A stretch of DNA of 42,214 nucleotides, taken from Polymorphobacter sp. (GTDB lineage Bacteria; Pseudomonadota; Alphaproteobacteria; Sphingomonadales; Sphingomonadaceae). Below, one piece after another: positions 1 through 42,214 of this stretch. Below the pieces are notes generated by a model, which saw only the letters and a program-made list of their open reading frames with translations, made no database searches and was not told where the DNA came from. How positions within the stretch are numbered: the first letter of the stretch is position 1; each line of letters opens with the position of its first letter. The position numbers were made by a program, and so were the translations under genes. The stretch spans positions 1 to 42,214 of the forward strand of contig NZ_JANYGL010000076.1 of the NCBI RefSeq assembly GCF_025362435.1, given 5' to 3'.

Positions 1-686
1 CGCGGCCCGGCCTCGACGAGCGTCGTCTTCATCCGCTTGGAATCGAACACCTCGAGGCCGTACATGGCAAGGCTGTCGGCCGACATGTGGAGCTCGGCCG
101 CAAGCTCGACCCCGGTCGCGCCGCCGCCGACGATCGCGACGCTGACGCACGCATCCGACGCCGGGTCGGCCTGGATCGACCGCGACACGCGCAGGCACTG
201 GTTCAACAGCTTGCGGCGGAAGCGGTCGGCCTCGGCGCGTTCGTCGAGGAAGATGCAATGCTCGCGCACCCCCGGCGTACCGAAGTCATTCGACACCGAC
301 CCGACCGCGAGGACGAGATAGTCGTAGCGAATCCGGTGGCGGCCGATGATCTCGCGCCCGTCCTCGATGATCGGCGCGACGACGATCTGGCGCACCGCCC
401 GGTCGATCGACTCGAGCGCGCCGTCGAAATAGCGATAGCCCCAACGATGGGCGTGGCCGCGGTAGCCGACCTCGTCGAGGTTCGCGTCCAATGATCCGGC
501 CGCGACTTCGTGGAGCAGCGGCTTCCAGATGTGCGTCTGCGCCTTGTCGACGAGGATGATGTCGTAGTCGACCTTGCCGAGCGCCCGCCCCAGTCGCGCG
601 ACGAGCTCGAGCCCGCCGGCGCCCCCGCCGACGACGACGATCTGCGTCTTCTTCGCCTTGGTCGCGAAACCGGGAGCCATCTCCAT
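1..686 (-). CDS. NAD(P)/FAD-dependent oxidoreductase, type II NADH dehydrogenase-like (C-terminus truncated by window edge)
   Basis: Minus-strand reading frame not in the ORF track because it runs off the left end. Translates as ME-MAPGFATKAKKTQIVVVGGGAGGLELVARLG...VDYDIILVDKAQTHIWKPLLHEVAAG...YDYLVLAVGS..NDFGTPGVREHCIFLD...VAIVGGGATGVELAAEL, with two GGGxxG/A dinucleotide-binding motifs typical of NDH-2. Confidence 0.9.
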   Translation of the reverse strand, partial: MEMAPGFATKAKKTQIVVVGGGAGGLELVARLGRALGKVDYDIILVDKAQTHIWKPLLHEVAAGSLDANLDEVGYRGHAHRWGYRYFDGALESIDRAVRQIVVAPIIEDGREIIGRHRIRYDYLVLAVGSVSNDFGTPGVREHCIFLDERAEADRFRRKLLNQCLRVSRSIQADPASDACVSVAIVGGGATGVELAAELHMSADSLAMYGLEVFDSKRMKTTLVEAGP

Positions 687-892
687 CCGCACAAACCCTA
701 TGCCGCCCGCGCCACCGTAGCATCGCGGATGCTATTGTCATCGCGGCACCGTCGCCGCGGGTGGCGATACTCGCATCGCTCGAAGCACTCGTCGTGGCAC
801 CGTCGGGAGAGTGGTTGGCGACCGCAGCGAATACTTCAACGATCGATCGAAAACTGCTATGCGGTACTCCGCTACGAGGGGGATATCGGGCG

Positions 893-1657
893 ATGGCGAC
901 GACGACTTTCGACATGGCACGGCCACGGACACGGCCTCGCTTCTACGTCGGGATGGCGGCGGTCTTCGTCCTCATCGCCTTCGGCGGGTTCATCCCGACC
1001 TACTGGGCGAAGGTTGCGACCGGCACCTTCCACGGCGCGCCGATCTACCACCTCCACGGCCTCGTCCTGTTCACCTGGACGCTCTATTACTTCGCCCAAA
1101 CCGCGCTCGTCGCGGCAGGGCGAACCCTGGATCATCGCAATTGGGGACTCCTCGGCATCGCGCTGGCGACGGCGATCTGCTTCACCGTCGTCCTCGCCGA
1201 GATCACGACCATGCGGGCCGCGGACGCCGCCGGCTTCGGCGACGCGGCGCGGCGCTTCGAGGCGATATCCTTCGTCGGCATCATCGTCTTCGCAACGCTG
1301 TTCATAGCGGCGATCGTCAACATCCGGCGCCCCGAGTGGCACAAGCGGCTGATGATCATGGCGGTGATCCCGATGATGCACGCGGCGATGGCCCGTGTGT
1401 TCCTGACGCTCCTCGCTCCGCCGCACGCCGCCGACGGACCGCCGCCGCCGCTCTTCGTCACCGTCCCGCCGGGGTTGACGGTCGACCTGCTGCTCGTCGC
1501 CGCGATGATCTACGACTGGCGAACCCGCGGCCGCGTCCACCCCGCCTATTTGGTCGGTGTGCCCTTCCTCGTCGCCTCGCAGCTCCTGACGCCCGCCATC
1601 GGCGACAGCGCGGTGTGGATGACCACCGCGCACGCGCTCCAGCATCTGATGGGCTAG
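893..1657 (+). CDS. Multi-TM hypothetical membrane protein
   Basis: ORF 761..1657; likely start ATG at 893 (MATTTFDMARPRTRPRFYVGMAAVFVLIAFGGF...). Several hydrophobic segments. Confidence 0.75.
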   Translation: MATTTFDMARPRTRPRFYVGMAAVFVLIAFGGFIPTYWAKVATGTFHGAPIYHLHGLVLFTWTLYYFAQTALVAAGRTLDHRNWGLLGIALATAICFTVVLAEITTMRAADAAGFGDAARRFEAISFVGIIVFATLFIAAIVNIRRPEWHKRLMIMAVIPMMHAAMARVFLTLLAPPHAADGPPPPLFVTVPPGLTVDLLLVAAMIYDWRTRGRVHPAYLVGVPFLVASQLLTPAIGDSAVWMTTAHALQHLMG

Positions 1658-2004
1658 TAGAAGAAGCGCTCTTCAACGATCTTGCCGTCGACAATCGTGT
1701 AGAGCGCGACTTCGTCGCTTGTCCTCCGCTCGCCGCTTTCCCTGACGGTGATGTCCATCGTCCAGCGGATCGCGATCTGGTTGCCGTTGACGTACGGACC
1801 GTCGGTCGTCGTGCCGTGGACCTCATGGGCGCCGTACCACCATGCGCTCTTGCCCATGACGGCGTCCTTGCCCTCGATCCGCGCCATCGGGCCGTCCATA
1901 GCCTCGACCGAGACGACGTCGTCGGCCCAGTATTTTTCGCCGATGTGGAAGTCCCCGGCCCTGGTCATGGCGACCATGTCGGCAGCGATCTCGCGAATGT
2001 CCAT
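1654..2004 (-). CDS. SnoaL-like / nuclear transport factor 2 family protein
   Basis: MDIREIAADMVAMTRAGDFHIGEKYWADDVVSVEAMDGPMARIEGKDAVMGKSAWWYGAHEVHG...; NTF2-like pattern. In-frame ATG at 2004 preferred over 2037. Confidence 0.75.
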   Translation of the reverse strand: MDIREIAADMVAMTRAGDFHIGEKYWADDVVSVEAMDGPMARIEGKDAVMGKSAWWYGAHEVHGTTTDGPYVNGNQIAIRWTMDITVRESGERRTSDEVALYTIVDGKIVEERFFY

Positions 2005-2095
2005 GTCGTCTCTCCTGTTGTAGCCCGCGTGGAACATAACAGAAACATCATGACAGGGGAATGACAGGTTGCGCGGCCTTCGCTATGCCCGGAAT

Positions 2096-4255
2096 ATGAC
2101 CGAAATCACCCCAGCGATCGTTGCCGACCACGGCCTGACCGAGGCCGAATATGCCGAGGTGGTGACCTCGTTGGGGCGCACGCCGAACCTGCTCGAACTC
2201 GGCATCTTCTCGGTGATGTGGTCCGAGCATTGTTCGTACAAGTCATCGCGGATGCACCTGAAAAAGCTGCCGACGACCGCGCCGTGGGTGATCTGTGGGC
2301 CCGGCGAGAATGCCGGGGTCATCGACATCGGCGACGGCGACGCGGCGATCTTCAAGATGGAAAGCCACAATCACCCGAGCTTCATCGAGCCGTACCAGGG
2401 CGCGGCGACCGGGGTCGGCGGGATCTTGCGCGACGTCTTCACGATGGGTGCGCGCCCGGTCGCGAACCTCAATGCGCTGCGTTTCGGCGAAGTCGACGCA
2501 CCGCGGATGAAGCACCTGATCAAGGGCGTCGTGGCCGGCATTGGCGGCTATGGCAATTGCGTCGGCGTGCCGACCGTCGGCGGCGAGACCAACTTCCACG
2601 CCGCGTACAACGGCAACATCCTCGTCAATGCGATGACCGTCGGAGTCGCCCGGCAGGACAAGATTTTCTACAGCGCTGCCGCCGGGATCGGCAATTCGGT
2701 CGTCTATGTCGGATCGAAGACCGGGCGCGACGGTATCCACGGCGCGACGATGGCGTCGGCGCAGTTCACCGAGGGCGACGAGGACAAACGCCCGACGGTC
2801 CAGGTCGGCGACCCGTTCACCGAGAAACTGCTGATCGAGGCATGCCTCGAGCTGATGGCGTCGGACGCGATCGTCGCGATCCAGGACATGGGCGCGGCCG
2901 GGCTGACGTCGTCGTCGGTCGAGATGGCATCGAAGGGCGGCGTCGGGCTGCTCCTCGACATGGACGCGGTGCCCGTGCGCGAGACGCACATGACGCCGTA
3001 CGAGATGATGCTCAGCGAATCGCAGGAGCGGATGCTGATGGTCCTCAAGCCGGGGCGCGAGGCGTTCGCCGAGGCGATTTTTGCCAAGTGGGAGCTCGAC
3101 TTCGCGGTCATCGGGCACGTCACCGATACCGAGCGGCTGGTGCTGACCTTCGGCGGCGAGACAGTTGCCGACATTCCGCTTGGCCCGCTCGCCGACAAGG
3201 CCCCGCTGTACGACCGGCCGCATGTTGCGACGCCGAAGCGCGCGCCGCTGACCGACGTCTCCGAGTCGACCGATCTTGCCGCCGACCTGCTCAAGCTGAT
3301 GGCGTGCCCCGACATCGCCTCGAAGCGTTGGATCTGGGAGCAATACGACCACATGGTCGGTGCCGACACGCTCCAGCGCCCGGGCGGCGATGCGGCGGTA
3401 ATTCGGGTCCACGGCACGCGCAAGGCGCTGGCGATGACGACCGATTGCACGCCGCGCTATTGCTTCGCCGACCCGTACGAAGGCGGCAAGCAGGCGGTCG
3501 CCGAGACGTGGCGCAACCTGATCGCGGTCGGGGCGAAGCCGCTCGCGATCACCGACTGCATGAACTTCGGCAACCCGCAGCGCCCCGAGATCATGGGGCA
3601 GTTCGTCGGCTGCATCGAGGGCATGGCGGAGGCGTGCCGCACGCTCGACTATCCGGTCGTGAGCGGCAACGTCAGCCTGTACAACGAGACCGACGGGACG
3701 GGCATCCTGCCGACCCCGGCGATCGGCGGCGTCGGGCTGATTGACGACTACGCGCATGCGATGACAATGGGGTTCAAGGCGGAGGGCGAGGCGATCTGGC
3801 TGGTCGGGGCCGGCGCTGGGCACCTTGGCCAGTCGCTGTGGCTGCGCGAGCTGCACGGACGCGAGGACGGTCCGCCGCCGCCGGTCGATCTGACTGCCGA
3901 GCGGACGGCGGGCGATTTCGTCCGGATGCTGATCGAGCATGGCACGGCAACTGCGGTCCACGACCTGTCCGATGGCGGCCTCGCGGTCGCGCTCGCCGAA
4001 ATGGCGCTGGCGGGCAAGATCGGGGCACGCATCACCGCGCCGTTGACGGCCGCCGCCGCGTTCGGTGAGGACCAGGGGCGTTACCTCGTCACGATCGATG
4101 CCGGGACCGACTTCGGCGACGCACCGGTGCCGCTCACCCGCATCGGCACGACCGGCGGCGACGCGCTCCTCATCGCTGGCGTGGCGATCGCGCTAACCGA
4201 CCTCCGCGCCGCGCATCAAGGCGCGTTCCCGGCGATGATGGCGCAGGCGACATGA
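2096..4255 (+). CDS. purL: Phosphoribosylformylglycinamidine synthase subunit PurL
   Basis: [22 protein letters not shown]...[26 protein letters not shown]...[17 protein letters not shown]; classic small-type PurL, about 719 aa. Confidence 0.97.
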
Positions 4256-4569
4256 CCTACGTCCTCCTCGTCTTTGCCGGCGCCTTGCTGTGCAACTGCA
4301 TCCCGCACCTTGCGGCGGGATTGCGCGGGGAGGCGTTTCCGACGCCGTTCGCTTCGCCGCCGGGCAAGGGGCTGTCGCCGCCGGTGATCAACTTCGTCTG
4401 GGGGACGGCAAACCTGCTGATCGGCATTTCACTGCTGCCGCGGCTTGCCGACGCCGATCCGCAGTTCGGGCGGCTGGCGCTGCTGGTCGGGTTCCTCGCG
4501 GTCGGCATCTACACGTCGCTGCATTTCGGCCGGGTCCGCGGCGGTCGCCATGACGAGGAGCGCCTGTGA
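4252..4569 (+). CDS. Small hypothetical membrane protein
   Basis: 105-aa ORF, ATGA overlap with the purL stop, hydrophobic segments. Confidence 0.7.
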
Positions 4570-4961
4570 CCGAGGGTGACCGCAACGCCTCGCCGCGCAC
4601 GATCATCGTCGGGCGGGGGATCAATCTCGCCGAGCACGCGCTGCTGCTGATCATCGCGCTGATGACGATCGGCGCCGCGGTGGGGGAGGTCTGGCGCGTC
4701 ATCCAGGTGCGCGAGATCAGCCTCGCCGATATCCTGCTGATGTTCCTCTATACCGAGGTGATCGGCATGATCGGGGTATTCTACACCGGCAAGGGCAACG
4801 CCTTCGTCTACCCGATCTTCATCGCCATCACCGCGCTCGCCCGGTTGATCGTGCTGCAGGGCAAGAACATGGCGCCCGAGAATATCGTTTTCGAAGCGAG
4901 CGCGATCCTGCTCCTCGCCATCGCGGCGGCGGTCATCACGCGGACTGGGAGAAGCAAGTGA
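4566..4961 (+). CDS. PsiE-like (phosphate-starvation-inducible) family membrane protein
   Basis: 131 aa, GTG start overlapping the upstream stop (GTGA). ...ISLADILLMFLYTEVIGMIGVFYTGKGNAFVYPIFIAITALARLIVLQGK resembles the PsiE family. Confidence 0.75.
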   Translation: MTEGDRNASPRTIIVGRGINLAEHALLLIIALMTIGAAVGEVWRVIQVREISLADILLMFLYTEVIGMIGVFYTGKGNAFVYPIFIAITALARLIVLQGKNMAPENIVFEASAILLLAIAAAVITRTGRSK

Positions 4962-5479
4962 CGCTTTCGCTTTATTCGGCAACGGTGCCGTCGTTCCAGC
5001 AGATCGTCACGTCGCTCGCGGCTTTCGTCGACAAGGGCGAGGCGTTCGCCACGACCAGCGGCATCGACCCCGCAACCTTGGTCACCGCGAAGCTAGCCCC
5101 CGACATGCTCGGCTTCGCTTATCAGGTGAAATCGGTCGCGGTGCATTCGGTCGGCGCGATCTCCGGGATCCGGGCAGGGGAGTTCGCGCCCGACATGACC
5201 CCGCCGCCCGCCGATTTTGCAGCGTTGCGCACGCTGCTCGCCGACACTGCGGCGGCGCTGGCGGCGATCAATCCGGCCGAAGTTGACGGCTTCGTCGGCG
5301 GGGACATGGCGTTCGTCTTCCGCGAGCATCGCGTGCCGTATCTGGCCGAGGACTTCCTGCTGTCGTTCAGCCTGCCGAATTTCTATTTCCATGCGACGAC
5401 GGCATACGGCATCCTGCGCGCGCAGGGCGTGCCGCTCGGCAAGCGCGACTATCTCGGACGCCCGCGCATCAGAGCGTAA
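4958..5479 (+). CDS. DUF1993 family protein
   Basis: MTLSLYSATVPSFQQIVTSLAAFVDKGEAFA...FYFHATTAYGILRAQGVPLGKRDYLGRPRI; GTG start overlapping the upstream stop. Confidence 0.85.
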   Translation: MTLSLYSATVPSFQQIVTSLAAFVDKGEAFATTSGIDPATLVTAKLAPDMLGFAYQVKSVAVHSVGAISGIRAGEFAPDMTPPPADFAALRTLLADTAAALAAINPAEVDGFVGGDMAFVFREHRVPYLAEDFLLSFSLPNFYFHATTAYGILRAQGVPLGKRDYLGRPRIRA

Positions 5480-5482
5480 TTC

Positions 5483-5865
5483 TCAGGGTGCGACCGTGCG
5501 GATGTACGGCACGAAGTTGCCGAGCTTGGCGCGGGCGATCGTCGCGCCCGAGTTCTCGTTGACGACCCCGACGGGTTCGTCGCGGCATAGCCGGGCCTGG
5601 GCGAAGTCGACCTTCAGGCTGACACCGTCGTGGATGAAGCTCGCCCCCGACGACGGACGGTTGAGGTAGGTTACGCCGCCGGTCCTCATCTCATAGACGA
5701 TGCCGCCGTCGACGAGGTGGACCTTGTCGATGCCGAGGCCGTCGATGCAGTCGACCGGCGTTCCGGCGACCCGGTTGCCCACGAGGGTCGCAAGGTGGTC
5801 GGCGGGGAGGGCGCTCGCGACACTGGCCGACATTGCCGCTGCAGTAATCGCCACGATCGCTCGCA

Positions 5866-5869
<4 letters not shown>
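5483..5869 (-). CDS. Hypothetical exported protein
   Basis: In-frame ATG (MMRAIVAITAAAMSASVASALPADHLATLVGNRVAGTPVDCIDGLGIDKVHLVDGGIVYEM...); predicted N-terminal signal peptide. Confidence 0.75.
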
Positions 5870-6327
<458 letters not shown>

Positions 6328-6329
6328 CG

Positions 6330-9005
6330 TCAGTCTCCCCGGATGTTGAATATTTCGCTCCATGCCGCACGAACCGCCGCCTTGGCGAGTCCGAGTGCGG
6401 CCTCGGCGGCGGCGAAATCGGTCGCACCCGTTGCCTTCGCGAGCAGCGCCTCGACCGGTTGCGGAAAACGCTTCGGCAGCGCGCCGGTGACGACGAGGCG
6501 GAGGAGCGCGAGGACGCGGGTCAGCGTGTCGTGCGCAACGACCAGATCCTCGGGGACGCGACCCGCCGCTGCCAGCGCGACGAGCGCCGCGCGCAGGTCG
6601 GGGGTCATCGCAATGCGGTCGCGGAGCTGGAGGAAGTGGACGATGAACTCGAGGTCGACGAGGCCGCCAGCCCCCAGCTTGACGTCCCACGCACCGCCGC
6701 CGGGTTTCGCCGCCGCGATGTCGCGGCGCATCGCGAGCACGTCGCGGCGGAGGGCTGCCGGGTCACGCGGACGGTCGAGGATCATGGTAACGACCCGCTC
6801 GACCTCGCCCTGGTCGCCGGCTGTTCCGGCGACGACCCGCGCGCGGCACAGCGCCATGTGCTCCCACGTTTCGGCTTCGTCGGACTGGTAGCGAGCGAAG
6901 CTGGCGACCGTCACCGCGAGCAGCCCCTTCGCTCCCGATGGGCGCAGGCGCGTGTCGACTTCGTACAGCGCACCCGCCGCGGTCGGCACCGACAGCGCCG
7001 CGGTCAGCCGCGCGGCGACGCGCTGGAACCAGACCGTCGCGCTCAGCGGCTTCGCTCCGGTCGATTCGGCGGCGTGCTCGCCGGTGAACAGATAGACGAG
7101 GTCGAGGTCCGAGGCGTGGGTCAACGCCCGCCCGCCGTAGCGCCCGAGGCCGAGGACGACGAGGCGGCAGCCGGGGACTTCGCCATGAACGCTCGCGAAG
7201 TCTGCGACAACGGCGTCGGCGAGCGTCGCTACCGCGGCATCAGCGACGTCGCTGAGGTCGGCCCCGACGCCGAGCGGATCACGCCCCTCGATCAGCTGCG
7301 CGCCGAGCTGGAAACGGCGGTCGGCGGTCCATAGCCGCGTCCGGTCGAGACGCTGTTCGAACGTCGCCGCACCGACCGCAGCGGTCAGTTCCCCGGTCAG
7401 CGCCGTGACGCCCGGCAGCGGGGCGAAGCTGTCGCGCGCGAGCAAGGCGTCGAACAATGCCGGACGCCGGGCTAGGGCGTCAGCGAGCACGGGGGCGATC
7501 GAGAGCAGGCGCCCGAGCAAAGGCAGCAGCTTCGGGTTCGCCGCGAGCAGCGCAAAGAACTGCACCCCGGCCGGCAGGTCGGCGAGGAAGGTATCGAGCC
7601 GCGATGCTGCGTGCGCCGGGTCGGCGGCCTGCGCCAGCGCTTTGAGCAAGTCCGGGAGCAGCGTTTCGAACGCGCGCTTGGCATCGTCCGACCGCAGCGC
7701 GCGATACCTGCCGCTTCGCCACTTGACGATCAAGGGCACGAAGGCGGCGGCGACCTTGTTGCGCTTGCACCACCCGCTCGGGTCGGCGGGAATTTGCGGC
7801 GTGGTGTCACCTGCGTCCGCGATCAGGCGATCGTAGCGTCGCGCGACCTGCCCGGTCACCGCGCGCAACTGCCGGGTCAGTTCCTGCGGCCCGTCGAACC
7901 CGCTCAACCGCGCCCACGCCTGCCGCTGGCCGAGCGTCGCCGGAACGCTGTGGGTCTGCTCGTCGCCGATCATCTGTAGCCGGTGCTCGAGCGTCCGCAG
8001 CCAGCGATAGGCATCGCCGAGCGCTGCCGCGTCCTCGGTGCCGATCCGACCGGCGGCGGCGAGTGCGGCCAGCGCATCGAGCGTCGCCGGAGCTTGAAGC
8101 GCCGCGTCTCGCCCGCCCCAGACGAGCTGGTGGATCTGGGTGAAGAACTCGATTTCGCGGATGCCGCCGCGGCCGCGCTTGAGATCGAAGCGTGGACCAA
8201 CTGCCTGGCCGCTTTCGAAATGGTCGCGGATGCGGAGCGACACCGCCTTGATGTCGCGGATCGCGGTATAATCGAGGCTCCGCCGCCAGACGAACGGGCG
8301 GATCGCGGCGAGGAAGCCCTGGCCGAGCGCGATGTCGCCGGCGCAGGCCCGCGCGCGGATGAACGCGGTCCGCTCCCACGTCTCGGCCTCCGACTGGTAA
8401 TATTGCTCGGCGGCGGCGAGGGGCATCGCGATCGGGGTGATCTCCGACGACGGCCGCAGCCGCAGGTCGACGCGGAAGACATAGCCGTCGACGGTGCGGT
8501 CCTGCATGATCGCGACGACGCGCCGGGCGATGCGGACCGCGGCCTCGGCGGGATCCTCGCGTGGTCGGAGGGTAACGGCGTCGTAGAGCAGGATCAGGTC
8601 GACGTCGGACGAGTAGTTGAGCTCGTGGCTGCCGAGCTTGCCGAGGGCGATCGCGACGAAACCGGTGTTCGCGGCACCACGCTCGGCGAGCGCCGCCGCG
8701 ATCGCCGTGTCGAGCGCAGCGTCGGCAAAGTTCGACAGCGCGACGGTGACGCGCTCAAGCGGCCATTCCCCCGACAGGTCGGCGAGCGCGACGATCAGTG
8801 CGACATCGGCCTTGGCAGTCCGCAGCCGCGTCTCGACCGGCAGGGTGTCGTCGAGCGCCATCGCGGCGGCGAGCGCGGCATCGAACCCCTCTGCCCCGAT
8901 CCGGGCAACCGTTGCAGTCCGCCGCCGGATTACACCGCGGAGATAGGTCGAGTTCGCCTCGGCAAGCGAAATGGCGGCAGTGAGCGAGGCGGACGGCGGC
9001 GTCAT
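6330..9005 (-). CDS. glnE: Bifunctional glutamine-synthetase adenylyltransferase/deadenylyltransferase
   Basis: 891-aa ORF with two GxxELNYSSDxDL / GGRALTHASDLDLVYL nucleotidyltransferase motifs and RGRGGIREIEFFTQ / LGAGGLVDLEFIVHFLQL. Confidence 0.96.
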   Translation of the reverse strand: MTPPSASLTAAISLAEANSTYLRGVIRRRTATVARIGAEGFDAALAAAMALDDTLPVETRLRTAKADVALIVALADLSGEWPLERVTVALSNFADAALDTAIAAALAERGAANTGFVAIALGKLGSHELNYSSDVDLILLYDAVTLRPREDPAEAAVRIARRVVAIMQDRTVDGYVFRVDLRLRPSSEITPIAMPLAAAEQYYQSEAETWERTAFIRARACAGDIALGQGFLAAIRPFVWRRSLDYTAIRDIKAVSLRIRDHFESGQAVGPRFDLKRGRGGIREIEFFTQIHQLVWGGRDAALQAPATLDALAALAAAGRIGTEDAAALGDAYRWLRTLEHRLQMIGDEQTHSVPATLGQRQAWARLSGFDGPQELTRQLRAVTGQVARRYDRLIADAGDTTPQIPADPSGWCKRNKVAAAFVPLIVKWRSGRYRALRSDDAKRAFETLLPDLLKALAQAADPAHAASRLDTFLADLPAGVQFFALLAANPKLLPLLGRLLSIAPVLADALARRPALFDALLARDSFAPLPGVTALTGELTAAVGAATFEQRLDRTRLWTADRRFQLGAQLIEGRDPLGVGADLSDVADAAVATLADAVVADFASVHGEVPGCRLVVLGLGRYGGRALTHASDLDLVYLFTGEHAAESTGAKPLSATVWFQRVAARLTAALSVPTAAGALYEVDTRLRPSGAKGLLAVTVASFARYQSDEAETWEHMALCRARVVAGTAGDQGEVERVVTMILDRPRDPAALRRDVLAMRRDIAAAKPGGGAWDVKLGAGGLVDLEFIVHFLQLRDRIAMTPDLRAALVALAAAGRVPEDLVVAHDTLTRVLALLRLVVTGALPKRFPQPVEALLAKATGATDFAAAEAALGLAKAAVRAAWSEIFNIRGD

Positions 9006-9170
9006 CGCTCGACCTTGGCGCCTTTTAAGCTTTGGGTCACGCGGTTGCGACGCGGTACCCGGACCTCCTCTATCTGCCAGATGGAGCGGAGAAGCATGCG
9101 GCTGTCTTGGGCCGTGTCTGGCAATTTGCTACCATCTGCCCGCGACTCGACGCCGCAGGGAGGGATGTTC

Positions 9171-9593
9171 ATGGCAACGCAGAATCAAGGACCGACCGGG
9201 GGCCTGACCCCGCACATCATGATCCTGAACAACCGTGCCGCCGAAGCGATCACCTTCTACAAGGCGGCATTCGGTGCTGAAGAGCGTGTGCGTATGCTTG
9301 CCGACGACGGTGTCCGGCTGATGCATGCGCATCTGGAGATCAATGGCTCATCGTTGATGCTCGCCGACGACTTCCCTGAGTATAAAGGGCCCGGAGCCAC
9401 TCCCGAAGGGTCGCCGGCCGGGATCGTACTTCACCTACAGGTCGACGATGCCGATGCGTGGTTCGAGCGTGCGGTCGCGGCTGGAGCAACCGTGCGGATG
9501 CCGCTACAGGACATGTTCTGGGGCGACCGCTACGGCCATCTCGGCGATCCGTTCGGCTTCGTCTGGTCGATCGCCACGCCGATCAAGGCCTAA
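9171..9593 (+). CDS. VOC family protein (PhnB/glyoxalase-like)
   Basis: MATQNQGPTGGLTPHIMILNNRAAEAITFYKAAFGAEERVRML...FWGDRYGHLGDPFGFVWSIATP; preceded by AGGGA. Confidence 0.92.
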   Translation: MATQNQGPTGGLTPHIMILNNRAAEAITFYKAAFGAEERVRMLADDGVRLMHAHLEINGSSLMLADDFPEYKGPGATPEGSPAGIVLHLQVDDADAWFERAVAAGATVRMPLQDMFWGDRYGHLGDPFGFVWSIATPIKA

Positions 9594-9597
9594 GGCG

Positions 9598-9945
9598 ATG
9601 TACATCGATGGTTTCGTAATCGCCGTGCCGACCGCCAACCGCGACGCCTTCATCGACCATGCCCGGACGGTCGACAAGATGTTCCTCGAGTACGGGGCTC
9701 GCCGCATCGTCGAGGGTTGGGGCGAAGATGTTCCGAAGGGGACGACGACCGACTTCGCCCGCGCGGTACAGGCGACTGCCGACGAGACCGTCGCATTTGC
9801 GTGGATCGAATGGCCCGACAAGGCGACGCGCGATGCAGCGATGGAGAAAATCCGGAACGATCCGCGCATGATGGGACCACCGCCGCCGTTCGATGGCAAG
9901 CGAATGATCTTCGGCGGCTTCGAGCCGGTGGTCGACCTCAGCTAG
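9598..9945 (+). CDS. DUF1428 family protein
   Basis: MYIDGFVIAVPTANRDAFIDHARTVDKMFLEYGARRIVEGWGEDVPKGTTTDFARAV...DPRMMGPPPPFDGKRMIFGGF; family hallmarks. Confidence 0.92.
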   Translation: MYIDGFVIAVPTANRDAFIDHARTVDKMFLEYGARRIVEGWGEDVPKGTTTDFARAVQATADETVAFAWIEWPDKATRDAAMEKIRNDPRMMGPPPPFDGKRMIFGGFEPVVDLS

Positions 9946-9946
9946 G

Positions 9947-10732
9947 CTAACCCCGGGCGAGACTGTCGACCTGGCCCATGATCTGGTTGAGCGGCGACAC
10001 GCCCTCGGTTGGCGCGTCGAGACGACGCGACGGCAGCAGGCCCTCGTTGAGGATGATCTCGAGCGCCGCGCGCCCGCGAGCAACCCGGCTCTTTATCGTG
10101 CCGACCGCGCAGTTGCAGATCGAAGCCGCTTCCTCATAGGCAAACCCACCCGCACCGACGAGGATCAGCGCCTCGCGCTGCGCCTGTGGCAACTGGAGCA
10201 GGCCGCGCTGAAGATCGGACAAATCGATCTGGCGATCCTGCCCGGCAGGCATCGCCAGCAACCGGTCGGCGGTGAAGTCGTCCCATTCGCCCTTGAAGCG
10301 CGCGCGGCGCATCTGGCTGAGGAACAGGTTGCGCAGGATGATGAAGGTCCAGGCGCGCATGTTCGTCCCGGCCTGGAAGCGGTCGCGCGCCGCCCACGCC
10401 TTGAGTAGCGTCTCCTGAACGAGATCGTCGGCGAGGTCGCGGCTGCCCGACAGCGAGCGCCCGAAGGCACGCAAATGGGGAATGACCTGCGCCAGCTGGG
10501 TCTTGAAATCGCCATCCGACAGCGCCTCGGGACGGACATAGACTGCCTTTTCCTCGCCCTCGCCGAGCTTGGCCAGCAGGTCGGCGAACATCGGCGGCAG
10601 TTCGGCATCGGCAGCGTCGGCGAAAGCCGTCCGCAGATACGAACCGATGTCGCGAACCGCCTCGGAATGCGTGGCAGCCGCAACAGGCTTCGCGCGCGTC
10701 GCATTGCGCGCCTTGCCGGCAACATAGGTCAT
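9947..10732 (-). CDS. ecfG: EcfG-family general stress response sigma factor with N-terminal NepR-like extension
   Basis: Sigma-70 region 2/4: FKTQLAQVIPHLRAFGRSLSGSRDLADDLVQETLLKAWAARDRFQAGTNMRAWTFIILRNLF...LPQAQREALILVGAGGFAYEEAASICNCAVGTIKSRVARGRAAL. About 70 aa precede the sigma domain and contain IGSYLRTAFADAADAELPPMFADLLAKLG. Confidence 0.93.
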   Translation of the reverse strand: MTYVAGKARNATRAKPVAAATHSEAVRDIGSYLRTAFADAADAELPPMFADLLAKLGEGEEKAVYVRPEALSDGDFKTQLAQVIPHLRAFGRSLSGSRDLADDLVQETLLKAWAARDRFQAGTNMRAWTFIILRNLFLSQMRRARFKGEWDDFTADRLLAMPAGQDRQIDLSDLQRGLLQLPQAQREALILVGAGGFAYEEAASICNCAVGTIKSRVARGRAALEIILNEGLLPSRRLDAPTEGVSPLNQIMGQVDSLARG

Positions 10733-10769
10733 GACGGGTCTCCGGATCGCGCGCGAATTTGTTTCGCTA

Positions 10770-10922
10770 TCAGCGATAGATGAGCAACAGTGCAGCAAAT
10801 GCAATAACCACGACCACCAGCGAGATGATCAAGACGTTGCGGTTGGCGACTGTCTTCGATCCGGCGCGGGTCTCGGTCGTGGTTTGGACGATGGGTTCGT
10901 CGGGGTTCTGCTTGGGGTCCAT
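10770..10922 (-). CDS. 50-aa single-TM small protein between phyR and ecfG (not in ORF track)
   Basis: Translated by hand: MDPKQNPDEPIVQTTTETRAGSKTVANRNVLIISLVVVVIAFAALLLIYR*. Hydrophilic N-terminus plus about 20-aa C-terminal TM helix; co-directional with phyR and ecfG in the 200-bp gap. Confidence 0.7.
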   Translation of the reverse strand: MDPKQNPDEPIVQTTTETRAGSKTVANRNVLIISLVVVVIAFAALLLIYR

Positions 10923-10933
10923 CACGCGCTTCC

Positions 10934-11731
10934 TTAAGACGTAAAGCTTGCGGTCGAGTTGAAAAACAGCGCCTGGGCGATCGCCGCCTTCACCGTCGAG
11001 CGCTGGAACGGCTTGGTGATGAGGAAGGTCGGTTCGGGGCGCTCACCGGTCAGCAGGCGCTCGGGGAAGGCGGTGATGAAGATCACCGGCACGCTGAATT
11101 CGGCAAGGATGTCCTTGACCGCGTCTATGCCCGAACTCGCGTCGGCAAGCTGGATGTCGGCGAGGACGAGGCCGGGCTTGGCCGACTTCGCCAGCGCGAC
11201 GGCTTCGTCGCGGGTGACCGCGACGCCGGTGACGTCGTGGCCGAGGTCATGGACGATCGATTCGAGATCCATCGCGATGATCGGCTCGTCTTCGATGATG
11301 AGGACGCGTGTCGCGGTCTGACGGTCGATCTCGGCGAGCGCCTCGGCGACGAGGCTGGCAACGTCGCTGGGCGTAGCGTCGATCAGATAGGCGGCATCGT
11401 CGTTGGTGAACCCCTCCATCGCAGTCAGCAGCAAGGCTTGGCGCGACAGCGGCGTGATCGCGGCGAGGCGGTCCTGCGCGACGCGCTCGAACGCGGCAGT
11501 GTTGGTCGGCTCGGGGGCGACATCGACGTTCGCCGTCGACCAGATCGCATGGAAGGTCTTGTAGAGGCCGAGCCGGGCGTCGACGTCGCGGGGAAAATCG
11601 CCGGGAGCGCTGACGATCGCCTCGAGGGCCGCGCGAACGAAGGCGTCACCGTGGCTCTGGCTTCCGGTCAAGGCGCGGGCATAACGGCGGAGATACGGCA
11701 GGTGTGGCGCAATTTCCGAAGCTAGCGACAT
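10934..11731 (-). CDS. phyR: PhyR general stress response regulator (sigma-like domain + receiver)
   Basis: N-terminal sigma-like ...LPYLRRYARALTGSQSHGDAFVRAALEAI... and C-terminal receiver RVLIIEDEPIIAMDLESIVHDLGHDVTGVAVTRDEAVALAKSAKPGLVLADIQLADASSGIDAV. Confidence 0.96.
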   Translation of the reverse strand: MSLASEIAPHLPYLRRYARALTGSQSHGDAFVRAALEAIVSAPGDFPRDVDARLGLYKTFHAIWSTANVDVAPEPTNTAAFERVAQDRLAAITPLSRQALLLTAMEGFTNDDAAYLIDATPSDVASLVAEALAEIDRQTATRVLIIEDEPIIAMDLESIVHDLGHDVTGVAVTRDEAVALAKSAKPGLVLADIQLADASSGIDAVKDILAEFSVPVIFITAFPERLLTGERPEPTFLITKPFQRSTVKAAIAQALFFNSTASFTS

Positions 11732-11881
11732 CTATAGGCCCTCATTGAAAACAGAATATTTCCGCGCGGATGAAATGTGCTTAGACGCTTGCACACCGAA
11801 CGAACAGATGGACCGCTTTTTTGTTTCCGGTTTGTAACGATTGTCGATACACGGTCCAAACTTGTTAGGGATCTGCTCATA

Positions 11882-12049
11882 GTGACGCCCGCAGTCCCAC
11901 ACCCCGAACCGGGTGCTCCGCACGACCGTCCCCATCCGGCGGCGGAACGTGCTGCGGCAATTGGGTCGCGGTTGCGACAAATTTTCGACGACGCTGCCGC
12001 CGAACCGATGCCCCAGGCGTTCGAGGACCTGTTGCGCAAACTAGGTTAG
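11882..12049 (+). CDS. nepR: NepR family anti-sigma factor
   Basis: GTG-initiated 55 aa: VTPAVPHPEPGAPHDRPHPAAERAAAIGSRLRQIFDDAAAEPMPQAFEDLLRKLG; canonical NepR core; divergent from phyR. Confidence 0.85.
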   Translation: MTPAVPHPEPGAPHDRPHPAAERAAAIGSRLRQIFDDAAAEPMPQAFEDLLRKLG

Positions 12050-12066
12050 GTTTGGATGCCAGGAGC

Positions 12067-13116
12067 ATGACGGGTTCGGCGGGGAGAGTATTGGTACGCC
12101 AACTCCACGAATGGCCGCTGTCGGTGAAGGTGATCGTGGCTTTGACCGCGGCACTGCTGCCGCTTGGCGCCCTCGCGACGTTTGTCACGCTCTCGGCTTA
12201 TCGCGCCTTGCTGTTTCATTCCGGGGAAGTTTCGGCAAGCCGGTGGGTAGGCCTCGCGTTGCCGCTGTTGATGTGGCTCGCTGCGCTGCTGATCGGCTGG
12301 CTGGTTGCCGACCGACTTCTGGTTCAGCCCTTGACGCGAATGCGCGCCGCGGTGGAGCGCTATACCGCTGGCGAAACGACGATCCGGATTGGCCGGACCG
12401 ACTATCTGAGCGCCGAAATGACCGCTCTTGCGGCGGCGTTCGACCGGCTAGCGAACGACAGTGCGACCCATGACGCGGCGATGCGCGACGCGCTCGACGA
12501 ACAGAAAAGATTGACCCGCGAGGTTCATCATCGGGTCAAGAACAATCTCCAGATCGTCGCCAGCCTGTTGTCGTTGCAGGCGCGCGAAACGACGAGCAGC
12601 GAGGTCGGGCGCGCGTATTCGGCGATCCAAGCGCGGGTCGGCGCGCTCGCGCTCGTGCACCGCTGGATGTACGACGGCGACGCGGCGTACGGGGTCGACC
12701 TGCGCGCACTCGCGAACGACCTTTCGGCTGCACTCGAGCAGAATATCGCGGCGGTCGAGGGCGCCGCACCCCGGATCAAGGTCGACGTCGAGCGCGTCGT
12801 CGTCGCGCAGGACACTGCGGTGCCCGTAGCGTTCCTGATCACCGAACTGATTGCCCTCGCGGCGCGGCTCAGCGCACCGGAACCCGCCGAAGCGGTGATC
12901 GAGGCGCGCTCGCTCGCGAACGGCACCGCGACGCTATCGATCAAAGCTGCGATCTTCTGCGATGATGCGCTGCTCGACAAGGCAAAGCCTTCGGTCCGCA
13001 TCATCACCGGGATGGCCCGGCAGATGCGCGCGCCGCTGACCCATTATCCGGGCGACTGCAGCTATCGTATCGAGTTCGCCGTCCCGTCGCCTGTCGTTGC
13101 GAAGAGCGAAGGTTAA
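12067..13116 (+). CDS. PhyP-like HAMP/HisKA_2 sensor kinase-like protein with degenerate ATPase domain
   Basis: Two TM segments flanking a short loop, HAMP-like region, intact H-box LTREVHHRVKNNLQIVASLLSLQAR; located directly after nepR. Confidence 0.88.
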   Translation: MTGSAGRVLVRQLHEWPLSVKVIVALTAALLPLGALATFVTLSAYRALLFHSGEVSASRWVGLALPLLMWLAALLIGWLVADRLLVQPLTRMRAAVERYTAGETTIRIGRTDYLSAEMTALAAAFDRLANDSATHDAAMRDALDEQKRLTREVHHRVKNNLQIVASLLSLQARETTSSEVGRAYSAIQARVGALALVHRWMYDGDAAYGVDLRALANDLSAALEQNIAAVEGAAPRIKVDVERVVVAQDTAVPVAFLITELIALAARLSAPEPAEAVIEARSLANGTATLSIKAAIFCDDALLDKAKPSVRIITGMARQMRAPLTHYPGDCSYRIEFAVPSPVVAKSEG

Positions 13117-14678
13117 AGAAACGCCTTCGCCGCGACGCCGATCGCGATTCCCGCTGCGAGCAACGGTGCCGCCAGCCACCAGCCGGGGAGCAGCCGCGCG
13201 CGGACCGCGATCTCGGACGGGGCCAGTTCGGGGAGGGGCGGTCCCGGGGGCGCGGCACCCTCGATCGGAACCCTGGCGACAAGCTGGCGGAATACGCGCG
13301 GCAATTGCGCCAGTGCGCGCATCCCGAGAACTAGAGCGTCCGCCCCGCGCGATAATGGCCCGAGTTCGCCCTTCATCCAGTCGCGAACGAAGGGCTCCGC
13401 CACCTCCCACATGTTGACGTCGGGATCGAGCGTCAACGCGACACCCTCGACCATCACCATCGTCTTCTGCAGCAGCAGGAGGTGCGGCTGGACCGCCATG
13501 TCGAAGCTGCGGGTGATCGCGAACAGCCCGTCGAGCAGGTTGGCGATTGAAATATCTCGCGCGGCCAGTCCGCGGATCGGCTCACCGACCGCGCGCAGGG
13601 CGGTGGCGAACTCGCCGATGTCGTGGTGCGCCGGGACATAGCCCGCCTCGAAGTGGATTTCAGCGACGCGACGGTAGTTGCCGGTGAGCAAGCCGTAGAG
13701 GATTTCGGCGAGATAGACCCGCGCGCGGCGGTCGAGCCGGCCCATGATGCCGAAGTCGATCACGCCAATTCGTGCCGGGTGCCCGCCGGAGCCGGGCAGG
13801 ATGAAAAGATTGCCCTGGTGCATGTCGGCGTGGAAGAAACCGTCGGCGATTGCCTGCCGCAGGAAGCTGCGGACCATCGTCCCGGCCAGCGCACGGCGGT
13901 CAACCTCGAGCGCGTCGACCGCCGCCCGATCGGACAGCTTGACCCCGTCCATCCAGTCGATCGTCAGCACGCGACGGGTCGTTCGCGCCCAGTCGATCGC
14001 GGGCACGACGAAATCGGGCTCGGCTGCCATCGCCGCCTTGAGCTCCGACGCCGACGCCGCCTCGCGGCGGAGGTCGAGCTCGGCCAAGGTCCATGCCTTG
14101 AAGCTGGCGATGATCGCGCGGGGGCGGAGCCGGCCGAACTCGCCGCCCTGCCGCTCGAGCCGGGCCGCCGCCCATTCGTAGGTGTCGATCGCGCGCGCGA
14201 CCTCGTTCTCGATGTCGGGGCGGAGGATCTTGACCGCAACGTCGCGCCCATCGCTCGTCACCGCGCGGTGGACCTGCGCGATCGATGCCGCCCCGACCGA
14301 GATCGGATTGATCGAGGTGAACAGGCTCGACCACGGCGCACCGAACTCGGCATCGAGCGTCTTCTCGACCCGCGCGAAAGCAACCGGGGGGAGGGCGTCC
14401 TGAAGCCGGGCGAGGTCGGCCGCCGCCGCCATGCCGATGAAATCGGGACGCGTCGCCAGCGCTTGCCCAAGCTTGATCGCCGCCGGTCCGAGCGCGGCGA
14501 ACGCCCCGGCGTAGTCGGGCACCTTGGGTGCGCCGGTGCCGATCCGCGCGATCCGCGCCACCCGGCGCAGCATCAGCGGTACGAGCGGGCTCGCCTCGAT
14601 CTCGCGCAGTGCGCCGTGGCTCGCCAGAATCCGCCCCCAGCGCAGCAACCGGCCTGCGTGGACGACGGCTGCGGTCAC
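13113..14678 (-). CDS. ubiB: UbiB family ubiquinone biosynthesis kinase-like protein
   Basis: 521 aa: LGPAAIKLGQALATRPDFIG...DALPPV...ASIAQVHRAVTSDGRDVAVKILRPDIE...FFHADMHQGNLFI...IGVIDFGIMGRL. Confidence 0.96.
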   Translation of the reverse strand: MTAAVVHAGRLLRWGRILASHGALREIEASPLVPLMLRRVARIARIGTGAPKVPDYAGAFAALGPAAIKLGQALATRPDFIGMAAAADLARLQDALPPVAFARVEKTLDAEFGAPWSSLFTSINPISVGAASIAQVHRAVTSDGRDVAVKILRPDIENEVARAIDTYEWAAARLERQGGEFGRLRPRAIIASFKAWTLAELDLRREAASASELKAAMAAEPDFVVPAIDWARTTRRVLTIDWMDGVKLSDRAAVDALEVDRRALAGTMVRSFLRQAIADGFFHADMHQGNLFILPGSGGHPARIGVIDFGIMGRLDRRARVYLAEILYGLLTGNYRRVAEIHFEAGYVPAHHDIGEFATALRAVGEPIRGLAARDISIANLLDGLFAITRSFDMAVQPHLLLLQKTMVMVEGVALTLDPDVNMWEVAEPFVRDWMKGELGPLSRGADALVLGMRALAQLPRVFRQLVARVPIEGAAPPGPPLPELAPSEIAVRARLLPGWWLAAPLLAAGIAIGVAAKAFL

Positions 14679-15406
14679 GCTTTCCAGCCGCTGTGGGTCG
14701 CGACCAGCCCGCCGAGGATGGGCCGCGTCGCGACGCGGGTGAACCCGGCGGCGGCGATCATCGCTGCGAACTCCGGCATCGGCGGGAAGCGACGGATGCT
14801 CTCGACGAGGTAGCGGTACGCTTCCTCGTCCTTGGCGACGTACTTGCCGATCTGCGGCACGACACGGTGCGAGTAGGCGTCATAAACCGCGCCGAACCCC
14901 GGCCATTCGGTCGTCGAGAATTCGAGGCAGAAAAAGCGTCCGCCGTATTTGAGGACGCGGTGCGCCGACCGTAGCGCGGCGGGAATGTCGGTGACGTTCC
15001 TGATGCCGAACGCGATCGTGTAAGCGTCGAAACGCGCGTCGGCGAAGCTCAGCGTCTCGGCGTTCTCCTCGCGCCACGTCAGCCCCTCGATGCCCCGCTT
15101 CTCGGCGCGCTCGCGCCCGACGTCGAGCATCGCTGGGTTGATGTCGGCGACGGTGACGCTCGCGCCCTTGGCCGCCAGCCGGAAGGCGATGTCGCCGGTG
15201 CCGCCTGCCATGTCGAGGATCGCCTCGCCGGCGCGCGGTTTGACCATGCGGACGAACTCGTCCTTCCAGCCGCGGTGAAGCCCGCCCGACATCAGGTCGT
15301 TCATGATGTCGTAGCGCTTCGCCACGCGCTCGAAGACACTGGTGACGCGCCGCGTCTTTTCGTGCGGGGTGACTTCCTGGAAGCCGTAGCTGACCGTTTC
15401 GCTCAT
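14675..15406 (-). CDS. ubiE: Demethylmenaquinone/ubiquinone methyltransferase UbiE
   Basis: MSETVSYGFQEVTPHEKTRRVTSVFERVAKRYDIMNDLMSGGLHRGWKDEFV...ILDMAGGTGDIAFRLA...FGIRNVTDIPAAL. Confidence 0.96.
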   Translation of the reverse strand: MSETVSYGFQEVTPHEKTRRVTSVFERVAKRYDIMNDLMSGGLHRGWKDEFVRMVKPRAGEAILDMAGGTGDIAFRLAAKGASVTVADINPAMLDVGRERAEKRGIEGLTWREENAETLSFADARFDAYTIAFGIRNVTDIPAALRSAHRVLKYGGRFFCLEFSTTEWPGFGAVYDAYSHRVVPQIGKYVAKDEEAYRYLVESIRRFPPMPEFAAMIAAAGFTRVATRPILGGLVATHSGWKA

Positions 15407-15462
15407 GGCCGCGTTCGTAGACGAGGGTTGGCAGCGCGGCAAACGCGCCATATGCCGCGTCG

Positions 15463-16278
15463 ATGCCCGAACTTCCCGAAGTCGAGACCGTCGTTCGCGG
15501 CCTGCGCCCGATCCTCGTCGGCCGGCGGCTGGCGCGAGTCGAGCTTCACCGCGACGGCCTGCGCCGCGCCTTCCCCGACGGGCTCGTCCAGCGGCTGACC
15601 GGGGCGGTCGTCACCGGCATCGAGCGCCGCGCCAAATACGGGCTGATTGCGACCGATCGCGACGATACATTGGTCTTCCACCTCGGCATGTCGGGGCGGA
15701 TGCGGCTCGATCCGGCGGAGATCGGCAAGCACGATCATGCCGTCTTCACCACCGGCGACGGGCAGGTCGTCGCGTTCAACGACGCACGACGCTTCGGCTC
15801 GCTCGACCTCGTGCCGACCGCCGACGTCGCCACGTATCCGGCGTTCGTCGCCCTCGGTCCCGAACCGCTCGGCCCGAGCCTGACCCCGGCGTATCTCAAG
15901 GCGGCGTTCGCCGGGCGGACCGCGCCGATCAAGCCGCTCCTCCTCGACCAGCGAATCGTCGCCGGTCTCGGCAACATCTATGCCTGCGAGGCGCTGTATA
16001 TCGCCGGGATCGACCCGCGGCGGGCGGCGGGCAGCGTCTCGCTGGCGAAGCTCAAGGCGCTCGTCCCGGCGATCCACGAGACCCTCGAATCATCGATCGC
16101 CGCCGGGGGATCGAGCCTGCGCGACCATGCCCAGGTCGACGGCACGCTCGGCTATTTCCAGAAGTCGTTCTGCGTCTATGGACGGGAGGGGGAGGCGTGT
16201 CCCGATGGGCGCGGCACTGTCGAGCGCATCGTCCAGGGCGGGCGTTCGACGTTCTTCTGCCGACTACGCCAGCGATAG
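15463..16278 (+). CDS. mutM: Formamidopyrimidine-DNA glycosylase
   Basis: MPELPEVETVVRGLRPILVGRRLARVELHRDGLR...RRAKYGLI...HLGMSGRM...AGLGNIYACEALY...GREGEACPDGRGTVERIVQGGRSTFFC; catalytic PELPE and zinc finger. Confidence 0.97.
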   Translation: MPELPEVETVVRGLRPILVGRRLARVELHRDGLRRAFPDGLVQRLTGAVVTGIERRAKYGLIATDRDDTLVFHLGMSGRMRLDPAEIGKHDHAVFTTGDGQVVAFNDARRFGSLDLVPTADVATYPAFVALGPEPLGPSLTPAYLKAAFAGRTAPIKPLLLDQRIVAGLGNIYACEALYIAGIDPRRAAGSVSLAKLKALVPAIHETLESSIAAGGSSLRDHAQVDGTLGYFQKSFCVYGREGEACPDGRGTVERIVQGGRSTFFCRLRQR

Positions 16279-16291
16279 CTGCAGCGCTCGC

Positions 16292-16318
16292 TTGACCTTG
16301 GCGGCTCTCCCCTATAAC
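16292..16318 (+). promoter_or_regulatory. Candidate sigma70 promoter for rpsT
   Basis: TTGACC (16292-16297) and TATAAC (16313-16318), spacing 15 nt (short), upstream of rpsT. Confidence 0.4.
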
Positions 16319-16379
16319 AGGCGCACTCTCCCGGCGGGGCCGCTTTGCGCCTGCCGACCAGGATTTTGAAGGCAAGACC

Positions 16380-16643
16380 ATGGCGAATACCCCCCAGGCC
16401 GAAAAGCGCATCCGGCGCAACGATCGCCGCGCCGAGATCAACAAGGCGCGCGTCAGCCGCATCCGCACCTTCGTCAAGAAGGTCGAAGCCGCGATCGACG
16501 GCGGCACTGCCGATTCGGCCAAGGCTGCCCTGCTCGCGGCGCAGCCCGAGCTGATGCGCGGCGTCGCCAAGGGCGTGATGCACAAGAACACCGTTTCGCG
16601 GAAGATCTCGCGTCTCGCCAAGCGCGTCAAAGCACTCGGCTGA
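16380..16643 (+). CDS. rpsT: 30S ribosomal protein S20
   Basis: [39 protein letters not shown]...[26 protein letters not shown]. Confidence 0.97.
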
Positions 16644-16648
16644 TCGCC

Positions 16649-16668
16649 GCGGCGGGTTTTCCCGCCGC
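16649..16668 (+). terminator. Hairpin immediately after rpsT
   Basis: GCGGCGGG-TTTT-CCCGCCGC, perfect 8-bp stem directly after the rpsT stop; no following T-tract. Confidence 0.45.
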
Positions 16669-16685
16669 TGTCATATGACAATCGA

Positions 16686-16712
16686 GCCGCCCGAGTCGGG
16701 CGGCTTTGTTGT
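16686..16712 (+). terminator. Rho-independent-like terminator after rpsT
   Basis: GCCGCCC-GAGTC-GGGCGGC followed by TTTGTTGTG. Confidence 0.65.
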
Positions 16713-17002
16713 GTTTGCGGGCAAGGACTTGTCCGTATTCGTACGACTCACCTGTCATGCGGGTGTCATCGTCCCGTCATTGAAAAACAGTCGTTTGGCC
16801 GCTGACGAGCCATTTCGGCGCGTTTCCGTGTCAACGGATTTATTAGCCGAGACGTGAATTTTGGACCCTTGATCGGGGTCGGCGGGGGTGGTTAGTGGCC
16901 CTTATCGGCAGTGACGCCGGGCGGGGGCTGTCCCAAAAATCAAGGGTGCGATTCGGGTCGCCGAGAGTGTGTAGGACCACATTTTCGGCGGGGGGCGAAG
17001 GC

Positions 17003-18484
17003 ATGTCTGCAGCACACGAAGGCCGGCCGCAAATCGGGCACGGCGGGGAGGATGAGCGGAGCTACATGGCGACGAACTGGACCTATTCGGCAGCGTTGGA
17101 TGAGCGCATGCCCGAGCCGGCGAGTGGCGAACTCGACCGCGCATGGGATATGATTCGCGCCGCCTTGCGCCACGAATGCGGTGCTCGGTCGTTCGACAAC
17201 TGGCTCAGCCCGATCACGCTTGCCGGGGCCGACGACGACGCTGTCCGGCTCGCTGTGCCGACGCATTTCCTCGCCGACTGGATCACCAATCATTTCCTCG
17301 ACCGGCTGCGAGCATTGTGGGCGATGCAGATGCCCGCAATCCGGCACGTCGTCCTGACCGTGGTCCCGTCGATGAAGCTGGTCGAGCCGTCGTTCGCCGC
17401 CGCCGCCGCCCCCGAAGCAGCGCCGCTCGCCGCCCCGGCGTGCATCGGGTTGCCGCTCGAGCCGCGCTACAGCTTCGACAGTTTCGTCGTCGGCAAGTCG
17501 AACGAGCTTGCCTACAATGCCGCCAAGACCCTGGCCGACGGCGGCCCGATCAGCTTCAACCCGCTGTTCCTTCACGGCACCACCGGGCTCGGCAAAACGC
17601 ACCTGATGCACGCGATCGGCGGCGAGTTGCGCGCCCGCGATCCGAACGCCAAGGTCGCCTATCTGTCGGCCGAGAAGTTCATGGTCGACTTCCTCGCCGC
17701 ACTCCGCGCCAAGGACACGATCAGCTTCAAGCAACGACTGCGTTCGGTCGACCTGCTGATGATCGACGACGTCCAGTTCATCGCCGGCAAGGAATCAACG
17801 CAGGAAGAATTCTTCCACACGATGAACGAGATCATCAGCGCGGGTAAGCGGCTGGTGATCACGTCGGACCGCAGCCCGCAGAACCTCGAGGGCATCCAGG
17901 ACCGCATCCTCAGCCGGATGGCGTGGGGCCTCGTCGCCGACATCAACGCAGCCGACTATGAGCTGCGCTTGAACATCCTCCATGCCAAGGTCGCCGGGCT
18001 CAAGGACCAGCTCGGTCCGACGCTGACGGTGCCCGACGAGGTGATCGACCTCCTCGCGCGCAAGATCACCTCGAACGTCCGCGAGCTCGAGGGCGCGCTC
18101 AACCGGACGATCGCCTACGCCCGCCTTGTCGGCAAGCCGGTGACGATCGAGTTCACCCGCGAGACGCTCGCCGACCTGCTCCGGTCGCACGAGAAGAAGG
18201 TGACGATCGAGGAGATCCAGCGCCGGGTCGCCGATTATTACCACGTCAAGATGACCGACCTGCTGTCCGCCCGCCGCGCCCGCGAGATTGCCCGGCCGCG
18301 CCAGGTGGCGATGTACCTCGCCAAGCGCCTGACCCCGCGCTCGCTGCCCGAGATCGGGCGGCGCTTCGGCAACCGCGACCACACGACGGTGATGCACGCG
18401 GTCAAGCGGATCGACGAGCTCCGCGCCGCCGACCGCGAGCTCGACGCCGATGTCGCCCAGCTCAGCCGGATGCTCGACGGCTAA
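17003..18484 (+). CDS. dnaA: Chromosomal replication initiator protein DnaA
   Basis: Walker [17 protein letters not shown], Walker [15 protein letters not shown]-terminal signature [14 protein letters not shown]. Start 17003 (after GGGGGCGAAGG) or 17066 (MATNW...) unresolved. Confidence 0.97.
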
Positions 18485-18565
18485 GCCCGACAAGCGCTCA
18501 GGGGGCTGGCACCCGGCAAACGAGCCGGGCATAGACGGTGCCAGAACCTCTGGGGAGAGCGAGCA

Positions 18566-19345
18566 ATGGAACTCAATGGATGCGCCGCGGTCGTCACCGG
18601 CGGCGCGAGTGGCCTCGGCGAGGCGACCGCGCGCGCGCTTGCGGCGGCGGGGGTCAAGGTCGCGATCTTCGACCGTGACGCCGGCAAGGGCGAAGCAGTT
18701 GCGGCCGACATCGGCGGCATCTTCTGCAAGGTCGACGTGACGAGCGATGCCGACGTCGATGCCGGCTTTGCCCGCGCCCGCGCGGCGCACGGGCAGGAGC
18801 GCATTCTCGTCAACTGCGCCGGCACCGGCAACGCCGCGAAGACCGCGAGCCGCAGCCGCGAGACCGGCGAGATCAAGCACTTCCCGCTCGATGCCTTCAA
18901 CATGATCATCCAGATCAATTTGATCGGCACCTTCCGCTGCATCGCCAAGGCGGCGGCGGGGATGCTGACGCTCGAGCCGATGGGCGACGGCGAGCGCGGC
19001 TGCATCGTCAACACCGCGTCGGTCGCCGCCGAGGACGGCCAGATGGGGCAGGCGGCGTATAGCGCGTCGAAGGGCGGCGTCGTCGGCATGACGCTGCCGA
19101 TCGCGCGCGATCTGATGAGCGAGGGCATCCGCGTCAACACGATCCTGCCGGGCATCTTCAACACCCCGCTGATGCAGGGCGCCCCCGACAAGGTGAAGGA
19201 CGCGCTGGCGGCGTCGGTGCCGTTCCCCAAGCGCCTCGGCCATGCGTCGGAATACGCCAGCCTCGCGCTCGAGATGTGCCGCAACTCGTACTTCAACGGC
19301 GAGGACGTCCGTCTCGACGGCGCGATCCGCATGGCCCCACGGTAA
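18566..19345 (+). CDS. SDR family NAD(P)-dependent oxidoreductase (3-hydroxyacyl-CoA dehydrogenase type-2-like)
   Basis: MELNGCAAVVTGGASGLGEATARALAAAGVKVAIFDRD...GQMGQAAYSASKGGVVGMTLPIARDL...; TGGASGLG and YxxxK. Confidence 0.93.
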   Translation: MELNGCAAVVTGGASGLGEATARALAAAGVKVAIFDRDAGKGEAVAADIGGIFCKVDVTSDADVDAGFARARAAHGQERILVNCAGTGNAAKTASRSRETGEIKHFPLDAFNMIIQINLIGTFRCIAKAAAGMLTLEPMGDGERGCIVNTASVAAEDGQMGQAAYSASKGGVVGMTLPIARDLMSEGIRVNTILPGIFNTPLMQGAPDKVKDALAASVPFPKRLGHASEYASLALEMCRNSYFNGEDVRLDGAIRMAPR

Positions 19346-19382
19346 AGTGGACGGCGGCGGCCGTGCCAGTGCCGATCGCCGC

Positions 19383-19658
19383 TTACGCGTCGATCGCCGT
19401 CGCCAAGTCGATGTCGCGCTGCGTCAGGCCGCCGGCGTCGTGCGTCGTCAGCCGCACCTCGACCTTGTTGTAGACGTTCGACCATTCGGGGTGGTGGTCG
19501 GCCTTTTCGGCGAGCAATGCGACGCGCGTCATGAAGGCGAAGGCGTGGGTGAAGTCGGCGAACTTGTACGCGCGGGCGATGTGATCGCCGTCGCGGTTCC
19601 AGCCCGGCAGCCCGGCCAGCGCGAGCGCGATTTCGGCGTCGATCAGTTTGGCAATCAT
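19383..19658 (-). CDS. phhB: 4a-hydroxytetrahydrobiopterin dehydratase
   Basis: [86 protein letters not shown]; family signature. Confidence 0.95.
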
Positions 19659-19706
19659 GCGTGAGTCCTCACCGGACGCGGCTTGGCGAACGGCACCGCG
19701 CCTCCT

Positions 19707-20117
19707 ATGCCGACCGCTATGCACCAAGGTCAAACTCCGCCAAGCCTCGCCGACATCGATGCGCTGGCTCAGGCCGCGATCGAGCGGCTGCCCGACCAGT
19801 TTCGCGATTGGCTCGGCCCGGTCCTGCTGCGGGTCGAGGACTTTCCCGACGCCGACGTCATCCGCGAGATGAGCCTCGAGACCGACTTCGACATCCTCGG
19901 GCTTTATCAAGGCCGCCACGTCGGCATGAAGGGCGACGAGCCGACCGGCGCGCTCCCCGACATCATCTTCCTCTACCGCCGCCCGCTGCTCGACGAATGG
20001 TGCGAATCGGGCGAGACGCTCGATGCGCTGGTGACGCATGTGCTGGTCCACGAAGTCGGGCATCACTTCGGGCTTAGCGACGACGATATGGAGCGGATCG
20101 AGGCTGAACTCGACTGA
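19707..20117 (+). CDS. Metallopeptidase family protein (minimal zincin-like)
   Basis: ...[10 protein letters not shown]...[46 protein letters not shown]; HExxHxxGxxD motif. Confidence 0.92.
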
Positions 20118-20149
20118 GCCGCACGCTGCGAGTCGGTTCTGTCGCGGCA

Positions 20150-20167
20150 TATAAGGATATCTTTATA
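20150..20167. promoter_or_regulatory. Near-perfect palindrome, candidate methionine/SAH-cycle regulator operator upstream of ahcY
   Basis: TATAAGGATATCTTTATA centred on GATATC, one symmetric mismatch. Confidence 0.5.
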
Positions 20168-20224
20168 CTTGCTCCGGCGGCGGCTCCCGGCTAGGGCCAC
20201 GCCAACCTTTCCGGAGCAGACATC

Positions 20225-21634
20225 ATGGCCACGCAGCCGACCCAAACCTTCCAAGACTATGTCATCGCCGACATCGCCCTTGCCGGCTTCGGCCGCCGCG
20301 AGATCGACATCGCCGAGACCGAGATGCCCGGCCTGATGTCGCTGCGGAGCGAATTCGGCACGACCAAGCCGCTGACCGGCGCGCGCATCACCGGCTCGCT
20401 CCACATGACGATCCAGACCGCGGTGCTCATTGAGACGCTGACCGCATTGGGCGCCGAAGTCCGCTGGGCGACGTGCAACATCTATTCGACGCAGGACCAT
20501 GCCGCCGCCGCGATCGCCGCGTCGGGCGTGCCGGTGTTCGCGATTAAGGGCGAGAGCCTCGCCGAATATTGGGACTATGTCGGGCGCATCTTCGACTGGG
20601 GCGATGCTACCTGCAACATGATCCTCGACGACGGCGGCGACGCGACGATGTTCGCACTGTGGGGCGCCAAGCTCGAGGCGGGCGAGACGATGGGCGAGCC
20701 CGAGAACGAGGAAGAGATCGAGATGCAGCGCGCGCTCAAGGCGTTCGTCGCGCGTCGCCCCGGCTACCTCACCGAGACCGTCAAGAACATCAAGGGCGTG
20801 TCGGAGGAAACCACCACGGGCGTCCACCGCCTGTACGCGATCGCCAAGAAGGGCGAGCTGCCGTTCCCCGCGATCAACGTCAACGACAGCGTCACCAAGT
20901 CGAAGTTCGACAACCTTTACGGCTGCAAGGAGTCGCTGGTCGACGCGATCCGCCGCGGCACCGACGTCATGCTCGCGGGCAAGGTCGCGACCGTCGCCGG
21001 CTTCGGCGATGTCGGCAAGGGCAGCGCCCAGTCGCTGCGTAACGGCGGCGCGCGCGTCCTCGTCACCGAAGTCGATCCGATCTGCGCGCTGCAGGCGGCG
21101 ATGGAGGGCTTCGAGGTCGTGACGATGGAGGAGGCGGTGACCCGCTCCGACATCTTCGTCACCGCGACGGGCAACGCCGACGTCATCACCGCCGAGCACA
21201 TGGCGGGCATGAAGAACATGGCGATCGTCTGCAACATCGGCCACTTCGACAGCGAGATCCAGATCGCCGCGCTGTCGAACTACAAGTGGACCGAGGTCAA
21301 GCCGCAGGTCGACCTCGTCGAGTTCCCCGACGGCAAGCAGATCATCATCCTGTCGAAGGGCCGCCTGGTCAATCTCGGCAACGCCACCGGTCACCCGAGC
21401 TTCGTCATGTCGGCGAGCTTCACCAACCAGACGCTGGCGCAGATCGAGCTGTTCACCCGCCCCGAGCAGTACCAGAACGACGTCTACGTCCTGCCCAAGC
21501 ACCTCGACGAAAAGGTCGCCGCGCTTCACCTCGACAAGCTCGGCGTCAAGCTTACGAAGCTGACGTCGAAGCAGGCGGGCTACATCGGCGTGCCCGTCGA
21601 AGGGCCGTTCAAGCCGGATCATTACCGCTACTAG
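20225..21634 (+). CDS. ahcY: Adenosylhomocysteinase
   Basis: [28 protein letters not shown]...[21 protein letters not shown]...[14 protein letters not shown]...[14 protein letters not shown]...KPDHYRY C-terminus. Confidence 0.98.
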
Positions 21635-22011
21635 CGTATAAGCCGCACCTCGACACCGACGGCGCTCGCGACTTCGGACCACGCTCGGTCGCCGGTTAGG
21701 ACCGGGCAGCCGAGCCGAAGTCCGAGCGCCAGACAGTGACGGTCACCTAGTGACAATCCAAATGGCGACGTCACGCGGTCGAGGAGTCCAGCCTCGACCG
21801 CCAATGTTTCATCGGCCGGGATGGCGACCATCCGCAGGCTGTTGAGGTGACTGCGCACCACGTCGGCATCCAGCCCCCGTCGGAGCCGCGTTGCAACCTC
21901 GGAGAGGTTGACGGTCGAAATTACTGCCGCTTCGAGATGTGCGATCACAACGTCGGCACCGGGTTCGTCGAGTAGCACGGCGAGGACCGCAGAGGCATCG
22001 AGTACGATCAA
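21631..22011 (-). CDS. vapC: Type II toxin, VapC-like PIN domain ribonuclease
   Basis: [22 protein letters not shown]...[12 protein letters not shown]...[28 protein letters not shown] acidic residues and layout. Confidence 0.92.
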
Positions 22012-22466
22012 GCTCGCCTGCCAGCTTCTCGACTAGCTTCGTGGCGACGATCAGCGAGAAAGTCATCGACGGTGCCAAGATCGGCTCCGCTCGCCGCGAT
22101 CGCAGCACGGACCTTGGCAAACCTCACAGCGGCGTCGCTAGACACGTTGTTGTCACGAAGGGTTCCCGCCGCACGGGGTTCGTACACTGCGCCTGAAGCG
22201 AAGACGTGGCTGGCCCGAAGACGCTTGCGACTTGTCGGATGCCAGCCGAGCGGCGCGAGGACGTCGCGAACAACTCGTCCCGCATGCTGGCGCTCGGTAT
22301 CGTCGAGCCTCCCGACCTCGTCGATGATTGCCCGGTCGATCGCTGCCACAGCCGGCTCGCGTCGGCGGGAGCGACGTGTCATTTCAGCGATAGTATCGGG
22401 ATGCGTGATAAGCGCCACAATGATCCGACCCTTGGTTCCTTCGCGGAAATCGTGGTAGCTAAGCAT
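22008..22466 (-). CDS. Antitoxin-position protein with VapB-like C-terminus and uncharacterised N-terminal region
   Basis: 152 aa, ATGA overlap with vapC. C-terminus [21 protein letters not shown] resembles VapB-type antitoxin tails; the preceding about 110 aa is unfamiliar. Confidence 0.7.
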   Translation of the reverse strand: MLSYHDFREGTKGRIIVALITHPDTIAEMTRRSRRREPAVAAIDRAIIDEVGRLDDTERQHAGRVVRDVLAPLGWHPTSRKRLRASHVFASGAVYEPRAAGTLRDNNVSSDAAVRFAKVRAAIAASGADLGTVDDFLADRRHEASREAGRRA

Positions 22467-22501
22467 AGCCGTTTGTACCTTGTCCGTCGGAGACTAACAC
22501 G

Positions 22502-22966
22502 TTGATAGGTGTTCCGACGGAAAATGCAACTTGCCTTGACCCCGCCGCGCTCGAAGCCTTCGCCGCGCGCCTCGCGACTATCCTCCGCCCCGGCGACGTC
22601 GTCGCCCTGTCCGGTGACCTCGGCGCGGGCAAGACGACATTTGCGCGGGGCGTTCTGCGCGGGCTCGGCTGGAGCGGCGAGGTGCCGTCGCCGTCGTTCA
22701 CGCTCGTCCAGACTTACGACACCGTTCCGCCGGTGTGGCACGTCGATCTCTACCGGCTGGAGTCGGCGGACGGGGCCGAGGCGCTCGGGCTCGACGATAT
22801 CTGGGACACTGCGGCGGTGCTGATCGAATGGCCCGAGCGGCTCGGCGTTCGCCTGCCGGAGGCGCTGCGCCTCCACCTTGACGGCGCCGGTGACGCGACG
22901 CGGACCTTGACAGCGACCGTCCCGAAGTCATGGGAGGGGCGATGGCCTCCCCCAAGATCAGCATGA
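22502..22966 (+). CDS. tsaE: tRNA threonylcarbamoyladenosine biosynthesis ATPase TsaE
   Basis: ...LRPGDVVALSGDLGAGKTTFARGVLRGLGWSGEVPSPSFTLVQTYD...WHVDLYRLES...LIEWPERL; annotated TTG start uncertain. Confidence 0.94.
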   Translation: MIGVPTENATCLDPAALEAFAARLATILRPGDVVALSGDLGAGKTTFARGVLRGLGWSGEVPSPSFTLVQTYDTVPPVWHVDLYRLESADGAEALGLDDIWDTAAVLIEWPERLGVRLPEALRLHLDGAGDATRTLTATVPKSWEGRWPPPRSA

Positions 22967-23940
22967 TTCCTCCGGCAACCGCGCCCGCCTTCCTCGCCGC
23001 GAACGGCTGGGGTGGAGCCGAAATCCGCCCGCTCGCCGGCGACGCCTCGTTCCGCCGCTATTTCCGCGTGATCGACGGCAACCGCACCGCGGTGCTGATG
23101 GACGCGCCGCCCGCGACCGAGGACAGCCGCCCGTTCCTCGACATCGGCGGGCACCTTGGCGCGATGGGGTTCTCGGCCCCGCAACCGCTCGGGGTCGATC
23201 TCGACGCCGGGCTGGTCCTGCTCGAGGATTTTGGCGACGACCGGGTGACCCCGGTGCTCGCCGCCGCGCCCGAGCGCGAGGCGGCAACCTACGCGCAGGC
23301 AATCGACCTGCTCGCCGCGCTCCACGCCCAGCCCGCGCCGCCGCTGGCACCATACGACGAGTCTGTGATGCTGCGCGAAGTGCGGCTGTTCCCCGAATGG
23401 TATCTGCCCGCCGTCGGGCTGGCCGAGGCAGCCGGCTATGAGGAGGCGTGGCGGGCGACATGGCCCGGAGTGGTCGCGGCGACGGCGGCGGCGCCGGTAC
23501 TGACGCTACGTGATTATCATGCTGATAATTTGATGCTGCTCGACCGCCCGGGGATGCTCGGGCTCGGCCTGCTCGACTTCCAGGACGCGCTCGCCGGGCA
23601 CCCTGCCTACGACCTCGTCTCGCTCCTCCAGGATGCGCGCCGCGATGTGCCGCGCGACCTCGAGGAGGCGATGTTCGCGCGCTACGTCGAGGCATGCAGG
23701 ATCGACGACGTCCCCGCCTTCCGCGCCGCCTACGAAATCCTCGGGGCGCAGCGGAACACCAAGATTCTCGGCATCTTCACCCGCCTTCGTGACCGTGACG
23801 GCCGCCACGGCTACGTCGAGCGCCACCCGCGGATGTGGGGCCTGCTCGAGCGCAATTTCGCCCATCCGGCGCTGGCGCCAGTGCGCGACTGGTTCGACGT
23901 CAACGTGCCGGCGTCGGCGCGCGCCGCGGCGTGGGCATGA
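22942..23940 (+). CDS. amgK: Aminoglycoside phosphotransferase-family sugar kinase, AmgK-like (MurNAc/GlcNAc kinase)
   Basis: GDASFRRYFRVIDGNRTAVLMDAPP...LTLRDYHADNLMLLDRPGMLGLGLLDFQDALAGHPAYDLVSLLQDARRDV; immediately followed by a MurU-like gene. Confidence 0.88.
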   Translation: MASPKISMIPPATAPAFLAANGWGGAEIRPLAGDASFRRYFRVIDGNRTAVLMDAPPATEDSRPFLDIGGHLGAMGFSAPQPLGVDLDAGLVLLEDFGDDRVTPVLAAAPEREAATYAQAIDLLAALHAQPAPPLAPYDESVMLREVRLFPEWYLPAVGLAEAAGYEEAWRATWPGVVAATAAAPVLTLRDYHADNLMLLDRPGMLGLGLLDFQDALAGHPAYDLVSLLQDARRDVPRDLEEAMFARYVEACRIDDVPAFRAAYEILGAQRNTKILGIFTRLRDRDGRHGYVERHPRMWGLLERNFAHPALAPVRDWFDVNVPASARAAAWA

Positions 23941-24695
23941 GCCGCTTCAGCACGCCGCTCGCGCTGCGCCCCGGCGTCGATGTCGTCGTGCCGACGACGG
24001 CGATGGTGCTGTCGGCCGGGCTCGGCAAGCGGATGCGCCCGCTGACGGCGACACGGCCGAAGCCGCTCGTCCTCGTCGCCGGGCGCTCGCTGCTCGACCG
24101 CGCACTCGACCACCTTACCGCCGCCGGGGTCGCGCGCGCGGTGGTCAACGTCCATTATTTCGCCGAGCAGGTCGAAGCACATCTCGCCAGCCGCGACGGG
24201 CCGGAAGTCGTCATCTCCGACGAGCGCGGCACCCTGCTCGAAACCGGCGGCGGGGTGACCAAGGCGTTGCCGCTGATCGATTGCGACCCGTTCTATGTCA
24301 TCAACAGCGACAATTTGTGGGTCGACGGCTCGATCGACACGCTCAAGCTCCTCGCGCAGCGGTGGGACAGCACGACGATGGACGCGCTGCTCCTGCTCGT
24401 GCCGCTGGCGCGGGCGAGCGGCTATGATGGACGCGGCGACTTCACCATGACGCCGATCGGGCGGCTGAAGCGCCGCGTCGAGCAGCGCGTCGCGCCGTAC
24501 GTCTTCTCGGGCGTGCAGGTGCTGTCGAAGCGCCTGTTCGACGGCGAGCCGGTCGAGCCGTTTTCGCTCAACCGCCTCTACGACAAGGCACTCGCGAACG
24601 GCCGCCTGTTCGGCGCGGTCCACGGCGGAATGTGGTTCCACGTCGGCACCCCGGCGTCGGTCGGCGAGACCGAAGTGCTGCTTGCCGACAGTTAA
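23937..24695 (+). CDS. murU: Nucleotidyltransferase family protein, MurU-like
   Basis: MVLSAGLGKRMRPLTATRPKPLVLVAGRSLLDRALDHLTAAGVARAVVNVHYFAEQVEAHL; ATGA overlap with the kinase stop. Confidence 0.9.
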   Translation: MSRFSTPLALRPGVDVVVPTTAMVLSAGLGKRMRPLTATRPKPLVLVAGRSLLDRALDHLTAAGVARAVVNVHYFAEQVEAHLASRDGPEVVISDERGTLLETGGGVTKALPLIDCDPFYVINSDNLWVDGSIDTLKLLAQRWDSTTMDALLLLVPLARASGYDGRGDFTMTPIGRLKRRVEQRVAPYVFSGVQVLSKRLFDGEPVEPFSLNRLYDKALANGRLFGAVHGGMWFHVGTPASVGETEVLLADS

Positions 24696-27630
24696 CGTCT
24701 TCACGATCGCGCCGCACGTCGCCTTCGTCGATGCGCTGGCGAAGGGGTTGCTAGCGCGAACGGCGGGCGACCCGATGGCGTTGGCCCGGGCGCAGGTTCT
24801 GCTGCCCAACCGCCGCGCGGTCCGGGCGCTGGGCGATGCTTTCGTCCGCCTGTCCGGCGGCGGGCTGCTGCTGCCACGGATGACGCCGATCGGCGATGTC
24901 GATGCCGACGAAGCGCTCGGGCATTTCGACGGCGACCTTGCCGCCGATGCGGGCCTGCTCCCGGCGATCGACCCGACCAAGCGGCGTCTGCTCCTCGCGC
25001 AGCTCGTCCGGCGGTGGCGCGACGGGACCAGCCCCATCACCGCAATCGAGGCATTGCGGCTCGCCGACCAACTCGCGGCGGCGTTCGACGCGCTGGCGTT
25101 CGAGGAGGTCGACGGCTCGGCACTGACCGGCTTTGCTCCCGACGACATGGCGCATCACTGGGAGGCGACGCTCGCCTTCTTCCGCGTCGTCCTCGACCTG
25201 TGGCCGCCGCTGCTCGCGAGCCACGGCGAGATCGACCCGGCGACGCGCAACCGCGCCCTGCTCGATGCGCTCTCCGGACGGTGGAAGGCCAGCCCCCCCG
25301 GTCTCGTCGTCGCCGCCGGCATGGCCGGAGTCGCGCCGCCGGTGGCGCGACTGCTGCGGGTGATCGCGCGGCTGCCGCAGGGGATCGTCGTCCTGCCCGG
25401 GCTCGACACCGCAATGAGCGACGCCGCTTGGGGCGCGATCCGCTGCCACCTGACCGATAGCGATGCCGATGGTGCGGCCGACCCGGCGCGCAACAGCGAC
25501 GAGCACCCGCAGTTCGCGCTCAAGGTCCTGCTCCATCACCTCGACGTCGCACGCGGCGAGGTCGAGGACTGGGGCCACATGACCGCGCTCGACGGTCCTG
25601 CCGGGCGTGCGGTCGAGGTTGCGCGGGCGATGGCTCCGGCGGCGTTCACCGGCGACTGGCGGCATCGTGCGATCGACCCCGCGCTGTTCGCCGAGGTCCG
25701 CGCGGTGACCGCCGCGACCCCGGCGGAGGAGGCGCAGGTCATCGCACTCGCGCTGCGTCGGGCGCTCGATACGCCGGGCAAGACCGCGGCGCTGGTCACT
25801 CCAGACCGCGGCCTCGCGCGGCGCGTCGCGGCGCACGTCGCGCGCTGGGGGATCGAGGTCGACGATTCGGCGGGGACGCCGCTACGGGTGACGCCGCCGG
25901 GGGCGCTGCTGCTGGCGCTGGTCGAGGCGGCGGCGCGCGGGTTCACGCCGGTGGCGCTGCTTGCGGTGTTGAAGCATCCGCTGGTCCGGCGCGGCGACAC
26001 CCGGCTCGACTGGCTCGATGCGGTCCGGCGGCTCGACCTCGCCTTGCGTGGCGTCCGGCCGGCGCCGGGACTCGATGGCACCGGGGCGCAGGTCGACGCC
26101 GAGGATGCGCGGCTGTCGCCGCGGTGGGCCGAGGTCGCGGCGCTGCTCGATCCGCTCGAGCGCCTGTTCGCGACGCCGCTCGTCGGCTTTGCCGAGCTGA
26201 TCGCGACGCTGCGCGAGGCGGCGCAGGCGTTGTGCGGCGACGATTTGTGGGCGCGGCCCGAGGGGCGGGCGCTGGCGCGGCTGGTCGAGGCGCTCGAAAC
26301 CCACGGGCATCACCTCAATCCGTTCGAACCGCTCGACGCCCCGGCGCTGATCGCGGCGTTCCTGCTCGAGACCGCGGTCCGCCAGCCGTTCGGCAAGCAT
26401 CCGCGGCTGGCGATCTATGGGACGCTCGAGGCGCGGCTCCAGCGCGCCGACCTGATGATCCTCGGCGGGATGAACGAGGGCGTCTGGCCCGCGCGCCCGG
26501 TTCCCGACCCGTGGCTCGCGCCGAAGCTGCGGAGCCACCTGACGCTGCCCTCGCTCGAACGCCGGATCGGGCTCGCGGCGCACGATTTCGTCTCGGCGCT
26601 CGGCGGTCCCGAGGTCCTGCTGACGCGGGCGCGGCGCGACGAGAGCGCGCCCGCGGTGCCGTCGCGCTTCTGGCTGCGGCTTCATGCGCTCGCGGGGGAG
26701 GCGATCCGCCCTGACGAGGCGCTGCTCGGTCTCGCCCGCGCGCTCGACGCCGCGCCGCAGGTTTCGGCGACGCGGCCCGCACCCGCCCCGGCTGCAGCGC
26801 TGCGTCCGCGACGGATATCGGTGACCGCCGCCGAGCGGCTCAAGGCCGATCCGTACAGCTATTACGCGCAGACGATGCTGCGGCTGAGGGCGCTCGACGC
26901 GCTCGATGCCGACGCCAGCGCCGCCGATCGCGGGACCGCGGTCCATTCGATTCTCGAGGAATGGGTCAAGCGCGGCGATGCCGACCCGGCGACGCTGCCG
27001 CGCTTCACCGAGGCCGAGCTGCTCAAATGGTCGGGCCATCCGCTGATGCGCGCATTATGGGCCCCGCGCGTGCGGCGGGCGATGGATTGGGTCGCGAGCA
27101 CGATGGCGGCGTGGGAGGCCGAGGGCTGGACCCCCGCCGCCGCCGAGGCCGACGGCTCGATCGACTTGGCGAACGGCATCACGTTGCGCGGCAAGGCCGA
27201 CCGGATCGACCGCAGCGACTCCGGCGCACTGGCGATCGTCGACTACAAGACCGGGGTCGTGCCGAGCCACGCGCAGATCGAGGGCGGCTTCGCGCTGCAG
27301 ATGGGCCTGCTCGGCTGGCTCGCCGAGGAGGGGCGGCTCGGAGGGGTAGATAGGGGGCCGGTCGGGGCAATGCGCTACTGGAAGCTCGGCGGCGGCACCG
27401 ATCCGGGCAAGGCGAGCGACCCGCTCAAGTTTCGCAGCGAGGTGACGATGGCGGTCAACCATATCGCCGCGACCAAAAAGCATTTCCTCAAGCTGTGCGA
27501 CGACATGCTGCTCGGGGACGGCGCGTTCACCGCCAAGCTCCACCCCGAATATGCCAAGGGCAACGACTACGACCAGCTCGCGCGCGTCCTCGAATGGCTC
27601 GGGCGGCCGAAGATGGCGGACGGCGTGTGA
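24682..27630 (+). CDS. addB: Double-strand break repair protein AddB
   Basis: 982 aa; ...AQVLLPNRRAVRALGDAF...GGMNEGVWPARPVPDPWLAPKLRSHLTLPSLERRIGLAAHDF...IVDYKTG; TTG start overlapping murU. Confidence 0.95.
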   Translation: MPTVNVFTIAPHVAFVDALAKGLLARTAGDPMALARAQVLLPNRRAVRALGDAFVRLSGGGLLLPRMTPIGDVDADEALGHFDGDLAADAGLLPAIDPTKRRLLLAQLVRRWRDGTSPITAIEALRLADQLAAAFDALAFEEVDGSALTGFAPDDMAHHWEATLAFFRVVLDLWPPLLASHGEIDPATRNRALLDALSGRWKASPPGLVVAAGMAGVAPPVARLLRVIARLPQGIVVLPGLDTAMSDAAWGAIRCHLTDSDADGAADPARNSDEHPQFALKVLLHHLDVARGEVEDWGHMTALDGPAGRAVEVARAMAPAAFTGDWRHRAIDPALFAEVRAVTAATPAEEAQVIALALRRALDTPGKTAALVTPDRGLARRVAAHVARWGIEVDDSAGTPLRVTPPGALLLALVEAAARGFTPVALLAVLKHPLVRRGDTRLDWLDAVRRLDLALRGVRPAPGLDGTGAQVDAEDARLSPRWAEVAALLDPLERLFATPLVGFAELIATLREAAQALCGDDLWARPEGRALARLVEALETHGHHLNPFEPLDAPALIAAFLLETAVRQPFGKHPRLAIYGTLEARLQRADLMILGGMNEGVWPARPVPDPWLAPKLRSHLTLPSLERRIGLAAHDFVSALGGPEVLLTRARRDESAPAVPSRFWLRLHALAGEAIRPDEALLGLARALDAAPQVSATRPAPAPAAALRPRRISVTAAERLKADPYSYYAQTMLRLRALDALDADASAADRGTAVHSILEEWVKRGDADPATLPRFTEAELLKWSGHPLMRALWAPRVRRAMDWVASTMAAWEAEGWTPAAAEADGSIDLANGITLRGKADRIDRSDSGALAIVDYKTGVVPSHAQIEGGFALQMGLLGWLAEEGRLGGVDRGPVGAMRYWKLGGGTDPGKASDPLKFRSEVTMAVNHIAATKKHFLKLCDDMLLGDGAFTAKLHPEYAKGNDYDQLARVLEWLGRPKMADGV

Positions 27631-30600
27631 GGGGGCTGCAGCACCTTTTGCCCGTTCAGGCCGATGGCGCGTCGCCGGCGGGCAGCGCGTGGATGTCGGC
27701 GTCGGCGGGGACCGGCAAGACACAGGTGCTGACCGCGCGGGTGCTGCGGCTGCTGCTCAGCGGGTCGCCGCCCGAACGCATCCTCGCACTGACCTTTACC
27801 AAGGCCGGGGCGGCGGAGATGCAGACACGCATCTTCGACCGGTTGGGCTCGTGGGTCGCGGCGGGGGACAACGAGCTCAAGTCCGACCTCGCCGCGATCC
27901 GTGCCGACACCGATCCCGACACCTGCGCGCGGGCGCGGCAGTTGTTCGCGCGCGTCCTCGATGCAAAGGGCGGGCTGCAGGTCCAGACGATCCACGGCTT
28001 CGCCCAGTCGCTACTCGCCAGCTTCCCCGTCGAGGCGGGGATCGCGCCGGGGTTCGCCGCGCTCGACGATCGCTCGGCGCTGGCGCTGCGCGGGCAGGTG
28101 CTCGCCGAGTCGATCGAGCAAGCCGACGACGACGAGTTTCTCGCCGATGTCGCCGCAATGGCGATCGCCAGCGGCGAGGCGCGGCTGGCGACGATCGCGG
28201 CGACGCTGATCGCGCATCACGATGCGATCGCGGCACTGGGCAACCCGCAGGGGTTCGAGCCGAAACTGCGCCGCGCCTTCGGGCTGCCGGGCGAGGGGAG
28301 CGCCGCCGACGTGCTTGCCGCAGCGGTCGCGACGATCGACGTCGCCGGGGTCCGCCGGATCGCCGCGGTGTGCGAAGCCGATGGCGGGATGAAGGCACTC
28401 GAACGCGCCGACATTCTCCACTGGTGGGCCGCGTGCGCGCCGGCGGCGCAGGTCGAACATTTCGACACGCTCTACCGCGCCTTCCACACGCTCGAAGGCG
28501 AGCCGCGCAAGGGCATCGTCCCCGGCGGCAAGAAGGCCAACCCGGGCGACATCGCCCTCGCCGAGACGCTATGCGCGCAGATCACCGCCGTCGCCGGGGT
28601 CCGCCGCCTACTCGACGCGGTCTCCAACGCCGCGCGCCACCTGCGCGTCGGGGCGCGGCTCGGCGGGGCGTATGCGCTGCACAAGCATCGCGCCGGGGTG
28701 ATCGACTATGACGACATGATCGCGCGCGCGGCAGCGCTGCTCAAGGGCGACGGCGCGAGCGCGTGGGTCCGCTACAAGCTCGACCGGCGGATCGACCACC
28801 TCCTCGTCGACGAGGCGCAGGACACCAACGAGGCGCAGTGGGACATCGTCGAGGCGCTAACCGACGAGTTCTTCGACGGGCAGGGGGCGCGCGACGTCCA
28901 GCGGACCTTGTTCGTCGTCGGCGACTTCAAGCAGGCGATCTTCAGCTTCCAGGGGTCGGACCCCAGGATCTTCGAAGGGCGGCAAGGGCATTTTCGCGCC
29001 AAGGCGGAAGACGCCAGGCTCGGCTGGAGCGACCTGCCGATGACGCTGTCGTTCCGCTCGACCCCGGCGGTGCTCGAGGTCGTCAACGCGGTGATCGACG
29101 ACCTCGGCCACGAGGCGTTGGGCATGAACGAAGGGGTGCTGCCTCACGAAGCGCACCGCGCCGACGCGATCGGCAGCGTGACCCTTTGGCCGCCACTGGT
29201 CCCCGAGGCCGATGAGGAAGTGGTCGACGACGATGCGCCGTGGCTCCCCGCCGCGCAGGTGCTGATGGCGCACAAGCTCGCGCGGCAGATAGCGGCGTGG
29301 CTCAACCCCGCGACCGCGCTCGCCTTGCCCGCGCGCGGCCGAGTGTGCCGCCCGGAGGATATTCTCGTGCTGGTTCGCAGCCGTGGCGAGTTCGTCGGGG
29401 CGCTGGTCGCCGCGCTCCACGACTTCGGGGTGCCGGTGGCGGGGGTCGACCGGCTGCGGCTGACTGCGCCGCTGGCGGTGCAGGACCTGCTTGCGCTGAT
29501 CCGCTTCGCCCTCCAGCCCGACGACGACCTGACGTGCGCGGCGCTGCTGACCTCTCCGTTCGTCGGGCTGAGCCAGGACGACCTGTTCGCGCTCGCGCAT
29601 GGACGCCGGGGCACCCTGTGGTCGGTGGTTCGCGAGGGGGGCGGCTGGGCGAGGGAGTTCCTGTCGGCGGTGCTGGCCCTCGCCGACTTCTCCGCGCCGT
29701 ACGAATTTCTCGAGACGATCCTGTCGGGGCCGCTGCAGGGGCGCAAGCGCCTGCTCGGGCGGCTGGGGGCTGAGGCGCGCGACCAGATCGCCGCGCTGCT
29801 CGGCCAGGCGCTGGCGTTCGAAGCGGCGAACGCGCCGTCGCTGCAGGGCTTCCTCAGCTGGATCGAGTCCGACGACATCGACCTCAAGCGCGACCCCGAC
29901 GCGCCCGTCGACGCGGTGCGGATCATGACGGTCCACGGCGCGAAGGGGTTGCAGGCCCCGGTCGTCGTCCTCGCCGACGCGACGAAGGAACTGCCGCGCG
30001 ACCGCGACGGCCACGTCATGCTCGCGCTTGACGGCTCCGACCCGGTGCCGGTGTTCCACGGCGGCAAGGCGGGCAAGGTCGGCATCATCGCCGCCGAGGC
30101 CGAGGCGCGCGCTGCTGCCTCGACCGCCGAGCATTGGCGGCTGCTCTACGTCGCGCTGACCCGGGCAGAGGACCTGTTGTTCATCGGCGGCGCGCTGGCG
30201 AAGGCGCGCGGTGACAAGCCCGCCGAGGTGCCGCTGGACAGCTGGTACGCCGCGGTCGACCGCGCGATGACCAACGAATGGGACCTCGTCGACGAGGCCG
30301 ACCCGGTGTGGGGATCGGCGCGGGTCCATCGCGCCGGGACGGTCGTGACCCCCGAGCCGCGCGTCGCGCACGTTCCAGCCGAGATCGCGCTACCCGACTG
30401 GGCGACGACTCCCGCCGCTCCCGAGGCGCGCCCGCCGCGCCCGCTCAGCCCGTCGACGATCGCCGCCGACGACGTCGCCCAGCCGCCCCCGGGTCCTGCG
30501 GCGAAGGCGGCGGCGCGGCGCGGGCAGCTGCTCCACACCTTGTTCGAACGGCTGCCCGGGGTCGCGGTCGAGACGCGCGCCGGGGTCGCGGCGGCATGGC

Positions 30601-31004
30601 TCGCACGCGCCGCCCCCGATCTGCCCGCCGCCGAGCGCGACGGCATCGCCACCTGCGCGCTCGATATCATCGCCGCGCCGCGCTTCGCCGCGCTGTTCGG
30701 CCCCGACGCGCTCGCCGAAGCGCCGATCGCGGCGACGGTCGGCGATATCGTCATCGCCGGCACCGTCGACCGGCTGCTCGTCGGCGCGGACCATGTCCAG
30801 GTGATCGACTTCAAGACCGGCGCGCGGGTTCCCGCCGATGCCGCGTCGGTCGTGCCGTACCACCTCCGCCAGATGGCCGCCTATGCTGCGGCGCTCGCTC
30901 GCATTTTTCCCGGCAGGACGATCGCGGCGGCGCTGCTCTACACCCACGACGCGACGCTGATCGAGTTGCCCGCCGACCTGCTCGCGGCCAACGCGCCGGG
31001 CTGA
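27627..31004 (+). CDS. addA: Double-strand break repair helicase AddA
   Basis: GTG start at 27627 overlapping the addB stop (GTGA). ASAGTGKTQVLTARVLRLLLSGSPPERILALTFTKAGAAEM...LLVDEAQDTNEAQWDIV...MTVHGAKGLQAPVVVLAD...LLYVALTRAEDLL; UvrD/AddA motifs. Confidence 0.96.
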   Translation: MRGLQHLLPVQADGASPAGSAWMSASAGTGKTQVLTARVLRLLLSGSPPERILALTFTKAGAAEMQTRIFDRLGSWVAAGDNELKSDLAAIRADTDPDTCARARQLFARVLDAKGGLQVQTIHGFAQSLLASFPVEAGIAPGFAALDDRSALALRGQVLAESIEQADDDEFLADVAAMAIASGEARLATIAATLIAHHDAIAALGNPQGFEPKLRRAFGLPGEGSAADVLAAAVATIDVAGVRRIAAVCEADGGMKALERADILHWWAACAPAAQVEHFDTLYRAFHTLEGEPRKGIVPGGKKANPGDIALAETLCAQITAVAGVRRLLDAVSNAARHLRVGARLGGAYALHKHRAGVIDYDDMIARAAALLKGDGASAWVRYKLDRRIDHLLVDEAQDTNEAQWDIVEALTDEFFDGQGARDVQRTLFVVGDFKQAIFSFQGSDPRIFEGRQGHFRAKAEDARLGWSDLPMTLSFRSTPAVLEVVNAVIDDLGHEALGMNEGVLPHEAHRADAIGSVTLWPPLVPEADEEVVDDDAPWLPAAQVLMAHKLARQIAAWLNPATALALPARGRVCRPEDILVLVRSRGEFVGALVAALHDFGVPVAGVDRLRLTAPLAVQDLLALIRFALQPDDDLTCAALLTSPFVGLSQDDLFALAHGRRGTLWSVVREGGGWAREFLSAVLALADFSAPYEFLETILSGPLQGRKRLLGRLGAEARDQIAALLGQALAFEAANAPSLQGFLSWIESDDIDLKRDPDAPVDAVRIMTVHGAKGLQAPVVVLADATKELPRDRDGHVMLALDGSDPVPVFHGGKAGKVGIIAAEAEARAAASTAEHWRLLYVALTRAEDLLFIGGALAKARGDKPAEVPLDSWYAAVDRAMTNEWDLVDEADPVWGSARVHRAGTVVTPEPRVAHVPAEIALPDWATTPAAPEARPPRPLSPSTIAADDVAQPPPGPAAKAAARRGQLLHTLFERLPGVAVETRAGVAAAWLARAAPDLPAAERDGIATCALDIIAAPRFAALFGPDALAEAPIAATVGDIVIAGTVDRLLVGADHVQVIDFKTGARVPADAASVVPYHLRQMAAYAAALARIFPGRTIAAALLYTHDATLIELPADLLAANAPG

Positions 31005-31033
31005 CACGGAACCCGCATGGGTCCGCTGCGCTA

Positions 31034-31049
31034 TTTGGGTCGACCCAAA
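31034..31049. repeat. Perfect 16-bp palindrome upstream of the glutaredoxin gene
   Basis: TTTGGGTCGACCCAAA, fully self-complementary, 17 bp before the ATG at 31067. Confidence 0.6.
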
Positions 31050-31066
31050 CCACCGGAGATGCCGTC

Positions 31067-31309
31067 ATGGCCGAGAAGCAGGCAACCCTGTACCGAATGA
31101 TCCTGCCCGAGGAGACGTGCCCGTTCGGCGTTCGCGCCAAGCAGATGCTCGACGCCGCCGGGTTCACCGTCGACGAGCACATCCTCGGCACGCGGGCAGA
31201 AGTCGAAGCGTTCGAGGCCGAACATGGGGTCGAGACGACGCCGCAGGTATTCATCGACGGCAAGCGCATCGGTGGCAGTGACGATCTCGAAGCCTATCTC
31301 GCCGGCTGA
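31067..31309 (+). CDS. Glutaredoxin family protein
   Basis: MAEKQATLYRMILPEETCPFGVRAKQMLDAAGFTVDEHILGTRAEVEAFEAEHGVETTPQVFIDGKRIGGSDDLEAYLAG; TTPQVFIDGKRIGGSDDL Grx signature. Confidence 0.92.
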   Translation: MAEKQATLYRMILPEETCPFGVRAKQMLDAAGFTVDEHILGTRAEVEAFEAEHGVETTPQVFIDGKRIGGSDDLEAYLAG

Positions 31310-31411
31310 CAACGGTGATTGTTCGCGCCGAAGAATCGCTTGGGCGTAGACGATTGCGGGGCTCGACCGGCCGACCTATCTTTGCCCCAGCGAATACATG
31401 AGGACCACACC

Positions 31412-31753
31412 ATGGCTGCCAAGCACGTCACCGACGCCTCGTTCCACAGCGACGTCATCGCCTCGGGCCGCCCGGTCCTCGTCGATTTCTGGGCCGAATG
31501 GTGCGGACCGTGCCGCCAGATCGGCCCGGCGCTCGAGGAGATCAACGACGAGCTGGCCGGCGTCGACATTGTCAAGCTCAACATCGACGAGAACCCCGAC
31601 GCGCCGACCCGCTACGGCGTCCGCGGCATTCCGACGATGATCCTGTTCAAGGACGGCAACGCTGTCGCGACCAAGGTCGGCGCAGCGCCGAAGTCGCACC
31701 TCAAGAGCTGGCTCGAGGGTGAACTGGGCGACGACGCGACGAAGGCTGCTTAA
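31412..31753 (+). CDS. trxA: Thioredoxin
   Basis: [27 protein letters not shown]...[30 protein letters not shown] active site. Confidence 0.97.
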
Positions 31754-31828
31754 GCGGTCGGGTCCGCCGGTGAGCAGTCGAGTTCACCGTTAAGCGGTCG
31801 AGTTCACCGTTAAGCGGTCGAGTTCACC
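31749..31828. repeat. Four tandem 20-bp repeat units starting across the trxA stop codon
   Basis: 31749 CTTAAGCGGTCGGGTCCGCC / 31769 GGTGAGCAGTCGAGTTCACC / 31789 and 31809 GTTAAGCGGTCGAGTTCACC (the last two identical). Confidence 0.85.
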
Positions 31829-31838
31829 ATCGAGTAGT

Positions 31839-31914
31839 TGTCATCCCGGTGAAGGCCGGGACCCATGATCACTGACTGTAGAGATCATGGGTCCCGGCCT
31901 TCGCCGGGATGACA
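31839..31914. repeat. 32-bp inverted repeat with 12-nt loop (REP/MITE-like dispersed element candidate)
   Basis: TGTCATCCCGGTGAAGGCCGGGACCCATGATC ... GATCATGGGTCCCGGCCTTCGCCGGGATGACA, one mismatch. Confidence 0.85.
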
Positions 31915-31945
31915 TTTTGAATGGGTGGCCTCAGGCAACCGGTCC

Positions 31946-32842
31946 TCAATCAGCCCGCAACACCTGCCCAAGCCGCGGAAAATGCACTGCGACGACCCCC
32001 GCGTCAGCATCGTCGCGCCGAATCACGATCTCCCGATCCGACAGCCGCAACAGCGTCCCCGCGACCTTGTCCGCCCCCGGGTCCTCGGTCGCGACCGTCA
32101 CCGCCTGACCCGCGTTGAACCCTGACTCCGCGTCGACCGCCTCGGTCAAATCCGGCGTCGCGTCATGCGCCAGCGCCAGCGCCTCCTGCCCGTCGGTCGT
32201 GTGCGGGTTGCCGTGGCCGATCGCCTTGACCCGCGCTTCCCACGCCACGACGTTGGCATACGGATCGAGGATCGGCGCGACGGGATTGAAGCGCCGCTGG
32301 AACCACGCCAGCATATACAGCGCGAAGTCGGCATAACCCGGTGCCTCGCCACCGATGAAGTCGCGCCCGGCGAGGCTATCGTCGAGCCGCGCCATCCCCG
32401 CCGTGAACTGTGCCCGGCTATGCGGCGCGCGCGCCTTGACGAGGTCGCGCGACAGGCCGAACAGCGCCGCGCGGTCGGCCCAGAAGGCGTCAGGGATCTT
32501 GTCGGCGACGGGTGCCATCGCCGCGCCGACTGCGGCGAAGAACATCGGCCCGCCCGCCATCGCGGCGATGAAGTCGCCGGCTCGGCCGAGCGGCTTGGGA
32601 TACAGCGTCGGCCCCGGCAGCGCCTCGATCGCCTGCGCCGCGATCCACGTGTCGCAATAGACGTCGGCGTCGATCTGGAGGACGGGGGTCTTGCGATAGC
32701 CGCCGGTCAGCGGGGTCAGGAGCGGCTTCGGCGCGATGTTGGGAATGATCACCGACCAGTAATCGGCGTTCTTCAACCCGAGCGTGAGCCGCAGCACCTC
32801 GCTGAACGGTGATGTCTCATAGTGATGCAGGACGATGGTCAT
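31946..32842 (-). CDS. Glutathione S-transferase family protein
   Basis: MTIVLHHYETSPFSEVLRLTLGLKNADYWSVIIPNIAPKPLLTPLTGGYRKTPVLQIDADVYCDTWIAAQAIE; N-terminal GST thioredoxin-like fold pattern. Confidence 0.9.
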   Translation of the reverse strand: MTIVLHHYETSPFSEVLRLTLGLKNADYWSVIIPNIAPKPLLTPLTGGYRKTPVLQIDADVYCDTWIAAQAIEALPGPTLYPKPLGRAGDFIAAMAGGPMFFAAVGAAMAPVADKIPDAFWADRAALFGLSRDLVKARAPHSRAQFTAGMARLDDSLAGRDFIGGEAPGYADFALYMLAWFQRRFNPVAPILDPYANVVAWEARVKAIGHGNPHTTDGQEALALAHDATPDLTEAVDAESGFNAGQAVTVATEDPGADKVAGTLLRLSDREIVIRRDDADAGVVAVHFPRLGQVLRAD

Positions 32843-33261
32843 GGCTTATCCTTCAGGCCGCGGGTGTCGGGCCGAAAGCCGGCGAAGCGCGGCAGGCCGT
32901 CGTCGATCTCATCCCAGGCGATCGCTTCGCCGGTGAAGATGTGGAACCCGGGAGCGACCGCCGAGGGCGCGTCGAGTGCAGCGATGACGACGTCGATCTC
33001 GCCCGGCTGGTGGTCGACATGCATCGTCAGCGGCGACCGGCAGCGCGTGCAGAACTGCCGGGTGCCGAACGCGGTCAGAGCGATGCGACCGATCGCGTCC
33101 TCGCCCGCAGTGACGGTCCAGTCGACCAGCGGCACCGTTGCGAACGCCAGCGCTGGGGCTCCGGAAACGCGCTGGCAGATCCGGCAATGGCACCAGCCGG
33201 CGTCATAGGGGGCGCTCTCCAGACGGAAGCGGACCGCGCCACAGGCGCACCCCCCGGTCAC
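32839..33261 (-). CDS. GFA family protein
   Basis: GTG start: VTGGCACGAVRFRLESAPYDAGWCHCRICQRVSGAPALAFATVP...FCTRCRSPLTM; CxC...CHCxxC...CxxC zinc ligands; ATGA overlap with the GST gene. Confidence 0.9.
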   Translation of the reverse strand: MTGGCACGAVRFRLESAPYDAGWCHCRICQRVSGAPALAFATVPLVDWTVTAGEDAIGRIALTAFGTRQFCTRCRSPLTMHVDHQPGEIDVVIAALDAPSAVAPGFHIFTGEAIAWDEIDDGLPRFAGFRPDTRGLKDKP

Positions 33262-33353
33262 CGCCCGAGCCCGATGCCGATGGCAAAACCAAGCCCGATT
33301 ACCGAGACGAGCGGCACCCAACACCTTTGCGCCGCGTCGACCCCTGCAATCAT
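33258..33353 (-). CDS. Possible 31-aa membrane peptide coupled to the GFA gene
   Basis: Within ORF 33258..33443: MIAGVDAAQRCWVPLVSVIGLGFAIGIGLGR*; the stop overlaps the GTG start of the GFA gene (GTGA). Confidence 0.35.
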   Translation of the reverse strand: MIAGVDAAQRCWVPLVSVIGLGFAIGIGLGR

Positions 33354-33385
33354 CGTCGCGTCTCTCCCCTCGGCAGCGCTCCGGT

Positions 33386-34612
33386 TCAGCTCCGGTAGTC
33401 GCCGTTGATGCTGATGTAGCCGTGGGTCAGGTCGCACGTCCACACCCGGGCCCGGCCGTCGCCGATATGGAGGTCGACGCCGATCTCGATCTCGCTCCCC
33501 GCCAGGTGACGCGCGACCGGGGCCTCGTCATAGCCGTCGACGACCGCGCCGCGCGTCGCCACCAAAGTCGGGCCGAAGCTGATGTCGAGCTTGTCGCGAT
33601 CGGCAGCCTCTCCCGCCTTGCCGACTGCCATGACGACACGGCCCCAGTTGGCGTCGCCGCCGGCGATCGCGGTCTTGACCAGCGGTGAGTTGGCGATGCT
33701 CAGCGCGACGACCTTCGCCGCGCGGTCGTCCTCGGCGCCTTCGACGGTGACGGTGACGAACTTGGTCGCGCCCTCGCCGTCGCGGACGACGAGCTTGGCA
33801 AGCTGGCGGCAGACGTCGGTCAGCGCGGCGGCGAAGGCGTCGGCTCCCGGGTCGTCGACTGCGGCGATCGGCGCGTTGCCTGCCGCGCCGGTGGCGAAGG
33901 CGAGGACGGTGTCCGAGGTCGATGTGTCGCTGTCGACGGTGATCGCGTTGAACGTCTCCGCCGTGGCTGCGCTGAGCAGGGTCTGGAGCAATGGCGCGGC
34001 GACCGCGACGTCGGTGAAGACGAAGCCGAGCATCGTCGCCATGTCGGGGGCGATCATCCCCGATCCCTTGACGATGCCGCAGACGGTAACACGCGTCGCG
34101 CCGATGAAGGCGGTCGCGGTCGCGCCCTTGGCGAAGGTGTCGGTGGTGCCGATCGCGTGGGTCGCGTCCTCGAAGCTCGCCTGTCCCAGCGCGGCGTGCG
34201 CTGCAGCGACCCCGGCGGTCGCCTTGTCGGCGGGGAGGGGGACGCCGATGACGCCGGTCGAGGCGGCGAAGACCTCGCCCGGAGCACAGCCGACCAGCGC
34301 CGCGGCGCGCTCGACCTGCGCCCGGCTGGCATCGCGCCCGGTCATCCCGGTGAAGGCGTTCGAATTGCCGGCATTGATCACCAGCGCCCGAGCGCTGCCG
34401 CCGGTCAGCGCCGCGCGGCACCATTCGACCTCGGGCGACGGACACTTCGACCGCGTCGTCACGCCCGCGACCGTCGTCCCGGGAGCAAACTCGAAGACTG
34501 TGACGTCGGCGCGCGTCCACGCCTTGTACCCCGCCGTCGCGGTACCGATGCGAACGCCGTCGATCGGCGGCATCGCGGGGAAGGGGCGGGCAAGGGGGGA
34601 GGGCGTTGACAT
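33386..34612 (-). CDS. argJ: Bifunctional glutamate N-acetyltransferase/amino-acid acetyltransferase
   Basis: ...AGNSNAFTGMTGRDAS...ASTGVIGVPLP...GIVKGSGMIAPDMATMLGFVFTD...GDANWGRVVMAVGKAGE...; autocleavage-site ATMLGF. Confidence 0.96.
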   Translation of the reverse strand: MSTPSPLARPFPAMPPIDGVRIGTATAGYKAWTRADVTVFEFAPGTTVAGVTTRSKCPSPEVEWCRAALTGGSARALVINAGNSNAFTGMTGRDASRAQVERAAALVGCAPGEVFAASTGVIGVPLPADKATAGVAAAHAALGQASFEDATHAIGTTDTFAKGATATAFIGATRVTVCGIVKGSGMIAPDMATMLGFVFTDVAVAAPLLQTLLSAATAETFNAITVDSDTSTSDTVLAFATGAAGNAPIAAVDDPGADAFAAALTDVCRQLAKLVVRDGEGATKFVTVTVEGAEDDRAAKVVALSIANSPLVKTAIAGGDANWGRVVMAVGKAGEAADRDKLDISFGPTLVATRGAVVDGYDEAPVARHLAGSEIEIGVDLHIGDGRARVWTCDLTHGYISINGDYRS

Positions 34613-34723
34613 AGCCCCGCTTAGCGGGGCTCGCAGGCTCTGTACAAGGGGTCGTGCTTCCTCATTACTCGATACCTGGTGAAGCAACATGCGGGTGGTT
34701 TCGGCGTCTGCTGCGTAACACTC

Positions 34724-34773
34724 ACAAGGTGCCGCTGCCATCCGGGCTAGCGAACACCTTGTTAATCCCGGAT
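34724..34773 (+). promoter_or_regulatory. Candidate structured leader with two interleaved perfect inverted repeats (H-type pseudoknot topology)
   Basis: ACAAGGTG 34724-34731 / CACCTTGT 34755-34762, interleaved with ATCCGGG 34740-34746 / CCCGGAT 34767-34773; ATG follows at 34807. Confidence 0.5.
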
Positions 34774-34806
34774 TTATCTTCGTTTGTTGTGTAAGGAGAG
34801 GTCAGC

Positions 34807-35061
34807 ATGAACAAGTTCCTGGCAATTGCACTTGCTGCCGGCGTGACGCTAGCCGCGGCCACTGCCGCCGAAGCGCGTGACGGCTGCGGCCCCGGTGCTT
34901 TTCGCGGTCCCTACGGCCATTGCCGGCCAATGCGCGGCGGGCCGGTCTATGTTGCCCCCGGCCTCGTCATCGGCAACTTCTATCATGGCCGCGGCTATTG
35001 GGACGGGCAGCGTTATTGGCACCATCGCGATCGCTGGCACGGCGGCTGGCGCTACCGCTAA
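34807..35061 (+). CDS. Small secreted GCG_CRPN-like protein (Gly/His/Tyr/Arg-rich)
   Basis: MNKFLAIALAAGVTLAAATAAEARDGCGPGAFRGPYGHCRPMRGGPVYVAPGLVIGNFYHGRGYWDGQRYWHHRDRWHGGWRYR; signal peptide, GCGPGAFRGPYGHCR motif, AAGGAG SD. Confidence 0.8.
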   Translation: MNKFLAIALAAGVTLAAATAAEARDGCGPGAFRGPYGHCRPMRGGPVYVAPGLVIGNFYHGRGYWDGQRYWHHRDRWHGGWRYR

Positions 35062-35081
35062 GTCGTTGACGAGTTGAGCTT

Positions 35082-35117
35082 GTGGCCGCGGCGTGGTTGA
35101 CACGCCGCGGCCACTTT
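35082..35117 (+). terminator. Strong hairpin terminator after the GCG_CRPN-like gene
   Basis: GTGGCCGCGGCGTG-GTTGA-CACGCCGCGGCCAC, perfect 14-bp stem followed by TTT. Confidence 0.75.
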
Positions 35118-35145
35118 GCTGTCTGGCGGACGGGGGAGATGTCCG

Positions 35146-35730
35146 ATGCTGCTTGCTCTGATCGCCGGGTCGATGATGGGGACGATGCCGGTCGCGCAGT
35201 TCGCCCCCCGGATGCTCGATGTCTCGCAGGCGTCGGTCCTTGCCGCGATGACCGCCCCAATGGTTACATGGGCCGACCTGTTCGTCGACACGGGGGGACG
35301 GATCGGTCGCTGCACCACAGCAGTGTCGAGCGGGTCTGCGATGGTCGATCGGGTCGCGTGCGACCGGGCCATGCGCTTCGCTCGCTTTGCTCCGGCTCGC
35401 GACGAAGACGGACAGCCGGTCGCCGCGATCGTCCGGCAGGGTTTTGCGGTCAACCGCGCGATGCCGCCGCCCGAGGTCGACTTCGCGCTCACCGTCGACC
35501 GCGCGCCTGCCGGTGCTGTCGCCGACCTTCGCGTCGTCGCCGATCCGGCGGGCAGGGTCCTCACTTGCGCGGTCGATGGGTCGAGCGGCGTGGGGCAACT
35601 CGATCACATCGCGTGCCAGGCGGTGAGTGGCCTTGTGCGGCCCGTCGTGCGCGACGTCTCCGGCGCCCCGGTCAGGGCGGTATCGCGGCTCAGCGTCGGC
35701 TTCGCCACAAGCGCGGTATCGCCGAAATAG
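35146..35730 (+). CDS. Exported protein with two TonB C-terminal-like repeats
   Basis: VDTGGRIGRCTTAVSSGSAMVDRVACDRAMRFARFAPARDEDGQPVAA and VADPAGRVLTCAVDGSSGVGQLDHIACQAVSGLVRPVVRDVSGAPVRA both follow the GRxxxCxVxxSSG...LDxxAC TonB_C pattern. Confidence 0.6.
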   Translation: MLLALIAGSMMGTMPVAQFAPRMLDVSQASVLAAMTAPMVTWADLFVDTGGRIGRCTTAVSSGSAMVDRVACDRAMRFARFAPARDEDGQPVAAIVRQGFAVNRAMPPPEVDFALTVDRAPAGAVADLRVVADPAGRVLTCAVDGSSGVGQLDHIACQAVSGLVRPVVRDVSGAPVRAVSRLSVGFATSAVSPK

Positions 35731-35836
35731 CCGCCGGGGCGGTGGTCCTCCAGAATTGACTAAGCGGGTGCCGCTCCCTATGTCCCGCCGGTCCCGGTAG
35801 AGCGCGCCAGCGCCCCGGATTACGGTTAGGGTTCCC

Positions 35837-38563
<2,727 letters not shown>

Positions 38564-38703
38564 CGGAACCCCGTGACGACGCGGTGTCGGTCAACGTGCG
38601 GGGTCATCCTTCGGCGTTGACGCGGCTCGCGCTAGCGGCCAGCCGCGGCCTTAGTGGACGTAGTTAGGACGAAGCGAAGCGGTCGAGACGGCTTTAAAAA
38701 CCG

Positions 38704-38733
38704 TTGACCTCAAGCGGTCCTAGCGCCTATAGG
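38704..38733 (+). promoter_or_regulatory. Candidate sigma70 promoter of the str operon
   Basis: TTGACC (38704-38709), 18-nt spacer, TATAGG (38728-38733), preceded by an A/T-rich TTTAAAAA; upstream of rpsL. Confidence 0.6.
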
Positions 38734-38928
38734 CCGCCTTCGCTCGCTGGACGGTGTCAGGTGCAATTCCTCGACGCTGGCTTGTCCGGGCATAGGAACG
38801 ACAGGCTGAGCTGTGCGCGGAGGGTCCTGGCAACGGGGCCAACCGCGCTTATGCCGTGAGGGCGGTTCAGGCCTGGAGTAGGCGCGGCAGCGATGCCGGT
38901 GCCGAACAGCAGGAAGACCACGAAGACG

Positions 38929-39300
38929 ATGCCGACGATTAACCAGTTGATCCGCAAGGGGCGTACCCCCCAGCGCGTCCGCGAGACCGCCCCGGCGATG
39001 GAGGAATGCCCGCAGAAGCGCGGCGTTTGCACCCGGGTCTACACGACGACTCCGAAGAAGCCGAACTCGGCGCTCCGCAAGGTCGCCAAGATCCGCCTGA
39101 CCAATGGCTTCGAAGTCATCGGCTATATCCCCGGCGAACGGCACAACCTGCAGGAGCACTCGGTGGTCCTGATTCGCGGCGGCCGCGTCAAGGACCTTCC
39201 CGGCGTGCGCTACCACGTCCTGCGCGGTGTCCTCGACACCCAGGGTGTCAAGGATCGCAAGCAGAGCCGGTCGAAGTACGGCGCGAAGCGCCCGAAGTAA
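38929..39300 (+). CDS. rpsL: 30S ribosomal protein S12
   Basis: [96 protein letters not shown]; in-frame upstream ATG at 38893 unlikely. Confidence 0.98.
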
Positions 39301-39310
39301 GGATAGATAG

Positions 39311-39781
39311 ATGGCCCGTCGTCGTCGCCCAGAGAAGCGCGAAATTCTCCCCGATCCCCGTTTCGGTGATCTCATCCTTTCCAAGTTCATGAACCTCGTG
39401 ATGTACGAGGGGAAGAAGTCGACCGCCGAGTCGATCGTCTACAACGCCCTCGACACCGTCGAGGCGAAGACTCGTCGCGAGCCGATCGGCGTGTTCCACG
39501 ATGCGCTGGCGAACGTGAAGCCGGGCATTGAGGTCCGCAGCCGCCGCGTCGGCGGTGCGACCTACCAGGTGCCGGTCGAGGTTCGTCCCGAGCGCTCGCA
39601 GGCTTTGGCGATCCGCTGGCTGATCTCGGCGGCGCGCAATCGCTCCGAGCACACGATGGCCGCCCGCCTGTCGGGTGAACTGGTCGACGCCGCCAACAAT
39701 CGCGGCACCGCGGTCAAGAAGCGCGAAGATTCGCACCGGATGGCCGAAGCCAACCGCGCCTTCTCGCACTACCGCTGGTAG
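39311..39781 (+). CDS. rpsG: 30S ribosomal protein S7
   Basis: [48 protein letters not shown]. Confidence 0.98.
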
Positions 39782-39805
39782 TCGGACCCGTCTGGAGTAT
39801 TTGAG

Positions 39806-41878
39806 ATGGCCCGTACCACGCCCCTGAACATGTACCGCAACATCGGTATCATGGCGCACATCGACGCCGGTAAGACGACGACGACCGAGCGCATCCTGTA
39901 TTACACCGGCAAGTCTTACAAGATCGGCGAAGTGCACGAAGGCACTGCGACGATGGACTGGATGGAGCAGGAGCAGGAGCGTGGCATCACCATCACGTCC
40001 GCCGCGACGACGTGCTTCTGGAACGACCACCGCATCAACATCATCGACACGCCCGGCCACGTCGACTTCACCATCGAAGTCGAGCGCTCGCTTCGCGTTC
40101 TCGACGGTGCGGTCGCTTGCTTCGACGGCGTCGCCGGCGTCGAGCCGCAGTCGGAGACCGTCTGGCGCCAGGCCGACAAGTACAAAGTTCCGCGGATGTG
40201 CTTCGTCAACAAGCTCGACCGCACCGGCGCGAACTTCGTCCGCTGCGTCGAAATGATCAAGGACCGCCTCGGTGCGCGTCCCGCCGTGCTTTATCTCCCG
40301 ATTGGCCTCGAGGGTGACTTTGTCGGTCTCGTCGACCTCGTTGAGAACCGCGCGATCGTCTGGCTCGAGGAAAGCCTCGGCGCGAAGTTCGAATACGGCG
40401 AAATCCCCGAGAACATGAAGGCCGACGCCGCTGCCGCCCGCTCCGAGCTGATCGAGATGGCGGTCGAGCAGGACGACGACCTGATGACCGCGTATCTCGA
40501 AGGCACCGAGCCGACGACCGCGCAGCTCAAGGCGCTGATCCGCAAGGGCACGCTGGCGTTTGCCTTCGTCCCCGTGCTGTGTGGCTCGGCGTTCAAGAAC
40601 AAGGGCGTCCAGCCTTTGCTCGACGCAGTCGTCGACTATCTGCCGAGCCCGCTCGACATTCCGCCGATGCACGGCATCAACATGAAGGACGAGGACGAAA
40701 TCCGCGAAGCCTCGGATGACGCCCCGTTCAGCGCGCTCGCATTCAAGATCATGACCGACACTTTCGTCGGCACGCTGACCTTCGCCCGGATCTATTCGGG
40801 CAAGCTCGAGGCGGCGTCGATGGTGCTCAACTCGGTCAAGGACAAGAAGGAAAAGATCGGGCGCATGCTGCTGATGCATGCCAACAACCGCGAGGACATC
40901 AAGGAAGCCTATGCCGGCGACATCGTCGCTTTGGTCGGGCTAAAGGACGTCACCACGGGCGACACGCTGTGCGCGCCGCTGAAGCCGATCATCCTCGAGC
41001 GGATGGAATTTCCCGAGCCCGTCATCGAGGTCGCGGTCGAGCCGAAGACCAAGGCCGACCAGGAGAAGATGGGCATCGCGCTCAACCGTCTCGCGCAGGA
41101 AGATCCGTCGTTCCGCGTGTCTTCGGACAACGAGAGCGGGCAGACGATCATCAAAGGGATGGGCGAGCTCCACCTCGAAATCCTCGTCGACCGTATGCGT
41201 CGCGAGTTCAAGGTCGAGGCCAACGTCGGCGCGCCGCAGGTGGCATATCGCGAGTCGCTCGCCCGCAAGGTCGACGTCGACTATACCCACAAAAAGCAGT
41301 CGGGCGGCTCGGGCCAGTTCGGCCGGATCAAGTTCTCGGTCGAGCCCGGCGAGCGCGGTTCGGGCGTCATTTTCCTCGACGAGGTTAAGGGCGGCAACAT
41401 TCCGAAGGAGTATATTCCTTCGGTCGAGAAGGGCATCCGCGAGATCGCCGCTTCGGGCTCGCTGATCGGCTTCCCGATCATCGACTTCACCGCGCGGCTT
41501 TATGACGGCGCCTACCATGACGTCGACTCGTCGGCGCTGGCGTTCGAGATCACCGGTCGCGGTGGCATGCGCGAAGCCGCCGTCAAGGCCGGCATCAAGC
41601 TGCTCGAGCCGGTGATGAAGGTCGAGGTGGTGACACCCGAGGATTTCATGGGCGACGTCATCGGCGACCTGAACAGCCGTCGTGGCCAGATCCAGGGGAC
41701 CGATAGCCGTGGCAACGCGCAGGTCATCGAGGCGATCGTGCCGCTCGCGAACATGTTCGGTTACGTCAACACTCTGCGCTCGATGAGCCAGGGCCGCGCG
41801 CAATACACGATGCAGTTCAGCCACTACGACGAGGTTCCGTCGAACGTGGCTGAAGAGATCAAGGCGAAGATGGCGTAA
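39806..41878 (+). CDS. fusA: Elongation factor G
   Basis: [69 protein letters not shown]; 690 aa. Confidence 0.98.
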
Positions 41879-41964
41879 CGCCGGACCCGCTTTACATTTG
41901 CAAGCACAGATACTAGACGCCGCGCCTTCCGCGCGCGGTACATATTGGCGAAGGATGAGAGATC

Positions 41965-42214
41965 ATGGGTAAGGCGAAATTCGAGCGGAACAAGCCGCAC
42001 TGCAACATTGGCACCATCGGTCACGTCGACCATGGCAAGACATCGCTGACGGCTGCGATCACGAAGATTCTTGCCGAGACCGGCGGCGCGACGTTTACGT
42101 CGTATGCCGACATCGACAAGGCTCCGGAGGAGCGCGAGCGCGGCATCACCATCTCGACAGCGCACGTTGAGTATGAGACAGCCAACCGTCACTACGCCCA
42201 CGTCGATTGCCCCG
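41965..42214 (+). CDS. tuf: Elongation factor Tu (truncated by window edge)
   Basis: Not in the ORF track (runs off the right end): [83 protein letters not shown]. Confidence 0.97.

What the first reader, a model, noticed from the sequence alone, without database searches (positions are those of the whole stretch)
10553..10663. EcfG sigma factor carries a NepR-like anti-sigma segment in its own N-terminus
Before the sigma region-2 start (about residue 74 from MTYV) the protein reads VRDIGSYLRTAFADAADAELPPMFADLLAKLG. Aligned without gaps to the stand-alone NepR of the same locus (AAAIGSRLRQIFDDAAAEPMPQAFEDLLRKLG, 11882..12049), 17 of 32 residues are identical by hand count. NepR is the anti-sigma factor that binds EcfG and is titrated by PhyR~P. 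A cis-encoded NepR-like module could autoinhibit the sigma factor, interact directly with PhyR, or be a relic of a nepR-ecfG gene fusion. I cannot say from here how widespread this is.
Basis: partly seen in the sequence, partly recalled or inferred. Interest (0 to 1): 0.8.

Follow-up and report, generated by a model that had tools for sequence, protein, structure and literature searches.

The report
Sigma factor with built-in NepR anti-sigma module
The master stress-response sigma factor of this uncultured sphingomonad carries a conserved copy of its own inhibitor (NepR) at its front end, a fusion previously reported only from Methylobacterium relatives; it appears to have arisen separately here and in some related bacteria is the only recognisable NepR left, which makes the fusion's purpose testable.

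Summary
Residues 26-57 of the EcfG sigma factor (ORF 9947..10732, minus) are NepR-like: 17/32 identities to the locus's free NepR, versus a maximum of 12 in 100,000 shuffles, and NepR-profile E-values of 3.5e-5 to 2.8e-6. The same fusion occurs in 21 of 399 same-family genomes (7 genera, including Glacieibacterium, Pacificimonas and Sphingosinicella microcystinivorans) and, in a 385-genome class sample, otherwise only in one Methylobacterium-like genome. NepR-like EcfG extensions were published for Methylobacteriaceae and stated to occur nowhere else (PMC4814048); here the two fused groups do not form one EcfG clade (AU p = 0.011 and 0.0024), so an independent origin is likely. It is not a decayed relic: dN/dS of the fused core (0.15) matches that of the free NepR (0.12) in the window's genus. 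In Sphingosinicella (5 of 6 genomes, one a single contig) and in G008 of genus g4 no free NepR is detectable; in Sphingosinicella the fused core is as constrained as the sigma domains (dN/dS 0.04). Residues matching those tested for NepR-PhyR binding are kept. Most likely it is a tethered NepR that sits on its own sigma and is released by PhyR~P. Conservation is shown; mechanism is inferred.

The parts
9947..10732 (-). ecfG, sigma factor with NepR-like N-terminus (261 aa)
   Evidence: Pfam Sigma70_r2 and Sigma70_r4_2 over cut-off; best PDB match 5uxx, RpoE/NepR complex of Bartonella quintana
10553..10663 (-). NepR-like cis module as reported (residues 24-60; core 26-57)
   Evidence: 17/32 identity, 0 of 100000 shuffles as high; PF18557 E 1.8e-5; profile of free NepRs E 2.8e-6; AF2 helices 29-38 and 47-58
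10517..10558 (-). linker between NepR-like module and sigma region 2 (residues 59-72), length variable in relatives
   Evidence: alignment
10773..10922 (-). small single-TM peptide gene between phyR and ecfG (MDPKQ..LLLIYR)
   Evidence: phmmer matches at the same position in most related loci; no Pfam family
10934..11731 (-). phyR (PhyR sigma-like domains plus receiver)
   Evidence: PF22029, PF22233 and Response_reg over cut-off
11882..12049 (+). free nepR
   Evidence: PF18557 37 bits, E 2.6e-9
12067..13116 (+). HisKA_2/HWE-type histidine kinase following nepR
   Evidence: PF07568 and PF07536 over cut-off

Best explanation
The EcfG of this lineage is a nepR-ecfG gene fusion kept by selection. 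The N-terminal helix-Leu/Ile-Pro-helix module (residues about 26-57) is a tethered NepR that binds the NepR site on its own sigma2/sigma4 and holds the sigma factor in check; phosphorylated PhyR, through its sigma-like domain, captures the tethered module and frees the sigma for RNA polymerase. In the window's genus it works beside a free NepR, where it would also compete with that free NepR for the same surface and so set the threshold. In Sphingosinicella (g107) and in G008 of genus g4 it appears to have taken over the role of the free NepR, giving a cis partner switch with one protein fewer. Shown here: homology, conservation, selection, apparent lack of free NepR, retained PhyR-binding positions. 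Inferred: intramolecular binding, inhibition, release by PhyR~P.
For: NepR profile hits and 17/32 identity. Same fusion in 5 genomes of the window's genus and 21 genomes/7 genera of 399 in the family, with a clean score gap (at least 100 bits fused, at most 85 bits unfused). Fused core dN/dS 0.15 (0.05-0.31) against 0.12 (0.04-0.23) for the free NepR core of the same genomes; 0.04 (0.01-0.11) in Sphingosinicella against 0.05 for sigma2 and 0.44 for the linker. No free NepR found by PF18557 in G114, S. microcystinivorans and G008 or by the sensitive profile A2 in those and in G560, G561, G563, G564, while A2 finds the divergent Pacificimonas free NepRs; phyR and kinase remain beside ecfG there. 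G30, L33, R34, F/Y37, P46, F49, L53 and L56 are kept in all 17 fused proteins; L33, R34, F37 and F49 correspond to L32, R33, Y36 and M48 of S. melonis NepR, chosen as PhyR-NepR contact residues, of which L32 and Y36 reduced function when changed (PMC6599016). Two predicted helices around the Pro break. In M. extorquens only EcfG1 truncated of its NepR-like extension binds NepR in vitro and in two-hybrid (PMC4814048).
Against: No intramolecular docking could be shown: AF2 pTM is 0.40-0.41 and the sigma domain arrangement does not match NepR-bound 5uxx (rmsd 7.7-9.6 A). Fused modules have lost the Glu that is invariant in the 20 free NepRs compared (position 43; kept in 2 of 17) and changed D/Q38 to Ala, with gained hydrophobics at 32 and 48, so binding may differ from NepR's. 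In M. extorquens full-length EcfG1 complements and pulls down NepR in vivo (PMC4814048), so an extension need not abolish activity. In the window's genus the core is not distinguishably more constrained than the linker (0.15 vs 0.14).
Confidence: 0.52

Rival explanations
1. Occlusion rather than inhibition: the cis module covers the NepR site and makes this EcfG partly resistant to free NepR, giving higher basal activity or a different threshold, without itself blocking RNA polymerase.
For: M. extorquens full-length EcfG1 does not bind NepR in vitro, the truncated form does, and both isoforms complement a sextuple mutant (PMC4814048). The window genome has both a free and a fused NepR. Loss of Glu43 and D38 and gain of hydrophobics could mean permanent packing.
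Against: Sphingosinicella and G008 have no detectable free NepR to be resistant to, yet the core is under strongest constraint in Sphingosinicella.
Confidence: 0.22
2. PhyR docking or feedback: the segment is a NepR2-like PhyR-binding element that recruits or titrates PhyR on EcfG, not an anti-sigma for its own sigma.
For: PhyR-contact residues retained; S. melonis NepR2 binds PhyR, probably not EcfG, and damps the response (PMC6599016). The Glu conserved in free NepR is lost in fused modules.
Against: The spacing from L33 to F49 equals that of canonical NepR (L32 to M48), not NepR2 (L31 to M46; PMC6599016). In Sphingosinicella nothing recognisable would then restrain EcfG.
Confidence: 0.13
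3. Neutral relic of an old nepR-ecfG fusion without function.
For: The extension is absent from the neighbouring Sphingomonas-type EcfG clade, so it is dispensable there.
Against: dN/dS well below 1 and similar to free NepR or sigma; hallmark residues invariant in 17 proteins.
Confidence: 0.08
4. The extension is not translated; EcfG starts downstream.
For: Methylobacterium EcfG1 has a second, shorter isoform from a start 14 residues in (PMC4814048).
Against: Conserved ATG and reading frame; GGAG upstream in the window; no conserved start between module and sigma2; amino-acid-level constraint.
Confidence: 0.03

Closest known systems
EcfG proteins of Methylobacteriaceae (M. extorquens EcfG1-6; PMC4814048)
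   Same: About 55-aa NepR-like N-terminal extension fused in frame to an ECF15/EcfG sigma; published as a probable ancient nepR-ecfG fusion of unknown function. Re-found here on Methylobacterium and Microvirga plasmids.
   Different: Separate EcfG clade (held together with the sphingomonad fusions: AU p = 0.0024 and 0.011); in M. extorquens no ecfG lies at the phyR locus (PMC4814048), and the linker differs; the sphingomonad genes sit beside phyR and in some genera no free NepR is detectable.
Canonical NepR-EcfG-PhyR partner switch (S. melonis Fr1, C. crescentus)
   Same: All parts (kinase, PhyR, NepR, EcfG) are at the locus; module keeps NepR hallmark residues.
   Different: NepR sequence is also covalently attached to EcfG; invariant Glu lost, A38 and hydrophobic 32/48 gained in fused modules.
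NepR2 of S. melonis Fr1 (PMC6599016)
   Same: NepR-like paralogue beside ecfG, retains the L and F residues needed for function, divergent elsewhere.
   Different: Free protein with a shorter L-to-M spacing; binds PhyR and probably not EcfG.
ECF sigma factors with fused anti-sigma or regulatory extensions (IutY/ECF243, ECF36, ECF41; PMC8999054)
   Same: Regulator in cis on an ECF sigma.
   Different: Other regulator families; IutY and ECF36 are membrane-linked, with IutY released by proteolysis, not by partner switching.

Membership tests
EcfG (ECF15) sigma factor | Sigma region 2 and region 4 of ECF type, nearest to EcfG | tested here: met
   Pfam hits over cut-off; best PDB match is an EcfG-type sigma; groups with sphingomonad EcfGs
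EcfG (ECF15) sigma factor | Gene beside nepR and phyR | tested here: met
   phyR, nepR and HWE/HisKA_2 kinase adjacent
EcfG (ECF15) sigma factor | Directs transcription from GGAAC-N16/17-CGTT promoters | not testable with these tools
   Strict consensus absent from the window; needs in vitro transcription
NepR (PF18557) | Profile match | tested here: met
   26.7 bits, over cut-off, in genome search; 23.8 bits, E 3.5e-5, just below cut-off, in hmmscan; S. microcystinivorans homologue 28.3 bits
NepR (PF18557) | Residues tested in NepR-PhyR binding (L32, R33, Y36, M48 in S. melonis) | tested here: met
   L33, R34, F/Y37, F49 in 17/17 fused proteins; position 48 of S. melonis is M, here F
NepR (PF18557) | Invariant Glu after helix 1 (20/20 in free NepRs compared) | tested here: not met
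   E43 in 2 of 17 fused proteins; the window's own has A43
NepR (PF18557) | Stand-alone small anti-sigma that binds EcfG and PhyR | tested here: not met
   It is part of the sigma protein; binding not testable here
NepR-fused EcfG of Methylobacteriaceae | NepR-like N-terminal extension on EcfG | tested here: met
   Alignment A3
NepR-fused EcfG of Methylobacteriaceae | Common descent of the fused protein | tested here: not met
   One-clade hypothesis rejected, p-AU 0.0024 and 0.0107, long branches present
NepR-fused EcfG of Methylobacteriaceae | Full-length does not bind NepR in vitro, truncated form does | not testable with these tools
   needs protein work

The most novel reading that the evidence does not exclude
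A nepR-ecfG fusion evolved a second time, in Sphingomonadales, and in Sphingosinicella (and G008 of genus g4) the tethered NepR has replaced the free one, so that the general stress response runs as a cis partner switch: kinase, PhyR and a self-inhibiting sigma factor that PhyR~P opens.
Probability: 0.45. Interest if true: 0.78.

Novelty: new variant of a known kind. Interest (0 to 1): 0.6.

Why it matters
The literature says NepR-like EcfG extensions occur only in Methylobacteriaceae and that their function is unknown (PMC4814048). This adds a probable second origin, shows the module is under selection, and supplies natural strains (Sphingosinicella, including cultured S. microcystinivorans) in which no other NepR is recognisable, so one deletion can test whether a cis anti-sigma is sufficient. 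It would also be a case of a three-protein partner switch reduced to two proteins.

Tried and rejected
EcfG-type promoter search in the window: none at the locus with the strict consensus. Class-wide search with a full-length alignment was uninformative because the extension columns were dropped; replaced by alignment A3. My first NepR HMM ('stand-alone only') was slightly contaminated by five fused cores from loci truncated before the sigma domain (seen); conclusions rest on PF18557 and the clean profile A2 instead. The PF18557-only absence of free NepR in two Pacificimonas genomes was false: A2 finds divergent ones. Apparent extensions in G164, G644, G357 and G484 contain stop codons and are not fusions; where inspected they are separate or overlapping nepR/ecfG frames.

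Full report
WHAT IS THERE. The window holds a general stress response locus: nepR and a HisKA_2/HWE kinase on the plus strand (11882..12049; 12067..13116), divergent from phyR (10934..11731), a small single-TM peptide (10773..10922) and ecfG (9947..10732) on the minus strand. EcfG has 261 residues; sigma region 2 starts at about residue 73. Residues 26-57 align without gaps to the free NepR with 17 identities in 32; 100,000 shuffles reached at most 12. Pfam NepR matches at E = 1.8e-5 (26.7 bits, above the 25.7 cut-off, six-frame search) and 3.5e-5 (23.8 bits, just below it). A profile made only of free NepRs (A2) matches at 2.8e-6. The start ATG, preceded by GGAG in the window, and the whole extension are conserved in four other genomes of the genus; no later start between module and sigma2 is conserved.

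HOW WIDESPREAD. A profile spanning the NepR module and the beginning of sigma2 (A3) separates fused from unfused EcfGs cleanly. In 399 genomes of the same family it finds 22 fused EcfGs in 21 genomes and 7 of 96 genera (at least 100 bits; the unfused score at most 85 and align mostly from the linker on). Named members found by a separate scan are lichen-derived and other Sphingomonadaceae MAGs, Glacieibacterium frigidum, three Pacificimonas species and Sphingosinicella microcystinivorans. Most Sphingomonas, including S. melonis, have only a short N-terminus without the module. In 385 genomes across the class only the window's genome and G456 are positive; G456 is Methylobacterium-like, one of its sigma cores being identical to that of a M. 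bullatum replicon.

KNOWN PRECEDENT. Francez-Charlot et al. 2016 (PMC4814048) report a NepR-like extension of about 55 aa on M. [quoted passage not shown] Only the truncated EcfG1 binds NepR in vitro and in two-hybrid assays, although full-length isoforms pull down NepR in vivo and complement. I recovered Methylobacterium and Microvirga examples from plasmids. The sigma-core tree places them apart from the sphingomonad fusions, and forcing both into one clade is rejected (p-AU 0.0024; 0.0107 with more rows), whereas one clade of all sphingomonad fusions is not (p 0.43, 0.71). Long branches are present, so I call the separate origin likely, not proven. The published restriction to Methylobacteriaceae no longer holds.

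RELIC OR FUNCTIONAL. Nei-Gojobori dN/dS of the fused core is 0.15 (bootstrap 0.05-0.31) in the window's genus; the free NepR core of the same five genomes gives 0.12 (0.04-0.23). In that genus the linker (0.14) is equally constrained, so the signal there is not specific to the core. In Sphingosinicella it is: core 0.04 (0.01-0.11), sigma2 0.05, linker 0.44, tail 0.22. Across 17 fused proteins G30, L33, R34, A38, P46, F49, L53 and L56 are invariant and position 37 is always F or Y. L33, R34, F37 and F49 correspond to L32, R33, Y36 and M48 of S. melonis NepR, selected as PhyR-NepR binding residues; L32 and Y36 (and L31, F35 in NepR2) reduced function when changed to Ala (PMC6599016). Fused modules differ from free NepRs in a consistent way: the Glu at position 43 (20/20 in free NepRs) is nearly always lost, 38 is Ala instead of mostly D/Q, and 32 and 48 are hydrophobic. 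This fits a module adapted to living in cis, but its meaning is open.

THE GENOMES WITHOUT FREE NEPR. With the sensitive profile A2, the window genome, Glacieibacterium, Pacificimonas and the BWSM_79 MAG show both a free and a fused NepR. Five of six genomes of the S. microcystinivorans genus show only the fused copy, among them a single-contig genome (G114 has one further short, insignificant match); the sixth is 78% complete and shows none. At their loci ecfG, phyR and the kinase remain but no nepR is found between or beside them. G008 (genus g4, 99% complete) likewise shows only the fused copy; G627 of genus g21 may too. Limits: short, very divergent NepRs can be missed, and NepR2-type ORFs are mostly invisible to Pfam; I found none next to ecfG in S. 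microcystinivorans but could not scan whole genomes for that type.

MECHANISM. The simplest reading is a tethered NepR that occupies its own sigma and is pulled off by PhyR~P. Where a free NepR persists (window), the module should also compete with it. AlphaFold2 predicts the two NepR helices around the Leu-Pro break (residues 29-38 and 47-58, block pLDDT about 72-85) but pTM 0.40-0.41 and no trustworthy docking. Binding, inhibition and release are therefore inference. Rivals are occlusion against free NepR, PhyR docking in the manner of NepR2, and a neutral relic; the last is the least compatible with the data.

VERDICT. A real, conserved feature; a variant of a published kind, with a probable second origin and lineages in which the fused module seems to be the only NepR.

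Noticed in passing
L130:4681-5007(-), L162:4641-4841(-), L188:4635-4817(-), L186:4946-5440(-) and others: 48 of 80 named loci carry a short NepR-like ORF convergent and usually just downstream of ecfG, mostly missed by Pfam; position and sequence fit NepR2 of S. melonis Fr1 (PMC6599016)..
   Followed up: partly
L115:4807-4980(-), L116, L117:4763-5161(-), L119:4800-5033(-): In Pacificimonas the only free NepR found lies convergent downstream of ecfG rather than between phyR and the kinase.
   Followed up: partly
window 10773-10922 (-): Small single-TM peptide gene between phyR and ecfG, present at the same position in most related loci, no Pfam family; function unknown.
   Followed up: no
L066 (G017:C46:32400-36000) and L077 (G017:C28): MAG BWSM_79 encodes two EcfGs, both with a NepR-like N-terminus; no phyR was found beside the second one in the stretch fetched.
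   Followed up: no
window GSR locus 9947-13116: No strict GGAAC-N-CGTT EcfG promoter upstream of nepR, phyR or ecfG, unlike the autoregulated loci described in the literature.
   Followed up: no
L219-L223, L118, L032 and other fused ecfG loci: Fused NepR modules have lost the Glu that is invariant in the free NepRs compared (position 43) and share A38, aromatic 32 and hydrophobic 48; a possible signature of cis modules.
   Followed up: partly
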